Below, piece after piece: positions 1-64,000 of a stretch of DNA of 64,000 nucleotides. This stretch comes from an uncultured Clostridia bacterium (lineage in GTDB: Bacteria > Bacillota > Clostridia > Christensenellales > Borkfalkiaceae). How positions within the stretch are numbered: position 1 is the stretch's first letter; each line of letters starts with the position of its first letter. Under the pieces are notes generated by a model. The model ran no database searches. It saw only the letters and a program-made list of their open reading frames with translations, and was not told the origin of the DNA. The stretch covers positions 45,909 through 109,908 of the forward strand of contig CANQWN010000007.1 in NCBI GenBank assembly GCA_947627575.1, read 5' to 3'. The translations under genes and the position numbers were made by a program.

Positions 1-87
1 GTCCTTGCCGCAGGCGGTTAAAGCCATAAGCGAACCCGCCATAACCGCCGCTGCCAACAGCGCGGCAAGCCTTTTCAGTTTTTTCAT
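1..87 (-). CDS. lipoprotein, N-terminal fragment (cut by window edge)
   Basis: Only the first 29 residues are in the window. They form a classic lipoprotein signal peptide: a Lys/Arg-rich start, a hydrophobic Ala/Leu stretch and a lipobox ending LTAC, followed by GKD. A good ribosome binding site (GGAGGTAAG read on the minus strand) precedes the ATG. The mature protein should be lipid-anchored outside the membrane. The Cys-Gly-Lys start is common among solute-binding proteins of ABC transporters, but the function cannot be told from this fragment. Confidence 0.75.
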   Translation of the reverse strand, partial: MKKLKRLAALLAAAVMAGSLMALTACGKD

Positions 88-134
88 TCTTACCTCCGTT
101 TGCACTTTTATTTTGTGCAATTAATGATTTTTAT

Positions 135-182
135 GGGGCAGGGATTTATCCCTGCCCCGTGGGGCATGAAGAAATGCCCCAC
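135..182. repeat. double hairpin intergenic element
   Basis: Two adjacent perfect inverted repeats lie back to back: GGGGCAGGGAT/ATCCCTGCCCC (135-158) and GTGGGGCAT/ATGCCCCAC (159-182). They sit in a 365-base gap (88-452) that otherwise holds only AT-rich sequence and the trxA terminator. Neither hairpin is followed by a convincing T-run, so a terminator role is unlikely. It may be a REP-like dispersed element, but only one copy is visible here. Confidence 0.5.
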
Positions 183-420
183 GAAACCGCAAAAAATTTT
201 TATTGCGGAATCGGGCAAAGTTTATTATTTTTGTTTGCGCTTTTTACGGGCGCGAACGCAAATGTTTTTGTACGTAACAGGTTGCGGCAACACCCGCCGC
301 ACCTTATTCCGTAGTTATAATATACTTCTTTTTAATAATTTTGTCAACTTTATAAACATTATTGTTTAATTATTGTTTCATTGTTTCAATTTAACAAAAC
401 GCCGCGGCGGGCAAATAAAA

Positions 421-446
421 TCCCCCGCCCAAAGCGCGGCGGGGGA
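421..446 (-). terminator. terminator of the comM-trxA operon
   Basis: Read on the minus strand, CCCCCGCC pairs with GGCGGGGG across an 8-nt loop and is followed by ATTTTATTT. It lies just after the trxA stop codon. Confidence 0.75.
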
Positions 447-452
447 AATTTT

Positions 453-767
453 TCAGCCTAAATTTTTAAGCAAAAATTCTTCGGCTTCCTCGTAGGGCAT
501 ATAGCCCAATGATTTATCCGCAAGTTCGCCGCCGCGGAATACGCATACGAGGGGTATGCTCATAACCGAATATTCTGCGGCAAGTTCAAAATTTTCGTCA
601 ATGTCTATTTTTACAAACTCCGCCTTGTTCGCATAGTTTTCCGAAAGGCGTTGCATTACGGGCGCAAGCATTTTGCAGGGTCCGCACCAATTTGCAAAAA
701 AATCGCATACGACGGGTTTTTCGCCCTTTATAAGCTGCCTGAACTGTTGTGCGTCTATCTGTTCCAT
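453..767 (-). CDS. trxA: thioredoxin
   Basis: A 104-residue cytoplasmic thiol-disulfide reductant of normal family length. The redox motif WCGPC is at residues 27-31, and the cis-proline that shapes the active site is Pro72 in SIPLV. An Asp (Asp22 in CDFFANW) sits where the buried acid of thioredoxins lies. There is no signal peptide, so it works in the cytosol, recycled by thioredoxin reductase, which is not in the window. It is the last gene of an operon, starting 2 nt after hisS and followed by a terminator. Pairing with hisS is not a known functional link. Confidence 0.95.
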   Translation of the reverse strand: MEQIDAQQFRQLIKGEKPVVCDFFANWCGPCKMLAPVMQRLSENYANKAEFVKIDIDENFELAAEYSVMSIPLVCVFRGGELADKSLGYMPYEEAEEFLLKNLG

Positions 768-769
768 AA

Positions 770-2026
770 TTATAACCTCGTCGATAAGTATTTGTATATT
801 TCGCCGAATTTAACCGCGGAGGAAGTTCCGTCCGCCATATTTTTGATATTTGTTTCGCCCTTTGCAAGCTCGTCCCCGCCGATTACGGCAACAAACTTCG
901 CGCCCGTCTTGTCGGCGTATTTCATTTGGGATTTAAGCGAACGTTCCATAAGGTCGCATTCCGCACGTATGCCGTGTTTGCGCAAGCCGCACGCCAGCGA
1001 AAACGCCTTTTTGCGGCTTTCCGCGTCCATACCCGCAAAGTATATCTGCGTAACGCCGCGGGGAGGAATTTCCACGCCCGTAGCTTCCATAAGCAACAAC
1101 AGCCTGTCCAGCCCTGCGGCAAAGCCTATCGCGGGGGTGGGCGCGCCGCCTATCTCGCTTACAAGCCCGTCGTACCTGCCTCCGCCGCACACCGCGCCCT
1201 GCGCGCCTATCGCGGAAGACACAAATTCAAAAACGGTTTTGGTGTAATAGTCCAGCCCGCGCACTATGCGGGGGTTTACAACGTAGTTTATCCCCTCTTC
1301 GTCCAGAAGTTGCTTTACGGCGGCAAAGTGGGTTTTGCAGTCGTCGCAGAGGTAATCCAAAATGGAGGGCGCTTCCGCCGCTATGCGCTTGCAGTCCTCT
1401 TCCTTGCAGTCAAGCAGGCGCAGGGGGTTGGTTTCGTAGCGGGTGCGGCAGTTGGCGCACAGCTTATCGAGGTGCGGGCGGAAATAGCGTTTAAGCGCGG
1501 CGTTGTATTCCGCGCGGCAGGTTTTACAGCCTATCGAATTTATTTCCAGCCGCACGTCCTTTATTTTAAGCCTTTCGATAAAAGCGGAAGCGGCGGAAAT
1601 TGCCTCGGCGTCCGTTTCGGGCGATTGCGCGCCGAAAATTTCCACGCCGAATTGGTGCAGTTCGCGCAGTCTGCCCGCCTGCGGGCGTTCATAGCGGAAA
1701 GCGGAAGTTATATAATATGTTTTTACGGGCATCGGGCAGGATTCAAGCCCGTTTTCCACAAACAGCCTTACGGCGCCCGCCGTGCCCTCCGGCTTTAACG
1801 TTATCGATCTGCCGCCCTTATCCTCAAAGGTGTACATTTCCTTGTTTACAACGTCCGTGGTTTCGCCCACGCCGCGGCGGAAAAGTTCGGTATATTCAAA
1901 TGTGGGCGTGCGTATCTCGCTTATGCCGTAAAGCGCGGCAACTTCCCGCGCAACGCACTCTATATACTGCCACTTATAACTTTGGTCGGGCAACACGTCG
2001 CGCGTGCCCTTGGGTTTATTGTACAT
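770..2026 (-). CDS. hisS: histidine--tRNA ligase
   Basis: Class II aminoacyl-tRNA synthetase of 418 residues that charges tRNA-His with histidine using ATP. Motif 2 contains RYERPQ at residues 111-116, the histidine-binding region shows GLDYY and GGGRYDGL, and motif 3 shows GFAAGLDRLL. A C-terminal anticodon-binding domain follows (about residues 320-418). The start is supported by GGCAGGT upstream of the ATG, 15 nt after hslU. There is no T-box leader in front because it is internal to an operon, so histidine-specific control at this point looks absent. Confidence 0.97.
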   Translation of the reverse strand: MYNKPKGTRDVLPDQSYKWQYIECVAREVAALYGISEIRTPTFEYTELFRRGVGETTDVVNKEMYTFEDKGGRSITLKPEGTAGAVRLFVENGLESCPMPVKTYYITSAFRYERPQAGRLRELHQFGVEIFGAQSPETDAEAISAASAFIERLKIKDVRLEINSIGCKTCRAEYNAALKRYFRPHLDKLCANCRTRYETNPLRLLDCKEEDCKRIAAEAPSILDYLCDDCKTHFAAVKQLLDEEGINYVVNPRIVRGLDYYTKTVFEFVSSAIGAQGAVCGGGRYDGLVSEIGGAPTPAIGFAAGLDRLLLLMEATGVEIPPRGVTQIYFAGMDAESRKKAFSLACGLRKHGIRAECDLMERSLKSQMKYADKTGAKFVAVIGGDELAKGETNIKNMADGTSSAVKFGEIYKYLSTRL

Positions 2027-2041
2027 TTTATTACCTGCCGA

Positions 2042-3352
2042 TTACAGAACGTATTTTTTAAGGTCGCGGTTTTTAACTATGGTGGCAAGGTGGTCGTCCA
2101 CGTACTTTGCGTTTATTTCCACGTGCACAATGGGGTAATCGTTGCCGCCCGCGTCGTAAGAAATATCTTCAAGCAGATATTCCATAACGGTGTGCAGTCT
2201 GCGCGCGCCTATATCCTCGCTTGTGGCGTTTATATCCTCCGAAATTTCCGCAATGCGCTCTATCGCGTCCTGCGTGAATTGCAAATCTATGTTGTCCACC
2301 GCAAGCATTGCGGAATACTGCGTGGTAAGCGCGTTTTGGGGCTGGGTTAAAATTTCGGTGAAATCCTGTTTGGTAAGGCTGTTCAAAGTTACCTGTATGG
2401 GGAACCTGCCCTGCAATTCGGGGATTAAATCTTCCACCTTGGAAACGTGGAACGCGCCCGCCGCAATGAACAGGATATAATCCGTCTTTACGGGTCCGTA
2501 CTTCGTCATAACCGTACAGCCCTCCACTATGGGCAAAATGTCGCGCTGAACGCCCTCGCGGGAAACGTCGGGGCCGTGGCTGTCCTTGCCCGCGATTTTA
2601 TCTATTTCGTCTATAAATATTATCCCGTCGTTTTCGGCGCGGCGGATGGCTTCGGAATTAAGCGCGTCCTGGTCGATAAGTTTATCCGCTTCCTCCGCGA
2701 TAAAAAGATTGCGCGCCTCCGCAACGGTAACTTTGCGCGTCTTCTTTTTGGAAATGCCCATTCCGTTGAAGATAGAGCCGAGGTCGATAGCCGCCCCGCT
2801 GCCCGGGGAAAGTTCAAGCGGTTTGGGGATATCCATAACCGAAACTTCTATAACGGCGTTGTCGTGCTTGCCCGCGTGTATTTCGGTTACAAGCCTTTCC
2901 TCGAACACGTCCTGCGGGGTTTCGCCGCGCTCGCCTTTTTTGGCTTCCGCAAGCGCCTTTGCTATCTTGCGTTCCGCAACGGCGGTGGCTTTATAGCTTA
3001 CTTCCGCCGTCTTTTCTTCCTTTACAAGGCGTATGGCGCATTCGGCAAGGTCGCGCACCATAGATTCCACGTCCCTGCCCACATAGCCCACTTCCGTGTA
3101 CTTTGTGGCTTCAACCTTCAAAAAAGGCGCCTTTACCAACTTTGCAAGTCTGCGGGCGATTTCCGTTTTGCCCACGCCCGTAGGTCCCTTCATAATTATG
3201 TTTTTGGGCGTTATTTCATCCTGCAATTCGGGCGAAAGCATACTTCTTCTGTAACGGTTGCGAAGCGCAATGGCAACCGCCTTTTTGGCTTCGCTTTGCC
3301 CTACTATATATTTATTAAGCTCGTGTACAATCTGTTTGGGGGTAAGATCCAT
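2042..3352 (-). CDS. hslU: HslU (ClpY), ATPase subunit of the HslUV protease
   Basis: AAA+ unfoldase that feeds proteins into the HslV peptidase. The Walker A motif GPTGVGKT is at residues 56-63, and a Walker B with IIFIDEIDK is near residue 245. Between them lies the intermediate domain used for substrate entry. The C-terminus ends RDLKKYVL, the tail that docks into HslV. Length (436) fits the family. It starts 18 nt after hslV. In B. subtilis the same unit is clpQ-clpY between codV and codY; both of those neighbours are missing here. Confidence 0.96.
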   Translation of the reverse strand: MDLTPKQIVHELNKYIVGQSEAKKAVAIALRNRYRRSMLSPELQDEITPKNIIMKGPTGVGKTEIARRLAKLVKAPFLKVEATKYTEVGYVGRDVESMVRDLAECAIRLVKEEKTAEVSYKATAVAERKIAKALAEAKKGERGETPQDVFEERLVTEIHAGKHDNAVIEVSVMDIPKPLELSPGSGAAIDLGSIFNGMGISKKKTRKVTVAEARNLFIAEEADKLIDQDALNSEAIRRAENDGIIFIDEIDKIAGKDSHGPDVSREGVQRDILPIVEGCTVMTKYGPVKTDYILFIAAGAFHVSKVEDLIPELQGRFPIQVTLNSLTKQDFTEILTQPQNALTTQYSAMLAVDNIDLQFTQDAIERIAEISEDINATSEDIGARRLHTVMEYLLEDISYDAGGNDYPIVHVEINAKYVDDHLATIVKNRDLKKYVL

Positions 3353-3370
3353 TTTTTAAACCTCTCATTT

Positions 3371-3910
3371 TCAAATGGTTTCGCATTTAATGTTGTCGTT
3401 TGTGAACACGCATATTTCGCTGGCGATTTTAAGCGCCTTTTTGGCTATTTCCTCCGCGGTGAATTGCGTATTCTGGTACAAAGCGCGCGCCGCGGCAAGC
3501 GCGTAATTGCCGCCGCTGCCTATCGCCGCTATGCCGTCGTCCGGTTCGATAACTTCGCCCGTGCCCGAAACGATAAGCAGGGTGTTACGGTCGGCTACTA
3601 TCATAAGCGCTTCCAACTTCCTTACAGCCTTGTCGGAACGCCATAATTCGGCAAGTTCCACAGCCGAACGCATCAGGTTGCCGCTGAATTTGTTAAGCAT
3701 ACCCTCGAATTTTTCGCTTAATGAAAATGCGTCCGAAACCGAACCGGCAAAACCGAGAATAACTTTGCCGCCGTATATCCTCCTCACTTTCTGGGCGCCG
3801 TTTTTAAAAATTACGCTTTCGCCCATGGTAACCTGTCCGTCGCCCGCTATGGCGGTGGAGCCGTCGCGCTTTACCGCGCATATGGTTGTAGCGTGAAATT
3901 GTGTTTCCAT
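3371..3910 (-). CDS. hslV: HslV (ClpQ), peptidase subunit of the HslUV protease
   Basis: A 179-residue proteasome-like N-terminal nucleophile hydrolase. The N-terminus [13 protein letters not shown] resembles the B. subtilis form more than the E. coli one, where the mature chain begins at the first Thr after Met. Here the conserved Thr-Thr pair follows six further residues, so either a short propeptide is removed or the nucleophile is unusual. The motifs [31 protein letters not shown] and [14 protein letters not shown] are all present. It is three bases downstream of trmFO and is cotranscribed with hslU. Confidence 0.96.
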
Positions 3911-3913
3911 ATT

Positions 3914-5215
3914 TTACTTCCTTATATTTTCTTTATAAATTTCGATAGCTTCAAGCGCGCGTTGCGCAAGATACGCGTATCGCAGTTTTTTATTGGTTAT
4001 TTTAACTTCCGACGGCGCAAGTATGCCGAAATTTGCGTTCATCGGCTGGTAATCGCCCTCGCACGCGGATATATGCGCGGATAAACCGCCGCACACCGTA
4101 ACGTCGGGCGGAATTATCGTCGGCTTGCCCGATAATTTGCGCAAAGCGTGTATGCCGCAAAGTATGCCGCTTGCCGCGCTTTCCACATAGCCCTCCACGC
4201 CCGTTATCTGCCCCGCCAAAAACACGGTGGGGCGGGATTTAAGCGAAAAATCCGCGTTTAAACACTGCGGCGCGTTTACGTACGTATTGCGGTGCATTAC
4301 GCCGTAACGCAAAAATTCGGCGTTTTTCAAGGCGGGTATCATACCGAAAACTCTCTTCTGTTCGCCGTACTTCAAATTTGTTTGAAAGCCCACAAGGTTA
4401 TACGCCGTGCCCGCCGCGTTTTCCTTTCTCAACTGCACAACGGCGTAATACGCCCTGCCTTCCGCGTCCTTCAGCCCGACGGGCTTCATCATAGCAAAGC
4501 GCAGGGTATCTTTCCCGCGCGCCGCCATTATCTCCACGGGCATACAGCCCTCGAAAATTTCGCGCTTTTCAAACTCGCGCAGGCGCACCCTTTCGGCGCG
4601 GACAAGCTCTTCCGTAAAGCGCAGGTATTCCTCTTCGGTAAGCGGGCAGTTTATATAGTCGTCCCCGCCCTTGCCGTACCTGTCGCCGTAAAAGCATTTT
4701 GAAAAATCTATCCCGTCCCGCGCGATAATCGGCGCGGAGGCGTCGTAGAAGAACAGATTTCCGCCGCACACGCGGGCAATATCTTCCGCAAGCGGTTCGC
4801 AAGTTAAAGGTCCGGTAGCCACAACGGCGCGTTCCTTCGGCGTTTGTTCAACTTCGCCGCATACAAAGGTTATGTTGGGGTGTGAAAGTATTTTTTCCGT
4901 TATATATTGCGAAAACAGCCCCCTGTCCACGGCAAGCGCGCCGCCCGCGGGCACTTTGCATTGTTCCGCCGCCTGCATTGTAAGCGAGGAAAGCGCGCGC
5001 ATTTCCTGTTTTAAAAGTCCGCAGGCGTTGCCGAAAACGTCGTTGCTTTTAAGCGAATTGGAACACACCAGCTCGCCGAAATTTTTATCGCTGTGCGCCG
5101 GCGTGAAGCGTTGCGGCTTTATGTCGCGCAAGGTAACTTTTACGCCGTTTTCCGCAAGGTAATACGCCGCTTCGCACCCGGCAAGCCCCGCGCCTATAAC
5201 TTCCGCGTCATTCAT
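3914..5215 (-). CDS. trmFO: TrmFO, folate-dependent tRNA U54 methyltransferase
   Basis: A 433-residue FAD protein that makes ribothymidine at position 54 of tRNA using methylene-tetrahydrofolate. The N-terminal dinucleotide-binding motif is VIGAGLAGCEAA. Conserved stretches include CSNSLKSN, and GQITGVEGYVESAASG for the FAD/folate site near residue 340. Its ATG overlaps the topA stop by 8 nt (ATGAATGA), implying translational coupling. The gid/trmFO position between topA and hslV is the classic Bacillota order. Confidence 0.95.
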   Translation of the reverse strand: MNDAEVIGAGLAGCEAAYYLAENGVKVTLRDIKPQRFTPAHSDKNFGELVCSNSLKSNDVFGNACGLLKQEMRALSSLTMQAAEQCKVPAGGALAVDRGLFSQYITEKILSHPNITFVCGEVEQTPKERAVVATGPLTCEPLAEDIARVCGGNLFFYDASAPIIARDGIDFSKCFYGDRYGKGGDDYINCPLTEEEYLRFTEELVRAERVRLREFEKREIFEGCMPVEIMAARGKDTLRFAMMKPVGLKDAEGRAYYAVVQLRKENAAGTAYNLVGFQTNLKYGEQKRVFGMIPALKNAEFLRYGVMHRNTYVNAPQCLNADFSLKSRPTVFLAGQITGVEGYVESAASGILCGIHALRKLSGKPTIIPPDVTVCGGLSAHISACEGDYQPMNANFGILAPSEVKITNKKLRYAYLAQRALEAIEIYKENIRK

Positions 5216-7529
5216 TGTCAGGCAGATCTTCGGAATAATCGCATTCCTTTGAAGAACATCTTATCTTGTCGCCCTTCTTTATAAGATAGGCGTTGCATTT
5301 GGGGCATTTTTTGCCCGTGGGTACGTCCCAGCTTAAAAATTTGCACTGCGGGTAGCCCGTGCAACCGTAATAAATTTTGCCCGTTTTGGAGCGCATCCTG
5401 CGCATCGGCTTGCCGCATTCGGGGCAGACGCCGTCCGTCTTTTCGCCCTCGCGCGCCTTGCCGTCCGGCGGGGTTTGCGGGCGTTTTGCGCCGCATTTGG
5501 GACATTCGAGATACGCCCCGTACTTGCCGCGTTTAAGCAGCATCATTCCGCCGCATTCGTGGCATATATCGCCCGTTACCTTCGCGTCTATGGGCAATAT
5601 GGAAGAACATTCCGGATAGTTGGGGCAGGCGAGGAATTTGCCGAATTTGCCGCTTTTTACAACCATATTAGCGCCGCATTTGGGGCAACGCATTTCCGAA
5701 ATTTCGGTTTGCGTTTCGCTTATTATGTTGGAACAGGCGGGATAGTTGGAGCAGGCGAGATATTTGCCGTACTTGCCTATGCGGCGGATCATATTGCTGC
5801 CGCACTTGCCGCACTTTATATCCGTCATCTCGTCGCCGTCGGTGGAGGCGATGCGCAATTTTTCGGAAAACGAGGGGTAAAAATCGGCTATTATCTTGTG
5901 CCAATCGCACCCGCCGTCCTCTATCCTGTCCAAACTGTCCTCCATCTTTGCCGTAAAGCCCACGTCCATAACGTCGGTGAAGTAATGCACAAGCATATCG
6001 GTTATCTGGTAAGCCACCTCGGTGGGAGCCATATACTTGCCGTCCTTCTGCACGTAAAGCCTCTTCGTCAGCACCGATATTATGGAAGCGTAGGTGGAAG
6101 GTCTGCCTATGCCCTTTTCTTCCATCGCTTTTACAAGCGAAGCGTCCGTATATCTCTGCGGGGGACGGGTAAACTTCTGTTCCTTTTCCAGCGAGCAGAG
6201 TTTAAGCGGGTCGCCCTCGTGCAGGGGCGGCAAAAGTTTTGAACTTTCCTCTTCGTCGCCGTCTGTTTTGGAAGTTTCCTGATATGCGGCGGTATACCCC
6301 GCGAAAAGCATCGATTTGCCGCTTGCCTTAAACGTATAGCCCGCGCTTTCCGCCTCTATCTGCATGGAATTGTACTGCGCTTCGGTCATCTGCGAGGCTA
6401 TAAAGCGGTCGTATACAAGTTTATATACGTTATAGTGTTTTTTATCCAAACTGCCCTTTACGCTGGCAGGGGTAATTTCAAGATTGATGGGGCGGATTGC
6501 CTCGTGCGCGTCCTGCGCGCCCTTTTTGGTGGCGTAATAGTTGGGCTTTTCGGGCGCGTACTCTTCGCCGTAGTTCCGCTTTATGAAGTCTATCGCGGAA
6601 AGCTGCGCCTCATGCGATACCCGCACGGAGTCGGTACGGATATAGGTTATAAGCGCGATATGGTCGCCGCCGACGTCCATACCTTCGTACAAATGCTGCG
6701 CCACAAGCATTGTTTCGGGGGAGGACATTCCGTATTTGTTGGAAGCGTCCTGTTGCAAAGAGGAAGTTGTGAAAGGCGCGGGGGCGTGCTGTTTTACAAC
6801 CCCTTTTTTCACCTTTGTAACTTTAAATTCGTTTTCCTTTACCTTGCTTTCAAGCTGTAAAGCAAGTTCCTTGCCTATGCTTTTGCCGCTCTTTTTAAGC
6901 TGATATACCGCTTTGAAGGGCGAATATTTAGCCGGCGTATCCTGCAAATATGCGTTGAACTGCCAATACTCTTCGGGCACAAACGCCTGTATTTCGCGTT
7001 CCCTGTCCACAATAAGCCTCAACGCGACGGACTGCACCCTGCCCGCCGAAAGCCCCGTGCGTATGCGGTTGTTTAAAAGGGGTGAAAGTTTATAGCCCAC
7101 CAGCCTATCCAGAACCCTGCGCGCCTGTTGCGCGTCCACAAGGTTATAATTTATCGTGCGGGGATGTTTAAGCGCATTCTGCACGGCGGCGGGAGAAATT
7201 TCGTTGAATTCGATTCTGTTGGGGCTTTTCGCGTCCAACCCCAACACCGTCTGCAAATGCCAGCTTATAGCCTCGCCCTCGCGGTCGGGGTCGGTTGCGA
7301 GATACACTCTTTCCGCCCTCTTCGCTTCAGCCGAAAGCCGCTTTATAACCTCCTTTTTGTTGGGGGTTATTTCATACCTCGGCTCGAAATTCTGCGTCAC
7401 CTTAACGCCCAGCGTCCTTTCGGGCAAATCCCTTACGTGCCCGCCGGAAGCGTCCACCTTGTACTTGCCTTTAAGGTATTTGGAGATTGTCTTTGCCTTT
7501 GAAGGCGATTCCACTATTATCAGGTCCAT
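5208..7529 (-). CDS. topA: DNA topoisomerase I with five zinc ribbons
   Basis: Type IA topoisomerase (773 residues) that relaxes negative supercoils. The N-terminal TOPRIM domain begins LIIVESPSKAKT and carries TDPDREGEAISWH. The catalytic Tyr lies in ITYIRTDS around residue 300. The C-terminal third contains five Cys4-type zinc ribbons (pairs such as CGKCG, CPKCG, CHECG, CPECG and CPKCN). Five is on the high side for this family and makes the tail Cys-rich. It lies between dprA (21 nt upstream) and trmFO (8-nt overlap). Confidence 0.96.
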   Translation of the reverse strand: MDLIIVESPSKAKTISKYLKGKYKVDASGGHVRDLPERTLGVKVTQNFEPRYEITPNKKEVIKRLSAEAKRAERVYLATDPDREGEAISWHLQTVLGLDAKSPNRIEFNEISPAAVQNALKHPRTINYNLVDAQQARRVLDRLVGYKLSPLLNNRIRTGLSAGRVQSVALRLIVDREREIQAFVPEEYWQFNAYLQDTPAKYSPFKAVYQLKKSGKSIGKELALQLESKVKENEFKVTKVKKGVVKQHAPAPFTTSSLQQDASNKYGMSSPETMLVAQHLYEGMDVGGDHIALITYIRTDSVRVSHEAQLSAIDFIKRNYGEEYAPEKPNYYATKKGAQDAHEAIRPINLEITPASVKGSLDKKHYNVYKLVYDRFIASQMTEAQYNSMQIEAESAGYTFKASGKSMLFAGYTAAYQETSKTDGDEEESSKLLPPLHEGDPLKLCSLEKEQKFTRPPQRYTDASLVKAMEEKGIGRPSTYASIISVLTKRLYVQKDGKYMAPTEVAYQITDMLVHYFTDVMDVGFTAKMEDSLDRIEDGGCDWHKIIADFYPSFSEKLRIASTDGDEMTDIKCGKCGSNMIRRIGKYGKYLACSNYPACSNIISETQTEISEMRCPKCGANMVVKSGKFGKFLACPNYPECSSILPIDAKVTGDICHECGGMMLLKRGKYGAYLECPKCGAKRPQTPPDGKAREGEKTDGVCPECGKPMRRMRSKTGKIYYGCTGYPQCKFLSWDVPTGKKCPKCNAYLIKKGDKIRCSSKECDYSEDLPDNE

Positions 7530-7550
7530 AATATATCCTCACATATTGCG

Positions 7551-8609
7551 TCAGACTGCGGAAAATCTGTTTCCGCCCAGCCGCGCCACAAATCCTTTTA
7601 TTTCCAGAGAAGAAAGCAACGGAAGCAACATATATACGGGCGTGCCCGTCTTATCGGCAAGGGTCGGCACAAACACTTCGCCCATAGCGCGTATAGTTTT
7701 AAGCAGCTTTGCCTCTTCTTCGCTTAAATCGCTTTTTCTGCCGCCGAAACTCAATCCGAATTCGCCGAATATATCCTTTTCCGAATCGCACAGTTTCGCG
7801 CCGCGTTTTATAAGCGCGTTACAGCCCGCGCCCGTCTGTATGCCCGGAGTATACGGAAAGGCGAACACCTTTTTGCCGTATTCCGCAAGTTTTTCCGCCG
7901 TAATAAGCGCGCCGCTTTTTTCTCCGGCGGAAACTATCAGTCCGCCCTCGCACAGCCCCGCTATTATCCTGTTCCTCTCGGGGAAGCGGTAGGCGCGCAC
8001 GTCGGTCTGCGGCGGGTATTCCGAAACCGCAAGTCCTTTACCCGCAATTTCGTCTATCAGTCGCTTGTTCATTGCGGGATAGGCGTAATCGCAACCGTAC
8101 GGCAGAACGCACACGGCGCCCCCGCCTTTAAGCGCGCCCTCCGCGGCGGCTGTATCCGCGCCGTCCGCAATGCCCGTAACCACGGCAAATTGCGAACACA
8201 GGCTTTCGCTTATCCTGCGGCACAGCGCAATCGCCTGCGGAGACGTCCTGCGGGAACCCACCACGGCGAAAAGCCTGCGGGAAAGCAACGACGTATCGCC
8301 TTTGACGTAAAGCGCCGCGGGCGGATCGGGTATACGTTTCAGAGAGGGCGGGTATTGCTTTGAAAAATACGTAACGCATTTTACGCCTCTCTTATCCAGC
8401 CCGCCCAAAACTTCGCGGCGGTAATCCCCGTCGTAAAACAGGGCTTTCACTTTATTATATACGCCGCCGCCGTGAGTTTTAATCAGTTCAAACGATTGTT
8501 TTACAAAATCTTCGGGGTTTGCGCGCAAAGCCCGCCTGAACGCCGCGGATATATCCCGCATGCTATCGAACAGTATTACGGCAAGTTCCGCGGGGGAATA
8601 TTCCGTCAT
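7551..8609 (-). CDS. dprA: DprA/Smf DNA-processing protein
   Basis: A roughly 352-residue protein that binds single-stranded DNA and loads RecA during transformation. The Rossmann-like core shows VVGSRRTSP, TGIADGADTAA, VLPYGCDYAYP and the long conserved SEYPPQT...PERNRIIAGLC block. A C-terminal winged-helix part starts around residue 290. The ORF track opens at 8624, but the ATG at 8609 forms an ATGA overlap with the comM stop, so I take that start. Its partner comM directly upstream supports a DNA-uptake or recombination role. Confidence 0.93.
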   Translation of the reverse strand: MTEYSPAELAVILFDSMRDISAAFRRALRANPEDFVKQSFELIKTHGGGVYNKVKALFYDGDYRREVLGGLDKRGVKCVTYFSKQYPPSLKRIPDPPAALYVKGDTSLLSRRLFAVVGSRRTSPQAIALCRRISESLCSQFAVVTGIADGADTAAAEGALKGGGAVCVLPYGCDYAYPAMNKRLIDEIAGKGLAVSEYPPQTDVRAYRFPERNRIIAGLCEGGLIVSAGEKSGALITAEKLAEYGKKVFAFPYTPGIQTGAGCNALIKRGAKLCDSEKDIFGEFGLSFGGRKSDLSEEEAKLLKTIRAMGEVFVPTLADKTGTPVYMLLPLLSSLEIKGFVARLGGNRFSAV

Positions 8610-10129
8610 AACTGCGCTTCCCAACTGCGGTAGCCTGCGGCTTCCAACACGTGTTCGGGCAAAATTTCCGCCGAAAGCTGTAAATCGGCTATCGTGCGCG
8701 CAACTTTTATTATACGCGAGCGGGCGCGCGCCGAAAGGTGCAAAGTTTCAAAAGCCTGCCTTAAAATATCTTCGCATTCCTTTGAAAGTTTGCAGTATTT
8801 TTTAATCTGCCTTTCGCCCATATTCGCGTTTACGGAAATGCCCTCGCCGCGGAACCTTTCGCGCTGTATGGCGCGGGCGCGTTCAACCCTCTGTTTTACG
8901 GCGGCGGAACTTTCCTCTTTGGTATCGGAAGCGAGGTCGTCGTATTCCACGCCGTCCACTTCCACCTGCAAATCTATCCTGTCAAGCAGAGGTCCCGAAA
9001 TTTTGCTTCTGTACCTCTGTATCTGCGAGGGGGTGCAGGTGCAGGTTTTATATGCCGAACCCAGATTGCCGCACGGGCAGGGATTCATGCTTGCGCACAG
9101 TATAAAGTCCGCGGGATATGTAACCGCGCCGCCCGCGCGGGTTATCGTTATAACCCTGTCCTCAAGGGGTTGACGCAAAGATTCCAACGCCTGACGGGAA
9201 TATTCCGGCAACTCGTCGAGGAACAGCACGCCCTTGTGCGCCTTGGAAATTTCGCCCGCGCGCAATTTGGAATTGCCCCCGCCGCACAGCGAAACGGTGG
9301 TGGCGGTATGGTGGGGCGAACGGAAAGGCCGCAGGGCAACTATCCCCTCTTCGGAAAGTTCGCCCGAAACGGAATGTATCTTCGTAACTTCCAGCGCCTC
9401 TTCAAACGTCATATCCGGCATAATGGTGGGTATGCACCTTGCAAGCAGGGTCTTGCCCGTGCCGGGAGGACCCGAAAGCAGTATGTTGTGCCCGCCCGCA
9501 ACGGCAATTTCCAAAGCGCGCTTGGCAACTTTTTGCCCCTTTACCAAACTGAGGTCGTAGTTGTACGTGCGCGAACTTTGCGCCGCCGCAAAACTGCGGT
9601 GCGGCACGGGATTGAACGTCTTTTCGCCCTTTAAAAATTCAACCGTCTCTTTCAAAGAGCAAAGCGCATAAACTTCGGTATCCTCTATATAGCTTGCCTC
9701 GTTGGCGTTTTTGGAAGGTATTACAAACCTTTTAAACCCTTCCGCCTTTGCGGCTATAAGCATTGGCAATATGCCCGTAACGGGTCGCAATTCCCCGTCC
9801 AAAGCAAGCTCGCCCAAAAATATCACGCCGTCGGTGGGGGCGGAAATTTCGTCCGCCGCTTTAAGTATGCTTATCGCGATAGGCAAATCGTAATGCGAGC
9901 CTTCCTTTTTTATGTCCGCCGGGGCGAGGTTTACCGTTATCTTGCCCATCGGGAAAAACATTCCGCTGTGCTTCACCGCGGAACGCACCCTTTCCTTGCT
10001 TTCCTTTACGGCGGCGTCCGGCAATCCCACCATATCGAACGCCACAAGCCCCTTGGCTACGTCGGATTCGATTTCCACGGCAACGCCTTCCAACCCCTGC
10101 AAGGCATAGCTCATTATCTTTGAAAACAT
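8606..10129 (-). CDS. comM: ComM/YifB family AAA+ ATPase (Mg-chelatase-like)
   Basis: A 507-residue protein with an N-terminal Lon-protease-like fold domain (residues 1-170), a central Mg-chelatase-type AAA+ domain with Walker A GPPGTGKT, and a conserved MNPCPCG stretch. The C-terminal lid region ends in a helical bundle. In Vibrio and Haemophilus, ComM is a helicase that extends heteroduplex during natural transformation. In Clostridia the role is inferred from homology. It is first in an operon of eight genes running to trxA. I find no clear promoter in the 84 bases between it and the rplS terminator. Confidence 0.93.
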   Translation of the reverse strand: MFSKIMSYALQGLEGVAVEIESDVAKGLVAFDMVGLPDAAVKESKERVRSAVKHSGMFFPMGKITVNLAPADIKKEGSHYDLPIAISILKAADEISAPTDGVIFLGELALDGELRPVTGILPMLIAAKAEGFKRFVIPSKNANEASYIEDTEVYALCSLKETVEFLKGEKTFNPVPHRSFAAAQSSRTYNYDLSLVKGQKVAKRALEIAVAGGHNILLSGPPGTGKTLLARCIPTIMPDMTFEEALEVTKIHSVSGELSEEGIVALRPFRSPHHTATTVSLCGGGNSKLRAGEISKAHKGVLFLDELPEYSRQALESLRQPLEDRVITITRAGGAVTYPADFILCASMNPCPCGNLGSAYKTCTCTPSQIQRYRSKISGPLLDRIDLQVEVDGVEYDDLASDTKEESSAAVKQRVERARAIQRERFRGEGISVNANMGERQIKKYCKLSKECEDILRQAFETLHLSARARSRIIKVARTIADLQLSAEILPEHVLEAAGYRSWEAQL

Positions 10130-10177
10130 TTTTTATTCCCCTTAACCTTCCGCGGCGAAATCCTCCGCGGGGCTATC

Positions 10178-10210
10178 AAAAAAGCTCCCGCGCAAAGCGA
10201 GAGCTTTTTT
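10178..10210 (-). terminator. rplS terminator
   Basis: AAAAAAGCTC pairs with GAGCTTTTTT around a GC-rich inner stem. It is followed on the minus strand by TTTTTTGAT, directly after the rplS stop. Confidence 0.8.
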
Positions 10211-10213
10211 CTT

Positions 10214-10558
10214 TTATTTACTTTCGGTAATTTTTGCGGCTTTGCCCGTAAGTCCGCGCAGATAATAAAGTTTAGCCCTTCTTACCTTGCCCTTTCTCAC
10301 TACCGTAATATAGGCTATTTTAGGCGAATGTATGGGGAACGTTCTTTCCACGCCCACGCCGAACGAAAGCCTGCGCACCGTGAAACTTTCCCTTATGCCG
10401 CCGTGCTTTTTGGCGATTACAACGCCCTCGAAGTTCTGTATTCTTTCCTTTGTTCCTTCGATAACTTTAAAGCCCACCTTTACGGTGTCGCCTACGTTGA
10501 ACGAGGGCAAATCCTTCTTCATTCCCTCTTGCTCGATGGCTTCAACCAAACCTTTCAT
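10214..10558 (-). CDS. rplS: 50S ribosomal protein L19
   Basis: A 114-residue large-subunit protein at the interface with 30S. Recognised by [14 protein letters not shown], the [12 protein letters not shown] stretch, FPIHSPKI and the basic [16 protein letters not shown] tail. The ORF track begins 30 codons upstream, but the family starts at MKGLVEAIE, and GGGAGG lies at proper distance from the ATG at 10558. It is a single-gene unit with its own promoter and terminator, unlike B. subtilis where it follows trmD. Confidence 0.97.
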
Positions 10559-10613
10559 CTTCCTATACCTCCCTGAAAGCGTGCGTGAATTTTCAGAGGC
10601 GCGCCCGAAGTCG
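10559..10613 (-). promoter_or_regulatory. rplS leader, candidate L19 autoregulatory RNA
   Basis: About 55 nt between the predicted start of transcription and the rplS ATG. It contains an inverted repeat, CTGAAA...TTTCAG, just before the GGGAGG ribosome binding site. Bacillota often carry an L19 leader here. I infer this from position only and cannot confirm the consensus. Confidence 0.35.
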
Positions 10614-10619
10614 AAATAA

Positions 10620-10648
10620 ATATTACCAAATCCCAACCTAAAATGCAA
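10620..10648 (-). promoter_or_regulatory. rplS promoter
   Basis: TTGCAT (10643-10648), 17-nt spacer, TAATAT (10620-10625), read on the minus strand upstream of rplS. Confidence 0.6.
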
Positions 10649-10773
10649 CTGTTTTTAAGCGAGTTTTGTGAAAATTGTGTGAAAATTGCGACACACCCTT
10701 TTGCAGACGGAACGCACGTTTTACGGCGGCAAACGGGTTATATATTATGGTAAGCCGCCGCCCGCGCCGCGGT

Positions 10774-11367
10774 TTAAACAAATTTACCCGTAAAAGATTT
10801 ACGGTGAATGGGGCATATCCCCGCGCGTTTTATCGCGGCGATATGTTCCGCCGTGCCGTAGCCCATATTTTTGCCGAACATATATTCAGGGTACTGTTCG
10901 GCGTATTCGCACATAAGCGCGTCCCTGTAAACTTTGGCTATTATGGACGCCGCGCCTATCGAAAGGCTTGCCGCGTCGCCCTTTATTATGCTTTTTTGGG
11001 GAATAGCTATATCCAACGTCATATTGCCGTCCACCAAAGCGAAATCGGCGGGTACGGCAAGCCCCTCTATGGCGTTTTTCATACAAAGCCGCGTTGCCTG
11101 CAATATGTTTACGCTGTCGATAATTTGCGGTTCAACGCGGCATATGTTGTAGGCAATTGCTTTTTCACGGATAATTGCGGAAAGTTTTTCCCGCTTTTTG
11201 GGGGAAAGTTTTTTGCTGTCGTCAACCCCCTCGATAATTTCAAGCGGAAGTATCACGGCGGCGCACACTACGGGTCCCGCAAGCGGTCCTCTGCCCACTT
11301 CGTCCACGCCGCACACGGCGGAAAAGCCCTTTGCGGCAAGTTCTCTTTCGTAAAAAAGTTTGTCCAT
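10774..11367 (-). CDS. rnhB: ribonuclease HII
   Basis: A 197-residue endonuclease that cuts RNA in RNA-DNA hybrids and removes single ribonucleotides from DNA. The type 2 signature VDEVGRGPLAGPVV (catalytic Asp and Glu) opens the domain, followed by VDGN and SIIAKVYRDALM, which carry further metal-binding acids. It overlaps the rbgA stop by one base (TGATG), so it is translationally coupled. Last gene of the ylxM operon. Confidence 0.96.
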   Translation of the reverse strand: MDKLFYERELAAKGFSAVCGVDEVGRGPLAGPVVCAAVILPLEIIEGVDDSKKLSPKKREKLSAIIREKAIAYNICRVEPQIIDSVNILQATRLCMKNAIEGLAVPADFALVDGNMTLDIAIPQKSIIKGDAASLSIGAASIIAKVYRDALMCEYAEQYPEYMFGKNMGYGTAEHIAAIKRAGICPIHRKSFTGKFV

Positions 11368-12215
11368 CAGAAAACCTCTTCCGCGTCCTTCAAAGCGTCA
11401 AGCGTTATTCTGCCCAACCTGCCTTTTCTGAAATCGTCGATGACGGCGCGTATCCCGCGTTCGTAATCGTATTCCCCGCCGCGGAGCAGGAACGAGCGCT
11501 TTTCGCACACCCTGTCAAGCATTTCCGCGGGAGTGCCGCCCGTAACCGAATATCTCTCTTCCAGACGGCGCGGATATGATTTCCAAAGCTCTTCGAGGAG
11601 GGAAAGCGCCACTTCGTCGAGGGCGAGGATATCGTCGTTTATGCTGCCCACGTACGCAAGCCGCATCGCCGCGCGCTGATTGCCGAACGCGGGCGGCATC
11701 GTGCCGGGGGTATCGAGAAGTTCGCACCCGCCCAAACGTATCCATTGCTTTCCGCGCGTAACCCCGGCTTTATCGCCCGTGGCGGCGCGTTTGCCGCCGG
11801 CAAGCAGGTTTATAAGCGTGCTTTTGCCCGTATTGGGCACGCCCGCCACCATATATCTGAATGTGCGCGTTACGCCCTTTTCCAACGCCCTGCCGCGCTT
11901 TTCCGCGACGAGAGCGTCCATTGCGGACGTAAGCGCCCTGTTTTGCGAACTGTCCGCAGAGTTCAATTTGACGGCTTTGTAACCTTTGCTTTTAACGTAC
12001 GAAAGGATTGCGTCCGCCCGCTCGTCGGCGAGGTCGCACTTGTTGAACACAAGCAAAACGGGCTTTGCGCCCGCCATACGCATAAGCTCGGGATTGAAGG
12101 AAGCCGCGGGACAGCGCGCGTCCAGCACGAATATCACCCCGTCCGCAAGGGGGAGATTTTCGCGCATCATACGCATCGCCGCCGCCATATGCCCGGGGAA
12201 CCACTGTATATTCAT
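11367..12215 (-). CDS. rbgA: ribosome biogenesis GTPase RbgA (YlqF)
   Basis: A circularly permuted GTPase (282 residues) needed for late assembly of the 50S subunit. The motifs come in the permuted order G4 (NKCD), G5, then G1 (GVPNTGKST), G3 (DTPG). The N-terminal IQWFPGHMAAAMR is diagnostic. A C-terminal RNA-binding region follows (about residues 190-282). It starts one base after trmD and is coupled to rnhB, as in B. subtilis. Confidence 0.95.
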   Translation of the reverse strand: MNIQWFPGHMAAAMRMMRENLPLADGVIFVLDARCPAASFNPELMRMAGAKPVLLVFNKCDLADERADAILSYVKSKGYKAVKLNSADSSQNRALTSAMDALVAEKRGRALEKGVTRTFRYMVAGVPNTGKSTLINLLAGGKRAATGDKAGVTRGKQWIRLGGCELLDTPGTMPPAFGNQRAAMRLAYVGSINDDILALDEVALSLLEELWKSYPRRLEERYSVTGGTPAEMLDRVCEKRSFLLRGGEYDYERGIRAVIDDFRKGRLGRITLDALKDAEEVF

Positions 12216-12216
12216 A

Positions 12217-12888
12217 TCATTCCCCCTTCAAAAGGTCGGGGCGGCGGGCGCGGGTAAGTTTTTCGCTCTGCTCCCTCCGCCACTTTTCTATTTCCGCATG
12301 ATTGCCCGAAAGCAACACCTCGGGCACGGACTCGCCTTCAAATACGGCGGGGCGGGTATACTGCGGGTATTCAAGTCCGCTTTCGCCGAAGGTTTCGTCC
12401 ACAAGCGAACGGTCGGCAATTACCCCGTCCACATAGCGCGCTATGCAATCGCAAAGCACCATTGCGGGCAACTCGCCGCCGGTAAGCACATAATCGCCTA
12501 TCGAAATTTCTTCGTCGGTGAACATATCGATGGCGCGCTGGTCCACGCCCTCGTAATGTCCGCATAGCAAAACAAGATGTTCGTAACCCAACAGTTCGAA
12601 CACCTTATCCTGCCTGAACGTTTCGCCTTTCGGCGAAAGGTAAATTCTGCGCGCCTTTCTTTCGGGGTCTACGGCGCGGAAAGCCGCGCCTATGGGTTGG
12701 GGCATCATCACCATGCCCGCGCCGCCCCCGAAGGGATAATCGTCGCACTTTGCGTGCTTGTTATCGGCATAATCGCGGATATTTACCACTTCTATTTTAA
12801 GTTTTTCGCCGCTTTGCGCCCTGCCGAGTATGCTTTGATACAGCGGCGCGAACATTTCGGGGAAAAGCGTTAAAATCGTGATTTTCAA
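12217..12888 (-). CDS. trmD: tRNA (guanine-N1)-methyltransferase TrmD
   Basis: A 223-residue SPOUT-class enzyme that makes m1G37 in tRNAs from S-adenosylmethionine, preventing frameshifts. The knot region carries LCGHYEGVDQR and ISIGDYVLTGGELPAM. It begins ITILTLFPEMF like the family. The start overlaps the rimM stop by four bases (ATGA). A little short of the usual 230-250, consistent with a trimmed C-terminus. Confidence 0.97.
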   Translation of the reverse strand: MKITILTLFPEMFAPLYQSILGRAQSGEKLKIEVVNIRDYADNKHAKCDDYPFGGGAGMVMMPQPIGAAFRAVDPERKARRIYLSPKGETFRQDKVFELLGYEHLVLLCGHYEGVDQRAIDMFTDEEISIGDYVLTGGELPAMVLCDCIARYVDGVIADRSLVDETFGESGLEYPQYTRPAVFEGESVPEVLLSGNHAEIEKWRREQSEKLTRARRPDLLKGE

Positions 12889-13382
12889 ACGGAAACTTCC
12901 TTGAAACGCTTGTTGTTGACGATAATTTTTCCGCCCTCCAAATCCACTTCCGCAATCACGCCGTCCGCCGCCGCGAAGCTGACTTCGCCTTTGGGCGTTT
13001 CCAGCGTGTACACGTCTGTCTTTGCGGGCGTGACGGAAACAACTTTGCCTATATATGTTCCCTTTTCGTTGTAAACTTCCAGCCCCTCGAGGTCCACTAT
13101 ATAATATCTGCCCTCGGGCAGGGGCGGCGCGTCCGAACGGCGGGCAAGCACGTCCTGCCCGCGCAACAGCTCGGCGGCGTTTCTGTCCGCAAGCCCGCGC
13201 AATGCAAGATAGCCGAATTCCCCCTGCGTGCGGCAGGAAAGCACGGCATATTCCGTGCCCGCTATGATAACTTTTGCGAACGCCTTTAAATCTTCCGCAG
13301 AATCGGTAAGCGCTTTAACTTTTATCTCGCCGCGGATACCCTGCGGTTTGAGTACGGAAGCTATCGTCAACAATCCGTCCAT
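12885..13382 (-). CDS. rimM: ribosome maturation factor RimM
   Basis: A 165-residue factor for 30S head assembly that binds protein S19. The N-terminal RimM barrel shows LKPQGIRGEIKVKALTD, and a C-terminal PRC-barrel with GRYYIVDLEGLEVY follows from about residue 90. It starts one base after khpA, between khpA and trmD as in most Bacillota. Confidence 0.95.
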   Translation of the reverse strand: MDGLLTIASVLKPQGIRGEIKVKALTDSAEDLKAFAKVIIAGTEYAVLSCRTQGEFGYLALRGLADRNAAELLRGQDVLARRSDAPPLPEGRYYIVDLEGLEVYNEKGTYIGKVVSVTPAKTDVYTLETPKGEVSFAAADGVIAEVDLEGGKIIVNNKRFKEVSV

Positions 13383-13383
13383 T

Positions 13384-13620
13384 TCAGTTTTTTTCTTTTA
13401 TTTCCACAACGTATTTTTTGCTGTCGCGAGGGGTGAAAGCCTTTACCAGCGTACGAAGCGCCTTGGCTATCTTACCCTGTTTGCCTATAACTTTGCCCAT
13501 ATCCGATTCCGCAAGCAAAACGGTAACTACTATCGAGTTATCCTTTTCTTCCACAAGATATTCGGCTTCGTCCTTCTTTTCGGCAAACTGTTCAACGATA
13601 TACTTTATCAAATCCAACAT
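13384..13620 (-). CDS. khpA: KH-domain RNA-binding protein KhpA (YlqC)
   Basis: A 78-residue single KH domain. The RNA-contacting loop is GKQG (in KVIGKQGKIAKALR). In streptococci and Bacillus, KhpA pairs with KhpB/Jag and affects cell elongation and division; jag is not in this window. Its place between rpsP and rimM is the standard position. Confidence 0.93.
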   Translation of the reverse strand: MLDLIKYIVEQFAEKKDEAEYLVEEKDNSIVVTVLLAESDMGKVIGKQGKIAKALRTLVKAFTPRDSKKYVVEIKEKN

Positions 13621-13662
13621 AATTAAACCTCTGTCCTCCGCAACGCGGTTGCGTAAAGATTA

Positions 13663-13962
13663 TCAGTCCTTCTTCTTTTTCTTGTCGTTGGTTTTGGGCG
13701 CGGACAATTTTTTGCTTGCTTCCAGCGCGCCGGCTTTAACGAGGTAGTTTTTAACCGTTTCGGTAGGCTGAACGCCCTTTGCAAGCCACTGCTTTGCCTT
13801 TTCCACGTCGATGTTGATTTCAGCGGGGTCTTTGAGGGGGTCTACGTAACCGATTTTGTCGATATACTCGCCCGACTGCGCCTTGCGCGAATCAACTACC
13901 ACGATGCGATAGAAAGGGGACTTTTTGTCGCCCATTCTCGTCAATCTCATTTTTACTGCCAT
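13663..13962 (-). CDS. rpsP: 30S ribosomal protein S16
   Basis: A 99-residue small-subunit assembly protein. It begins AVKMRLTRMGDKKSPFYRIVVVDSR, the family signature, and ends in a Lys-rich tail (KKKKKD). It lies 30 nt after ffh in the ylxM operon. Confidence 0.97.
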   Translation of the reverse strand: MAVKMRLTRMGDKKSPFYRIVVVDSRKAQSGEYIDKIGYVDPLKDPAEINIDVEKAKQWLAKGVQPTETVKNYLVKAGALEASKKLSAPKTNDKKKKKD

Positions 13963-13992
13963 ATCCGTTCTCCTGTTAATTTTATATTACCC

Positions 13993-15300
13993 TTAAAAGG
14001 GCAGGCGGCGTTTGCCGCTTTTAAACTGCTTCATAAGCTGCTTTGTCTGTTCAAACTGTTTAAGCAGCTGATTTATTTCCTGCACGCTTGTGCCCGAACC
14101 CGCGGCTATCCGCTTTTTGCGCGAAGAATTTATTATCGCCGGTTCATGCCTCTCTTTGGGCGTCATTGAAAGTATTATGGCTTTGGTGCGCTCTATCTTG
14201 CTTTCGTCCACGTCGCCCGCGTTTATCTTGTTCCCGCCGGGCATCATCGCAAGCAACGCCTGCGCGCCGCCCATCTTTTTCATACTTTCAAACTGTACGA
14301 GGAAATCTTCGAGGGTGAAGGTGTTTTCAAGCATCTTCTTCTGCATTTCCCGCGCCTGCTGTTCCGTAACCGCTTCCTGCGCCTTTTCTATAAGCGACAG
14401 CACGTCGCCCATTCCCAAAATGCGGGAAGCCATTCTGTCCGGATAGAAAGGTTCCAGATCGGTAAGTTTTTCGCCCACGCCTATAAATTTTACGGGCTTG
14501 CCCGTAACCGCTTTTATGGAAAGGCACGCGCCCCCGCGGGTGTCGCCGTCCAGCTTCGTCAAGATTATGCCCGTAATTTCCAACCTTTCGTTGAAGGTTT
14601 TGGCAACGTTTACAGCCACCTGACCCATCATAGAATCGACGGTAAGCAACGTTTCGGTAACTTCCACCGCCTTTTTGATGTTTTCCAGCTCCCGCATCAG
14701 GTTTTCGTCTATTTCCAACCTGCCCGCGGTATCTATTATCACGGTGTCGAAGCCCATCGATTTGGCGTATTCAACCGCCTGTACCGCCGTTTTTACGGGG
14801 TCCTGCGCTCCCTTTTCAAACACTTCCGCGCCGGCGTTTTTGCCCACCACTTTAAGCTGGTTCACCGCCGCGGGGCGATATATGTCGCCCGCTACAAGCA
14901 GGGGCTTTTTGCCGCTTTTTTTAAGGTTGACGGCAAGTTTGCCGCAAAGCGTGGTTTTGCCCGCGCCCTGCAACCCGCACATCATTATAACCGTGGGCGG
15001 CTTGGAAGCAACCGCAAGTTTTTGGTTTGCCGAACCCATCAAAGCGATAAGTTCTTCGTTTACTATCTTTATAACCTGTTGCGCGGGGTTAAGGCTTTTT
15101 AAAATTTCCTGCCCGACCGCCTTTTCGGAAACGTCGGCGCAAAACTTTTTTGCAACCTGTATGTTTACGTCGGCTTCCAAAAGCGCCACGCGCACCTCGC
15201 GCATGGCTGTTTTTATTTCAAGCTCGGTAAGTCTGCCGCGCTTTGTAAGTTTGGAAAATATATGATTTAACCTTTCGGAAAGTGAGGCAAATAACGCCAT
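13993..15300 (-). CDS. ffh: signal recognition particle GTPase Ffh
   Basis: The 54-kDa homologue (435 residues) that binds SRP RNA and signal sequences and targets ribosomes to FtsY at the membrane. The N domain (1-90) is followed by a G domain with GLQGAGKTT, DTAGR and TKLDGDTRGG, and a Met-rich M domain from about residue 300 that binds the signal peptide and RNA. The extreme tail KRRLPF is typical. It starts 19 nt after ylxM. Confidence 0.97.
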   Translation of the reverse strand: MALFASLSERLNHIFSKLTKRGRLTELEIKTAMREVRVALLEADVNIQVAKKFCADVSEKAVGQEILKSLNPAQQVIKIVNEELIALMGSANQKLAVASKPPTVIMMCGLQGAGKTTLCGKLAVNLKKSGKKPLLVAGDIYRPAAVNQLKVVGKNAGAEVFEKGAQDPVKTAVQAVEYAKSMGFDTVIIDTAGRLEIDENLMRELENIKKAVEVTETLLTVDSMMGQVAVNVAKTFNERLEITGIILTKLDGDTRGGACLSIKAVTGKPVKFIGVGEKLTDLEPFYPDRMASRILGMGDVLSLIEKAQEAVTEQQAREMQKKMLENTFTLEDFLVQFESMKKMGGAQALLAMMPGGNKINAGDVDESKIERTKAIILSMTPKERHEPAIINSSRKKRIAAGSGTSVQEINQLLKQFEQTKQLMKQFKSGKRRLPF

Positions 15301-15319
15301 ACGGCACCCCCTTTTTTAT

Positions 15320-15625
15320 TTAACCGCCCTGCGCAAGTTTAAGCGCTTCTTCCATTCCGCCGCCGTCGCCCCCCGCGGCTTTTTCAATCGCCGCGGATAT
15401 GCGCGCAAGCCTGTCCGCTATCCCCAACGCCTTTTCGTATTCCTCAAGCTGTTTTTTGCACACTTTGATACATTCCGATACGCCCTGCCGCGAAATGCCT
15501 TTTTCCGCCGCTATCTCCGACAAGGTGAGATCGAGATTGAAATACATATCCGCAATTTCGCGCTGGGTGCGGGTGAAAAGCCCGCCGTACAAATCCCACA
15601 GCCGCATAAGTTCCAGCTTGCTCAT
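15320..15625 (-). CDS. ylxM: YlxM/UPF0122 helix-turn-helix protein, SRP-associated
   Basis: A small (101-residue) protein with a sigma-70 region-4-like helix-turn-helix: LTLSEIAAEKGISRQGVSECI. YlxM is encoded next to ffh in Bacillota and modulates the SRP GTPase in streptococci. The ORF track starts at a GTG (15634), giving three extra residues; I prefer the ATG at 15625, the usual MSKLELM-type start. No clear ribosome binding site precedes either, and the promoter start lies only about 17-27 nt upstream. Confidence 0.9.
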   Translation of the reverse strand: MSKLELMRLWDLYGGLFTRTQREIADMYFNLDLTLSEIAAEKGISRQGVSECIKVCKKQLEEYEKALGIADRLARISAAIEKAAGGDGGGMEEALKLAQGG

Positions 15626-15658
15626 ATCCAACACGGTAAAGTTAATTTACTTGACAGT

Positions 15659-15687
15659 ATTATAAACGTTTTTTTTAAAGCTGTCAA
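15659..15687 (-). promoter_or_regulatory. promoter of the ylxM-ffh-...-rnhB operon
   Basis: TTGACA (15682-15687), 17-nt spacer, TATAAT (15659-15664) on the minus strand: a perfect consensus promoter. Transcription should start near 15652. Confidence 0.88.
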
Positions 15688-15789
15688 GCGGTTTTACTTG
15701 TCGTGCGCGTTAATTTTTTGTTAATTTGTGCTAAATATATTTATAAATTCACAAACGGCGGGCAGTTGGTATTAAAAATTTTCATTAAA

Positions 15790-15818
15790 TTGACACGGCG
15801 GTTGGTATGTGCTAAAAT
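15790..15818 (+). promoter_or_regulatory. promoter of the 15842 gene pair
   Basis: TTGACA (15790-15795), 17-nt spacer ending TGC, TAAAAT (15813-15818). The TGC gives an extended -10. GAGG precedes the ATG at 15842. Confidence 0.8.
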
Positions 15819-15841
15819 TTTTCGGGAATTGAGGTTGGATT

Positions 15842-16072
15842 ATGTGCAAAGAAATTGACGGGGTTGTTTACGACACCTTGACGTCTACTGTTGACAAAAA
15901 ATTCACCTACGGCGCGCCCGGCGACCCCTATGGCTATGAAGAAACTTTGTATATAACGGGCGAAGGAAGATATTTTGTTTACACCTTCGGCGGCGAAAAA
16001 TCAAAATATCCCGTAGAAAATATTTTACCTATAGCGCGGGAAGACGTGAAAGCGTGGATGCTTTCGCACTGA
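15842..16072 (+). CDS. small unknown protein (76 aa)
   Basis: I do not recognise this gene. It has a near-perfect promoter and a GAGG ribosome binding site, so it is probably real and well expressed. The product is acidic-to-neutral and soluble, with several Tyr and Gly-Glu turns (YGYEETLYITGEGRYFVYTFGG), which suggests a small beta-rich domain. There is no signal peptide or membrane segment. It is followed after 32 nt by the 155-residue gene and shares its terminator. Confidence 0.7.
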   Translation: MCKEIDGVVYDTLTSTVDKKFTYGAPGDPYGYEETLYITGEGRYFVYTFGGEKSKYPVENILPIAREDVKAWMLSH

Positions 16073-16104
16073 AATTTAAATAATAAATTTGCGAGGTAAA
16101 TGAA

Positions 16105-16572
16105 ATGGACGAAGAAAAGAAAGAAAACGAACAGCCCGTACAGGAAGGCGGACAGGAAGGCGAACAGCCCAAAAAAGAGGGGAAAATTTCCGGCTTTTTC
16201 AAAAAATTGGGCAAGAAGATAGAAGATTCCACCTACGATATGCGCGCGGAAAACGATTTTAAATCCAAACACGCGAAATATTGCGTATATTACGGCGCTT
16301 CCGCATTCTCCCCCAGCTCCGAAATCTACGGCGACGAGACGGACGGAACGGTGCTCGGTTTGGGCGAGGACGAGGATATCAAAGCGGGTTGCGTGATAGT
16401 GCGCGACGGCAGCGACGACGCATATTATATCGACAGCGTGGAAAAAGCGGAAATAACTTACGTATTCGAGGACAAGGAAAACGTTAAGCCCGCAACAAAA
16501 ATAAAGATAGGCGCCCCCGCCGAAAAGGTGGAAGTAATTAAAGTGGGCGATAACTATTATATCAAAAAGTAA
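16105..16572 (+). CDS. unknown acidic protein (155 aa)
   Basis: Not recognised. The first 25 residues are a low-complexity Glu/Gln/Gly/Lys tail (EEKKENEQPVQEGGQEG), followed by an amphipathic Lys-rich helix (SGFFKKLGKKIEDS) and then a folded-looking beta-rich domain with YYIDSVEKAEITYVF and a Lys/Val-rich end. There is no signal peptide or transmembrane segment. Preceded by GAGG and ending just before a strong terminator. Cotranscribed with the 76-residue gene; together they look like a small two-gene unit of unknown purpose. Confidence 0.75.
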   Translation: MDEEKKENEQPVQEGGQEGEQPKKEGKISGFFKKLGKKIEDSTYDMRAENDFKSKHAKYCVYYGASAFSPSSEIYGDETDGTVLGLGEDEDIKAGCVIVRDGSDDAYYIDSVEKAEITYVFEDKENVKPATKIKIGAPAEKVEVIKVGDNYYIKK

Positions 16573-16585
16573 GCGCAAACAAAAC

Positions 16586-16614
16586 AAAGCCGCGGCGACA
16601 GCCGCGGCTTTTTT
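16586..16614. terminator. terminator, likely bidirectional
   Basis: AAAGCCGCGG...CCGCGGCTTTTTT gives a 10-bp stem with a T-run on the plus strand and A-rich sequence on the other side. It serves the 16105 gene and possibly the convergent antiporter gene. Confidence 0.8.
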
Positions 16615-16635
16615 AATGCCTTAAAGCAATGTTAT

Positions 16636-18051
16636 TCAGCTTTCGGTATTTGCGCCCTGCCCCTCTTCACCGCCTTCCGTCTGCGGGGCAACGCCATTAT
16701 CCTCCGGTTGCGCCGTACTTTCGGCAAGCGGCTGCGCAGGCGGCTTTTTGCCGTACAGCACCTTTAAAAGTATGGGCGTAAGTATAGACGATACGAGGAT
16801 AAGCAGCACCGTCATTATCATAAACGTGGACGGCAGGGCGTATTGCCCCAACGCCTCGGAAGTGACGGTGGAAGTTACGATAAGCGCAACTTCGCCGCGC
16901 GCCATCATTCCCACGCCGCCTATCGCGCTTTCGCGCCAGCTGTATTTAAAGGCTTTTGCAACCGCGCCGCAACCTATGATTTTGCCTATCAGCCCCATCA
17001 GCACGGCGGCGAAAGCAAACAGTATCATCAGCCCGTTGAAGCCCGTAAAGTTTATATTTGAAATGCCTATGTTTGCGAAGAACACGGGCGCAAACATAGT
17101 GTATGTGCTTACTTCCACCTTTTGGTCCGCATATCTGCTGGCGCGGACGTCGGTTGAAAGCACCACCCCGGCGAGGAACGCGCCCGTTATGTCCGCCACG
17201 CCGAAAATTTCCTCCGCTATCCAGCTGTAACCGAAGCAGACGGCTATCGAAAATATCGAAATACGGTGTGTGGTGGGCCAACGCTTATCCAGCCATTTAA
17301 ACGCTTTGGAAACTACAAATCCCATCGCTATGGCAAAGATGAAAAAGCATATTATCATAATTATTGTGCCGTATATCGTGCTTTTGAAGGCTTCAAACGC
17401 GTTTGCGGCTTGAACGCCCGCGTTAGCCCTGCCTTTGGCAACGCCCGTGATGACGGAAAGCAACACTATGCCTATCACGTCGTCTATTATCGCCGCGGAA
17501 ACTATCGTCGTGCCCAACTTTGTGTTTATCTTACCCAGCTCTTTAAGCACCGAAACGGTTATAGCCACGCTTGTAGCCGTAAGGATAGCGCCTATGAACA
17601 CCCCGCGGAAGATTGCCGTTTCGTCCGCCATTCCCAAACCTATCTTACCGAACGGCAGGGAAATGAGGAAGCCCAAAATCATGGGCACCACAACGCCCGC
17701 GCTTGCCATAAGCACGGCGGCAAGCCCCGTGCTTTTAAGTTCCTTAAGGTTTGTTTCCAGCCCGGTGGAAAACATAAGGAACAGCACGCCTATCTTTGCG
17801 AAAATGCCCAACACCGTGCTGTCCTTCGGCAGATACAGGAAACTTTTATAGGTTATGCCCTCGCCGGTGAAGCCTATAAGCGAAACGCCTAAATTGCCGA
17901 AGATGGCGGGACCTATCAAAATACCCGCTATTATATAGCCGAGAACCTGCGGCAAGCCCAGCTTGCGGAATATCAGCCCGAGTGATTTTGTGGAAAACAA
18001 TATTATCGCCAGCACCATGCAGAAGCCGATTGCCGAATTACCCGAAAACAT
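16636..18051 (-). CDS. CPA2-type cation:proton antiporter (Kef/NapA family)
   Basis: A 471-residue membrane protein with about 12-13 transmembrane segments, exchanging H+ for Na+ or K+. The start FRKLGLPQVLGYIIAGILIGP is typical of the family, and helix-rich stretches with GLETNLKELK, AIIDDVIGI (the paired Asp of the ion site) and GVGMMARGEVALIV are conserved. The C-terminal 40 residues are a Gln/Glu/Ala/Pro-rich cytosolic tail; no RCK/TrkA nucleotide-binding domain follows. GGAGG precedes the ATG. The transported cation cannot be told from sequence alone. Confidence 0.9.
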   Translation of the reverse strand: MFSGNSAIGFCMVLAIILFSTKSLGLIFRKLGLPQVLGYIIAGILIGPAIFGNLGVSLIGFTGEGITYKSFLYLPKDSTVLGIFAKIGVLFLMFSTGLETNLKELKSTGLAAVLMASAGVVVPMILGFLISLPFGKIGLGMADETAIFRGVFIGAILTATSVAITVSVLKELGKINTKLGTTIVSAAIIDDVIGIVLLSVITGVAKGRANAGVQAANAFEAFKSTIYGTIIMIICFFIFAIAMGFVVSKAFKWLDKRWPTTHRISIFSIAVCFGYSWIAEEIFGVADITGAFLAGVVLSTDVRASRYADQKVEVSTYTMFAPVFFANIGISNINFTGFNGLMILFAFAAVLMGLIGKIIGCGAVAKAFKYSWRESAIGGVGMMARGEVALIVTSTVTSEALGQYALPSTFMIMTVLLILVSSILTPILLKVLYGKKPPAQPLAESTAQPEDNGVAPQTEGGEEGQGANTES

Positions 18052-18201
18052 ACTTCATCCCTCCGTTTTTTTCCAACGTATTATGGCACTTAAAAACTTA
18101 AAAGGCAAGCAAAAACGCGCCCATATCATAATAATGCCGATAACTGTTTATAGTTTTCAAAATAATTTTATGTTTTTTTAAAAATATTTTTGCAAATGGG
18201 G

Positions 18202-18229
18202 TTGACAAACAAAAATTATATGCTATAAT
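18202..18229 (+). promoter_or_regulatory. strong promoter of the structured RNA
   Basis: TTGACA (18202-18207), 16-nt spacer, TATAAT (18224-18229) with TGC immediately before the -10 (extended -10). Transcription should start near 18236. Confidence 0.85.
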
Positions 18230-18235
18230 AAAGGT

Positions 18236-18668
18236 ACAAAAAGATAATAACTTACACAAAATGTTAGGTACCAACATTAATATACGGAGTAAGCTATGAC
18301 ATATACGTAGCCGCGAAAGCGGGAAGTACTTTTTGTAACCCCGGTAATCGGGAATATTTGTTCCGAGCGTGGTTCAGCTTAAGCAACCGCCTCTATATGA
18401 TAAGGGAAAAACAAATTTATCGGAGGTGAAGTATGAAACTTTACTTTGCCAGGACGGTAAAACAATAAGGAAGGTGCAGACCGATGTACAATTCTACGTC
18501 GGAGGTCTGATCCCATAGACGGTATTTGATGGGCGCGTCCGTAAGGGGGACGCAGGGTTCGTAAAACCAACAGCCGTAAGGCGCCGTAAAGGGAGAAGAA
18601 CCTCGAAATCAAAACTTAATAAAAAATTTTACGGCGGGCGCGAAATGCGTCCGCCGATGTTTTATTTT
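18236..18668 (+). ncRNA. large structured non-coding RNA, class unassigned
   Basis: About 430 nt between a strong promoter and two terminators, with no credible long ORF. Visible folds include AATGTT/AACATT (18260-18278), CTATG/CGTAG, a CCGC-GAAA-GCGG tetraloop hairpin near 18310-18322, CCCG-gtaat-CGGG near 18340-18352, a closing TAAGC/GCTTA pair around that block, a possible long-range ATTTGTT/AACAAAT contact, CAGACC-GATGTA/TACGTC-GGTCTG (18476-18510) and GCGTCC/GGACGC (18535-18552). I see no RNase P (no GAAAGTC core), tmRNA (no tRNA-like CCA end), 6S or SRP signature. A raiA-type RNA, common in Clostridia, could account for the 5' 200 nt. That is a guess needing a covariance search. Confidence 0.75.
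18433..18468 (+). CDS. possible 11-residue ORF inside the structured RNA
   Basis: ATG at 18433 is preceded at ideal spacing by GGAGGTGAAGT, and reads MKLYFARTVKQ then stop. A ribosome binding site of this quality inside a structured RNA could mean a leader peptide, or it could be an accidental match in a structural purine run. No second line of evidence. Confidence 0.3.
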   Translation: MKLYFARTVKQ

Positions 18669-18715
18669 TTCAGCTCTCCCCTTCCCTTCGCCGCTTCCGC
18701 GGGGAAGGTTTTTTA
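18633..18715 (+). terminator. tandem terminators of the structured RNA
   Basis: First hairpin GGCGGGCGC/GCGTCCGCC (18633-18655), followed by TGTTTTATTTTTT. A second hairpin, CCTTCGCCGC/GCGGGGAAGG (18685-18708), is followed by TTTTTT. Tandem termination suits a highly expressed RNA and shields the convergent yfbR gene. Confidence 0.8.
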
Positions 18716-18731
18716 TTGCGCAAAGAAAAAA

Positions 18732-19316
18732 TCAAAGCCCCTCCAGCTCGTCAAGGGTAAGCATAAACGCGGGGATGAATTTTTCAAAGAAGTATTCCAC
18801 TTCGGGGATATTCCTCGAATGTAAATCGTCCTCTATGCTCTTTTTCGCCTTTTCAAATTCCGTGTTGCCGCAACGGAACTCTTCAAGGCACTTTACGTAG
18901 GCGGAAAGCCTGTCCGCCGCCTTCATAAATTTGTACTCTTCGCTGTCCTTATCGGGCAGGAGGCAGGCGGCGTATTCATCGCGCAGCTCTTCGGGCAAAT
19001 TGTCTGCAAGTTTGCGGCAGGCGTGCGTTTCCAGATCCTTATACGCGCCGTTTATCGAGGCGTTGTAATACTTTATGGGCGTGGGCATATCGCCCGTCAT
19101 AACCTCGCTGCATTCGTGATACATCGCGTAAAAAACAGTTTTGGCGGGGTCGGCGGAACCGCCGAACACCTTATTGTTTATCACGGCAAGCGCGTGCGCG
19201 AACATGGCAACCTGTTGCGAATGTTCCATTATGTTCTCTTCCCTGACGGAACGCATAAGCTGCCATCTCTTTATGTATTTCATTCTGTCCATATAGGCAA
19301 AAAAATTACAGGGCAT
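18732..19316 (-). CDS. yfbR: YfbR-like 5'-deoxynucleotidase (HD superfamily)
   Basis: A 194-residue phosphohydrolase that in E. coli removes phosphate from deoxynucleoside 5'-monophosphates. Similarity runs full length: FFAYMDRMKYIKRWQLMR, EHSQQVAMFAHALA, TGDMPTPIKYYN, LSAYVKCLEE. Metal ligands are His32, His67 and Asp135, but the HD doublet reads His67-Glu68 (YHECSE) where E. coli has His-Asp. It has its own promoter (TTGTCT-16-TATAAT) and a GAGG ribosome binding site, and is a single-gene unit convergent with the structured RNA. Confidence 0.9.
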   Translation of the reverse strand: MPCNFFAYMDRMKYIKRWQLMRSVREENIMEHSQQVAMFAHALAVINNKVFGGSADPAKTVFYAMYHECSEVMTGDMPTPIKYYNASINGAYKDLETHACRKLADNLPEELRDEYAACLLPDKDSEEYKFMKAADRLSAYVKCLEEFRCGNTEFEKAKKSIEDDLHSRNIPEVEYFFEKFIPAFMLTLDELEGL

Positions 19317-19345
19317 AACCTTTTCCTCTCAAAGCGTTTGCAAAC

Positions 19346-19373
19346 ATTATAAACCATTTATTTAAAAAGACAA
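19346..19373 (-). promoter_or_regulatory. yfbR promoter
   Basis: TTGTCT (19368-19373), 16-nt spacer, TATAAT (19346-19351) on the minus strand. A small palindrome GTTTGCAAAC lies just downstream of the -10 and could be an operator. Confidence 0.55.
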
Positions 19374-19393
19374 AACGCTTTTGGGGCGTTTTG
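19371..19393 (-). terminator. terminator of the pyrH-rseP operon
   Basis: CAAAACGC pairs with GCGTTTTG around a CCCAAAA-type loop and is followed on the minus strand by TCTTTTT. It lies after rseP and touches the yfbR -35 box. Confidence 0.7.
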
Positions 19394-19415
19394 AAAAATT
19401 AAGCGCAAAAGGGCT

Positions 19416-20537
19416 TCATACGAATTGCAGAATATCTATAAGCACGGCAAAGACGAGTATGGCCACAAACCCCGCCGCGTGTATAACCGCCTCCACTTTG
19501 CGCGGCACGGGCTTGCGGAATATCCACTCTATCAGGCAGAAAATAACTTTGCTTCCGTCCAGCGAAGGTATTGGCAACAGGTTGAACACGGCAAGATTTA
19601 CGCCTATATACGCCGCTATTTCCAAAAAGCTCTGCGCCCCCTGCGAAGCTATGCGCGAAGTAAGTTTTATCGTGGTGACGGGTCCGCCGACGGCGGAAAG
19701 CCCCAGATGCCCCGTCAAAAGTTCGCCCAACACTTTGAATATGGTACCCGCTATGCGGAACGAGTACATAAACGCGCGCCCGATCGTTTCAAAGAACCCG
19801 AAGCGGAAATTTTGCGTGCCTATATCGTAATAGTACACCGTCTCTCCGTTGGTCTCTTCGCCGTAAGTGCCTATGCCCAAGGCGTTCCACAGCTTATATA
19901 CCTGCGAAGAATTTTCAAAATCGCAGTCGGCGCGCAAAATTATGTCCACGGTGCGCGTTTCGCCCCCGCGGTAAACTTTTACGGGGACGGAATCGCCCGC
20001 GTGTTTGCCGTCTAACGCCGTCATCGCGTCGGTGGTGAGATATATCCCCCTGCCGCCTATTTCGAGGATTAAATCCCCTTCCGCAAGGCAGTATTCGGCG
20101 GAAATTTCCTCCGGCGGGGGAGTTACCGAACCCACCTTAAACGTCAACTGCCCGAATGCGAACATTGAAATGATAATAATAAAAAGCGCCGTCAGATAAT
20201 TCATAAGCGGACCGCACACAAGCACTATTATCCGCTTCCAGGGCGCTTTATTATTGAAGTCGTTCTCGCTTTTGCCTTCCGCGTCCTCGCCTTCGAAGGC
20301 GCAAAAACCGCCCAAAGGCAACAGGCGCACGCTGAAAAGCTGTCCGCTTTTTTTAAATCTGTGTTTGAAAATTTTGGGACCGAACCCTATTGCAAATTCG
20401 CTGATTCCGAATTTAAGCGCTTTCCCCGCAAGGTAATGCCCGAATTCGTGTACGGTTATCATAACAAGCAATATAAGTATTGCCAGCAGTACCGACAACA
20501 CGGTATTCATTACCGAAGAAAAAGAAAGCAAATTCAT
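19416..20537 (-). CDS. rseP: RseP-type site-2 protease (intramembrane zinc metalloprotease)
   Basis: A 373-residue membrane protease that cuts regulatory proteins within the bilayer (RasP in B. subtilis). HEFGH in the first membrane helix and the downstream IPSLDG motif supply the zinc ligands. One PDZ domain lies between (about residues 120-210, with LAEGDLILEIGGRGI). The ORF track adds 41 residues that overlap dxr; the ATG at 20537, two bases after the dxr stop with GGGTGA upstream, gives the normal N-terminus. Confidence 0.93.
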   Translation of the reverse strand: MNLLSFSSVMNTVLSVLLAILILLVMITVHEFGHYLAGKALKFGISEFAIGFGPKIFKHRFKKSGQLFSVRLLPLGGFCAFEGEDAEGKSENDFNNKAPWKRIIVLVCGPLMNYLTALFIIIISMFAFGQLTFKVGSVTPPPEEISAEYCLAEGDLILEIGGRGIYLTTDAMTALDGKHAGDSVPVKVYRGGETRTVDIILRADCDFENSSQVYKLWNALGIGTYGEETNGETVYYYDIGTQNFRFGFFETIGRAFMYSFRIAGTIFKVLGELLTGHLGLSAVGGPVTTIKLTSRIASQGAQSFLEIAAYIGVNLAVFNLLPIPSLDGSKVIFCLIEWIFRKPVPRKVEAVIHAAGFVAILVFAVLIDILQFV

Positions 20538-20539
20538 CG

Positions 20540-21625
20540 TCACCCGTCCATATATTCTGCCGCAATCCTCCTCGCGGCGGCGTCTGCCCTTACAAGCGAA
20601 GCCATATCGGCAAGCTTTTCCCGCGGGGTTTTGCGCAGAGTATATTCCACAACCCCGCAAATGCGCGTAAAAGGTATCCTGCCGCCTAAAAACGCGCTTA
20701 CCGCCGTCTCGTCCGCCGCGTTAAGCACGCAGGGCGCAATCCCGCCCTCGTACGCGGCTTGCATACCCAGCGCAAAGCAGGGATATCTGCGCACGTCAAG
20801 CGGCAAAAATTCAAGCGTAAACGCCTTGCCGAAATCCAGATTTTCCAGCCCGCAATCCAGCCGTTCGGGATAGGACAGCGCAAGCTGTATGGGCAATTTC
20901 ATATCCGGCTTGTTCATCTGCGCCAGAATGGCGCCGTCCGCAAACTGCACCATGGAATGTACTATGCTTTGCGGGTGTATCACGGCGGTTATATCCCCGT
21001 ACGGCGTGCCGTACAAAAAGTGCGCCTCCATCACCTCGTAAGCCTTGTTCATGAGCGTGGCGCTGTCCACGGTAACCTTTTTGCCCATATTCCACGTGGG
21101 ATGTTTAAGCGCAAGTTCGGGCGTGACGCGTTCAAGCTCGCTTTCGTCCGCGTCCCTGAAAGGTCCGCCGCTTGCCGTAATTATAAGTTTTTCGGCTTTT
21201 CTTTCCCCGAAGCCGAGGCATTGCCAGATGGCGGAATGTTCGCTGTCCACGGGGATTATGCGCGCGCCCGTCTTTTTTGCAAGCGCGATGATAATTTCGC
21301 CGCCGCACACAAGCGTTTCCTTATTTGCAAGGGCAAGCGTTTTGCCCGCCGCAACGGCGGCAAAGCTGTAAGCCAGCCCCGCGAAACCGGAGGCGGCGTT
21401 GAAGATTATATCCGCCTCTTCCAAAGCGGCGAGGGGCGTGCAGTCGCCGCTGTCCGCCGTGCCGTAAAATTTGGGCGAAAGCGCCTTAACCTGCCGTTCG
21501 AAAAGCCCGCCGCGCCTGCCCGCGCACAGCGCGATTATGCGGAATTTATCGGGGTGGCGCAGGCACACTTCTATCGCCTGCGTGCCTATCGAACCCGTAC
21601 TTCCTATAAGGGAAACTTTTTTCAT
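20540..21625 (-). CDS. dxr: 1-deoxy-D-xylulose 5-phosphate reductoisomerase
   Basis: Second enzyme of the MEP isoprenoid pathway (361 residues). It rearranges and reduces DXP to 2-C-methylerythritol 4-phosphate with NADPH. GSTGSIGTQ is the NADPH loop, LANKETLVCGG and VDSEHSAIWQCL hold metal/substrate residues, and MNKAYEVMEAHFL follows. A TATAAT box lies only 5 nt before the ATG and there is no ribosome binding site, so this gene may be read from a leaderless mRNA as well as from upstream. Confidence 0.97.
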   Translation of the reverse strand: MKKVSLIGSTGSIGTQAIEVCLRHPDKFRIIALCAGRRGGLFERQVKALSPKFYGTADSGDCTPLAALEEADIIFNAASGFAGLAYSFAAVAAGKTLALANKETLVCGGEIIIALAKKTGARIIPVDSEHSAIWQCLGFGERKAEKLIITASGGPFRDADESELERVTPELALKHPTWNMGKKVTVDSATLMNKAYEVMEAHFLYGTPYGDITAVIHPQSIVHSMVQFADGAILAQMNKPDMKLPIQLALSYPERLDCGLENLDFGKAFTLEFLPLDVRRYPCFALGMQAAYEGGIAPCVLNAADETAVSAFLGGRIPFTRICGVVEYTLRKTPREKLADMASLVRADAAARRIAAEYMDG

Positions 21626-21630
21626 TTTAT

Positions 21631-21636
21631 ATTATA
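21631..21636 (-). promoter_or_regulatory. dxr -10 box, predicts a leaderless mRNA
   Basis: TATAAT on the minus strand ends 5 nt before the dxr ATG. The best -35 (TTGTCA) is 19 nt upstream, longer than ideal. No Shine-Dalgarno sequence is present in ATAAA-ATG. Confidence 0.55.
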
Positions 21637-21659
21637 CCCGTTTTTTTTCAAATAATGAC

Positions 21660-21683
21660 AAAAGCCCCGAAACGGGGCTTTTA
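21660..21683 (-). terminator. terminator or attenuator between cdsA and dxr
   Basis: AAAAGCCCCG/CGGGGCTTTT with a 3-nt loop, followed on the minus strand by TTTTGTCATT. It splits the pyrH-cdsA unit from dxr-rseP, which has its own -10 box. Confidence 0.65.
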
Positions 21684-21693
21684 AATGCGTGTT

Positions 21694-22605
21694 TTAAAGC
21701 GAAGATATAAGGAAAAGCGCAAAAACAGCAACGCCGCAGAACAGAATACTGTCAAATCTGTCCAGAACTCCGCCGTGCCCCGGCATTATGTTCCCCATAT
21801 CCTTTACGCCGAACCTGCGCTTTATCGCGCTTTCCGTCAGGTCCCCCGCCTGCCCTATCACGGCAAGCGCAAGCCCGAACAGAAGGAACAGCACTGCGGG
21901 GTGCATATTCACCGAAAACGCCAACGTAAGCCCTGCCGCCTTGCACAGTCCCAAACTTACGTAATAGGCGATAACGCCGCCCGCCATACCGCCTATAAGC
22001 CCGCCGGCGGCGCCTATTACCGTCTTGTTGGGGCTTGTGCGGGGCGCAAGTTTATACGGCACGTATTTGCCCAAAAATTTGCCCGTAAAGTACGCGCAGG
22101 TATCCGTAAGCGAAACAGCCGCAAATATAAGTATAAGCGCGGACAGCGAATTGGAAGAAAGGTGATTAACCGCCGAAAGCATGCAGAACAGCAAGCCGCA
22201 GTACGCCGCGCCTCCGGCAGCCAGACCGAAGTTTTTAAAGCCGCATTTGCATACGCAGGTTATTATAAGCGAAGCCGCAAGAAATACCCCGAACAGCAAC
22301 GCCGCGCCCGCAAAGCCGGGCCACAGCGCGACGGGGGTTCCGCCGGATATGCCGTCCGCTATTATTATCGCGACAAAGACGGCGCAAACCGCCGCGCAAA
22401 AAGCCGCAACCGTTATGCGGAGCTGTTCCGGCAGACGGGCGGCGCGGGTAAATTCAAGGGCGGCTATAACCGAAGCCGCGCAGAAAAACGCGTCGAAGCC
22501 CAAAGCTCCCCAGCCCGACGGAACAAAACATTTGATTACGAACAGCGCAAGCCATATCGCAAAATATACCGCGCCGGAAATTATCCTTATCCGCATATTA
22601 TTCAT
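21694..22605 (-). CDS. cdsA: phosphatidate cytidylyltransferase
   Basis: Integral membrane enzyme (303 residues, about 8 helices) that makes CDP-diacylglycerol for phospholipid synthesis. The family signature near the C-terminus is intact: SAIKRRFGVKDMGNIMPGHG followed by GVLDRFDS. Its start overlaps the uppS stop by four bases (ATGA), implying coupling. Confidence 0.95.
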   Translation of the reverse strand: MNNMRIRIISGAVYFAIWLALFVIKCFVPSGWGALGFDAFFCAASVIAALEFTRAARLPEQLRITVAAFCAAVCAVFVAIIIADGISGGTPVALWPGFAGAALLFGVFLAASLIITCVCKCGFKNFGLAAGGAAYCGLLFCMLSAVNHLSSNSLSALILIFAAVSLTDTCAYFTGKFLGKYVPYKLAPRTSPNKTVIGAAGGLIGGMAGGVIAYYVSLGLCKAAGLTLAFSVNMHPAVLFLLFGLALAVIGQAGDLTESAIKRRFGVKDMGNIMPGHGGVLDRFDSILFCGVAVFALFLISSL

Positions 22606-23300
22606 TTATCATCCTCTATTTTGCCGAAACGGCGGTTTCTGTGCGAGTATTCTTCAAGCGCGGAAGAAAACAATTCATCCGTGAAATCGGGGAAAAGCAC
22701 GTCGGTAAAATACAACTCGGCATACGCCGCCTGCCAAATAAGAAAATTGGAAAGGCGCAACTCTCCCCCCGTCCTGATTATAAAGTCGGGGTCGGGTATG
22801 CCGCCGGTATATAATAACGAAGAAAATTTTTCTTCCGAAATATCTTCGCCCGCTTCGGCGGCGCGCTTCGCCGCGTTTAAAATTTCGGCGCGCCCGCCGT
22901 AATTTATAGCGAATATAACGCAAAAATCCGCGTTTTCGGGCGAGTTTTCCTCACCCTCGATAAGTTTAAGGCGCACGTCCGGCGGTAAAACGGACAGGTC
23001 GCCTATCACCCGCACCTCCGAATTCTGCGCGTAAAGTTTTTTTACGTTATCGTCGAAATATTTCCTCAACAGATTGAACAGTCCGTCAAGTTCCTTGCGC
23101 GGTCTTGCCAGATTTTCGGTGGACAGCACATAGAGGGTGAGATATTTCACCCCCGATTGTTTGGCGCGGGATATAAGCCCTATCATTCTGTTCATTCCCG
23201 CACGGTGCCCCAAACTGCGCGGCAACCTGCGTTTACGCGCCCATCTGCCGTTGCCGTCCATAATTATGCCTACGTGACGGGGTATGTTGCCGACGGTCAT
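22602..23300 (-). CDS. uppS: undecaprenyl diphosphate synthase
   Basis: A cis-prenyltransferase (232 residues) that makes the C55 carrier lipid for cell-wall synthesis. The N-terminal GIIMDGNGRWARKR holds the catalytic Asp, LGHRAGM follows, and the C-terminal DPDFIIRTGGELRLSNFLIW is the conserved region V. It starts one base after frr. Placement with cdsA, dxr and rseP is the standard envelope cluster. Confidence 0.97.
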   Translation of the reverse strand: MTVGNIPRHVGIIMDGNGRWARKRRLPRSLGHRAGMNRMIGLISRAKQSGVKYLTLYVLSTENLARPRKELDGLFNLLRKYFDDNVKKLYAQNSEVRVIGDLSVLPPDVRLKLIEGEENSPENADFCVIFAINYGGRAEILNAAKRAAEAGEDISEEKFSSLLYTGGIPDPDFIIRTGGELRLSNFLIWQAAYAELYFTDVLFPDFTDELFSSALEEYSHRNRRFGKIEDDK

Positions 23301-23301
23301 A

Positions 23302-23874
23302 TCAAACGGTCATTATTTCCTTTTCTTTGGCGCTTACAAGCGCGTCTATTTCCGCTATGGAATCCGATACGGTCTTTTCTATTTCCTTTTCGCACAGGGC
23401 GCATTCGTCCTCGGAAAGGGTTTTGTCGTTCTTCAATTTTTTAACGCCGTCCATCGCGTCGCGGCGGGTGTTGCGCACCGCCACCTTGCAATCTTCGCCC
23501 ATCTTCCTCACCTGTTTTGTGAGGTCGCGGCGGCGTTCTTCGGTAAGTTCGGGGAAAACGAGGCGTATAACTTTGCCGTCGTTGGTGGGATTTATGCCTA
23601 TGCTTGAAACCTGCAAAGCCTTTTCGATGGATTTAAGCAGGGATATGTCCCACGGGGCGATTACAAGGCATCTGCCTTCCTGTACGGAAACGCTTGCCGT
23701 CTGCGCAATGGGCGTGGCGACGCCGTAATAATCCACCGTTATCTTGTCTATTACATGGGGATTTGCCCTGCCCGCGCGCACGGACGCGTAATCTTCTTTA
23801 AGTATGCTTTTGGATTTTTCCAATTTGTCCTCAAGGATAAGCAAAATTTCCTGTGCTTTTTCGTTCTCTATCAT
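23302..23874 (-). CDS. frr: ribosome recycling factor
   Basis: A 190-residue tRNA-shaped factor that splits post-termination ribosomes with EF-G. Conserved blocks: VRAGRANPHVIDKITVDYYG, IGINPTNDGKVIRLVFPELTEERR and the helical tail. It lies 10 nt after pyrH. Confidence 0.97.
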   Translation of the reverse strand: MIENEKAQEILLILEDKLEKSKSILKEDYASVRAGRANPHVIDKITVDYYGVATPIAQTASVSVQEGRCLVIAPWDISLLKSIEKALQVSSIGINPTNDGKVIRLVFPELTEERRRDLTKQVRKMGEDCKVAVRNTRRDAMDGVKKLKNDKTLSEDECALCEKEIEKTVSDSIAEIDALVSAKEKEIMTV

Positions 23875-23884
23875 ATTTCACCTC

Positions 23885-24595
23885 TTATTTATTGTCTATC
23901 AAAGTTCCTATCTTCTCACCGCATACGGCTTTCTTTATCGAATCCTCTTCGTCCAGCCCGAAAGCAAGCACGGGGATATCGTTTTCCATACACATCGTAG
24001 CGGCGGTTGCGTCCATAGCCTTTATACCGTTTTTAATCACGTCGATATAATTGATATGTTCGTACTTTTTCGCATCGGGGTTAAGTTTGGGGTCGCTGTC
24101 GTAAATGCCGTCTATGTTCTTCGCCATCATCAGCACTTCCGCCTGAATTTCGCAGGCGCGTTGCGCCGCCGCGGTGTCGGTAGAACAATACGGGTTGCCC
24201 GTGCCGCACGCCATAATAACTATCCTGCCCTTTTCAAAGTGGTGCAAAGCCTTGCGCAGAATGTACGGTTCCGCAACGGAAGTCATAATAAGCGCGGTCT
24301 GCACGCGGGTGGGTATACCGCGCTGTTCCAAAGCGTCCATCATGGCAAGCGAGTTCATAACCGTGGCAAGCATACCCATATGGTCCGCGGTGGTGCGTTC
24401 CATCTTTTTGCCCTGCCTGCCGCGCCAGAAATTTCCGCCGCCTATTACCAAAGCTATTTCAACGCCCATATTGTGGACTTCCGCAATCTGGTTTACAACT
24501 TTGGAAATTACGTTTTCGTCGATTCCGTGCCCCAACTTGCCGGCAAGCGCTTCGCCGGAAAGCTTTATAAGCACTCTTTTATATTTAGGTGTCAT
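23885..24595 (-). CDS. pyrH: UMP kinase
   Basis: A hexameric amino-acid-kinase-fold enzyme (236 residues) that phosphorylates UMP to UDP. LIKLSGEALAG, VIGGGNFWRG, TADHMGMLATVMN and GTGNPYCSTDTAA mark the ATP and UMP sites. First gene of its operon here, with its own promoter, because a divergent module separates it from tsf. Confidence 0.97.
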   Translation of the reverse strand: MTPKYKRVLIKLSGEALAGKLGHGIDENVISKVVNQIAEVHNMGVEIALVIGGGNFWRGRQGKKMERTTADHMGMLATVMNSLAMMDALEQRGIPTRVQTALIMTSVAEPYILRKALHHFEKGRIVIMACGTGNPYCSTDTAAAQRACEIQAEVLMMAKNIDGIYDSDPKLNPDAKKYEHINYIDVIKNGIKAMDATAATMCMENDIPVLAFGLDEEDSIKKAVCGEKIGTLIDNK

Positions 24596-24622
24596 AATTT
24601 CCCCTCTCGGATTGTTGTCAGT

Positions 24623-24651
24623 ATTATAACATACCCAGCGATAAATTTCAA
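24623..24651 (-). promoter_or_regulatory. pyrH operon promoter
   Basis: TTGAAA (24646-24651), 17-nt spacer ending TGT, TATAAT (24623-24628) on the minus strand, with GAGAGG ahead of the pyrH ATG. Confidence 0.8.
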
Positions 24652-24694
24652 TAATTTTACGCGTTTTGGGCGGAATAAAGTTTTGGCGCGAAAA

Positions 24695-24722
24695 AAGCCC
24701 GCGGAATATCCCCGCGGGCTTT
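24695..24722 (-). terminator. terminator after the 460-aa membrane gene
   Basis: AAAGCCCGCGG/CCGCGGGCTTT with A- and T-runs on either side. It separates the XRE-linked membrane gene from pyrH. Confidence 0.75.
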
Positions 24723-24747
24723 AAAAACCTGTGCTTTCAATATTGCG

Positions 24748-26130
24748 TCATTGGTCTATTTTGCGCTTCAAATCCCGCACTTCGCGCGTGTTTTCTTCCA
24801 CGGCGCGGGTATGCGATCTTATGGCGTCGTTGTAGCGCTTCTGCTCTTCCACGGCGCAACGCATTGCTTCCGCCCTCTGCTTTTCCGCGTCGGCGCGGCG
24901 CCTTGCCTGCGATTCCATTTCCGCGTTGTGGCGGATGGCTTCCTTTTCCAGCCTTGCCGCGCGCTCTTCTTCCTTTTTAAGCGCTATCTTTCTGTCTATC
25001 GTAGCTTCCGTTTTGAACAGCGCGTCGTTGAAAGCCGCGCCTATCGACATCTGCTCTATAATCATAGGCAAAAGCCCGGAATATACCCTTTCGGGCAGGA
25101 ACGAGGCGGCGTAGCGCGTAACCGTTTGATTGTTTGCGTTATATGCGTTCAAACAGTCTATCAGCCCCGTATAAAGTACGTCCAGCCCCTTTTCGTATTC
25201 TTCCGAAAGCACTATGCCGCGCAAATAGCCCGTCCTCTCTATAAGCCTTTCGGCGTTTTTGGCAAACGACTTGTTGGCAACGCGGTATGCAACCGCCAGA
25301 ATAGGTTTCATCAACAGCCACAGCAACAGGAACAGCAACGCCGCGCCCACCGCGCCTACTATCGAAAATATCAGCACCAGATCGTTGTTGTGGAATACTG
25401 CCTGAAATATCACCACTATGGCGAAAAACAGCAGAAAAAGCGCGGATAAAAATATCCTTTGGTTCCTTGCTACGCGGCGCAGATCTTTTTCCGAATCCCT
25501 GCCCTTGGACATAGCGTTTACGTTTTGTTCGGCGTTCAGTTCCACCGCCTTCGCTTCTATCTTATGCGCTTTAAGGCAGTTTACAACTATCGCCGCCTCG
25601 TTAAAGGTGAACACTTTGTTTATCGCGCCGCCGTCCTTCAACGCCTTTTGCAAATCCGCGGACGATACGTCGTAAAGTTCCCTCGCTATGGCGTCCGCCG
25701 AAGCGGGCGTTATTTTTGCGCGCTTTACCACAACTTTGGTGGCAAGGCGGGCTTCCCAACTGTTTTTCAAGCCGTCCAACTGCCCTATTTTGTCCGCTTC
25801 GCGGTCGATAAGCCCGTTATAATGGTTTACCTTCCTTAAAACGTCAAGCTGTTTAGCCCTGTGTTGCGCGGGCGTAAGCCCCGTTTCGTCAAAGAAACTT
25901 TCCCTGCCCGCAACGACAGGTCTGTTGCTTATTTCGTTTTTGTCCGCCGCAATTACGTCCTTTACTTCCTGCACAGCCAACGGCAGTTTTGCGCCTATAT
26001 CAACTAACTTCTGTTGCTCTTCGGCGACGGTGGCGTATGCGGTGTTTTCAATGTTCTTCGTGATTTTATGTTCCCGCAGGATATACCCCGAAAAGGTAAT
26101 CTTCGCGAAAAAATCCATAAGTTTTCCCAT
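24748..26130 (-). CDS. unknown two-helix membrane protein with coiled-coil tail (460 aa)
   Basis: I do not recognise it. Residues 1-210 are soluble and helical, two transmembrane segments follow at about 225-275 (LFLLFFAIVVIFQAVF and ALLFLLLWLLMKPIL), then a further helical part, and the last 80 residues are a highly charged coiled coil rich in Arg, Glu and Ala (EEERAARLEKEAIRHNAE). It faces an XRE regulator gene and its promoter carries that regulator's likely operator between -35 and -10. It breaks the usual tsf-pyrH linkage. Role unknown; membrane-anchored scaffold or stress protein are possibilities only. Confidence 0.8.
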   Translation of the reverse strand: MGKLMDFFAKITFSGYILREHKITKNIENTAYATVAEEQQKLVDIGAKLPLAVQEVKDVIAADKNEISNRPVVAGRESFFDETGLTPAQHRAKQLDVLRKVNHYNGLIDREADKIGQLDGLKNSWEARLATKVVVKRAKITPASADAIARELYDVSSADLQKALKDGGAINKVFTFNEAAIVVNCLKAHKIEAKAVELNAEQNVNAMSKGRDSEKDLRRVARNQRIFLSALFLLFFAIVVIFQAVFHNNDLVLIFSIVGAVGAALLFLLLWLLMKPILAVAYRVANKSFAKNAERLIERTGYLRGIVLSEEYEKGLDVLYTGLIDCLNAYNANNQTVTRYAASFLPERVYSGLLPMIIEQMSIGAAFNDALFKTEATIDRKIALKKEEERAARLEKEAIRHNAEMESQARRRADAEKQRAEAMRCAVEEQKRYNDAIRSHTRAVEENTREVRDLKRKIDQ

Positions 26131-26167
26131 CGAATGTTTTTGCCTCCGAATATTTTATCTTTTTATT

Positions 26168-26196
26168 ATTTTACATCACTTTATGATGTATGTCAA
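26168..26196 (-). promoter_or_regulatory. promoter of the 460-aa membrane gene with embedded operator
   Basis: TTGACA (26191-26196), 17-nt spacer, TAAAAT (26168-26173) on the minus strand. The spacer holds TACATCATAAAGTGATG, an inverted repeat of CATCA/TGATG. Confidence 0.8.
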
Positions 26197-26215
26197 GCAT
26201 TAAAATGATGTAAAA
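26169..26215. promoter_or_regulatory. operator repeats for the divergent XRE regulator
   Basis: Half-sites TTTTACATCA (26170-26179) and TGATGTAAAA (26206-26215) are exact inverted copies, with an extra TGATGT in between (26183-26188). They overlap the membrane-gene promoter and lie just upstream of the XRE start, so one repressor could control both directions. Confidence 0.65.
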
Positions 26216-26231
26216 ATTATAAAATTAAAGT

Positions 26232-26447
26232 ATGGATATCAAAAAAGACGTTGGTGAGAGGTTAAAGGAGGGCAGAAAGGCGGCGGGGTATACTCAGGCG
26301 CAGGCGGCGAAGATACTGCATATGACGCAACAGCAGTACAGCCGCTTTGAAAACGGAGTTTTCGAGCTGAACTATTCGCAGATAATAACCCTGTGCCGCC
26401 TTTACGATATTTCCGCGGACTATCTGTTCGCGCTTACCCTGTTCTGA
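26232..26447 (+). CDS. XRE-family transcriptional regulator (71 aa)
   Basis: A single helix-turn-helix domain: RLKEGRKAAGYTQAQAAKILHMTQQQYSRFENG, then LCRLYDISADYLF. No effector domain, so it is a minimal Cro/CI-type DNA binder. There is no ribosome binding site (AAATTAAAGT-ATG), and a TATAAA lies 8 nt before the ATG, so a leaderless mRNA is likely. It is divergent from the 460-residue membrane gene, and the shared region carries its probable operators. Autorepression plus control of the neighbour is the natural reading. Confidence 0.9.
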   Translation: MDIKKDVGERLKEGRKAAGYTQAQAAKILHMTQQQYSRFENGVFELNYSQIITLCRLYDISADYLFALTLF

Positions 26448-26458
26448 AAAAATATTGC

Positions 26459-26485
26459 GGGGCGCGTAAATACGCGCCCCGTTTT
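26459..26485 (+). terminator. terminator of the XRE gene
   Basis: GGGGCGCGTA/TACGCGCCCC followed by GTTTT, 11 nt after the XRE stop. Confidence 0.75.
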
Positions 26486-26493
26486 CAAGCCGA

Positions 26494-26526
26494 TAAAAAA
26501 AGCAAGCCCCGCAAAGGGGCTTGTTT
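26494..26526 (-). terminator. terminator of rpsB-tsf
   Basis: AAGCAAGCCCC/GGGGCTTG(TTT) with a 5-nt loop and T-run on the minus strand, directly at the tsf stop. Confidence 0.8.
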
Positions 26527-27432
26527 TTATTTTTTCATTGCGTCGATCTGTTTGGCTACTTCGTCCTGAAGATTTTCGTTTTTCTTTTCAAGACCTTCGC
26601 CCATTTCAAAGCGTACGAAACGCGCAACTTTGAACTTATTGCCTATAACTTCGGAAACCTTGCGGCTGTCGTCCTTTACGAAGGGCTGTTCCATAAGGCA
26701 ATTATCCTGATAGTATTTGCCCATCTTGCCGGCAACAATCTTTTCGAGTATTTCCTTGGGCTTGCTTGCGTTTTTGGGATCGTTCTGCATCTGCACAAGC
26801 ATAATTTCCTTTTCTTTTGCAAGCACGTCTGCGGGAACGTCTGCGGGAACGAGATATGCGGGGTTAGCCGCCGCAATCTGCAAAGCCACGTCGTGAAGGG
26901 TTTCTTCCGCGCCGGCGGCAAAATCGACAGCGTCCACCATAACGCCCACTTTGCCGCCCATATGGATATACGTCTCTATCTTGCCGTCCGTGGTATAAAC
27001 TTCAAACCTGCGGATGGAAATTTTTTCGCCTATTACAGCCGTCTGCGCCGTTATGTAATCCTTTACGGTGCCGTCGCCCATTGCGCAGGCGTTGAGTGCT
27101 TCCACGTCGGCGGGCTTGTTCTGCGCAATCACCTTGGCAACTTCGTCCACGATAGCGTGGAATTTTTCCCCGCGGGAAACGAAATCGCTTTCGCAGTTGA
27201 TTTCAACCAGCACGCCCGTGCCGCATTTTTCGCAAACGAACGCGCCCACAGCGCCCTCGGCGGCTATCCTGCCTTCCTTTTTTACGGCTTTGGCAATTCC
27301 GCGCTCGCGCAGAAGTTCCGCCGCCTTTTCCATATCGCCGTCGGCGTCCGTCAACGCTTTTTTACATTCAAGCATTCCCGCGCCGCTTTTTTCGCGAAGC
27401 AATTTAACGTCGTTAGCAGTTATTACAGCCAT
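26527..27432 (-). CDS. tsf: elongation factor Ts
   Basis: Nucleotide exchange factor for EF-Tu (301 residues). The N-terminal UBA-like part contains VKLLREKSGAGMLECKKALTDADGD, the TDVGV-like contact region follows, and the core EF-Ts fold shows FVCEKCGTGVLVEINCESDFVSR. It follows rpsB by 9 nt. The coiled-coil and C-terminal modules look complete. Confidence 0.97.
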   Translation of the reverse strand: MAVITANDVKLLREKSGAGMLECKKALTDADGDMEKAAELLRERGIAKAVKKEGRIAAEGAVGAFVCEKCGTGVLVEINCESDFVSRGEKFHAIVDEVAKVIAQNKPADVEALNACAMGDGTVKDYITAQTAVIGEKISIRRFEVYTTDGKIETYIHMGGKVGVMVDAVDFAAGAEETLHDVALQIAAANPAYLVPADVPADVLAKEKEIMLVQMQNDPKNASKPKEILEKIVAGKMGKYYQDNCLMEQPFVKDDSRKVSEVIGNKFKVARFVRFEMGEGLEKKNENLQDEVAKQIDAMKK

Positions 27433-27441
27433 ATTATCCTC

Positions 27442-28248
27442 CTATTCGTCCTTGTCTTCGGTTTTTTCTTCGGGTACGTCTTCCGTATGTTCTTCTTCGG
27501 AAGCCACCGCTTCTTCAATGGAAACTTCCCCGCCTTCGTCTTCGGAAGTTTCTATAACGGGCGTTACGCCCTGATTTGCTTCGATAACGGCGTTTGCTAT
27601 TACCGAAGATATAAGTTTAACCGCCCTTATGGCGTCGTCGTTGCCGGGTATTACGCAATCGATGAGATCGGGATCGCAGTTGGTATCCGTGATGGCAACG
27701 ATGGGGATATTCAGTTTGCGCGCTTCCTTAACCGCTATTTCCTCGTTATGGGGATCCACAACGAACATTACGCCGGGCAGGCGCGTCATATCCCTTATGC
27801 CGTTAAGGTTAAGCTGCAACTTGCCCATTTCCTCTTTCAGCTTGGCAACTTCCTTTTTGGGCAGAAGGTCGAATTCCCCGTTCTGCTCCATTTTTTCCAG
27901 CTTTACCATCCTGTCTATACGCGAACGGATAGTTTTGAAGTTGGTAAGCGTGCCGCCCAACCAGCGCGAATTTACATAGTACATTCCGCAGCGTTCCGCC
28001 TCTTCCTTTACGGCGTCCTGCGCCTGCTTTTTGGTCCCTACGAAAAGCACGGTTTTGCCGTCCTTAACCGCGTCCACAACGTACTTGTACGCTTCTTCCA
28101 CAAGCCCTACGGTAATCTGCAAATCGATGATGTGTATATCGTTTCTTTCGGCGTAGATATACTTGCTCATCTTGGGATTCCATTTCCTTGTCTGGTGCCC
28201 GAAGTGTACGCCCGCTTCAAGCAGTTGTTTCATTGTTATAACCGCCAT
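27442..28248 (-). CDS. rpsB: 30S ribosomal protein S2
   Basis: A 268-residue small-subunit protein at the head-body junction. [49 protein letters not shown] and the [13 protein letters not shown] stretch are all present. The last 35 residues are a Glu-rich acidic tail. It begins with GGAGG upstream and a structured leader. Confidence 0.97.
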
Positions 28249-28362
28249 ATATATTCCTCCGTTTTACCTCCCCGAAAAGACCTCATCATAAGGGTTTCTG
28301 TCAGCGGCATTAAAAAGATTTACCGCCACGGCTGCCCGTCCTTCGGGTGTGAATTTTATAGC
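28249..28362 (-). promoter_or_regulatory. rpsB leader, candidate S2 autoregulatory RNA
   Basis: A roughly 114-nt leader between the predicted transcription start and the rpsB ATG. It holds CCCGAAGGACGGG and GCCGTGGCGG hairpin segments and two GGAGG-like runs near the start codon. Many bacteria autoregulate rpsB-tsf through such a leader; this one is assigned by position, not by consensus. Confidence 0.45.
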
Positions 28363-28368
28363 TAAATT

Positions 28369-28397
28369 ATTTTAGCAGAAATTAATCGTTCTGTAAA
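28369..28397 (-). promoter_or_regulatory. rpsB promoter
   Basis: TTTACA (28392-28397), 17-nt spacer ending TGC, TAAAAT (28369-28374) on the minus strand. The 100 bases upstream to the next terminator hold only AT-rich sequence with repeated CGTTTTTTAC-like runs. Confidence 0.7.
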
Positions 28398-28481
28398 GCG
28401 TTTTTTAAGCCGAAAAACGTTCAAAAACAGTCGTTTTTTGCGTTTTTTACGTTTTATTTATGAATTTGCGCGCCGCGGCGT

Positions 28482-28525
28482 AAAAAAATTGCCGTGATTT
28501 TCCGCATATACGGAAAATCACGGCA
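28482..28525 (-). terminator. terminator of ruvX-DUF1292
   Basis: A perfect 15-bp stem, TGCCGTGATTTTCCG/CGGAAAATCACGGCA, followed by ATTTTTTTAC on the minus strand. Confidence 0.9.
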
Positions 28526-28551
28526 GGCGCAAAGCGGGAAAAATGCAATCG

Positions 28552-28842
28552 TCAATTTTCCTCTCCGCCGTCCTCTTCGTCCTCTTCGTTGCAAAAGAAA
28601 TCGAAAACTTCCTGCAAAAGCTGTTCGTCCTCCACCGTTTCAAGCCTCTCTTCCTCTTCGTTAAGCCTGAAAATCATAACTTCGCCTTCGGCTACCTGTT
28701 CGTTGGGTTCGGCGGGCATAAGCACGGTGTATTTTTCGCCCTTGTATTCGGTTACGCCCACAAGTTTGAAATATACCGTCTTGCCGAAGTCGTCCACCAG
28801 CTCGATAACGCCGTCCTGCAACTCTTCGTCTTTTTCTTCCAT
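28552..28842 (-). CDS. DUF1292 protein (YrzB-like)
   Basis: A 96-residue acidic protein of unknown function. The core VIELVDDFGKTVYFKLVGVTEYKGEKYTVLMPAE is the DUF1292 pattern, and the tail is nearly all Glu and Asp. The ORF track starts inside ruvX; the true ATG is at 28842, two bases after the ruvX stop with GCGAGG upstream. In B. subtilis the same pair is yrrK-yrzB, so the linkage is conserved. Confidence 0.9.
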   Translation of the reverse strand: MEEKDEELQDGVIELVDDFGKTVYFKLVGVTEYKGEKYTVLMPAEPNEQVAEGEVMIFRLNEEEERLETVEDEQLLQEVFDFFCNEEDEEDGGEEN

Positions 28843-28844
28843 AT

Positions 28845-29267
28845 TCAACCTCGCTTGTTTATTTTTGAAAGATATCCGTCCAAAATATTTGCGGCGGCAA
28901 GCGCGTCCACGTAATTTTTGCGCTTTTCGCGCCGCATCCCCTCCGAAATAAGCGTATCGTGCGCCATACGCGTTGTAAACCGTTCGTCCTCGCATACCAC
29001 GGGTATTTCGCACGCGGCTTTAAGCCCTCCGATAAATTTTAACGTCTTTTCCGTCTGGACGGACGGAGTGCCGTCGAAATTAACGGGCAGACCGCATACT
29101 ATAACGGTTGCTCCCTTATCCCGCGCGGTGCGCACAAGCGCGGCTATGTCCTCGCGGTAGCCCCTGCGCACGTACGTTTCGCTGGGCAACGCGTAGGTGT
29201 TGAACGGATCGGAAACCGCAACGCCTATGCGTTTGTCGCCTATATCGAAAGCAATATATCTGTCCAT
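28845..29267 (-). CDS. ruvX: RuvX/YqgF, Holliday-junction resolvase-like 16S rRNA nuclease
   Basis: A 140-residue RNase H-fold protein involved in 16S rRNA 5'-end maturation (YqgF) and possibly junction resolution. AFDIGDKRIGVAVSDP carries the first catalytic Asp, VVCDERFTT-like VVCEDERFTTRMA the second acid, and DALAAANILDGYL the last Asp. A TATACT box ends 6 nt before the ATG with no ribosome binding site, predicting a leaderless mRNA. Confidence 0.95.
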   Translation of the reverse strand: MDRYIAFDIGDKRIGVAVSDPFNTYALPSETYVRRGYREDIAALVRTARDKGATVIVCGLPVNFDGTPSVQTEKTLKFIGGLKAACEIPVVCEDERFTTRMAHDTLISEGMRREKRKNYVDALAAANILDGYLSKINKRG

Positions 29268-29273
29268 AAATAA

Positions 29274-29302
29274 AGTATAACATTGCGGGAAAGATTTTTC
29301 AA
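29274..29302 (-). promoter_or_regulatory. ruvX promoter, leaderless arrangement
   Basis: TTGAAA (29297-29302), 17-nt spacer ending TGT, TATACT (29274-29279) on the minus strand. Only TTATTT separates the -10 from the ATG. Confidence 0.75.
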
Positions 29303-29314
29303 GCGTTTATAAAA

Positions 29315-29341
29315 TATTGCCGCGGAAATTCCGCGGCAATA
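29315..29341 (-). terminator. terminator after the YtxH-like gene
   Basis: TATTGCCGCGGAA/TTCCGCGGCAATA, followed by TTTTATAA on the minus strand. Confidence 0.7.
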
Positions 29342-29347
29342 CGTGGG

Positions 29348-29560
29348 TCAGTCGGACTGTTGGCGGGCGGTTTTTTCGCCCTTATCGCCTTTTTTGTCCT
29401 TCTTTTCCAACTCTTCCAGCTTATTGTCGATATACTGTTCTGCTTTTTCCATCAGATCTTCCTGATTTTTTTTGATGAGATTGCGCAGTTTACAGTTGTT
29501 TGCGACTATAAGCGCGCCGCCTGCCATACCCAAAGCGACGCCCAACATAAATTTTTCCAC
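29348..29560 (-). CDS. small YtxH-like membrane-anchored protein (70 aa)
   Basis: One N-terminal hydrophobic segment with glycines (LGVALGMAGGALIVAN), then a Lys/Glu-rich helical tail (LEELEKKDKKGDKGEK). This is the pattern of YtxH/DUF948-type general stress proteins, but the match is by shape only. It starts at GTG with a perfect AAGGAG at 6-nt spacing, and ends at a terminator. Confidence 0.75.
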   Translation of the reverse strand: MEKFMLGVALGMAGGALIVANNCKLRNLIKKNQEDLMEKAEQYIDNKLEELEKKDKKGDKGEKTARQQSD

Positions 29561-29660
29561 TTTTCTCTCCTTGAGGGATTTAACCCTTTTACAGTATGCC
29601 GCTTATGAAAAAATATATAAGTGGAAAGAATTAGTATGCCCCCCAAACCCCGAAAGCGTG

Positions 29661-29689
29661 TTGACATAAAGCGGATTATGGGGTATAAT
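29661..29689 (+). promoter_or_regulatory. yitT-like gene promoter, leaderless arrangement
   Basis: TTGACA (29661-29666), 17-nt spacer, TATAAT (29684-29689): perfect consensus. The ATG at 29696 is only 6 nt further on. Confidence 0.88.
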
Positions 29690-29695
29690 TCGGGT

Positions 29696-30586
29696 ATGGA
29701 AAGGAGCAAATCTATAAAAAAATTTCTCTTTAAATATGCCGTTATAACGCTTGGCTGTATAATCTATTCCGTGGGCGTGGCTATGTTTTTGGACGTAGCC
29801 GACCTTGCCGCGGGCGGCGTTACGGGCATAGCGATATTTTTAAACTACCTGATACCCAAATTGGATACGGGCATACTTATAATAATCATCAATGTCCCGC
29901 TGTTTATCCTCGGCGCGATATTCTTCGGCAGAAATTTTGCGCTGTCCACAATGTTTTCCACACTGCTTTCCTCGGGACTGATAGAGCTGTGGCATTACGT
30001 GCTTAAAGATTTTTTGCCGTTTACCGACGAATTGCTTATTTCCGCCGTGATAGGCGGCGGCGCGTTCGGCATGGGGCTGGGCATAATTTTCCGTATGGGC
30101 AGTTCCACCGGCGGCACGGACGTGATTGTAAAAATACTGCACAAAAAGTTCCGCTTTATAAAGACGGGCGTAATTTCAATGATTATCGATATTACGATAG
30201 TTTGCATTTCCGCCATAATTTACAGGAACTTCGAGCGGACTTTTTACACCGTCGTTTCGATTATTATCTTCACCCTGATGTTCGACTTTATGCTTTACGG
30301 CGGAAACACCGCGAAGTTCACCTATATAATTACCGACGAGCAAAAATCGGAAGAGATAATAAAGAAGATTTTAGAGGACCTGAACGTGGGCGCGACGTAT
30401 GTGGACGGCAAGGGCGGCTACACCAAAAACGGCAGAAGAATAATTATGTGCGCCATCAAAAATATGCTTTACCCCCGCCTGCGGGACGCGGTTTACGAGA
30501 TCGACCCGGACGCGTTTATGATAGTAACTTCCGCAAAGGAAATTTACGGCGAGGGCTACAAAACCCACAGCGACGGCGATTTATAA
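29696..30586 (+). CDS. YitT family membrane protein (DUF161 + DUF2179)
   Basis: A 296-residue protein with about 5-6 transmembrane segments (residues 10-190), with AAGGVTGIAIFLNYL and FRMGSSTGGTDVIVKIL, followed by a cytosolic DUF2179 domain (EEIIKKILEDLNVGATYVDGKGGY to the end). Function unknown for the family. The ORF track starts at 29621, upstream of the promoter; the perfect promoter at 29661-29689 makes that impossible for this transcript, so I take ATG 29696. It has no upstream ribosome binding site and should be leaderless. Confidence 0.92.
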   Translation: MERSKSIKKFLFKYAVITLGCIIYSVGVAMFLDVADLAAGGVTGIAIFLNYLIPKLDTGILIIIINVPLFILGAIFFGRNFALSTMFSTLLSSGLIELWHYVLKDFLPFTDELLISAVIGGGAFGMGLGIIFRMGSSTGGTDVIVKILHKKFRFIKTGVISMIIDITIVCISAIIYRNFERTFYTVVSIIIFTLMFDFMLYGGNTAKFTYIITDEQKSEEIIKKILEDLNVGATYVDGKGGYTKNGRRIIMCAIKNMLYPRLRDAVYEIDPDAFMIVTSAKEIYGEGYKTHSDGDL

Positions 30587-30605
30587 CATATATCCATAAT
30601 ATGAC

Positions 30606-30636
30606 GGGCGTCCGCGCGGTAACCGCGCGGACGCCC
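30606..30636. terminator. bidirectional terminator
   Basis: A perfect 15-bp inverted repeat, GGGCGTCCGCGCGGT/ACCGCGCGGACGCCC, with CTATTTTTTC on the plus side. It lies between the convergent yitT-like gene and the 30645 gene. Confidence 0.85.
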
Positions 30637-30644
30637 CTATTTTT

Positions 30645-31241
30645 TCAGCTTAAATTTCTCAATTGAAGGCGCAGAAGATTGTTCTCGTCCGTAAGTTTTT
30701 TCACCACCGCCAAAAGGCGCTTGTTTTCGTCTTTAAGCGATTTTGCAAGCCTGTCGTAAAGCCCGTTTATTTCCTCTTCCAGCTTCTTTCTCATTCCGTC
30801 CGCGCCGTCTATCCCGCACTCGCGCATAAGCCGCTCTATACGCTCGGGCTGTTTTGTAAGCACGTTGCGGTATTTGTTCTGATAGCGCAACATAAGTTTA
30901 TCGTCCCCCTCCGAAAGGTTAAGCACGGCTTTGCGCACGGATACGCCCTTGCTTTTTTGTTCGAGTACGGCTTTAAGCATTTCGTCCGTCTCGCTTTCGG
31001 AAAAGGGCACTATTTTGCCCGCCTGCAAGCCCGTGCCCTGCAAAATTTTTTTCACCCTGTCGTCGTCGCGGCTTTTAAGCAGGGCGTAATAGTAATTGCG
31101 CACGCTGCCCTTCGCCCTGCCCGTCTTTTCGGCGTAGCTTGCAAACAAGCCGGAAAGGGTTTTGCCCGCGTTCCTGCCCGTGCATATATATCTTACAAGG
31201 CTTTTTGCCTCTTCCTCGGTGTAACCGTTTATTTTGTTCAT
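30645..31241 (-). CDS. probable DNA-binding protein with C-terminal coiled coil (198 aa)
   Basis: I do not recognise the exact family. Two helix-turn-helix-like blocks appear: residues 7-55 (TEEEAKSLVRYIC ... GSVRNYYYALLKS) and 85-125 (ESETDEMLKAVLEQKSKGVSVRKAVLNLS). A coiled coil fills the last 50 residues (KDENKRLLAVVKKLTDENNLLR). The layout recalls Myb-like plus coiled-coil regulators such as RsfA of sporulating bacilli, but no motif proves it. GGAGG precedes the ATG. Single gene. Confidence 0.7.
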   Translation of the reverse strand: MNKINGYTEEEAKSLVRYICTGRNAGKTLSGLFASYAEKTGRAKGSVRNYYYALLKSRDDDRVKKILQGTGLQAGKIVPFSESETDEMLKAVLEQKSKGVSVRKAVLNLSEGDDKLMLRYQNKYRNVLTKQPERIERLMRECGIDGADGMRKKLEEEINGLYDRLAKSLKDENKRLLAVVKKLTDENNLLRLQLRNLS

Positions 31242-31365
31242 ATTGTTTCCTCCACACCGAATATTGACATAATTTTTTGAGTTTATACATTTAATGTAAC
31301 CTCTTTTTGCGGGCGCGCAAAAAAAATGCGGCGGAAGCGTTTGCGCTTCCGCCGCACATAGACAA

Positions 31366-32613
31366 TCATCCTGCGGCTGTTTTGCGGGCGTAAGCTACGC
31401 CGTAATCGCTTTCCAACACGGATTTTGCATACTTCCCGTATTTTTTGCGATAGGTTTTGCACGCCCACAAATACTTCCGATATTCTGTGCTTTCCCTGAA
31501 ATATTGCTCTTCCTCGGCAATAAAGTTTTCGCCGTACGAGGACAGCTTCCCGCCTCTATAATCCGCGTAAAGATATTCCTTCATCCCGTTTGTCTTTATC
31601 AGCCCGGCTATAAACAGGGGCAAAAATACGGGCATAGACGCGGAAAATATTATCCCGATTACAGCCGCCGCGGTGCAACCCGCAAGGTTTATCTCTTCCG
31701 CGCGTTTATGGCGTTCTTCCGCCAGAAATATCACGGGCAAGGACAGCAAAATTATCGCAAACGCCGCCAACGGATAAAACGCCGCGTATATCGGCTTTAT
31801 CAGATATAAAAGCGCGGGCAAAGCGGAAAGCAAAGGTATTTCGCATACAAAGCACATCATAGCCCGCTTCAATTTGAGAAACGCGCTTACTTTTGCATAG
31901 GTTTCGCCCATTTCGGGCGCAAGAACAACGGCGGGTTCGTCGGGCTTGCCTGCAGGCAGGGACGGTTTGAGATAAATAGTTCTTTCGGTAACATATCTGC
32001 CGTCCGAAAAAGATATGTACGAAACCGTCAGCCTGAAAACTTTTACGGCAGCCCACATTCCGAATATGCCCAACGTAACGTTTGTAAGAAAACTCCACAG
32101 CAAACATTTGAGGAAGAACCTGTTTTCATCCCCGTCAAGCCGAAGCGCAACGCCGTTTATATAGGTATGTTTGCAAAACCACATCGTGCGCTCGTACCGT
32201 ATCAGCGGGGAAGCTATGCCCAGCGTAATCAGATAAACGAGGTTGCACAGGCAATTTACGCCTATAAGTTTATACCACTTTATATCCGCGCCGGAAACGA
32301 AATCCATCCTGTCCTCCGCGTGGACGCCCGCCGCTTCCCACCTGATAAGCTCTACCTGCATCTTTACGACGTAATATATCCCCAAAGTAAGCAGGGAAAG
32401 CGCGTACATTACAAGGAAACGCCCGTAAAATTCCTCTGCGCTGCCCGTAAATTTAAGTTGTTGCCCGTTGACGACGGTATGCTTGGTCTGCCAGCGCAGA
32501 TATACGGCTTGCATCGCCGGATAGGCAAAGCCCAACGACAATATTATTACTATATCTTTAAGCAAATTAAAGAAATAATAGGCGAAAACTCCTCCGTTAA
32601 ATTCAGACTTCAA
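31366..32613 (-). CDS. DUF898 (YjgN-like) membrane protein
   Basis: A 415-residue multi-pass protein. Repeats of the DUF898 pattern are visible: LKFTGSAEEFYGRFL followed by LTLGIYYVVK, then VALRLDGDENRFFLKCL followed by VTLGIFGMWAAVK. Membrane helices span residues 10-330, and the last 85 residues are soluble. The start codon is TTG with AAGGAGG upstream. Function of DUF898 is not known. It is divergent from an XRE gene, whose likely operator is exactly the spacer of this gene's promoter. Confidence 0.85.
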   Translation of the reverse strand: MKSEFNGGVFAYYFFNLLKDIVIILSLGFAYPAMQAVYLRWQTKHTVVNGQQLKFTGSAEEFYGRFLVMYALSLLTLGIYYVVKMQVELIRWEAAGVHAEDRMDFVSGADIKWYKLIGVNCLCNLVYLITLGIASPLIRYERTMWFCKHTYINGVALRLDGDENRFFLKCLLWSFLTNVTLGIFGMWAAVKVFRLTVSYISFSDGRYVTERTIYLKPSLPAGKPDEPAVVLAPEMGETYAKVSAFLKLKRAMMCFVCEIPLLSALPALLYLIKPIYAAFYPLAAFAIILLSLPVIFLAEERHKRAEEINLAGCTAAAVIGIIFSASMPVFLPLFIAGLIKTNGMKEYLYADYRGGKLSSYGENFIAEEEQYFRESTEYRKYLWACKTYRKKYGKYAKSVLESDYGVAYARKTAAG

Positions 32614-32641
32614 AATATTTTCCTCCTTATGTGCTAACTAT

Positions 32642-32670
32642 ATTATATTTAGGCAATGCCTAAATGTCAA
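32642..32670 (-). promoter_or_regulatory. promoter of the DUF898 gene with embedded operator
   Basis: TTGACA (32665-32670), 17-nt spacer, TATAAT (32642-32647) on the minus strand. The spacer TTTAGGCATTGCCTAAA is itself a perfect palindrome, so a bound repressor would block RNA polymerase directly. Confidence 0.88.
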
Positions 32671-32692
32671 GTATTTTTTAGGCAATGCTTAA
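32647..32692. promoter_or_regulatory. two XRE operator palindromes
   Basis: Site 1 (32647-32665) is ATTTAGGCA-A-TGCCTAAAT, a perfect 9-1-9 palindrome. Site 2 (32677-32692) is TTTAGGCAATGCTTAA, the same core with one change. The centre-to-centre distance is about 29 bases. They lie in the 91-base gap between the divergent DUF898 and XRE genes. Confidence 0.75.
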
Positions 32693-32704
32693 TAAAATAT
32701 AGTT

Positions 32705-32941
32705 ATGGCAGACTTACTATCCTATAAAATAAGTGAAAACATAAGGCGGGAGATAGAGTCCTCGGGGAAAAGCAAATCCGAAATAGCGAAGGCGCTGGGA
32801 ATTTCCAACCCCACCGTATCGCAATACTGTTCGGGGCGGGCGCAACCTACGCTTGCCACTTTGTCGAAGCTGTGCAACTTTCTCGATTGCTCTGCGGACG
32901 ACATATTGGAAGTTAATCCCAACAAATACGGCGGCGAATAG
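32705..32941 (+). CDS. XRE-family transcriptional regulator (78 aa)
   Basis: A single HTH domain: IESSGKSKSEIAKALGISNPTVSQYCSGRAQPTLATLSKLCNFLDCSADDIL. No other domain. No ribosome binding site is visible, and a TAAAAT lies 6 nt before the ATG, so the mRNA may be leaderless. The palindromes in the shared intergenic region are its probable targets. Same architecture as the 26232 regulator, with a different operator sequence. Confidence 0.92.
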   Translation: MADLLSYKISENIRREIESSGKSKSEIAKALGISNPTVSQYCSGRAQPTLATLSKLCNFLDCSADDILEVNPNKYGGE

Positions 32942-33057
32942 CGGTTGCGCGCCGCAAGGTTTATCCGCGGCGGGATAATTTAACTATAATCTTCCCTGCA
33001 CACCTTAATCAGACATAATTTTTTAAAACTTCTCATAAATAATTAAAAAGGTGTGTA

Positions 33058-33984
33058 ATGAGAGTTTATTTTTTATCCTGCAAGCCCGCCGCGCTGAAAC
33101 TGAACGGGCTTTACGTGGGCACGATAGACGGCTTTGAGAGAAGTTTGGAACTTGACCCCGCCGACAGGGTGCTGGCGGAAGTTGTTCCCGGGGAAAATTT
33201 ACAGCCGGTAAATTTTTTTATAGACGAAAAATTTTTTGCCGCCCCGCCGGACTTTGCCGACGTATATCTTATGGAGGGCGACGCGCTTATCTACCTGCGG
33301 GTTTACGGCAACAAAGAACCGGACATAAAGGTGATAATGCAGACGAGGTTTTGCGGAAACCTTGTTACGGTATTTTCGCAGGGGAGCGTATATCTTTCGG
33401 TGGAAGGGGCGCAATATACCCTTACGCCCATATACCGCGGGTTTGCGGATTGCCGCGCGGAACAGGTTGAAATAGGCGGCTTGCCCGCGCTTATCCTACG
33501 CGGCGACGGGTGCGCGATTATACTTTCCGAAAGCGGGAAAATAATCTTTTCCAACCGCGCGGAAAGCGTTTCGGCGGGGGAAAAGCTGAAAGTGCGCGTC
33601 GCATTTGAAACCTGCACCGCCGCCTACGCCGAATGTGAATACGCCTACGACGGGGAAAAGCTGACGCTTGTTTGCGGGCGCACGGAGGAAACCCGCCCGC
33701 CCGAAAAAAGCATAATGCATTTCGCGTTTTTTGAATCGGTGCTATGCCGCGGAGACTGCCGCAAATATCTGCACGCGGACATAGCGGGCAGGGCGAAAGA
33801 AATTTCCGGCTATCTCGGCAATTTTGTGGGCGTTACCGTCCCCACGGAAAAATTTTATCTTAAACACGGGGATATACCCGCCGCGGGGTTGGTTTATCCC
33901 AAATCCGCAAATCTGTATGAAGTGAAATATTTCGGCGTAACTTACAAAGAGGATAAAATAGACAATATATATCCCGTAATTTAG
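33058..33984 (+). CDS. unknown beta-rich protein (308 aa)
   Basis: Not recognised. It begins with a short strand-rich domain (RVYFLSCKPAALKLNGLYVGTIDGFERSLEL), then a longer region with alternating hydrophobic strands and several Cys. There is no signal peptide or membrane segment, so it should be cytosolic. AAAAGGTG precedes the ATG. It stands alone between an XRE gene and a convergent MATE gene. The N-terminal pattern of a small carbohydrate-binding-like strand repeat is suggestive but not enough for a call. Confidence 0.7.
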   Translation: MRVYFLSCKPAALKLNGLYVGTIDGFERSLELDPADRVLAEVVPGENLQPVNFFIDEKFFAAPPDFADVYLMEGDALIYLRVYGNKEPDIKVIMQTRFCGNLVTVFSQGSVYLSVEGAQYTLTPIYRGFADCRAEQVEIGGLPALILRGDGCAIILSESGKIIFSNRAESVSAGEKLKVRVAFETCTAAYAECEYAYDGEKLTLVCGRTEETRPPEKSIMHFAFFESVLCRGDCRKYLHADIAGRAKEISGYLGNFVGVTVPTEKFYLKHGDIPAAGLVYPKSANLYEVKYFGVTYKEDKIDNIYPVI

Positions 33985-33992
33985 ACCAACGT

Positions 33993-34022
33993 AAAAAAAA
34001 CCGCCCATACGGGCGGTTTTTT
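33993..34022. terminator. bidirectional terminator
   Basis: AAAAAACCGCCC/GGGCGGTTTTTT with an ATAC loop, overlapping the MATE stop codon. It has A- and T-runs on both sides. Confidence 0.85.
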
Positions 34023-35532
34023 ATCTGTAAACGCCGTTGCGGCGGCGACATTCGGCAAGCTGTAATTCGGCAAGCTCCCTTTCGGTGGGCGGCAAAGTTA
34101 TCTCTCCGCGCTCGTATTGGCGCTGTTTATATGCAAACTGCTTTTTATAGCTGTATACGGTGACGGGCAAAAATATCAAAGCCGCGCCTATTTCCGCTAT
34201 CGGATAGGCGAACCATACCCCTTTAAGCCCGTAAAGGTTATTCAGAAGTATGGCAAACGGTATGAGGAACAGCAACTGCCTGCACAGAGAGAACAGCAAC
34301 GACGAGACGGGGCGGTTTACCGCTTGCAGGGCGTTGATTGCCGTAACCGAAAACGCCGCGGGCATAAAGGCTATGCATATGACCCTGAACGCGTATGCCC
34401 CGTCGGAGATGACGGAGGGGTTGGACGTCATTATCCTCATAATGTATTCCGGCACGGTGAGGAAAAGTATCATACCCAAAGTTAATATCGCAAGCGATAT
34501 CGTAAACGCCCATTTGAAAGTGGAATTAAAGCGTTTTTTAAGGTTTGCGCCGTAGTTATAGCTCATTATGGGCATCGCGCCCTGCATAAGCCCGAAAGTG
34601 GGCATAAACACGAAAGACTGTATTTTGAAATATGCGGAAAGCACGAATATGCCGTTGCCTTTAAGTATTTTGTTAAGCATTATTGTTATGCACGCGCCTA
34701 TGGCGTTCATTATAAACGCGGGCGCGCCCACTTTTATTATGCTTAAAAAATAATCGGCGCGCGGGCGATAGCCCTTCAAGGACAAACTTACGTCCTGTTT
34801 TTTGACGAAGAACATACTTATAGTGAATATCGCGGCGAACCACTGCCCCACTATCGTGGCAATTATCGCGCCCAGCACGCCCATCTTAAAGCCGAGGATA
34901 AGCGTTGCGTCGAGGACGATATTGGTGCATGCGCCGATAAGCTGGCTTATCATCGGCACGCGCATATTGCCCGTAGCCTGCAAAATGCGGTTGCAGGTTA
35001 TTTCAAGCAAACTGCCCAAACTGCACGACATATATATCGCAAGATATATCGTGCCCTGCGTGTTTACGTATTTTACGTCGGATATGTTGTTCTCTTCCTT
35101 GGCGAACGCGGCGATAAAGGGCTTTGATACGGTAAAAGCAAGCACAAGCATCACAAGCCACGCGATAACCGCCATAATTACGGCTGTTTTTGCCGCCTGA
35201 TTGGCTTTTGCGCGGTTGCCCTCGCCCAACTTGCGCGAAACGTACGCGTTTGCGCCCACGCCTATGCCTATCGCCACCGCCACCACTATCAGCGTCATAG
35301 GATAGGCTATCGAAACGGCGGTAAAGCTGTCGTCGCCGAGGTTCAAACCCGTATAACTTACGTTTGTTTGCCTTATGTTGGATACGAAAACGGAATCCAC
35401 CACGTTGTACAGCGACTGCACAAGCATCGAAATTATCGCCGGCAGAGACATCGAAATAAGCAAACGGCTTATCTTTTCGTTGCGCATTTTATCCGAGCGC
35501 ATCTTTCCGCCCGAAACTTTTGTGTTTGGCAT
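34021..35532 (-). CDS. MATE family multidrug/sodium efflux transporter
   Basis: A 503-residue protein with 12 predicted transmembrane helices in two homologous halves. The first half shows SLPAIISMLVQSLYNVVDSVFV and a polar GIGVGANAYVSRKLGEGN loop, and the second half shows GAPAFIMNAIGACITIMLNKIL and MPIMSYNYGA. MATE proteins expel cationic drugs by H+ or Na+ antiport. The start at 35532 (MPNTKV) has AAAGGGA upstream; the track's start five codons earlier is a TTG. The C-terminal 45 residues are a charged cytosolic tail. Confidence 0.93.
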   Translation of the reverse strand: MPNTKVSGGKMRSDKMRNEKISRLLISMSLPAIISMLVQSLYNVVDSVFVSNIRQTNVSYTGLNLGDDSFTAVSIAYPMTLIVVAVAIGIGVGANAYVSRKLGEGNRAKANQAAKTAVIMAVIAWLVMLVLAFTVSKPFIAAFAKEENNISDVKYVNTQGTIYLAIYMSCSLGSLLEITCNRILQATGNMRVPMISQLIGACTNIVLDATLILGFKMGVLGAIIATIVGQWFAAIFTISMFFVKKQDVSLSLKGYRPRADYFLSIIKVGAPAFIMNAIGACITIMLNKILKGNGIFVLSAYFKIQSFVFMPTFGLMQGAMPIMSYNYGANLKKRFNSTFKWAFTISLAILTLGMILFLTVPEYIMRIMTSNPSVISDGAYAFRVICIAFMPAAFSVTAINALQAVNRPVSSLLFSLCRQLLFLIPFAILLNNLYGLKGVWFAYPIAEIGAALIFLPVTVYSYKKQFAYKQRQYERGEITLPPTERELAELQLAECRRRNGVYR

Positions 35533-35553
35533 AAATTTCCCTTTCAATCAAAA

Positions 35554-35576
35554 TGCGCACCCTTGCCGGGTGCGCA
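35554..35576 (-). terminator. terminator between the PPIase gene and MATE
   Basis: TGCGCACCC/GGGTGCGCA with a 5-nt loop, followed by TTTTGATTG on the minus strand. Confidence 0.7.
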
Positions 35577-35594
35577 CGCTTTTAACTTTGTCAA

Positions 35595-36560
35595 TCAGTA
35601 TTTATTTATCTTTACCGAACGGATTATTATGGGCGAAGCGGTAAGCGTGAAGTCCGCCTCTAAACCGCGTCCGTCCTCTTCGGCAAAGTTATCCAGATTG
35701 TCAACCTGAAAATCCGAAACAGTTGTGGTAAACGACGTGGAAGAGGAATAATTATTCTCGATATAATCGTCTATGGCGTCAAGCAATTGCTCTAATTTGC
35801 CGCGGGCTTCCCCGTTTCTCAACTGTCCGAATACGCAGTATCTGCTTTCGCCGAGATTGCCGGACGAGGAACACTGTATGCTGAATACGCTTGTGGCGCA
35901 ATTGAAACGGTAGTCGTGTTCCATAATTTCGCCGTTCCAATTTTTGATGGCTACCTTTTTATAATCGGTGTCGGTGCCCTTGTCGTAATAATACATTTTA
36001 AGCACGCCGAATTTAGAGGTAAGCGCGCCCTTTTCGATATTGTGGTCGTTATCGCGGAATTCGCCTATAAGCGTGGGCAAAGCGTCCTCTGCGGAAACGG
36101 TTGCATTGCCGTCTTTATCATACACGAGCCGCGAATATACCGAAGGGGTAAGCGCGCCGCTGTTGAACAAATTGTAATACTCTCTTTCCTTGTCGTTTTC
36201 CGTGAGGTATTCTCTCAACGCCGCCGTGGTATACGCGCTTGCGTAATTTTCCGTGGGGGAGCCGCCCTCCTCCGCGGCATAGTTTATGCCGCCGGTGTAC
36301 CATTCGTTAGTTTCGTAATCGTGCACTATCATTCCGTCATAGAAGCCGGAATCGGCAAGCTCGATAAAGTGTTGCACCGTCTGGGGATACATATTTCTGT
36401 AAAGGGTGTACTGGATATCGTAAGTTACTCCCTCGAATTCCACCGAAATGGTGGCGCGGGGATGTTTTGTTGTTATCGTGCAAGCGGAAAGCGCGGCGGT
36501 AACCGCGAATATCGCCGCAAGCGCTAACGTTATGGATATGCGTTTAAGGAATTTAAACAT
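35595..36560 (-). CDS. cyclophilin-like lipoprotein
   Basis: A 321-residue lipoprotein with lipobox LSAC at residues 24-27. The region from residue 37 resembles cyclophilin-type peptidyl-prolyl isomerases: VEFEGVTYDIQYTLYRNMYPQTVQHFIELADSGFYDGMIVHD, then YCVFGQL near residue 245. The catalytic Arg of the usual FHR motif is replaced (IVHD), and a long insert lies between, so isomerase activity is doubtful. It is expected outside the membrane, perhaps as a folding or scaffold factor. Own promoter. Confidence 0.75.
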   Translation of the reverse strand: MFKFLKRISITLALAAIFAVTAALSACTITTKHPRATISVEFEGVTYDIQYTLYRNMYPQTVQHFIELADSGFYDGMIVHDYETNEWYTGGINYAAEEGGSPTENYASAYTTAALREYLTENDKEREYYNLFNSGALTPSVYSRLVYDKDGNATVSAEDALPTLIGEFRDNDHNIEKGALTSKFGVLKMYYYDKGTDTDYKKVAIKNWNGEIMEHDYRFNCATSVFSIQCSSSGNLGESRYCVFGQLRNGEARGKLEQLLDAIDDYIENNYSSSTSFTTTVSDFQVDNLDNFAEEDGRGLEADFTLTASPIIIRSVKINKY

Positions 36561-36594
36561 ACAACTTCCTGCCGTATTATAGCTATACCATTAT

Positions 36595-36623
36595 ATTTTA
36601 CTTTTAAATGTCGAAGTAGTCAA
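36595..36623 (-). promoter_or_regulatory. promoter of the cyclophilin-like gene
   Basis: TTGACT (36618-36623), 17-nt spacer, TAAAAT (36595-36600) on the minus strand. A second TATAAT lies closer to the gene at 36576-36581. Confidence 0.6.
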
Positions 36624-36650
36624 GCGATTTTATAACAAAATCGGCGAAAT

Positions 36651-36755
36651 TGCCCCCGCATTGCAATCTGCGGGGGCATATATGCCCTTTGCTCGCCTTT
36701 TACGCAATTTGAAAAGGCGAGCAAAAGGCGGGCGCAATACAATTGCCCCCGCCGT
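36651..36755. repeat. cluster of inverted repeats after rplL
   Basis: Three stacked palindromes: TGCCCCCGCA/TGCGGGGGCA (36651-36678), GGGCATATATGCCC, and a 14-bp stem TTTGCTCGCCTTTT/AAAAGGCGAGCAAA (36688-36725). The motif GCGGGGGCAAT recurs three times (twice in the first hairpin region and once near 36745). There are no T-runs, so these look like mRNA-end or REP-like elements, not a simple terminator. Confidence 0.6.
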
Positions 36756-36773
36756 CTTTCACAGTTTTGTAAA

Positions 36774-37154
36774 TTATTCGAGAACTGCGTTTGCGCCTGC
36801 CGCCTTAAGGTCGGCAAGTATCTTTTCTGCGTCTTCCTTGGGAACGTTTTCTTTAAGCACGCCGCCCTTTTCAACGGCGGTTTTCGCTTCAACAAGTCCC
36901 AACCCGGTGAATGCGCGTACAACTTTGATAACGTCGATCTTCTTCGCGCCGGCGTCCTTGAGAACTACGTTGAATTCGGTCTTTTCTTCTGCGGCGGGAG
37001 CAGCCTGCGTTGCGCCTGCTACGGGAGCCGCGGCTACCGCTACGGGAGCGGCTGCGCTTACGCCGAATTCTTCTTCAAGAGCCTTTACAAGTTCGTTCAG
37101 TTCAAGAACGGTTAAACCTTTGATTTCTTCGATAAATTTCTTTACGTCTGCCAT
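36774..37154 (-). CDS. rplL: 50S ribosomal protein L7/L12
   Basis: A 126-residue stalk protein that recruits translation GTPases. The N-terminal dimer domain ([28 protein letters not shown]), an Ala/Val/Pro-rich hinge ([10 protein letters not shown]), and the C-terminal domain with [24 protein letters not shown] are all intact. Cotranscribed with rplJ, 82 nt upstream. Confidence 0.98.
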
Positions 37155-37236
37155 TTTTATACCTCGTTTATTTTTATGATTTTATTTTTCAGCGCAGTTG
37201 GGGACGCGCTTCTCCCGTTCTCGCCGTAAAGGCGTT

Positions 37237-37758
37237 TCAGGCTTTGCTTTGCGCAATGCCGTTGAGTACGCGGACGATTCCGCCCAAAAGGTTGGAAAGT
37301 ACGCCCGCAAAGTTTGCGAGAGGCGCTTGCATGGAACCCAGCATCTTTGCAACCAGCTCTTCTCTCGAAGGCATGGTGGCAAGCTCTTTCACGCCGTTTT
37401 TATCCACGTACGCGTTGTCCACCAAAGCGCTTTTAAGGACGATTTTGTCTTCCAGACTTTTCGCCGCTTCCACCATCAGCTTTGCAGCGTTTGTTTCGTC
37501 GCTGCCGAAAGTTATGGCGGTGGGACCGTTGAGATCCGCGTCGAAATCCTTGAAGCCCATATCGTTCAGCGCCTTTCTTACAAGGGTGTTTTTGTAGACC
37601 TTGTACTCGCAACCGGACTGCCTGCACTTGTTGCGAAGTTCGGAAACTTCCGCCACGGTAAGTTTGTTGTAATCAACCAGAACAACCGACTTTGCGTTTT
37701 TAAGTTTTTCCGAAATTTCGGCGACAACTGCTTTTTTAGCTTCGAAATTAGCCGACAC
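37237..37758 (-). CDS. rplJ: 50S ribosomal protein L10
   Basis: A 173-residue protein that anchors L7/L12 on the ribosome. NAKSVVLVDYNKLTVAEVSELRNKCRQ and VYKNTLVRKALND are typical, and the C-terminal helix binding L7/L12 is present. The 5' leader contains the usual L10 regulatory fold. Confidence 0.97.
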   Translation of the reverse strand: MSANFEAKKAVVAEISEKLKNAKSVVLVDYNKLTVAEVSELRNKCRQSGCEYKVYKNTLVRKALNDMGFKDFDADLNGPTAITFGSDETNAAKLMVEAAKSLEDKIVLKSALVDNAYVDKNGVKELATMPSREELVAKMLGSMQAPLANFAGVLSNLLGGIVRVLNGIAQSKA

Positions 37759-37914
37759 GATGTCACTCCTTTTTATAATAATAAATTTCCCTGCGCCGCA
37801 GGGCGCAGGGAAATTACGGGCTTTTCCGCCTTAAACTTCTTATTCCTGTCACCTGATCGGGAAATTAAGCCTTGCGGCGCCCGACTTCTGCGGTCACAAA
37901 TAAAATTCTTTTAA
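37759..37914 (-). promoter_or_regulatory. L10 leader with terminator-like hairpin
   Basis: The minus-strand leader reads GACCGCAGAAGTCGGGCGCC and then GATCAGGTGACAGG, matching the known L10(L12)4-binding leader of Bacillota in order and spacing. It ends in the hairpin AATTTCCCTGCGCC/GGCGCAGGGAAATT with TATTATT, close to the rplJ start. Autoregulation by L10 is the established function of this element. Confidence 0.75.
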
Positions 37915-37943
37915 AGTATATCCTGCCGCAACGGTTTTGTCAA
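37915..37943 (-). promoter_or_regulatory. rplJ-rplL promoter
   Basis: TTGACA (37938-37943), 17-nt spacer, TATACT (37915-37920) on the minus strand, just after the rplA stop. Confidence 0.8.
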
Positions 37944-37961
37944 CCGTTTTTGCGGAAAATA

Positions 37962-38651
37962 TCAGGTTTTGTTGTAGTTTACCTTTACGCCCGGACCCAT
38001 AGTTGCCGAAAGCGTAACGCTTTTTATATACTGCCCCTTTGACGTTGAGGGTTTGGCTTTGACTATTGCGTCCATAAGCGCGGTGATATTTTCGGTAAGT
38101 TTTTCCGCGCCGAAGGATTTTTTGCCTACCGGGCAGTGGATGATAGCCGTCTTGTCCAGACGGTATTCCACTTTACCTGCCTTAACTTCCTGAACGGCTT
38201 TTGCCACGTCCATAGTAACGGTGCCGCTTTTGGGGTTGGGCATAAGTCCTTTGGGGCCGAGGATACGGCCTATGCGCCCTACCATACCCATCATATCGGG
38301 GGTGGTAATCATTACGTCGAAATCGAACCAGTTGTCCTTCTGTATTCTCTGAATGGTCTCTTCCGCGCCTACGTAATCCGCGCCTGCGGCAGTAGCCGCG
38401 TCCGCCCTTTCGCCCTTTGCGATTACAAGCACTTTCTTCGTCTTGCCTGTGCCGTTGGGAAGTACCAGCACGCCGCGCACCTGCTGGTCCGCCTGACGGG
38501 GATCCACGCCCAAACGCACGTGTAATTCGATAGTTTCGTCAAAGTTTGCTTTTGCCGTTTCAAGCACTATTTTTGCAGCTTCGGAAAGCTCGTAGGCTTT
38601 GGAACGCTCGTACAGTTTAACGCTTTCAGCGTATTTTTTTGCAACTTTCAT
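37962..38651 (-). CDS. rplA: 50S ribosomal protein L1
   Basis: A 229-residue protein of the L1 stalk that helps tRNA leave the E site. [26 protein letters not shown] and [16 protein letters not shown] are the family signatures. It starts 12 nt after rplK. Confidence 0.98.
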
Positions 38652-38663
38652 CTGCGCCCCTCC

Positions 38664-39089
38664 TTATTCCTCTACCGTAATGCCCATCGAACGGGCAGTG
38701 CCCTTTACCATCTTCTTCGCCGCCTCCAGATCGTGGCAGTTGAGATCGGGCATCTTCGTTTTTGCTATATCTTCCACCTGTGCGCGGGTAAGTTTGCCCA
38801 CCTTGTCCCTGTTGGGACGCGCGCTTGCGGTTTCGATACCCAACGCCTTTTTGATAAGCACGGGCGTAGGGGGAGTTTTGAGGACGAAAGTAAAACTTCT
38901 GTCCTGATAGATAGTTACCACGCAGGGGATTATAAGCCCCGCCTGATTTGCGGTTTTAGCGTTGAATTCCTTGGTAAAGCCGGGTATGTTTATACCGTGG
39001 GGGCCCAACGTAGAACCTACGGGAGGCGCCGGGGTGGCTTTGCCTGCGGGAAGTTGAAGTTTAACAACCGCGGTTACTTTTTTTGCCAT
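38664..39089 (-). CDS. rplK: 50S ribosomal protein L11
   Basis: A 141-residue protein of the GTPase-associated centre. It begins [31 protein letters not shown], and the C-terminal RNA-binding domain shows [16 protein letters not shown]. Preceded by GAGG and a conserved leader hairpin. Confidence 0.98.
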
Positions 39090-39104
39090 ATTTTATACCT
39101 CAAA

Positions 39105-39151
39105 GTGGTGATAGCGGATACGCCATGAAAAGATTTAACGCATCCTCCCAC
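39105..39151 (-). promoter_or_regulatory. rplK leader hairpin
   Basis: On the minus strand GTGG-ga-GGATGCG pairs with CGTATCC-...-CCAC shortly before the rplK ATG. A GTGGGAGG...CCAC hairpin at this place is common in Bacillota rplK-rplA operons and likely mediates feedback by L1. Pairing is seen; the regulatory role is inferred. Confidence 0.55.
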
Positions 39152-39271
39152 ATTAAAACAATGTTTTGTCTGTGCAAAATACACAAACGGGTTTGCAGAC
39201 GACTAAACTTGCGGGGAAACCCCCGCACGCCGTCTACCTAATTAATTACGCGCACATATACGCGCACGGGC

Positions 39272-39865
39272 TTATTCTTCCGTGCCGTCCTTTTCCCCGT
39301 CGGCAACGGGGGTTGCGGGCGCTTCCTGAACCGCGGGCGAGGTTTTGCGGATTTGTATATATTCCACTTCCACGTCGGTGTTCCTGCCGAACATCTGCAC
39401 GTTTATCTTCGCCTTTTGCGCGGCGTTGTTCAGCTCGGTAACGGTGCCGGTAAACCCTTCCAGAGGTCCCGATTCCACCAAAACCTCGTCGCCGACGCCG
39501 AAATCCGCCTCGTATACGGTTTCTTCAAGCCTCATCTTGCGGATTTCCGCTTCCTTCAAAGGCTTGGGTCTGCCTTGGGGACCCACAAAGCCCGTAACGC
39601 CGCGGGTGTTGGTGACAAGATACCAAAGTTGGTTGGAATATATCATCTTTATGAACACATAGCAGGGGAACATCTTGCGCTCTACTATCTTGCGCTTTCC
39701 GTTCTTCTCTTCGATATCCTTTTCGGTGGGGATCTTTACGTCGAAGATCATATCCTGTAAGTTGTTGTTTTCTATCAACCTCTGCAGGCTGTCCTTAACC
39801 ATTATTTCGTAGCCCGAATAGGTGTGAAGGATATACCAGCAAGGCGTTGTAGTTACGTCTACCAT
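39272..39865 (-). CDS. nusG: transcription elongation/termination factor NusG
   Basis: A 197-residue protein with an N-terminal NGN domain (CWYILHTYSGYEIMVKDSLQ, GVTGFVGPQGRPKPL) and a C-terminal KOW domain (VGDEVLVESGPLEGFTGTVTELN). The last 20 residues are an Ala/Pro/Glu tail. It lies 19 nt after secE, the standard order. Confidence 0.97.
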   Translation of the reverse strand: MVDVTTTPCWYILHTYSGYEIMVKDSLQRLIENNNLQDMIFDVKIPTEKDIEEKNGKRKIVERKMFPCYVFIKMIYSNQLWYLVTNTRGVTGFVGPQGRPKPLKEAEIRKMRLEETVYEADFGVGDEVLVESGPLEGFTGTVTELNNAAQKAKINVQMFGRNTDVEVEYIQIRKTSPAVQEAPATPVADGEKDGTEE

Positions 39866-39884
39866 TAAACTGCCCCTCGATACC

Positions 39885-40127
39885 TTATTTGATACCTTCT
39901 ATTCCCGTAACCAAATCGAGAAGTTCCTTAAATCCCACGTTGATGCAGGTTACCACAACGGTAAAAACAACAACCACGACCAAAACAACGCAGGTTGCCT
40001 TTACAACTTTGGGGAAAGTGGGCCACGTAACCCTTTTCAGTTCGGAAAAAGTTTCTTTCAGCCTTCTGCCCATACGGACAAAGATATTGGGCTTTTTTTC
40101 CTTGTTTTCGTTTTTAGCTGCTGCCAT
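39885..40127 (-). CDS. secE: SecE subunit of the SecYEG translocase
   Basis: An 80-residue protein with a charged N-terminus, the amphipathic LKETFSELKRVTWPTFPKV motif and one C-terminal transmembrane helix. It clamps SecY in the membrane. It follows rpmG by 21 nt. Confidence 0.96.
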   Translation of the reverse strand: MAAAKNENKEKKPNIFVRMGRRLKETFSELKRVTWPTFPKVVKATCVVLVVVVVFTVVVTCINVGFKELLDLVTGIEGIK

Positions 40128-40148
40128 AATGCGCCTCTTTAAGGTAAT

Positions 40149-40316
40149 TTATTTGGATTCCTTGTGTTCGGTGTGCTTTTTGCAGAAAGGGCAGTACTTT
40201 GAAATTACAAGTCTGTCGGGGTCGTTTCTCTTATTCTTATAGCTGTCGTAATTGCGATGTTTGCACTCGGTGCATTCCAATGTTATCTTCGCCCTTGTTG
40301 ATGCTTTTGCCGCCAT
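40149..40316 (-). CDS. rpmG: 50S ribosomal protein L33
   Basis: Too short for the ORF track. A 55-residue protein, [18 protein letters not shown] at the start and [14 protein letters not shown] at the end, with the two Cys pairs (CTEC and CPFC) of the zinc-binding form. It sits ahead of secE-nusG as in most Bacillota. Confidence 0.95.
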
Positions 40317-40366
40317 TTTTGAAAACTCCGTACAAAAAAATTACACCCCCGTTAGAGTGTACAGAG

Positions 40367-40395
40367 AGTTTACCACAATAAAACGGGCGTGTCAA
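40367..40395 (-). promoter_or_regulatory. rpmG-secE-nusG promoter
   Basis: TTGACA (40390-40395), 17-nt spacer, TAAACT (40367-40372) on the minus strand. The 50-nt leader holds a small ACAC...GTGT hairpin. Confidence 0.75.
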
Positions 40396-40479
40396 CTTAT
40401 TTTTCGGATTTTTTCCGAAATTTTTACTATTAATATATATACGGCGCGCGGCGCGGGCGGCGTTTTGTGCGTGAGGATA

Positions 40480-40507
40480 AAAAAAGCGCGCCCCAAAGGC
40501 GCGCTTT
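40480..40507 (-). terminator. terminator of the SecB-like gene
   Basis: AAAGCGCGCC/GGCGCGCTTT with a CAAA-type loop. It is followed on the minus strand by TTTTTATCC. Confidence 0.8.
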
Positions 40508-40515
40508 TATAACTT

Positions 40516-40956
40516 TCAGTTCAGCTTGTTGCCGCCGTCCACCGCGAACGCGTACAATTCCTTGTCCTCGGGGAAAATGGGACCCGAAATGACGGGCAGG
40601 TTGAGGGGCGCGATAAACGCCGTAGCCGTAAGGTTTGTAACCGCGGCGCGCAGATAGGGATAAACTATCTTCGTCGCCTCTATGACGAAAGCCCTCTCCT
40701 CGGTGGTATCCTTTATGTCCTCCACTTCAAACACGCCCACCAAAGTTGCAAGTATATCGAAAGGTTTAGGTTCTTCCTCGGTGCTTTCCACCTTTACGGA
40801 AAGCGCAACGAAGTTAAGTTTATCGTTGCCGTTTACCTTGCGCACCTGACGGGAAAATTGGGGTTTTAGTTCCAGCTTGTCGGTTGCGTTAAGTTTAACG
40901 CGGTTGATTTTGAAGTTAAGTTCTTCCGCGGTAATTCCTTTAAAATCAATTTTCAT
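40516..40956 (-). CDS. SecB-like chaperone
   Basis: A 146-residue protein resembling the SecB fold: alternating strands in the first 100 residues (LNFVALSVKVES, FDILATLVGVFEV), then YPYLRAAVTNLTATAFIAPLNLPV, which matches the SecB end motif FPYAREVISDLVTRGGFPPLNL. SecB-type chaperones hold unfolded proteins for export or serve toxin-antitoxin systems. There is no toxin gene beside it. Own consensus promoter, single gene, next to the secE-nusG operon. SecB is rare in single-membrane Bacillota. Confidence 0.7.
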   Translation of the reverse strand: MKIDFKGITAEELNFKINRVKLNATDKLELKPQFSRQVRKVNGNDKLNFVALSVKVESTEEEPKPFDILATLVGVFEVEDIKDTTEERAFVIEATKIVYPYLRAAVTNLTATAFIAPLNLPVISGPIFPEDKELYAFAVDGGNKLN

Positions 40957-40977
40957 CTTAAAATTCCTCCGCTTTTT

Positions 40978-41006
40978 ATTATAACCGTAATTTACCCGCT
41001 TGTCAA
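40978..41006 (-). promoter_or_regulatory. promoter of the SecB-like gene
   Basis: TTGACA (41001-41006), 17-nt spacer, TATAAT (40978-40983) on the minus strand: perfect consensus, with GGAGG before the ATG. Confidence 0.88.
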
Positions 41007-41033
41007 TAAATGATTCGGGCGGCGTAAAAATTA

Positions 41034-41062
41034 TTGCTTAAATTTTTAAGATGGATTATAAT
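41034..41062 (+). promoter_or_regulatory. promoter overlapping the radical SAM ORF start
   Basis: TTGCTT (41034-41039), 17-nt spacer, TATAAT (41057-41062). The -10 lies inside the track's ORF, so translation must begin downstream, at ATG 41075, only 12 nt past the -10. Confidence 0.65.
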
Positions 41063-41074
41063 TATCAGCGTAAT

Positions 41075-42871
41075 ATGAACGTAGATATCCAAAAACTTAA
41101 AAACATTTTGCTTTCCTGCGAAAAGCCCGCGCGTTACGTGGGCGGGGAATACGGCGCGCCCGCGCTTAAAGAAAGCGGGTTCCTCTTCTGCCTGTGCTTC
41201 CCCGATTTATACGAAGTGGGCACAAGCAACCTCGGGATAAAGATCGTTGCGGAAAGCGTAAACGCCCGCGGATATACCGCGGATTTTTGCTACGCGCCGT
41301 ACAGGGACTTCGGCGCCGCGCTGAAAGCCGCGGGGATACCGCTGTATTCGCTGGGGCTGAAAAAGCCGCTTGCGGAATTTGATATGTTAGGCTTTTCGCT
41401 GCAATTCGAGCTGTGCTACACAAACGTGCTGTATATGCTTGATCTGGCGGGGATACCCCTTTTGCGCAAGGACAGAGAGGGCGGAAAATATCCGCTGATT
41501 GCGCTGGGCGGACCCTGCGCCGTCAACCCCGAACCCCTTGCCGACTTTGCCGACATAGTTTTTGTGGGCGACGGGGAAGAAACCGACGCGCTTGTGGGCG
41601 AGGCGTACGTAAGGTGCGGCGGCGCAAACGAAAAGTTTTACGACGAAATATCGCGCATAGACGGGGTATACCTCCCCTCCCGCACCGCCGTGAATTATTC
41701 GCCCGACGGGAAGATAACTTCGTTCGGCGGGACGACGCGGGTAAAAAAGGCGATTGTGAAAAATCTCGACGGGGCGGTGTTCCCCGAAAAAATATGCGTG
41801 CCCAACTGCGAAAGCGTGCACGACCGCGCCGTGATTGAGGTTATGCGCGGCTGTTACCGCGGGTGCAGGTTCTGTCAGGCGGGCTTTATCTACCGCCCCG
41901 TGCGCGCCCGTTCCGTGCAGACGCTTACAAGGCAGGCTTGCGCCCTTATCAAAAACACGGGCTACGGGGAAGTAAGCCTGAATTCCCTTTCCACGGGCGA
42001 TTATCCGCACCTGAAAGAATTGCTGAAAAGCCTTAAAGCGCAATTGCCGGGCGACGTTACGCTTGCCCTGCCCTCTCTGCGCGCGGACAGCTTCGAGGGG
42101 GATTTCACGCAGGACGCAAGGCGTATTTCTCTTACCTTTGCGCCCGAAGCGGGCACGCAACGCCTGCGCGACGCAATAAACAAGGACATCACCGAAGAGG
42201 AAATTTTAAAAGCCGCCGAAAGCGCGTTCGACGCGGGATATTCCGCGGTGAAATTGTATTTTATGTTGGGATTGCCAACCGAAACGGACGAGGATATAGC
42301 GGGCATAAACGACATATGCGCGAAGATAAAAGGGCTGTATAACAAACAGAAGCGCGCAAAGCCTTTGCGCATTTCGGTATCCTGCGCGACGTTTATCCCA
42401 AAGCCGTTTACCCCCTTCCAATGGGAAAAGCAGTGCGGCGAAGAGGAAATTACGCGCAAGCTGGACGTGCTGAAACGCACTTTGAAAGTGAAAGGCGTTA
42501 CGTTAAGCTGGTCCGATAACTTTGCCGCAAAGCTGGAGGCGGTGTTCGCCCGCGGCGACAGAAAACTATCAAAAGTGCTTTGCCGCGCCTATGAAAACGG
42601 TTGCATCTTCGACGGATGGGACAAGGAATTCAACCGCGCGGGCTGGCAAAAGGCGTTTGACGAGACGGGCGTGCGCCCCGACGAATACACCCGCGAATGG
42701 GACGAAAACGAAATATTGCCGTGGGACATAATAGACGTGGGCGTGGACAAAAAATTTTTTGCGGAAGAGCGGAAACGCGCCTACGGCGGCAAAGTGACGG
42801 GCAGTTGCCTGCAATCCTGCAAAGGGTGCGGGTTACAGAAAGTATGCCCCGCCGCGGGAGGCGAAAAATGA
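41075..42871 (+). CDS. TIGR03960-type B12-binding radical SAM protein
   Basis: A 598-residue iron-sulfur enzyme of unknown reaction. A cobalamin-binding-like N-terminal domain (GFLFCLCFPDLYEVGTSNLG, LGGPCAVNPEPLADFADIVFVGDGEE) is followed by the radical SAM cluster motif CYRGCRFC and a TIM-barrel (residues 260-480). A Cys-rich end, CLQSCKGCGLQKVC, probably binds a second cluster. It partners with the TIGR03936/DUF2344 gene that overlaps its stop. In many bacteria this pair precedes rng-rplU-rpmA; rng is absent here. Start moved from 41051 to 41075 because of the promoter. Confidence 0.92.
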   Translation: MNVDIQKLKNILLSCEKPARYVGGEYGAPALKESGFLFCLCFPDLYEVGTSNLGIKIVAESVNARGYTADFCYAPYRDFGAALKAAGIPLYSLGLKKPLAEFDMLGFSLQFELCYTNVLYMLDLAGIPLLRKDREGGKYPLIALGGPCAVNPEPLADFADIVFVGDGEETDALVGEAYVRCGGANEKFYDEISRIDGVYLPSRTAVNYSPDGKITSFGGTTRVKKAIVKNLDGAVFPEKICVPNCESVHDRAVIEVMRGCYRGCRFCQAGFIYRPVRARSVQTLTRQACALIKNTGYGEVSLNSLSTGDYPHLKELLKSLKAQLPGDVTLALPSLRADSFEGDFTQDARRISLTFAPEAGTQRLRDAINKDITEEEILKAAESAFDAGYSAVKLYFMLGLPTETDEDIAGINDICAKIKGLYNKQKRAKPLRISVSCATFIPKPFTPFQWEKQCGEEEITRKLDVLKRTLKVKGVTLSWSDNFAAKLEAVFARGDRKLSKVLCRAYENGCIFDGWDKEFNRAGWQKAFDETGVRPDEYTREWDENEILPWDIIDVGVDKKFFAEERKRAYGGKVTGSCLQSCKGCGLQKVCPAAGGEK

Positions 42872-43458
42872 TAGCTTTCAGATATTCCAAAACGGATGAA
42901 GCGATATACCTTTCCCACCTCGACCTTTTAAGGCACGTGGACAGAACTTTGCGCCGCGCGGGGATAAAGGTTAATTTAAGCGAAGGTTTTCACAGGCACC
43001 CCAAAATTTTTTTGAACAATCCCCTGCCCCTCGGCGTGGGGTCTGTCGCCGAATACGGCGCCGCGGACTGCGAATACGGCGGAAACTTTGCCGAAGCGTT
43101 TAACGCCGCGTCCCCCGCGGGGATAAAATGTTTAAGCTATGTAAAGACGGACAAAAACCCCAACTTCGCAAACACGATAGAATACTGCGGCTACACCTGC
43201 GGGGGGATAACCCCCTTTTGCGTTGAAAAGTTTTTAGGTGAAAAAAGCGTGACGATAACCGATATGCGCGGGCGGGAAACGGATATCATCCCGAAAATAG
43301 TTAAGCTGGAATTTACGCAAAGCGGGCTTTATTTCGAGCTTAAATGCGGCACGGAAAATTTGCGTCCGGACCTTTTTTGCCGCTTTCTGGAAGCGCGCTT
43401 CGGCGGAAAAGCCGTAAATCTTTTGAAAATACGGGCGTTCGGGCAAAACGTTTTTTAA
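42868..43458 (+). CDS. TIGR03936/DUF2344 protein, partner of the radical SAM enzyme
   Basis: A 196-residue protein with IAFRYSKTDEAIYLSHLDLLRHVDRTLRRAGI and the SEGFHRHPKIFLNNPLPLGVGS signature. Function unknown; it is often fused to the upstream radical SAM protein in other genomes. The ATGA overlap with the upstream stop shows translational coupling. The ORF track's start at 42697 lies inside the radical SAM gene and is rejected. Confidence 0.92.
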   Translation: MIAFRYSKTDEAIYLSHLDLLRHVDRTLRRAGIKVNLSEGFHRHPKIFLNNPLPLGVGSVAEYGAADCEYGGNFAEAFNAASPAGIKCLSYVKTDKNPNFANTIEYCGYTCGGITPFCVEKFLGEKSVTITDMRGRETDIIPKIVKLEFTQSGLYFELKCGTENLRPDLFCRFLEARFGGKAVNLLKIRAFGQNVF

Positions 43459-43460
43459 GC

Positions 43461-43493
43461 AAAAAAATACCCGCGCCGCAGGGGCCCGGGTAT
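43461..43493 (-). terminator. terminator after the 43529 gene
   Basis: ATACCCG...CGGGTAT hairpin with TTTTTTTGC on the minus strand. It also lies just past the convergent DUF2344 stop. Confidence 0.65.
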
Positions 43494-43528
43494 GATAAGT
43501 TTGCGGTATGCGTAAAGCGCGCCGCGGC

Positions 43529-43966
43529 TTAAAGATAAGTTTTCAGTTTTTCTTCAAAACTTTCTTCAAGCGTTATAAGTTCGGTAAGAAGTTTTTTCAC
43601 TTCGCCGTCCATTGTCTTTTCGCCGTCGGAAAGGGAAGTTTTAAGGCAAGTAAGCCCCGTAACCGTGCCCTTTATCATCATTTCCGCAATATGTTGCGCG
43701 GAATTATCCGCAACGGTGTTCATCTTTATCGCCATATTCATCATGGCTTTTTTTACGGCTCCCGGTTCTTTCAGGTCAAGCCCGTATTTTTTTGCAAGTT
43801 GCGCCGCTTCGCCGCATATCCGCTCGTATTCCTCGTGTTCGCGCATTATCTCTTCGCGTATCGCGGAATCCTCTATCTGCGGCATTATGTCTGAAATGGA
43901 CGTAAGGGCAAGCTGTGCGTTGCGGTAAATTTCGGCGAGTATTTCGCTGTCTGATTTAATTTCCAT
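43529..43966 (-). CDS. unknown all-helical protein (145 aa)
   Basis: A soluble, all-alpha protein with long heptad-like helices (EILAEIYRNAQLALTSISDIMPQIEDSAIREEIMREHEEYERI). The EHEEY stretch in a four-helix pattern recalls ferritin-like folds, but a second set of metal ligands is not obvious. Starts at 43966 with GGGGAT upstream; the track's earlier start adds a basic stretch without support. Single gene between two convergent/divergent units. No function assigned. Confidence 0.75.
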   Translation of the reverse strand: MEIKSDSEILAEIYRNAQLALTSISDIMPQIEDSAIREEIMREHEEYERICGEAAQLAKKYGLDLKEPGAVKKAMMNMAIKMNTVADNSAQHIAEMMIKGTVTGLTCLKTSLSDGEKTMDGEVKKLLTELITLEESFEEKLKTYL

Positions 43967-44042
43967 ATCATCCCCCTTTTTATAAGTTTGCCGCCGCGCC
44001 CGCAAATTATACGAAGTATAAATTATTTAACCCGAAAAACGC

Positions 44043-44071
44043 TTGACTTATCCTCTTTGTTGTGTTAAATT
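44043..44071 (+). promoter_or_regulatory. rplU-rpmA promoter
   Basis: TTGACT (44043-44048), 17-nt spacer, TAAATT (44066-44071). Confidence 0.65.
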
Positions 44072-44077
44072 AAATGT

Positions 44078-44171
44078 CGAGCCGCTCGGAACGGGCTTTT
44101 TAAACGCGCATTGCGCTGCCTATCCCTTTGGGTAATTGTATCCGGCGAGACTGGTTAGAGGAGGTATTTTT
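44078..44171 (+). promoter_or_regulatory. rplU leader, candidate L21 leader RNA
   Basis: A roughly 94-nt leader with GAGCCGCTCGGAACGGGCT and CCCTTTGGG hairpin parts, ending GGCGAGACTGGTTAGAGGAGG at the ribosome binding site. L21 leaders are a known class in Bacillota, and this one fits in position and length. The consensus could not be checked. Confidence 0.5.
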
Positions 44172-44540
44172 ATGTACGCTATTTTTGAAAACGGCAGCAA
44201 ACAGTACAAAGCGGAGATCGGCAACGTGATCAAAGTGGAAAAACTTGACGCCGCCGTAGGCACCACCGTTTCTTTCCCCGTCATCCTTATTGCCGACGAA
44301 AAGGGTATAAAGGCAGGCGCGGAAGTTGCAAGCGCGAGGGTTACCGCAGAGGTCGTTTCGCAGGGCAAGGACAAGAAGATAATCGTCTTCAAGTACAAAG
44401 CCAAAAAGAACGAACGCAAGAAGCAGGGTCACAGGCAGCCCTACACCCAAATCAAAGTAACTGCAATCGGCGCGCCCGCGGCGAAGAAAGCCGCAACGAA
44501 GGCGAAGAAAGCCGAAGCCGAAGATAAAAAGGAGGACTAA
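44172..44540 (+). CDS. rplU: 50S ribosomal protein L21
   Basis: A 122-residue 23S rRNA-binding protein: [26 protein letters not shown] and [23 protein letters not shown]. It has a 20-residue Lys/Ala-rich C-terminal extension beyond the normal end ([20 protein letters not shown]). The ORF track starts 12 codons early; GAGGAGG sits before the ATG at 44172. Confidence 0.97.
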
Positions 44541-44541
44541 T

Positions 44542-44820
44542 ATGTTTTTTATAAGTTTATTTGCGCATAAAAAAGGTACCGGTTCCTCGCACAACGGCAG
44601 GGACAGCGAAGCCAAAAGATTGGGCGTAAAACGTTCCGACGGGCAGTTCGTGCTTGCCGGAAACATACTTGTAAGACAGCGCGGCAGCAAGTTTAAGGCA
44701 GGCAGCGGCGTTGGTATGGGCAAGGACGATACGCTGTTTGCATTGGTAGACGGAACGGTACGTTTTGAAAGAGTAGGCAAAGACGGTAAGCAGGTTTGCG
44801 TATATCCCGTCGCGGAATAA
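44542..44820 (+). CDS. rpmA: 50S ribosomal protein L27 with unusual N-terminus
   Basis: A 92-residue protein. From residue 8 the sequence [24 protein letters not shown] matches L27 with its peptidyl-transferase-centre tail. The first seven residues, MFFISLF, take the place of the Bacillota extension that usually ends LQFF and is cut by the protease Prp. The LQFF motif is missing, and prp, normally between rplU and rpmA, is absent: the two genes are one base apart. Confidence 0.95.
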
Positions 44821-44826
44821 AAAAAC

Positions 44827-44855
44827 AAAGGGCTTTTTCAAGCCCTTATTTTTTT
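44827..44855 (+). terminator. rplU-rpmA terminator
   Basis: AAGGGCT/AGCCCTT with a short loop and ATTTTTTT. Confidence 0.8.
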
Positions 44856-44866
44856 GAGGTGAATAT

Positions 44867-45367
44867 ATGTTGAAAGTTTCGCCTTTGAAAGACGAAACCC
44901 TGCCGCTGTTCACCGCCCTGTTCAAGGCGTATTACGCCGAACTCGGCTGTGAGGACGACGCGGAGACGGTGGTTGAAGATTACGTTGTGCCGGATTTGCT
45001 GGCGGGGCTTTTGCGCGTGGACGTTGTAGAGGACGACGGCGCGCCCGCGGGGTTTGTGATTTACCAGCGCGACGAAATAGACAACGATTGGAACTTTAAG
45101 GAGGGCTGGGGCGACATACGTGAAATTTACGTACACCCCTCCTTCCGCCGTAAAGGTTTGGGCAGGTTTTTGCTTTACACCGCCGAAATGCGGTTGGACG
45201 AAAGCGGAACCGAAAGGGCGTATTGCCTGCCCACCCCCTCCGCCCTGCCCTTTTTTAAGGCGTGCGGATATGCCGACTGCGGCGAATACGACGAAGAGAC
45301 AGATTGCCCCGTATATATAAAGCCGTCGCTGAAAAACGGCTGTGGGGAACGCAAAGCGCGCAAATAA
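44867..45367 (+). CDS. GNAT family N-acetyltransferase
   Basis: A 166-residue acetyl-CoA-dependent transferase. Motif A is IYVHPSFRRKGLGRFLLYTA, and the ends hold ALPFFKACGYADCGEY, the usual C-terminal strand. The substrate is unknown. GAGG precedes the ATG. The stop codon lies inside the stem of a perfect terminator hairpin. Confidence 0.9.
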   Translation: MLKVSPLKDETLPLFTALFKAYYAELGCEDDAETVVEDYVVPDLLAGLLRVDVVEDDGAPAGFVIYQRDEIDNDWNFKEGWGDIREIYVHPSFRRKGLGRFLLYTAEMRLDESGTERAYCLPTPSALPFFKACGYADCGEYDEETDCPVYIKPSLKNGCGERKARK

Positions 45368-45402
45368 AAACTTTTGAAAAGTTTTTATTTGCGCGCCGTT
45401 TT
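45356..45402 (+). terminator. terminator of the GNAT gene
   Basis: A very long stem, GCGCGCAAATAAAAACTTTT/AAAAGTTTTTATTTGCGCGC (20 bp), followed by CGTTTTTTATC. The GNAT stop codon is in the first arm. Confidence 0.85.
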
Positions 45403-45423
45403 TTATCTAAATTTTTCATACGC

Positions 45424-45452
45424 TTGATTTTAGTTTACCTTTATTATATAAT
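45424..45452 (+). promoter_or_regulatory. promoter of the repeat-lipoprotein pair
   Basis: TTGATT (45424-45429), 17-nt spacer, TATAAT (45447-45452). Confidence 0.75.
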
Positions 45453-45487
45453 TAAAGAAAAGAGCGCTGTCTCACGGAAAGATTTAT

Positions 45488-47017
45488 ATGAGAAAAATTC
45501 TTTTGTTTATTTTTGCCGCCGTGTTTATAACCGCGGCGGGGATATGCCTGTCGGCTTGCTTTTTGGGCTCCTGCTTTGTTTCGGCTTGTTCCGGTTGCGC
45601 GGAAGACTGCCGCCACACCATGGGTTGCAAAAGCTGTAAAAGCGGGCACACGCATAACTATGAATACGAATTGGCTATCGAACCCACTTGCACAAGCGGC
45701 GGGCAGATAAAAGCTGCCTGCGATTGCGGCAGTACTTATACCGAGGACCTGCCGCCGTTGGGGCACCAACCCGGCAAACTGCTGGATTCCAAACAACCCA
45801 CCTGCACCGAAGAAGGGTACGAGAAATACACCTGCTCGCGGTGCAACAAACAGTACCGCGTAACATTGCAGAGGCAACACAACATAGTTGAAGACCCCGA
45901 AGTGCCCGCCACCTGCGAACACGGGGGTATGTCGGCGGGTTCGCACTGTTCGGAATGCGGGCTTGAAATAGTGCACCGCACAACCTATCCCGCCCTTCCG
46001 CACAACACCACTGTTACCGCGCCGGGTAAAGCGGCGGGCTGCCTTGAAGCGGGCTTACAGCCCACGCTGTATTGCAGTTCCTGCCACAAAACTTTCGGCG
46101 GCGAAGTTATACCCGCCACGGGACATTCCGACGAAGACAACGACGGCTATTGCGACGCGTGCGGCACGCTTGCAAACGATAACGCCACGCCCATAGACGA
46201 CATAGCGGGGTTGCTTGCGGTTGCGGACAATCCCGGCGGAACGTACATCCTCGAAGGCGATATTTCAATTGCCGGCAGGGAATGGACGCCCATCGGCGAC
46301 GAAGAAACGCCGTTTACGGGCAAATTCTTCGGCAACGGGCACACCATAAGCGGACTTACGATGACGGTGAACGGCAATTTGGGCAAAGTAAACTGCGGGC
46401 TGTTCGGCAAAAACGACGGCGCGATAGTGGGTTTGAAACTTAAAGACGTGCGGATAATATGCAACACCGCGTCGGGCAGTATCGGCGGCATTGCGGGCAT
46501 AAACGCGGGCGCCGTTTCCGAATGTACGGTAACCAACTTCCTGATAGATCAAAGCTGGAACGAACACATAGAAGCGGATATAAGAACCAACATAGACGTA
46601 AGCAGAAGCCCGGATATGTCCATAGGCGCGATTGCGGGCGTAAATAAAGGCAAGATAAGCGGCTGTATGTCGGATATCTTTTCGATACTGAACAACTATG
46701 AACAGATATACAGCATACACGACGCAATGATAATGGACAGCTACAGCTTTATAGTAAACGCCAAAATAAGCGTTGGCTGTATTGCGGGCGCAAACGAGGG
46801 CGAAGTTAAAGGTTGCAGTAACACCGGCGGGCGCGAAGCGGTATTCACCGTGGGCGCACAAAAGAACGGCGGCAAATGCGAATCCAACGTAACCGCATAT
46901 ATAGGCGGAATTGTGGGAAGCGGAAACGCGCCCGAGGAATGTAACGATTTGGGGCTTACCGTACAGCAGATAGTAAAATCCGGCGGCAGAATTACGGTAA
47001 CCGACTATAAAAATTAA
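45488..47017 (+). CDS. repeat-rich surface lipoprotein with beta-helix domain (paralogue 1)
   Basis: A 509-residue exported protein with lipobox LSAC at the end of a hydrophobic signal. Residues 25-235 hold several Cys-pair modules of the form PTC..EGY..YTC..C, each probably a small zinc or disulfide ribbon, ending GHSDEDNDGYCDACG. From about 245 the sequence turns into GLUG-like repeats (SGLTMTVNG, GLFGKNDGAIVGLKLKDV, GGIAGINAGAVSECTV), typical of a parallel beta-helix. Such proteins are usually found on gut Clostridia cell surfaces; a binding or adhesion role is inferred. 12 nt before its paralogue. Confidence 0.8.
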   Translation: MRKILLFIFAAVFITAAGICLSACFLGSCFVSACSGCAEDCRHTMGCKSCKSGHTHNYEYELAIEPTCTSGGQIKAACDCGSTYTEDLPPLGHQPGKLLDSKQPTCTEEGYEKYTCSRCNKQYRVTLQRQHNIVEDPEVPATCEHGGMSAGSHCSECGLEIVHRTTYPALPHNTTVTAPGKAAGCLEAGLQPTLYCSSCHKTFGGEVIPATGHSDEDNDGYCDACGTLANDNATPIDDIAGLLAVADNPGGTYILEGDISIAGREWTPIGDEETPFTGKFFGNGHTISGLTMTVNGNLGKVNCGLFGKNDGAIVGLKLKDVRIICNTASGSIGGIAGINAGAVSECTVTNFLIDQSWNEHIEADIRTNIDVSRSPDMSIGAIAGVNKGKISGCMSDIFSILNNYEQIYSIHDAMIMDSYSFIVNAKISVGCIAGANEGEVKGCSNTGGREAVFTVGAQKNGGKCESNVTAYIGGIVGSGNAPEECNDLGLTVQQIVKSGGRITVTDYKN

Positions 47018-47029
47018 GGAGGCGGCGAT

Positions 47030-48553
47030 ATGAAAAAATATATTATTGCATTGATAGCTGTTATGTCGGTTGCGTTATGCGTTGCCTTCGGCGTAGGGTG
47101 CGGCGGCTGTAAGAATAAAAACAGCCGTTCAAAATGCGACCACAATTGGGTTGTAATCTATTCCGGCGCATCCTGCCACCGTACGGAAACAATGTATTGC
47201 ACAAAATGCCTTACCGTAAGCACATACGTAGATTATGACGCTTCGTTTGAAGAGCACTACTGCCTGCCCGAGGACGAGAACATAAAATACCTTTACGAAT
47301 TGCCCGGGCACACGTTGGGGAACAATATCGAAAACGCGGTGTGCTATTACTGCAACCAAAGAATTTCACCCGACGATAAATTGGTGAACCACGATTACAA
47401 AAAGGCGGTTATACCCGAAATACCCGCCACCTGCTATTCCGAGGGCAAAACGGCGATAGAATACTGCGAAATTTGCGGCTTTATAAGAAGCGGCGGCGAA
47501 GTTATACCCAAAGCGGAACACGATACCGAAATTACAAAGCCGGCTGTTCCGCCCACCTGCACGGAAGAGGGAAAAACCGAGGAGATAGCCTGCAAAACGT
47601 GCGGCTATGTGCAAAAATCTCAACAGGCTGTGCCGCCCACGGGGCACAAAGATTTGGATCAGGATCTGAAATGCGACGTATGCGAAGCGGAAATAGAAGT
47701 GCAATTTACCGAAATACACAACGCCGCCCAACTGCAAGCCATAAACGATAATTTAAGCGGAAGCTATATAATAGCCGAAAACATTTCGCTTTCCGGCGTA
47801 GAGTGGACGCCCATAGGTTTGAACGGCAGATCGTTCTGCGGCAGGCTGTACTCGCGGGAAGGCGTTACGATAAGCGGCTTGAATTATTCCTCAAACGCAG
47901 GCTTCGGCAGCGGTTACATAGGCTTGTTTGCGCGAAACTGCGGCGTTATAGACGGCGTTACGCTTACCGATTCCACCCTTACGCTTACCAACGGCGCGGG
48001 CGCGGTAGGCGGATTGGTGGGTCTTAACAACGGGGTTATACGCAACTGCAAAGTGGAAAACCTCACCGTATCCCACTCCTATTCGGAATCTCTTACGACA
48101 AGCAACGCCTCGGATACTGTCAACCGCAACGTACAAATTTCCATAGGCAGTATAACGGGCGAAAACAACGGCACGGTTTCGGGTTGCGAAAGCGCAAACC
48201 TGCAAATAACCGCCGAATATATCACAACCTTTAATTGGACGGGTTTCCTGACGGGATTTGACACGGGGCTTAAAGTTTACGTTTCCCTGAACGCCGGTAG
48301 CGACGTGGGGCTTAACAACGGCACGGTTTCGGGTTGCGTTTCAACGGCGGCAGGCACGCTTAACGTGTCGGCAAGAGGAAATGAATCCGGAGGCGTTCAA
48401 GACCGTGTCGCTTCAAACGTTTCGGCGCACATAGGCAAAAACGTTGGCGAGGGCAACGCCGCCGTGGACAGCGACGGTCAGCTTTGGAACGCCACGAGGA
48501 CGGAAGGCAATAACGGGCAGATAGGTTTAAACGGCGATTACGTGAAAAATTGA
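47030..48553 (+). CDS. repeat-rich surface lipoprotein with beta-helix domain (paralogue 2)
   Basis: A 507-residue paralogue of the preceding gene, with the same layout: lipoprotein signal ending FGVGC, Cys-pair modules (PTCTEEGKTEEIACKTC), the GHKDLDQDLKCDVCE linker, and GLUG-type repeats (GLFARNCGVIDGVTL, GLVGLNNGVIRNC). The pair probably arose by tandem duplication and are cotranscribed (12-nt gap, GGAGG). They may form a surface complex. Substrate or partner unknown. Confidence 0.8.
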   Translation: MKKYIIALIAVMSVALCVAFGVGCGGCKNKNSRSKCDHNWVVIYSGASCHRTETMYCTKCLTVSTYVDYDASFEEHYCLPEDENIKYLYELPGHTLGNNIENAVCYYCNQRISPDDKLVNHDYKKAVIPEIPATCYSEGKTAIEYCEICGFIRSGGEVIPKAEHDTEITKPAVPPTCTEEGKTEEIACKTCGYVQKSQQAVPPTGHKDLDQDLKCDVCEAEIEVQFTEIHNAAQLQAINDNLSGSYIIAENISLSGVEWTPIGLNGRSFCGRLYSREGVTISGLNYSSNAGFGSGYIGLFARNCGVIDGVTLTDSTLTLTNGAGAVGGLVGLNNGVIRNCKVENLTVSHSYSESLTTSNASDTVNRNVQISIGSITGENNGTVSGCESANLQITAEYITTFNWTGFLTGFDTGLKVYVSLNAGSDVGLNNGTVSGCVSTAAGTLNVSARGNESGGVQDRVASNVSAHIGKNVGEGNAAVDSDGQLWNATRTEGNNGQIGLNGDYVKN

Positions 48554-48570
48554 TTTTGCGGCGCATAAAA

Positions 48571-48600
48571 AAGGCGGCTTTTCAGCCGCCTTTTTGTTTT
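48571..48600. terminator. bidirectional terminator
   Basis: AAGGCGGCTT/(AA)GCCGCCTT with a short loop and TTTTTGTTTT. It lies between the repeat-lipoprotein pair and the convergent AEC gene. Confidence 0.8.
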
Positions 48601-48608
48601 GCGAATTT

Positions 48609-49637
48609 TTACGCCGATATGCCGAATATAGCCGCAACCGCGGTTATTACAAGCGGAATGGTAACCAAACTTAAAACCGTGCCCGAAACGAACCCGGAAG
48701 CGGCTGTGCGCGTATCCCCGCCGAAACTTTCAGCCATGGCAAGGACGGACGCCGCAGGCGACATAGCCATAGCTATAACGGGCGAAATGTAAACAAATTC
48801 CTCAAACCCGCTTGCCGCGCCCGCACCCAAAACGCCGCGGAAGGGCAAAGCCAACGCCAAAGTGAGAAAGGGCGCAACCGCAAGCCGCAAAAAGCCCGCA
48901 AAGTATGAACCTTTGTCCCCGAAAATGCTTTTAAAATCCATTTCCGCCACGCGCACGCCCACTATTATCATTGAAAGGGGCGCCGTCATATAGGATAAAT
49001 ACTGCGGCAACATACGCAGCTGTTCTGCGCCGTCAAGCATAAATATATTTATCTGCGGCACGAAGAACAGCGCCAAAGCCACCACGTTTGAAATTACGGT
49101 GGGGTTTAACAGCACCTTTTTAAGGCGTATGTTTTTTACGCTTCCCGTAATAAGCGCAACGCCGAACGTCCAGCACATAATGCTGAAAACCACGTTGAAC
49201 ACCATCATATACATAACCGCCACAGGGTTGCCGTCGGTAAAGGCTTCCACAAACGGTATGCCCAAAAATCCGCAATTGGAAAAGACGGCTATGTATGTGT
49301 ATACGTTTGCCGCGTCCTTCCTCTTATACCGTAAAAAAACAAGTTTGCAAAGCGCAAACATTATCCCCATTGCGGCAAAGGAAATTGCCGCCGTTATAGC
49401 AAAATTTTTAAGAAAGACCGTCTTTTTTATCGCCTGAACCACGGCGTAATCCTCTTCCGAAAATACGCAGAAGGAATTTATCGCCAAAGCCGGCTGGCAA
49501 ACATACAGCAACAGATTGCTTAACGTTACGGTTGCGCCTTCGCCGAAAAGTTTAAGTTTTTTAAGCGCAAACCCCGGCAACATAAACGCAAAAAGCACCG
49601 CCATAATAAGCAATACCTTTAAATAAACGTGTACCAT
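48609..49637 (-). CDS. AEC family auxin-efflux-type transporter
   Basis: A 342-residue permease with about 10 transmembrane helices. The first helices show FMLPGFALKKLKLFGEGAT and LLLYVCQPALAINSF, and the second half APLSMIIVGVRVAEMDF. AEC transporters carry organic acids such as malate or other anions; the substrate here is unknown. The ORF track starts at 49700, but a TTTACA-17-TATAAT promoter ends 7 nt before ATG 49637, so the gene is probably read from a leaderless mRNA. It is divergent from araC. Confidence 0.88.
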   Translation of the reverse strand: MVHVYLKVLLIMAVLFAFMLPGFALKKLKLFGEGATVTLSNLLLYVCQPALAINSFCVFSEEDYAVVQAIKKTVFLKNFAITAAISFAAMGIMFALCKLVFLRYKRKDAANVYTYIAVFSNCGFLGIPFVEAFTDGNPVAVMYMMVFNVVFSIMCWTFGVALITGSVKNIRLKKVLLNPTVISNVVALALFFVPQINIFMLDGAEQLRMLPQYLSYMTAPLSMIIVGVRVAEMDFKSIFGDKGSYFAGFLRLAVAPFLTLALALPFRGVLGAGAASGFEEFVYISPVIAMAMSPAASVLAMAESFGGDTRTAASGFVSGTVLSLVTIPLVITAVAAIFGISA

Positions 49638-49644
49638 AGCGTTA

Positions 49645-49673
49645 ATTATATCACTGCCGAAAAATATTGTAAA
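49645..49673 (-). promoter_or_regulatory. AEC gene promoter, leaderless arrangement
   Basis: TTTACA (49668-49673), 17-nt spacer, TATAAT (49645-49650) on the minus strand. Only 7 nt separate the -10 from the ATG. Confidence 0.8.
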
Positions 49674-49693
49674 CAATTTTGTTTTTGACAATA

Positions 49694-49722
49694 TGGACAA
49701 AACGGATATTTTGTGATATAAT
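49694..49722 (+). promoter_or_regulatory. araC promoter, leaderless arrangement
   Basis: TGGACA (49694-49699), 17-nt spacer ending TGA, TATAAT (49717-49722). The ATG at 49729 is 6 nt further on. Confidence 0.75.
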
Positions 49723-49728
49723 ACGGAT

Positions 49729-50445
49729 ATGAACAGAATTACTTTTGCGGGAAAAATTCAAAACCGCCGCGAGGCGGGGGATACGCGGGCTTACGAAATA
49801 ATTGTGCCCGACCAACGCGGAGAACTTATCTGCGGCGGCGGGGAAAAGGCGTTTTGCCGCGGGAACGTGATAGTTATCCCCCCCGCTTGCGCGTGCGAAA
49901 TACGCGGCTTGCGGGAATATCTGCTTATACGTATCGAACAGGCGCTGTTGCAGTGCGGCAAACCCGCCGTGATAGACGATATGCCGTACGGCGACATAGC
50001 GCGCGCGGCTGAACAGGCGGAAAGATATTTTGCGGCGGGCGGGGGCGTGCTGGAGGCTTTGGGCGGACTTATAACGGCATATATCGCCGCGGCGCAGGGC
50101 GTTAAACAGCTTTCGCCCGTGGTAGCCACAGTGAAAAACGAGATAGAGCGCAATATAAGTCTTGCCGCGTTTTCGCTTGAAGATTATCTTAAAAGCCTAC
50201 CGTTGAACTACGACTATCTGCGCAAACTTTTCAGAAAGGAAACGGGCGTAACCCCGCACGAATATATGATTTCGCTGCGGATGCAACTTGCGCGCGGACT
50301 GCTTGAGGGGGGAATTTCCAACAGATACAGCAACTATTCGGTTGCGCAGATTGCGGAAGCCTGCGGATTTGCGGAACCGCTGTACTTTTCGCGCGTGTTT
50401 AAAAAGCGCTTCGGCGTGTCCCCCTCCTATTACCTTAAAAAGTGA
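49729..50445 (+). CDS. AraC-family transcriptional regulator
   Basis: A 238-residue regulator. The N-terminal 120 residues form a cupin-like sensor domain (FCRGNVIVIPPACACEIRG). The C-terminal 100 residues carry two HTH motifs: FSLEDYLKSLPLNYDYLRKLFRKETGVTPHEYM and YSVAQIAEACGFAEPLYFSRVFKKRFGVSPSYYL. The neighbouring pectin operon and the family suggest a sugar-sensing activator of that locus, but no target site can be proved. Leaderless arrangement with no ribosome binding site. Confidence 0.93.
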   Translation: MNRITFAGKIQNRREAGDTRAYEIIVPDQRGELICGGGEKAFCRGNVIVIPPACACEIRGLREYLLIRIEQALLQCGKPAVIDDMPYGDIARAAEQAERYFAAGGGVLEALGGLITAYIAAAQGVKQLSPVVATVKNEIERNISLAAFSLEDYLKSLPLNYDYLRKLFRKETGVTPHEYMISLRMQLARGLLEGGISNRYSNYSVAQIAEACGFAEPLYFSRVFKKRFGVSPSYYLKK

Positions 50446-50500
50446 AAAGCGCAACATATAAAGCATTTTGTCGCGCGAAACAAACCGTATCATTTTAAAA

Positions 50501-50527
50501 GCGGCGCGGAGTTAAACTCCGCGCCGC
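50501..50527. terminator. bidirectional terminator of araC and the pectin operon
   Basis: A perfect palindrome, GCGGCGCGGAGTT/AACTCCGCGCCGC, flanked by TTTTAAAA on one side and an AT-rich sequence on the other. Confidence 0.75.
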
Positions 50528-50544
50528 CCGTATTATACTTAACT

Positions 50545-51678
50545 TTAAAGCTGTTTTATTTCTGTATAAGCCATAACGAACGGTCCCGTGCCCTTCGCGT
50601 CGTTTTCCACAACCGGCTCCGAAATGTAGTATTCAAAAGTGCCGTCGCGCTTGCGGTTGCTTTCGGGTCCCAGCCCCGCCATAAGGCATATCCCGCCGAG
50701 GTTCAGCTTGCCGTCCGTTTCGGTGAGGTATTTGTTGCAGATGCCGTTGAACACCTCTTCGCCCACTTTTGCAAAGCGCTTATCCACATAGCCCAACCTT
50801 GCGCCCTTCATCATAGCGTAGGCGATCATTGCGGAACCGGAAGTTTCAAGGTAGTTGCCCTCTCTGCCGCCCTGATCCACAACCTGATAGAACATTTTGC
50901 CTACGGGGTCGATATATCTTTCCAGCCCCTCTACCGTCTCGCGGAAAATCTTTATAAGCCTGTCTTTAAGTTGCTTTGCGGTATCGGCAAAATAGCTTAT
51001 CGCGTCCACCAGACCTACGGTGTACCAGCCTACCGAACGCAACCAGAAACTTTTTGAAAGCCCCGTGTTTTTATCGCACCAGAACGCCGTTTTGGAATAA
51101 TCCCAACCGTGGTAGTACAGCTTCTTATCCTTGTCGTACATATATTTGTACACGTTTTCAAACTGCCCGACAATATCCGCATAGTTTTTGCCGCCCGTAA
51201 ACTCCGTTTCGTAGCGGGTATAGAACACCTGCGCCATATACAGCCCGTCCAACCACACCTGATTGGGATAAATTTTCTTGTGCCAGAAATTACCCAAACC
51301 CGTGCGGGGCTGCCCCAAAAGCTGTTGATATAGCAGGTTTATGGCTTTTTTGTACTTTTCCTTGCCCGTTTCGCGGTATAAATCGAAAAGTATTCTGCCC
51401 TCGTTTATGTTGTCTACGTTGTATGTATCCAGCTCGTATCCGCGGATAGAGCCGTCCTCAAACACGTAAAAATCCACAAAATTATCGATAAAATCGAGAT
51501 ATTTTTTGTTCCCCGTCTGTTTGTAGATGGTATAAAGCGAAGTCATCATACACCCGTCTATATAGTTCCAGCCGGGCGCCTTGCCGTGCTTTATGTTCTC
51601 TATGTTCCAGATTGGCTTGTCTGGCGTGGTGTCCTCTATAAGCCTGTCTATATATCTGTCTATAACCGAATAATCCAT
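50545..51678 (-). CDS. GH105 unsaturated galacturonyl/rhamnogalacturonyl hydrolase
   Basis: A 377-residue (alpha/alpha)6-barrel hydrolase like B. subtilis YteR/YesR. It removes the 4,5-unsaturated uronic acid left at the non-reducing end by pectin lyases. WLDGLYM carries Asp144, aligned with the catalytic Asp143 of YteR, and Asp89 in NVDNINEG matches the second conserved acid. No signal peptide, so it acts in the cytosol. Last gene of the long pectin operon. Confidence 0.92.
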   Translation of the reverse strand: MDYSVIDRYIDRLIEDTTPDKPIWNIENIKHGKAPGWNYIDGCMMTSLYTIYKQTGNKKYLDFIDNFVDFYVFEDGSIRGYELDTYNVDNINEGRILFDLYRETGKEKYKKAINLLYQQLLGQPRTGLGNFWHKKIYPNQVWLDGLYMAQVFYTRYETEFTGGKNYADIVGQFENVYKYMYDKDKKLYYHGWDYSKTAFWCDKNTGLSKSFWLRSVGWYTVGLVDAISYFADTAKQLKDRLIKIFRETVEGLERYIDPVGKMFYQVVDQGGREGNYLETSGSAMIAYAMMKGARLGYVDKRFAKVGEEVFNGICNKYLTETDGKLNLGGICLMAGLGPESNRKRDGTFEYYISEPVVENDAKGTGPFVMAYTEIKQL

Positions 51679-51694
51679 ATTTTCCCCCTTATAA

Positions 51695-53233
51695 TCAATT
51701 TTCAGTTACTTTTCCGCAATTTTTAAGCAGCAGCGCGTCGCCTACAACCCCGTCGAAAGAGACGTTGTTAAGCACAAGGTGTTCCACGTTGTCCACGTAA
51801 AGCCCCGCGCGGCAAAATTCGCTTACGTTTTCAAGCATGGCGGGCTTGAACGGCTTTGCGTCCTGCTTGAACGCAAAACTTACGTTTTCTATGCGCACTT
51901 CCTTGATGGGCTGTTCCACAAGCCCGTCGAAGTACCCCGCCATACATTCGCAATCCACGCACTCGATGTCGCGGAAGATAAATTTGCCCAAATAGGGCGT
52001 GCCGTCGTCCACGGGTATGGATTTATCGCGCGACCATACGTATTCCGTATGCCCGTCGGGATCGCAGAAATAATACATATTTATAACCAACGGGGTGATT
52101 ACGTTCACCATTTTGATATTTTCAAATACAACCCCGTCGATTATGGCGTCCTTGCCCCTGCCGCGGCGGGATTTGATGCGCAAACCCCTATCCGTGTGTT
52201 TGAACACGCATTGACATACGGTAAGGTTTTTAACGCCGCCGCTCATTTCGCTGCCCAACACTATCGCGCCGTGCCCGTCCTGGAACAGGTTGTTGCGCAA
52301 AGTGTGGCGGTTTGCGGGCGTTTTGTAGGTTTTGCCCATATACAGCTTGCCGCTTTTTATCGCACAGCAATCGTCGCCGACGGAAAATACGCAACCCACT
52401 ATGTCAACCTTGTCGCAACTTTCGGGGTCAAGCCCGTCGGTATTGGGACCCGTATACGGGTTTTGGATACGCAAATCGTAAAACGAGAGGTTTTGCGAAA
52501 AGAAGGGATGCAGGTTCCAACTTGCCGAATTGCGGCAGGTTATGCCGTGAAAGACGACGTTTTTGCAGTTGTTGAGAAATACCAGCCTGCCGCGCGCAAC
52601 TTTTCTGCCCTTGGGCGTTGCCCACCACGTGGATTTATCCGCGTTGCCGTCTATCGCGCCCTCGCCCACTATTTTTATATTTTTCTTCCCGTACGCCGAA
52701 ACGAAAGATTGGTGGCAATCGAAAGGTTCCCCTTCCCACGTGGCAAGCACGCGTTCCTTGCCGTTTACGTATTCGCGCGCGGGGATATAGGGATAATCTT
52801 CCTCTTTGGGGCTGCCCAAAAGCACGGCGCCCTTTTTAAGCTCTATCGTTATGTCGCTTGCAAGCGTTACGGGGCGGACGAGGTACACGCCCTCGTCAAA
52901 CACCACCCTGCCGCCCTTGGGGCAACTGTCGATAGCCATCTGCACGTAATACGTGTCGTCCGAAACGCCGTCCGCCTTTGCGCCCGTACTGCGTACGTTT
53001 ACAACCGCCGCGTCCGCAGGCGTTTTGAAGGTAACCGAACCCCCGCAGGAAACTTTTACCTTATACTGCGTGTCCGGCGTAAGATCGAACAGCGAAAACA
53101 CGTTGGTATCGCGGGTAGTTTGCTGTTTTACGCCGTTTACCGTAACCGTATAGGGCTTGGGGCTGTAATACGGGTTGGTATTAACCAGCTCGAAACAAGC
53201 CGAAGTTGAAGAAACGAAAAGTTTTTTAAGCAT
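51695..53233 (-). CDS. GH28 polygalacturonase, cytosolic form
   Basis: A 512-residue parallel beta-helix glycosidase that cleaves alpha-1,4-galacturonic linkages. The four GH28 motifs are visible: NTDGLD, GDDC, DGHGAIVLGSE and RIKSRRGRG. Residues 1-75 form a small fibronectin-III-like strand domain, and there is no signal peptide, so it acts on imported oligosaccharides, or more exactly on exo-type ends. Its start overlaps the preceding gene by 8 nt. Confidence 0.93.
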   Translation of the reverse strand: MLKKLFVSSTSACFELVNTNPYYSPKPYTVTVNGVKQQTTRDTNVFSLFDLTPDTQYKVKVSCGGSVTFKTPADAAVVNVRSTGAKADGVSDDTYYVQMAIDSCPKGGRVVFDEGVYLVRPVTLASDITIELKKGAVLLGSPKEEDYPYIPAREYVNGKERVLATWEGEPFDCHQSFVSAYGKKNIKIVGEGAIDGNADKSTWWATPKGRKVARGRLVFLNNCKNVVFHGITCRNSASWNLHPFFSQNLSFYDLRIQNPYTGPNTDGLDPESCDKVDIVGCVFSVGDDCCAIKSGKLYMGKTYKTPANRHTLRNNLFQDGHGAIVLGSEMSGGVKNLTVCQCVFKHTDRGLRIKSRRGRGKDAIIDGVVFENIKMVNVITPLVINMYYFCDPDGHTEYVWSRDKSIPVDDGTPYLGKFIFRDIECVDCECMAGYFDGLVEQPIKEVRIENVSFAFKQDAKPFKPAMLENVSEFCRAGLYVDNVEHLVLNNVSFDGVVGDALLLKNCGKVTEN

Positions 53234-53918
53234 TGGTCGCTACCTCGCTTTTTTTGTTTTTGCGGCGTTTTACAAGATAAACTATAAGGTCCTTTATGCC
53301 GATAAACGCCATATCCGCGATTATCGCAAATATGCCGAACAGTATCGGCTCTACCGGAAGCCCGCCGATAAACATATTTATGAAAGTGTATATATAGTTT
53401 ACCACTATCACCACGATAAGATAGTAAATTATGTTAAGAAAGAACGTCCAGAACTGTTTGAACGGGAAGGGCAGCATCATAAAGTTGTTGTATTCCCGCT
53501 TGTCCGATTCCATATATCTGAAAACGGGGTTGACGAAAACGTCGTTTACGATGCCCATAACAATGCCGACGATAACCAGCATATCCAGATCGTCGTACAT
53601 AAGGTACACGCCCAAACCCATCATTACAAAATAGCACACCACGCCCGAAAACCAAAACTTTACAAACAGCGCTTTAAGCCAAACGGGCACTTTTGCAAGT
53701 TTATCTATCTTGTAAGGATTGAACTTGCGCGCCTTGCCCGTTTTTGTATAGTGCGACGGGTCGTCAAAGCCCATATTGGCGGTCATTTCAAAGTTTACTT
53801 CCTCGCCGTCGTATTCGTCGTCTTTAAGCGCGGCAACAAGTTCGTCAACTTTGTCAACTTTAAGATCGTAATAGTTTTCGATCGTCGTTTCCTGTATCTT
53901 TTTCTTCTTTTTAGACAT
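53226..53918 (-). CDS. unknown membrane protein of the pectin ABC operon (230 aa)
   Basis: The first 95 residues are charged and soluble, then about four or five transmembrane segments (FSGVVCYFVMMGLGVYLM, DMLVIVGIVMGIVNDVFV, FFLNIIYYLIVVIVVNYIY, PILFGIFAIIADMAFIGI). The last 20 residues are Lys/Arg-rich. It does not match DUF624/YesL as far as I can see. It is separated from the 54040 gene by a hairpin that could attenuate transcription, and overlaps the GH28 start. Function unknown; linkage suggests a role in sugar transport or assembly. Confidence 0.8.
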   Translation of the reverse strand: MSKKKKKIQETTIENYYDLKVDKVDELVAALKDDEYDGEEVNFEMTANMGFDDPSHYTKTGKARKFNPYKIDKLAKVPVWLKALFVKFWFSGVVCYFVMMGLGVYLMYDDLDMLVIVGIVMGIVNDVFVNPVFRYMESDKREYNNFMMLPFPFKQFWTFFLNIIYYLIVVIVVNYIYTFINMFIGGLPVEPILFGIFAIIADMAFIGIKDLIVYLVKRRKNKKSEVATNA

Positions 53919-53975
53919 AATTTACCTTTTTCCGTGCCGCGGCGGAAAAAATTGCCACGGCGACGGGCTTTGTAA

Positions 53976-54008
53976 AATAGCCGCCAAAATCAACTTTTGA
54001 CGGCTATT
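53976..54008 (-). terminator. intra-operon attenuator-like hairpin
   Basis: AATAGCCGTCAAAA pairs with TTTTGGCGGCTATT around GTTGA (one wobble pair), followed by TTTAC on the minus strand. It lies between 54040 and 53226 and may lower expression of the enzyme genes relative to the transporter. Confidence 0.55.
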
Positions 54009-54039
54009 GAAAGTTATTGCTGATTTTAAAACGCTTTGA

Positions 54040-54645
54040 TTAAACTTCCGCGCTGGTATCGATTTCCTCTTTAAGTTCGGTAGATTCAACTTCCTTTCTG
54101 GTGTTGATCTTCATAAGCAACTTCTTGTAGAGAGGCATCGTTGCGATAAGAATTGCGGAAATACCTATAAACACTATCTGCGCGATAATGTAAGGCGCAG
54201 CCGCCACGAACAGAGGATCGTCTTTAAGTCCTTCGCCCGTAAAGCGCAGATAATACAAAAGATCCATACCCACAATCGCAGCCATAAACACAAACGTAAG
54301 CACAAGCATAACAATGTTCATCTTTTTGCGCTTGGGGAAAGTGTTCATATACAGCACAAGCACGAGGATGGAGAACAGCGTTGCAACAAATTCCGCAATG
54401 CCTATCCACTCCGTTTCGTTGTACTTGGCTACAGCCGCCGAAAGTGCGTCAAGCCCCAACAGATTGATTATTGTGGAAACTATCAGGAACAAAAACGCTA
54501 TTTTGGAAGGTCTGCGTTTTAAGTTTACTATCTGTTTACGGAAAAACTCTTTGATAGCGCCCCAAATTTTTGCGCCTGTGGAAGGCTTTTTCTCTGCGGG
54601 TTGTTCGGGTGCAGGTTCCACTACTACGTTTTCATTTTCTGCCAT
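54040..54645 (-). CDS. unknown membrane protein of the pectin ABC operon (201 aa)
   Basis: A 45-residue Pro/Glu-rich cytosolic start, then about four transmembrane segments (IAFLFLIVSTIINLLGL, ATLFSILVLVLYMN, MNIVMLVLTFVFMAAIVGMDLLYYL, IIAQIVFIGISAILIATMPL) and a charged tail. Not recognised. It starts 13 nt after the ABC ATPase gene, within the transcription unit. Similar in size and layout to the other small membrane genes here, but sequence identity between them is low by eye. Confidence 0.8.
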   Translation of the reverse strand: MAENENVVVEPAPEQPAEKKPSTGAKIWGAIKEFFRKQIVNLKRRPSKIAFLFLIVSTIINLLGLDALSAAVAKYNETEWIGIAEFVATLFSILVLVLYMNTFPKRKKMNIVMLVLTFVFMAAIVGMDLLYYLRFTGEGLKDDPLFVAAAPYIIAQIVFIGISAILIATMPLYKKLLMKINTRKEVESTELKEEIDTSAEV

Positions 54646-54658
54646 CGTATTTACCCCC

Positions 54659-55738
54659 TTAAATTATAGCCTTGCCGGGCTGATCGTCAACGGGCTTTTC
54701 GAAGAAATGCATAAGTTTTTCGTCGAAGCCTATCTTTATCTCGTCGCCGGGCTTATATGTGCACCACGACGCGAACTTGCAGACAACGTTTTTAACGCCG
54801 CCCACTTTGCCGTGTACCAAAGTGTTCATACCCAAATTTTCGTTATTGGTTACGTGAAGCTGTATGTCGCCTTCCAACGTGATGTTTTCGGGACGTACGC
54901 CCAAAATCACTTCCTGCCCTTCATAGCCGCTTAAAGCCTTTTTCTGCTCGCCGTTAAGCGCGTACTCAAACAGGTCGCTTACAAATTTTCCGCCGGAAAT
55001 TTTGCCGTCGAACATATTCATGGGAGGAAGCCCTATGAACGTAGCCACGAAGGTGTTTGCGGGTTTATCGTACAGTTCGATGGGTTTGCCTATCTGCTGT
55101 ACGTGCCCCATAGACATGCACACAATCCTGTCCGCAAGCGTAAGCGCTTCGGTCTGGTCGTGCGTGACGTACATCATTGTGGCGTTCAGCTTTTTATGAA
55201 GCAACAGTATTTCCCTTCTCATCGAGCCGCGCAACTTTGCGTCCAAATTGGAAAGAGGTTCGTCGAAGAGGAACACCTTGGGGTTACGCACTATCGCACG
55301 CCCCATCGCAACACGCTGGCGCTGGCCGCCGGAAAGCTGTTTGGGCTTTTTGTTAAGCTGGGTTTTAAGATCGAGTATTTCCGCCGCAGCCATAACCTTT
55401 CTGTGAATTATTTCCTTCTTTTCCTTACGCAGGGTAAGAGAGAAAGCCATATTTTCGTAGATGGTCATGTGCCCGTAAAGCGCATAGTTCTGGAAAACCA
55501 TCGCTATGTCCCTGTCCTTGGGCGGGAGGCGGGTGCAATCTTTGCCGTCAATAATAAGCGTGCCTTTGGTGATATCTTCAAGTCCGGCAACCATACGCAG
55601 GGTTGTGGATTTGCCGCAACCGGAAGGACCTACAAGTACTATAAACTCGCCGTCGGCGATATCGAGGTTGAAATCCCAAACCGCCTGAACGCCGCCGTCA
55701 TATATCTTTTCGATATGCTGCAATTTAACTTCGGGCAT
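54659..55738 (-). CDS. sugar ABC transporter ATPase (MsmX/UgpC type)
   Basis: A 359-residue ATPase energising CUT1 sugar uptake. Walker A GPSGCGKST at 37-45, signature LSGGQRQRVAMGRA, Walker B VFLFDEPLSNLD, H-loop VTHDQTEA. The C-terminal OB-like regulatory domain (residues 235-359) is complete. In Bacillota one MsmX usually serves many sugar importers, so having it inside this operon is notable. Its ATG overlaps the stop of the 55738 gene by one base. Confidence 0.95.
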   Translation of the reverse strand: MPEVKLQHIEKIYDGGVQAVWDFNLDIADGEFIVLVGPSGCGKSTTLRMVAGLEDITKGTLIIDGKDCTRLPPKDRDIAMVFQNYALYGHMTIYENMAFSLTLRKEKKEIIHRKVMAAAEILDLKTQLNKKPKQLSGGQRQRVAMGRAIVRNPKVFLFDEPLSNLDAKLRGSMRREILLLHKKLNATMMYVTHDQTEALTLADRIVCMSMGHVQQIGKPIELYDKPANTFVATFIGLPPMNMFDGKISGGKFVSDLFEYALNGEQKKALSGYEGQEVILGVRPENITLEGDIQLHVTNNENLGMNTLVHGKVGGVKNVVCKFASWCTYKPGDEIKIGFDEKLMHFFEKPVDDQPGKAII

Positions 55739-56361
55739 TACTGCACCTCCTCATGTTCGGGCTGTGCTTCTGCCTGAACTTTTTCTTTGGCAGCGTCTTC
55801 GGCGTCCATCTGTTTTACAACTTCCATGATGTCCACCTCGCCGCTTTCAATCTTCTTCTTTATGCTTTCGAGGCGCATGCAGTTGATATAGCCCAAGACG
55901 GCGGAAGCCACGAGGAACGCGGCGGAAGCCACAAGGTATACTACCAGCAAGGTGAATGCAACGCCCTGCGAAAGATCTATGCCGAAGTATCTTATTGCGC
56001 TGTTGAACACGTTGGTGTTCCAAAGCGCGTCGTGCCTTAATCCCTGCAGGGGGAAGAAGAATATGCGGATAATTTGTATTGCCGCAAGCACTATAAGAAC
56101 TATCGAATACTTTTTGTTATAACCCTTTATCCCTTCCGAAGAGAGGAACATCGCAAGCAACGATACAAGGGTGATAAGCACCGACAGACCGATGTCTATT
56201 TTATAGAAATAATTGTTGAACACGCCGTACATAAGCATAAAGTACAGGCAGTTGAAAACCAAACCCAAAAGCGCAAAAGTTGCGGGAAGTTTGTTTTTCT
56301 TATATCTTAAGATGTCGCTGTGGATAATCTTCTGATTTTCCGTCAAAGGTTGTTTAGCCAT
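55738..56361 (-). CDS. unknown membrane protein of the pectin ABC operon (207 aa)
   Basis: About four to five transmembrane helices (PATFALLGLVFNCLYFMLM, IGLSVLITLVSLLAMFL, YSIVLIVLAAIQIIRIFFF, FTLLVVYLVASAAFLVASAVLG), then an acidic cytosolic tail that ends EPEH/EEVQ. Not recognised. Start and stop overlap its neighbours by one base on both sides, so it is tightly coupled to the ATPase and to the 56361 gene. Confidence 0.8.
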   Translation of the reverse strand: MAKQPLTENQKIIHSDILRYKKNKLPATFALLGLVFNCLYFMLMYGVFNNYFYKIDIGLSVLITLVSLLAMFLSSEGIKGYNKKYSIVLIVLAAIQIIRIFFFPLQGLRHDALWNTNVFNSAIRYFGIDLSQGVAFTLLVVYLVASAAFLVASAVLGYINCMRLESIKKKIESGEVDIMEVVKQMDAEDAAKEKVQAEAQPEHEEVQ

Positions 56362-56963
56362 TACGCCACCTCCTTATCTGCGGATTGTGCAAGCAACTTC
56401 TTTTCACCCTTCATAAGAAGGATTTTCCACACGAGGTTAAGCACGATAAACACGGCGTTTACCAAAACAATGGCGCATACCACAAATCCGAGGATTATGG
56501 GTAACGGATTGCTGGAAAACGGTTTAGCCGCGAAAAGACTGGGGTTTTCCGCTACGTATACCCCAAGCGCGTCCCAATCGATTGCAAAGAAGTCGCCGGC
56601 GCAGGTGCCCAAAAGTATGAAGCCTATAAGCGCCGTAATAAGCGCCATAAGCGCAACCGCGCCTACCGATATATAATTTGTTATGTAATAATTACGCCTT
56701 TTGTTGGAGGCGGTTATAAACAAAGTTACCGTAACAAGCAGGAACACTATCCCCACTATAAATAACGTCTGGCTGACGTCCTGGGCGCTTACGTTGAGAT
56801 AATATGCCATATCGTCGCCCAAAAATTGATCTATCCTGTTTTCGTAATAGCGCATAAATTCAAGACTGCCGCTGCAAAACGCCAAGCCGAGAACTATTAC
56901 GAGAGCCGCTACTACAAGCGTCACTATTGACAGGATTTTTTGGAATCTCATCTGAACTTTCAT
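56361..56963 (-). CDS. unknown membrane protein of the pectin ABC operon (200 aa)
   Basis: Four transmembrane segments (SIVTLVVAALVIVLGLAF, TLFIVGIVFLLVTVTLFIT, YISVGAVALMALITALIGFILLG, PIILGFVVCAIVLVNAVFIVL) with a 50-residue extracytoplasmic loop between the first two (MRYYENRIDQFLGDDMAYYLN). Not recognised. It begins after the solute-binding protein gene and a strong GC hairpin. Confidence 0.8.
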   Translation of the reverse strand: MKVQMRFQKILSIVTLVVAALVIVLGLAFCSGSLEFMRYYENRIDQFLGDDMAYYLNVSAQDVSQTLFIVGIVFLLVTVTLFITASNKRRNYYITNYISVGAVALMALITALIGFILLGTCAGDFFAIDWDALGVYVAENPSLFAAKPFSSNPLPIILGFVVCAIVLVNAVFIVLNLVWKILLMKGEKKLLAQSADKEVA

Positions 56964-56988
56964 ATCAAATTCCCCAAAGTTTCGCCGC

Positions 56989-57012
56989 GGCGCCCGCCCG
57001 GAAGCGGGCGCC
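56989..57012 (-). other. GC-rich hairpin after the solute-binding gene
   Basis: GGCGCCCGC/GCGGGCGCC with a 6-nt loop and no T-run. Such stems often protect the 3' end of a processed transcript and raise the level of the upstream binding protein. Confidence 0.55.
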
Positions 57013-57068
57013 GTGCAAACCTAATTTTTTTTATGCCTTACGGCAGTTTGTGTTAGCCTGCTTATCTA

Positions 57069-59822
57069 TTAAAGCCTGCTGATGTACTCGTCATAGTACT
57101 TGCTGATATCATCCCAAGCGGACTGCATATAAGCCTGCAACGTGTTGTCGCCCCACTTATTTACTTCTGCAAGAGCCGCGTCTGCGTCAGCGGGAACGAC
57201 ATGCGAAGAACCTATCGAAAGGGTTACGTTCGCGCCGTAGCCGTAGGAAAGCAAACCTATAACATAGTTGGAAGTATCGGAACCGTTACGGAACATGTTG
57301 TTCTGCAAGGTAGGGATGTAGTCGCCGTCGGATATATCGTTAGCGTCGGTAGGCGCATAGGGAAGGGTGGAAGGCATAATGGTGTACCAGTACTGGTTGC
57401 CCTTATCGCCGTAGCCGCCGTTATCTATGGTTACCCAAACGTGACGGAGAGTGTTGTTGTTAAGCGCTACCGCTACAATGTTCTGACCAACTTTTACGCG
57501 GTCGGGAGTGCACTGCGCTTCGAAGCCCTGATCCTTGTTACCGATGGGAAGCGCGCCGCCTACAACGCCACGTGCATAGTCCGTGTAGGAAAGTACGAAG
57601 CCGCCGGTGTTGCTGGAGCTCCAGCTGTTGGTGTCCTGCGCTTTGCCAAGGGTGAAGCCGTTAACTTCCTCGCCGAGGAATGCCTTCATGGAATTGGTGG
57701 ATATGGTAGGAACCTGTCTGCCGTTGTAGAAGGTACCTTCATAAACTTTGTTCTTGTAGATGAAGTAATTACCCTTGTTCGCTTCATTTACGGTGTACTG
57801 ATCGGAACCCTCTTCCTTATAAGCTACGTTCGCAACATTTACGTCCGTCTTTTCGGTAGCATACCAGAAGCCGTTGGTGCCGGCAGCGTTTTCCGCCATA
57901 GGACCGTACGTCATAAGGATCTGACCGTCGTTGGAGAAGAAGTAATCGATAAACGCGAGGATAGCCGCAAGTTTTTCGGGCTGGCCTTCGCATACGTTAC
58001 GAGGTACGCAGAAGCCGCTATCCTTGGTGGAACGCCAGCTTTCGGTGAATCTCATAATCGTTTCGTGCGAGCCGTTGCCGTCAACGTCCCATACGGAAAC
58101 GGGGGTTACGATAGGCGCGAAGTTGTAGTTTGAGTTGATAATCTGCGTGGCCGTACTGCTAGCCGGTTTCACGCCGGTGTTGGTGCTATCCACCCAGATA
58201 TCGGACTTGGTAGCCTTACCTTCGGCGTAGAAGCCCCACTTGGTCTGCGTCTGCGAATAATCGTGCAAGGACCATGCTTCGCAGGTGTTGGTGGTTTTAT
58301 CGTTGCTGTATATCGAAGTGGAACCGCCGGAAATCTGTTCGGTGTTGTAAAGCCCTTCGGTTACCAGCGCGTTGGCTTTGTTGATGAAGTCGTAAGTTTC
58401 CTTATTCTGACGCGCGTCGTGAAGTTTGCCGTCCTTATCGATATAGCCGTACTGCAGGCGGGATTCAAGACCGCGCACGCCGTACAGTTCGCCGACGAAG
58501 GAAATTACGTCGTTGGATCTGTCGGAACGCTTATTTTCACGTGCGGACAAGCCGTACAGGAATTTATCGGGGGTCTGGGTGCCCAGAACTTCACCGCCGC
58601 TGGCAACTACGCAACGGCAGAACGCTACGTACAAGTCAACGTCCCATGCGGCGTATGCGCTGTTGAATACATCCGAACGGGTGGTATAGAACTTGGTGCC
58701 GTCTTCCTTGGTGTAAGCAACGTCGATATAAGCGCGAAGAATTTCGGTAAGCTGTTTGCCGTTAACCGCGCCCTGCTTTGCGTTTATAGCGTAGTTCTGC
58801 AAATCAACGATGTTGCCGCTTTCGCCGCTGTAAGTTGCGCCCGCGGCTGCCTTTACGGCTGCGCCCAAAGGAGTGGTATCGTCCTTTGCCGCCGCCAAAG
58901 CCTTGTCGTAGTCTATCTTTACATTTACGGTTGCGGGGGTAGAACCAAGATCTTTCTTTACGGCTGCGCCGGTGGAATCAAGCGATTCGGGGTTGGTGGT
59001 CTCTATCGTCCAGCTGCCCGTCTTGCCCATGTAGGATTCAACCGAGCTCTTGGTGCCGTCTATTGCGCTACCGTTTACACGGCCCGCGCCCTGCTTTGCG
59101 GCTGCCTGTGCGGCGAAGGTTGTACCGTCCTTGGTAAGCGCGTCGTCAAGCAACAGCTTTGTCCATTCCTTCTTGGTAAGAACGTATTTTTCGATATCGT
59201 TGTAACCGTCGAAGTAAGGTGCGTAGTACATTGCGCCCGATTCCGTATTGGAAGTAAGGGACATGTAAACGAGGGGGTTGTTCTGAAGGAACGCCTTGTA
59301 GTTGGGCATGTAGTCGAGATAAAGGCTGAGGTCAAGCCACAGGTTTTCGTTGCCTTCTGCAAGCCCGGTGGAAACTATGGTGTCCGCGCCGCCCGTGATG
59401 ATGTCGTAAGCCTTGTTGTCGATTTCGTGGTTTTTGATAGCGTCTTCGATTTGGGGAGCGCCTTTTCTCTTCTGGAACTTATCGGTGAAGTTTACCTTAA
59501 GTTCGTCTTCCAAAGCCTGCCATGCGGGCTTAAGGCTGTCGCTGGTGTAATTCTTGCCGTCGGGAAGAGTTACCGAACCGGAAATAAGGTCCGTGGTGAA
59601 GGTGATCTGCCTCGTGCTCTTTTCATGGCCAACGTTCATGTTGAGGTTAAGCCCGTCGGCATACTTAAGCTTACCGTTTTCGTCGGTGGATACGGCGAGA
59701 ACTTCCTGCGAAGCCTTTAACTTCTTGGGCTTTTTCTTGCCGCACGCCGCGAAAGGTATAGCCATCGTGCCTGCCATAACTACCGCAACGGCAGCCATGG
59801 CAATTTTCTTGTATTTGTTCAT
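57069..59822 (-). CDS. very large extracellular solute-binding lipoprotein (917 aa)
   Basis: An ABC-type oligosaccharide-binding protein. The signal peptide ends FAACGKKKPKK. Family-1-like features are scattered along the chain: DIITGGADTIVSTGLAEGNENLWLDLS, YMPNYKAFLQNNPLVYMSL, AILAFIDYFFSNDGQILMTYG, and a C-terminal helix. It is almost twice the length of usual relatives (450-550), with insertions near residues 230-400 and 640-830. It stands between the permease and the small membrane genes, so it is the ligand receptor of this importer. Ligand: probably pectin oligosaccharides, by context. Confidence 0.88.
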   Translation of the reverse strand: MNKYKKIAMAAVAVVMAGTMAIPFAACGKKKPKKLKASQEVLAVSTDENGKLKYADGLNLNMNVGHEKSTRQITFTTDLISGSVTLPDGKNYTSDSLKPAWQALEDELKVNFTDKFQKRKGAPQIEDAIKNHEIDNKAYDIITGGADTIVSTGLAEGNENLWLDLSLYLDYMPNYKAFLQNNPLVYMSLTSNTESGAMYYAPYFDGYNDIEKYVLTKKEWTKLLLDDALTKDGTTFAAQAAAKQGAGRVNGSAIDGTKSSVESYMGKTGSWTIETTNPESLDSTGAAVKKDLGSTPATVNVKIDYDKALAAAKDDTTPLGAAVKAAAGATYSGESGNIVDLQNYAINAKQGAVNGKQLTEILRAYIDVAYTKEDGTKFYTTRSDVFNSAYAAWDVDLYVAFCRCVVASGGEVLGTQTPDKFLYGLSARENKRSDRSNDVISFVGELYGVRGLESRLQYGYIDKDGKLHDARQNKETYDFINKANALVTEGLYNTEQISGGSTSIYSNDKTTNTCEAWSLHDYSQTQTKWGFYAEGKATKSDIWVDSTNTGVKPASSTATQIINSNYNFAPIVTPVSVWDVDGNGSHETIMRFTESWRSTKDSGFCVPRNVCEGQPEKLAAILAFIDYFFSNDGQILMTYGPMAENAAGTNGFWYATEKTDVNVANVAYKEEGSDQYTVNEANKGNYFIYKNKVYEGTFYNGRQVPTISTNSMKAFLGEEVNGFTLGKAQDTNSWSSSNTGGFVLSYTDYARGVVGGALPIGNKDQGFEAQCTPDRVKVGQNIVAVALNNNTLRHVWVTIDNGGYGDKGNQYWYTIMPSTLPYAPTDANDISDGDYIPTLQNNMFRNGSDTSNYVIGLLSYGYGANVTLSIGSSHVVPADADAALAEVNKWGDNTLQAYMQSAWDDISKYYDEYISRL

Positions 59823-59883
59823 ATCTTTCTCCTTTAATTATTTTTTGTTTAAAAGCGGATAACCGCATTAACAACTATTTTTA

Positions 59884-60810
59884 TTATTCCTTTACGCCGC
59901 CCATATTTACGCCTTTGGCGAAATACTTTTGTATGAACGGATAAATTACAAGTATGGGGATTATCGCAAGGATAACCATCGAATAAACAACGGATTCGCC
60001 GCTGAACGGGTTTCTCCAACCGCTTTCGGAAGTATCCAGCGGGTGGATAAGTCCCGTATTCTTATCTATGAAGTCCCTTATATAAACCTGTACGGGCCAC
60101 GAATAGTTCCTTTCGGGCATTACGCGCATCGCCCAGAAGTAGCCGTTCCAACGGGAAATCCCGAAGAACAGCGCAACCGTAGCTATCGTCGCTTTGCTCA
60201 TGGGGATGTACACTTTGGTAAGTATCTGCATTTCGGTTGCGCCGTCTATCCTCGCCGCTTCCTCTATTTCGGAAGGCACGCCCTCGAAAGAGTTACGAAG
60301 GAGGATTATGTTGGTGGCGTTCATACCCATTGCAAGCACAACCAACCATTTAAGGTCTATCTGCTGCCAGTTGGATTTGCCCGCGATGCTTGCCATTATG
60401 TTACCGGTTGCCTGATAGTTGAGATATTGGGGAACTATACCTGCGGCAAACCACATTGTGAATACAAGGAAGAAGTTGAAGCCGTGGCGGCCCAACAGCC
60501 TCTTTTTGGAAAGGGCGTATGCGCCGAGTATGGAATATATCAAACACCAGATGGTGCCCACAAATGCAAGGAAAAGCGTGTTTGCGTAGTTTACCCAGAA
60601 CATATTTCTGTTGAACGCGTATTTGAACGCCTCGCCCTGCACGCCCATGGGCCACAGGATAACTTTACCTTGTAAAACCGCCTCGTTAGAGCTGAATGCG
60701 GAACCTATCGCGTAAAAGAAAGGATATACGCACATAACCGCAAACACAATAAGAAGTACGTAAGCTATGATTTTGAAAATCAGCTCGGAAACTTCCATTT
60801 TACGTTTCAT
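59884..60810 (-). CDS. ABC sugar permease, LplC type
   Basis: A 308-residue inner-membrane permease with six transmembrane helices. The EAA motif reads EIEEAARIDGATEMQILTKVYIPMSKA. The C-terminus ends GVNMGGVKE, as is typical of LplC/YtcP permeases, which move oligosaccharides such as rhamnogalacturonan pieces. It pairs with the LplB-type gene 18 nt upstream. Confidence 0.95.
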   Translation of the reverse strand: MKRKMEVSELIFKIIAYVLLIVFAVMCVYPFFYAIGSAFSSNEAVLQGKVILWPMGVQGEAFKYAFNRNMFWVNYANTLFLAFVGTIWCLIYSILGAYALSKKRLLGRHGFNFFLVFTMWFAAGIVPQYLNYQATGNIMASIAGKSNWQQIDLKWLVVLAMGMNATNIILLRNSFEGVPSEIEEAARIDGATEMQILTKVYIPMSKATIATVALFFGISRWNGYFWAMRVMPERNYSWPVQVYIRDFIDKNTGLIHPLDTSESGWRNPFSGESVVYSMVILAIIPILVIYPFIQKYFAKGVNMGGVKE

Positions 60811-60828
60811 ACTATTTATATCCTCCTT

Positions 60829-61887
60829 TTAGTACAGCGATACGTCGCTTGCCTTGCGTGCAACCGCGTTTGCGCCGAGAACGAGAACCATACCCATAAG
60901 GTTGTTCATCATTTCCGCCGCCATACCTATTGCGTCGCCCTTTGCGTTTGCGTACGTTGCAACGATATCCGCAACTTCGTAGTTGCTGATGGTGTTGCTT
61001 TCATACAACAACAGGTAAACCTTTTCGTAGCCTACGGAAAGCAAGCCGCCTATCTTCATAATAAGCATTATTACGACGGTTGAAAGTATGCCGGGAAGCA
61101 CAACGTAACGCATCTGCGCCATCTTGCCCGCGCCGTCTATCTGCGCCGCTTCATATGAAGTGGGCGATACGGCGATAACGGCGGCGAAGAATACTATACT
61201 GTCGTAACCGGCGTGTTCCCAAAGTTCCGTAACTACGTACAGGGTACGGAAGTACCTCGGCGAGAACAGAAGCCCGTTTGCAATCGCGTCCTTGAATTCG
61301 GTATTGTTGCCGGCAAGAAGAAGCAGGAAACGGGATACTATACCGGGGTTACCGCTGCCGATGGGCTGGGCGCGGAACAGCGCCAGCGTAAGGGTAGTGA
61401 TAACGACGGTGGACATGAATTTGGGAAGGTAAACACAAACCTGCAGTACAGACCTTAAAATGTTGGAACGCACTTCGTTGAAGAACAGGGCGAGTATTAT
61501 AGGCATCGGGAAGCCGAACAACAGGTTATAGAACGACAATGCGAACGTGTTCCTGAAAGCCTTCCAGAAAGTGGGGGCTTCGGGACCGCTGATTATCGTC
61601 CTGAAGTTGGTTAAACCCGTCCATGCCTTATCCAGAACGTCGCCCGTTCCGGACGTATCCTTGAAAACGGCGATAAGCTCGTACATGGGCATGTATTTCC
61701 ATAACAGATATACAAGCATCATGGGTACGAGCATAAGATACAGACGCCAATCTTTCAGGATTGTCAAACCCGTAGTTTTCCAACGGTTGCGCTCGGTCTG
61801 ATCCCTTACCTGCTGTTCGGCGGACATTGAATACGTGCCCGTCGCCTCGTCGTAGATAAGGAAGTCGTCGCATTTGAGTTTGAACAT
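60829..61887 (-). CDS. ABC sugar permease, LplB type
   Basis: A 352-residue permease with six transmembrane helices and an EAA motif SYEAAQIDGAGKMAQMRYVVLPG. A 50-residue charged cytosolic extension precedes the first helix (MFKLKCDDFLIYDEATG), which is longer than usual. GGAGGG precedes the ATG. It forms the heterodimer with the LplC-type permease. Confidence 0.95.
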   Translation of the reverse strand: MFKLKCDDFLIYDEATGTYSMSAEQQVRDQTERNRWKTTGLTILKDWRLYLMLVPMMLVYLLWKYMPMYELIAVFKDTSGTGDVLDKAWTGLTNFRTIISGPEAPTFWKAFRNTFALSFYNLLFGFPMPIILALFFNEVRSNILRSVLQVCVYLPKFMSTVVITTLTLALFRAQPIGSGNPGIVSRFLLLLAGNNTEFKDAIANGLLFSPRYFRTLYVVTELWEHAGYDSIVFFAAVIAVSPTSYEAAQIDGAGKMAQMRYVVLPGILSTVVIMLIMKIGGLLSVGYEKVYLLLYESNTISNYEVADIVATYANAKGDAIGMAAEMMNNLMGMVLVLGANAVARKASDVSLY

Positions 61888-62015
61888 CGAAAAAATCCCT
61901 CCATATCACTTAATAAGTATAAGTAATTATTTGTAATGCGGAAAACCGCTTATTACCGTCTTTATATAATGCCGCGTTTTGCGCTTTGACGGGGCTTAAC
62001 CCCGCGCCACGGAAA

Positions 62016-62711
62016 TTATTTATATTCTTCGTCGCCCTTCTTGCGGAGGATGGACATTGTTTCTTCGTCTATTTCCACAGGCTCGTCCCCGAACTCGTCG
62101 CGGCGCATCTTTTCGCGCCGTTCCGCGTCAAGCCGCAACAGGTAATGCTTTTGGTCTTCAAGCATACCGTCCAACTTGCGGAACACCAGCAAAAGCACTA
62201 TAGCCATTGCGAGGGATATAAGCCCGAACATATAATCGAGGACGTTTGATAAAAGCGCTTTGAAGAAACTTGCGCCGTTCACTATCGCGAACATCGCGCT
62301 TGTGCCCAACGTGGTAAGCAACCAGCCCAAAAACGCGAAAAGCACGGTGAAATACCATTTGCCCGCTATCTTCTCCTTGCCCATGAACTTAACCATAAGC
62401 AACAGAAGCATTATAAACGAAAAACCTACCGAATAGCAAAGGTAACTTTGCCAAACGCGGGTGCTGTTGATAAGGCTTATCAGTATTCCGTCGCCCACGG
62501 CGTAGAACACGCTTACCCAGCCCCAGCGCATCATTATCAGCAACGTTATCGGCACCGTCAACGTGAAAGTGTATATGTTGCCCATTACGCCGAACCATTG
62601 TATTGCGTAATGCGCAAGTAAATCGAAAACAACAAGTATCGCCGCAAACAAAAACAAATCGGTAAGGCGGTACTGCCGCAAAGAAATTAATCTTGAACCG
62701 TTTTTACGCAT
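62016..62711 (-). CDS. unknown membrane protein, first gene of the pectin operon (231 aa)
   Basis: Six transmembrane segments in the first 180 residues (LFLFAAILVVFDLLAHYAIQW, FTLTVPITLLIMMRWGWVSVFYAVGDGILI, LCYSVGFSFIMLLLLMV and others), followed by a charged cytosolic tail (RLDAERREKMRRDEF). The size and helix count recall S-components of ECF vitamin transporters, but no motif supports that. First in the long operon, with its own promoter. No ribosome binding site is obvious before the ATG. Confidence 0.8.
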   Translation of the reverse strand: MRKNGSRLISLRQYRLTDLFLFAAILVVFDLLAHYAIQWFGVMGNIYTFTLTVPITLLIMMRWGWVSVFYAVGDGILISLINSTRVWQSYLCYSVGFSFIMLLLLMVKFMGKEKIAGKWYFTVLFAFLGWLLTTLGTSAMFAIVNGASFFKALLSNVLDYMFGLISLAMAIVLLLVFRKLDGMLEDQKHYLLRLDAERREKMRRDEFGDEPVEIDEETMSILRKKGDEEYK

Positions 62712-62774
62712 ATATCTAAATTCAGCACACTTTTTCGCGCTGCATAATGTTACATTTTTACATTTAGCTTAATC

Positions 62775-62803
62775 ATTATAACATACGGTTTTTTAAAAAT
62801 CAA
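62775..62803 (-). promoter_or_regulatory. promoter of the pectin operon
   Basis: TTGATT (62798-62803), 17-nt spacer ending TGT, TATAAT (62775-62780) on the minus strand. It may drive the whole 12-kb unit. Confidence 0.75.
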
Positions 62804-62814
62804 TAGTTTTTTAA

Positions 62815-62843
62815 TTGTTTCACAAAAAAATTTATGATATAAT
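62815..62843 (+). promoter_or_regulatory. pectinesterase promoter
   Basis: TTGTTT (62815-62820), 17-nt spacer ending TGA, TATAAT (62838-62843). AAAGGA lies before the ATG. The two divergent -35 boxes are 11 nt apart. Confidence 0.7.
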
Positions 62844-62870
62844 TTACGTGTAGGCGAAAAAGGACGAAAT

Positions 62871-63806
62871 ATGGATATTATCAATGTAACCCCGCAGGAC
62901 AACTTGCGGAAGATATTGGGGAGCTTGTCCTCCCCCACCACAATATATCTGGAAGAGGGCGTATACCGCGTGAAGGCGGAAATCGCGCAAAGCGGCGTTA
63001 CGCTTATTGGCAAAAACCGTGAAACAACCGTTATAGTTTACGACGATTACGCGCGTAAAATGCATACGGACGGGCGGGAATACAATACTTTCCGCACTTA
63101 CACCCTGTGCGTTTGCGGCGACGACGTAAAACTTAAAAACCTTACGGTGGAAAACAGCAACAAGCGCCCGGAGGAAGTTGGGCAGTGCGTAGCCCTTTCG
63201 GTGAACGGCAAAAATTTCAGCGCGGAAAACTGTTGCTTCCGCTCTACGCAGGATACGCTGTTCCTCGCGCCCTTCCCGGACGATCTGGTAACGCGTTACC
63301 GCGGGTTTATACCGCGCGGACAGCTGTATATGGAAGGCGGGGCGGTTTCCGCGTTTAAAAATTGCGAAATTTGCGGCTCGGTGGATTTTATTTTCGGCGG
63401 CGGGGAAGGGTATTTCCTCAACTGCACGCTTGTTTCCGTTCAGGACGCGCGCGGCAAGGGCTATGTAGCCGCGCCCTGCCACCCGCTTGAATGTGCGCGC
63501 GGGTTTGTGTTCTTTAACTGCGAATTTGCCGGCGGCGGCGCGGAAAAGGGCAGCGTTTATCTTGCGCGGCCGTGGCGGGATTACGGCAAGTGCGAATTTT
63601 TGAATTGCAGGCTGGGCGGGCATATCGCCCCCGCCCTGTTCGACCCGTGGAACGATACGAGGCGGGACCTTACGGCGAGGTTTTGTTACGCAAATCTTTA
63701 CGGCTCGGAAATAAAGCCGGCGAGCTGGGGCGTGCAACTTGCCGCGGACGGCGCGGAAAGCCTTGCCGAAAGGTGCGGCGAAATAGAAAAAATCTTCTTC
63801 GGATAA
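62871..63806 (+). CDS. CE8 pectinesterase, cytosolic form
   Basis: A 311-residue parallel beta-helix enzyme that removes methyl esters from galacturonan. The CE8 motifs are clear: QCVAL (105-109), QDTLF with Asp128, GSVDFIFG with Asp172, and LARPWRD near residue 225 with the catalytic Arg. No signal peptide, so it works on imported, methylated oligogalacturonides. Divergent from the transport operon, and probably under the same regulator. Confidence 0.93.
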   Translation: MDIINVTPQDNLRKILGSLSSPTTIYLEEGVYRVKAEIAQSGVTLIGKNRETTVIVYDDYARKMHTDGREYNTFRTYTLCVCGDDVKLKNLTVENSNKRPEEVGQCVALSVNGKNFSAENCCFRSTQDTLFLAPFPDDLVTRYRGFIPRGQLYMEGGAVSAFKNCEICGSVDFIFGGGEGYFLNCTLVSVQDARGKGYVAAPCHPLECARGFVFFNCEFAGGGAEKGSVYLARPWRDYGKCEFLNCRLGGHIAPALFDPWNDTRRDLTARFCYANLYGSEIKPASWGVQLAADGAESLAERCGEIEKIFFG

Positions 63807-63814
63807 AAAAAGCG

Positions 63815-63840
63815 CGCCCGCGGGTTTTCCGCGGGCGTAA
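63815..63840 (+). terminator. pectinesterase terminator
   Basis: CGCCCGCGG/CCGCGGGCG with a 5-nt loop, then TAATTTT. Confidence 0.75.
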
Positions 63841-63931
63841 TTTTGCCCCGTAAAGGGAAATTTGGCAACAATGCGCAATTTTGCGCGGGTTGCGGCGAAA
63901 AATAAAAAAAGCGGGTCGGCGGTAAGTGAAG

Positions 63932-64000
63932 TGAACCCCAAAGTTTGGACAAAAATTTAATAATCAGATTTGAGAATGAGTTCTGTATTGTACAGGGCTC
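63932..64000 (-). mobile_element. terminus of an IS3-family insertion sequence
   Basis: TGAACCCCAAAGTTTGGACA (63932-63951) looks like the terminal inverted repeat of IS3/IS150-type elements. It is followed inward by the end of a transposase gene. The other end lies beyond the window. Confidence 0.75.
63964..64000 (-). CDS. IS3-family transposase OrfB, C-terminal fragment
   Basis: On the minus strand the last 11 codons before the stop read SPVQYRTHSQI, the standard C-terminal end of IS150/IS3 OrfB transposases (usually GMSPVQYR.). The rest of the gene is outside the window, so activity cannot be judged. Confidence 0.8.
   Translation of the reverse strand, partial: SPVQYRTHSQI

Follow-up and report, generated by a model that had tools for sequence, protein, structure and literature searches.

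Both the leaderless mechanism and its presence in this phylum are already known, mainly from streptococci and mycoplasmas. Zheng et al. 2011 described TA-led genes, in which a TANNNT box lies about 12 bp before the start, and predicted leaderless genes in 56 of 209 Firmicutes genomes (mean, 4.2%), mostly of Lactobacillales and Mycoplasma; initiation types were found to be exchanged between orthologues (PMC3160421). By mapping, 8.6 to 9% of the mRNAs of Streptococcus pyogenes and S. agalactiae are leaderless, with strong conservation between the species (PMC6431027), while transcript-start mapping in Clostridioides difficile detected only 15 potentially leaderless genes (PMC7438776). A sequence-only reading of 64 kb of DNA from an uncultured Clostridia bacterium (the whole stretch of 64,000 nucleotides is referred to here as the window) had proposed leaderless mRNAs for ruvX and a yitT-like gene and had called the pattern unusual for a Bacillota genome. 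In view of the streptococcal figures (PMC6431027) and the predictions for Firmicutes (PMC3160421), the latter statement was too strong.

The ruvX gene, encoding a Holliday junction resolvase (positions 28845 to 29267, minus strand; PF03652, E = 2.4e-36), was preceded on the minus strand by the order TTGAAA-17-TATACT-TTATTT-ATG, with the −35 box at 29297 to 29302, the −10 box at 29274 to 29279 and the start codon at 29267. The −10 box had an extended TG at 29282 to 29281 and ended 6 nt 5' of the ATG; its first T lay 12 nt before the ATG, in line with a −10 (TANNNT) box at about 12 bp. The yitT gene, encoding a YitT-like membrane protein (29696 to 30586, plus strand; PF02588, E = 6.1e-51; PF10035, E = 3.4e-19), had the plus-strand order TTGACA-17-TATAAT-TCGGGT-ATG, with the −35 box at 29661 to 29666, the −10 box at 29684 to 29689, again ending 6 nt 5' of the ATG, and the start codon at 29696. 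This promoter matched the consensus at 12 of 12 positions. Both promoters were recovered from the sequence and from a promoter consensus scan exactly as they had been described, and the accompanying claim that a ribosome binding site is lacking at both genes was borne out by the absence of any SD match of at least 4 nt in the usual window 5' of either ATG. In yitT, too, the −10 box began about 12 bp ahead of the start codon and no SD sequence was present. The region from 28000 to 31000 contained seven promoter-like sites, compared to 4.2 ± 1.7 in shuffled sequence, and the ruvX and yitT promoters were among the best of these.

Between the two genes lies a 70-amino-acid gene (29348 to 29560, minus strand) which forms an SD-led contrast to both neighbors, having the SD sequence AAGGAGAG at 29572 to 29565 before a GTG; a Pfam search with this gene gave no match. 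A hairpin (29342 to 29314) with a U-rich tail, together spanning 29304 to 29342 on the minus strand (−21.6 kcal/mol, z = −5.1), is the likely terminator of this gene and stops some ten bases short of the ruvX −35 box. The presence of a likely terminator just upstream suggested that ruvX is its own transcription unit. Neither the 70-amino-acid gene nor this hairpin had been noticed in the sequence-only reading. No Rfam families were found within the 64-kb window.

The position of the ruvX start codon was well defined. Upstream of the ATG at 29267 the frame was open for only 13 codons and contained no start codon, and the conserved RuvX N terminus, MDRYIAFDIGDKRIGVAVSD, came immediately after it; this ATG was therefore the sole possible start. 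A start codon further inside the gene, which would have undermined the leaderless proposal, was excluded for ruvX by this conserved N terminus. The start of yitT was less certain since the frame was open for 25 codons upstream and contained three in-frame starts, a GTG at 29621 and ATGs at 29636 and 29678. One of these could be the true start, served by an unseen promoter, with the perfect promoter being secondary or producing a shorter form of the protein. However, only weak SD-like purines (GGAAAG) were present before the ATG at 29636, and the 12-of-12 promoter would then fall inside the coding region, so that an upstream start was considered unlikely. An SD-like word, AAGGAG, was also noted right after the start codon, just inside the yitT frame (29701 to 29706; ATGGAAAGGAGC), but no start codon was located at a suitable distance from it. 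The seven best-scoring yitT relatives were mixed: three were SD-led (L050 to L052), three were leaderless-like, with a TATAAT 7 nt before a GTG (L053 and L054) or 8 nt before an ATG (L055), and one was unclear (L056).

Conservation of the ruvX layout was examined in 89 distinct related loci, and mostly two types were observed. In 50 loci, an SD sequence was absent and a −10 box lay 4 to 10 nt from the start codon; 34 of these had the box at exactly 6 nt, and this spacing had been kept although the remaining upstream DNA had changed. Another 25 loci were SD-led, and in these the −10 box, where seen, was further upstream. Neither signal was detected at the thresholds used in 13 of the 89 loci, several of which had a box at 11 to 13 nt. 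The start codon differed between the types, with ATG in 47 of 50 leaderless-type loci and in 8 of 25 SD-led loci, the others of which had TTG or GTG (Fisher, P = 2.7e-8, with loci counted as if unrelated). An independent-pairs comparison of start codon with type yielded few supported pairs. As leaderless mRNAs prefer AUG (PMC9031893), this ATG bias fits a leaderless reading of these loci. A RuvX tree, which was weakly resolved for this short protein, indicated at least eight changes between the types. By switching between a leaderless ATG and an SD-led TTG or GTG form inside a single group, ruvX offers a compact natural experiment in how one initiation mode gives way to another.

Spacing statistics were obtained from 862 kb of the same genome, sampled in stretches that included the window and left 798 kb outside it; genes were called in this sample from codon usage alone. 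Of the coding-optimal starts, 21 were preceded at 6 nt by a TATAAT-like box matching at 5 or more of its 6 positions, whereas the neighboring spacings mostly had 4 to 10. The −10-to-start distance of the coding-optimal starts also peaked at 19, 28 and 34 nt, perhaps reflecting preferred leader lengths. When promoter-like sites in the 862 kb were paired, without the gene caller, with ATGs opening an open reading frame of at least 60 codons, there was a peak of 13 at 6 nt against about 2 to 3. Distance profiles that were blind to reading frame were noisy, and the 6-nt peak emerged when open reading frames and promoter quality were considered. A genome-wide count of this spacing had been put forward as a check of the sequence-only reading, and its outcome was favorable: in the 798 kb outside the window, 11 gene-opening ATGs were found at 6 nt, whereas 14 other spacings averaged 2.3 (P = 2.8e-5). 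The exact pattern TGnTATAAT-N6-ATG occurred at 13 sites in the whole genome, 11 of which opened long open reading frames, and the genes at such sites included glpK, ispE, rsmG and one for a DegV-type protein (named by N-terminal motifs alone). The excess at 6 nt amounted to about 15 of 650 genes, with some additional excess at 5, 7 and 8 nt, from which the leaderless share was roughly estimated at perhaps 2 to 4% of all genes in the genome.

The same pattern was then counted across the clade by exact matching in genomes that are mutually related and include assemblies from metagenomes. A reversed-pattern control was too lenient, and an ATG at 12 nt, an ATC at 6 nt and a GTG at 6 nt were added as controls. 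In 200 genomes of the order to which this genome belongs, probably the GTDB order Christensenellales, TGnTATAAT-N6-ATG was detected 1,539 times, compared to 507 times for the N12 control; the equivalent values were 1,064 and 908 in 299 genomes from elsewhere in the phylum. Ten well-sampled families exhibited a 4- to 7-fold excess, and an excess of the 6-nt layout was absent from families f4, f13, f23 and f33. The named relatives were uncultured Clostridia metagenome-assembled genomes, Candidatus Coproplasma among them. One genome of another family outside the order (G478, family f147) had 16 matches at 6 nt and 1 at 12 nt, possibly through an independent gain of leaderless genes. The leaderless layout was the norm in the family of the genome under study, where an ATG at 6 nt was found 165 times, an ATG at 12 nt 27 times, an ATC at 6 nt 26 times and a GTG at 6 nt 23 times; a GTG at 6 nt was thus no more frequent than the ATC control. 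The excess required both the spacing and the ATG, and a mere initiator effect was therefore ruled out.

At such sites, a T directly preceded the ATG in 67 of 73 cases within the genus, compared with only 6 of 25 in the nonenriched family f4. Over all ATG starts of the genome under study a T was present at this position in 268 of 486, a significantly lower proportion than in the genus sites (Fisher, P = 1.6e-10). The usual transcription initiator has a pyrimidine at −1 and an A at +1, and a T before the ATG is what would be expected if transcription begins at the A of the ATG. It could be argued that an ordinary T-A initiator yields TATG by chance, with translation beginning at a downstream or SD-led codon; T-A is indeed usual, and ATA and GTA triplets are likewise common at these positions. 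This explanation was judged very improbable, given that ATC was 6-fold rarer than ATG at the same place in the family (26 versus 165), that, among ATGs placed 6 nt from the box, 16 of 21 opened an open reading frame of at least 60 codons, compared with 3 of 10 placed at 12 nt, and that ruvX has no downstream start that would preserve the conserved N terminus. That an AT-rich hexamer precedes the ATG purely by accident, such words being abundant in this genome, was less credible still. TATAAT-like words are common and many spacings have a few matches, but the excess occurred only at a single spacing, only with ATG and only with T at −1, it persisted outside the window, and the ruvX layout was conserved across relatives.

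Recurrence of the layout within the window had been claimed for four further genes, and three of these were retained. A TATAAT with an extended TG (49717 to 49722, plus strand) was located 6 nt before the ATG at 49729 of a gene for an AraC-type regulator (49729 to 50445), and another, also with an extended TG (49645 to 49650, minus strand), was 7 nt before the ATG at 49637 of a Mem_trans (AEC) transporter gene (48609 to 49637). These two genes are divergent and both leaderless-looking, with promoters back to back and start codons only 91 nt apart (49637 and 49729). In dxr (20540 to 21625), the TATAAT (21631 to 21636, minus strand) was 5 nt before the ATG at 21625 and was accompanied by a poor −35 box (2 of 6 matches). 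The radical SAM gene was rejected as a leaderless example: its TATAAT (41057 to 41062, plus strand) ended 12 nt, and began 18 nt, before the ATG at 41075, at variance with a −10 box starting about 12 bp upstream, and a further in-frame ATG was present at 41051, so that the TATAAT lies between two in-frame ATGs. This gene may have an SD-less leader of about 5 nt.

The 7-nt and 5-nt spacings of the AEC and dxr genes, together with −10 boxes 9 to 13 nt from the start in some ruvX relatives, which would correspond to leaders of about 3 to 7 nt, raised the question of whether these transcripts are strictly leaderless or only leaderless-like, with a very short leader of 1 to 6 nt or a start that wobbles between zero and a few nucleotides. 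We regard this alternative as the most serious one but as fairly unlikely, as the sharp 6-nt peak with a T at −1 favors the A of the ATG as the +1 position.

Leaderless transcription was the best explanation for ruvX because the start was pinned, the spacing was conserved, a T preceded the ATG and ATG use tracked the layout. For yitT the same proposal was likely but weaker, due to the upstream in-frame starts and the mixed nature of the closest relatives. Overall, we consider it highly probable that ruvX, very probably yitT, and about 2 to 4% of all genes in this genome are expressed as leaderless mRNAs from promoters 6 (5 to 8) nt before the start; the observed elements of this proposal are the promoter, the spacing, the absence of an SD sequence, the conservation and the genome- and clade-wide excess. 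A sigma-A-type RNA polymerase would recognize a vegetative-type promoter whose −10 box lies 6 (5 to 8) nt before the start codon and, judging from the promoter geometry, would start transcription on the A of the ATG, producing an mRNA without a leader. By analogy with work on leaderless mRNAs (PMC9031893), 70S ribosomes with fMet-tRNA would presumably bind the 5'-terminal AUG of this SD-less mRNA. A further upstream promoter could add leadered transcripts.

The distribution of the layout within the order coincided with a split in ribosomal protein S1. Against an rpsA profile, S1 from the leaderless-rich families scored about 200 bits and S1 from the remaining families about 310 bits, and hardly any scores fell between these values. 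TGnTATAAT-N6-ATG and the N12 control were found at a ratio of 1,148:231 (5-fold) in the families with a diverged S1 and 265:231 in those with a conserved S1. Divergence between the groups was greatest in S1 domains 1 and 2, and no comparable divergence was detected when S2 and S21 were compared between the groups. In genome G000 and most genomes examined, S1 was fused to IspH; the G000 fusion protein (G000:C1:276753-277781, in L022) had a strongly diverged S1 part, again in domains 1 and 2. In Escherichia coli S1, the first two domains are the ribosome-docking part. An S2 tree had one branch (100/98) dividing the diverged-S1 from the conserved-S1 group. With a single branch separating the groups, the diverged S1 and the leaderless excess represent one evolutionary event rather than a repeated correlation and, as both traits change on that branch, cause is indistinguishable from shared ancestry. 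A causal link is plausible because S1, along with S2, has been tabulated as mildly inhibiting leaderless translation (PMC9031893). We tentatively raise the idea, which we think is rather doubtful, that an S1 weakened by divergence of domains 1 and 2 tipped the initiation balance toward leaderless mRNAs, with leaderless promoters multiplying in the clade.

With these results, the bacteria predicted to use leaderless mRNAs come to include a large clade of uncultured Clostridia that are common in the gut, and a T-ATG 6 nt after a TATAAT is a marker that gene finders could use for start placement. Some antibiotics and stresses affect leaderless mRNAs differently, and which genes are leaderless therefore matters for physiology.

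The literature searched yielded nothing on leaderless genes in Christensenella-type Clostridia and, as far as this literature shows, the clade is new for such genes. The genes described here share with the TA-led genes of Zheng et al. 2011 both the lack of an SD sequence and a TATAAT-like box whose first T is placed about 12 bp ahead of the start; a TG preceding this box in low-GC Firmicutes and the replacement of one type by another between orthologues are further points of similarity, but this uncultured Clostridia clade was not among the Firmicutes found in that study (PMC3160421). The streptococci belong to the same phylum in the broad sense but to a different class, and their leaderless mRNAs were mapped whereas those reported here are predicted (PMC6431027). 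Clostridioides difficile shares with this genome its membership of the Clostridia and its sigma-A promoters (PMC7438776). The same principle applies in Actinobacteria and Deinococcus-Thermus, where about 20% of genes or more are leaderless, compared to a predicted few percent here.
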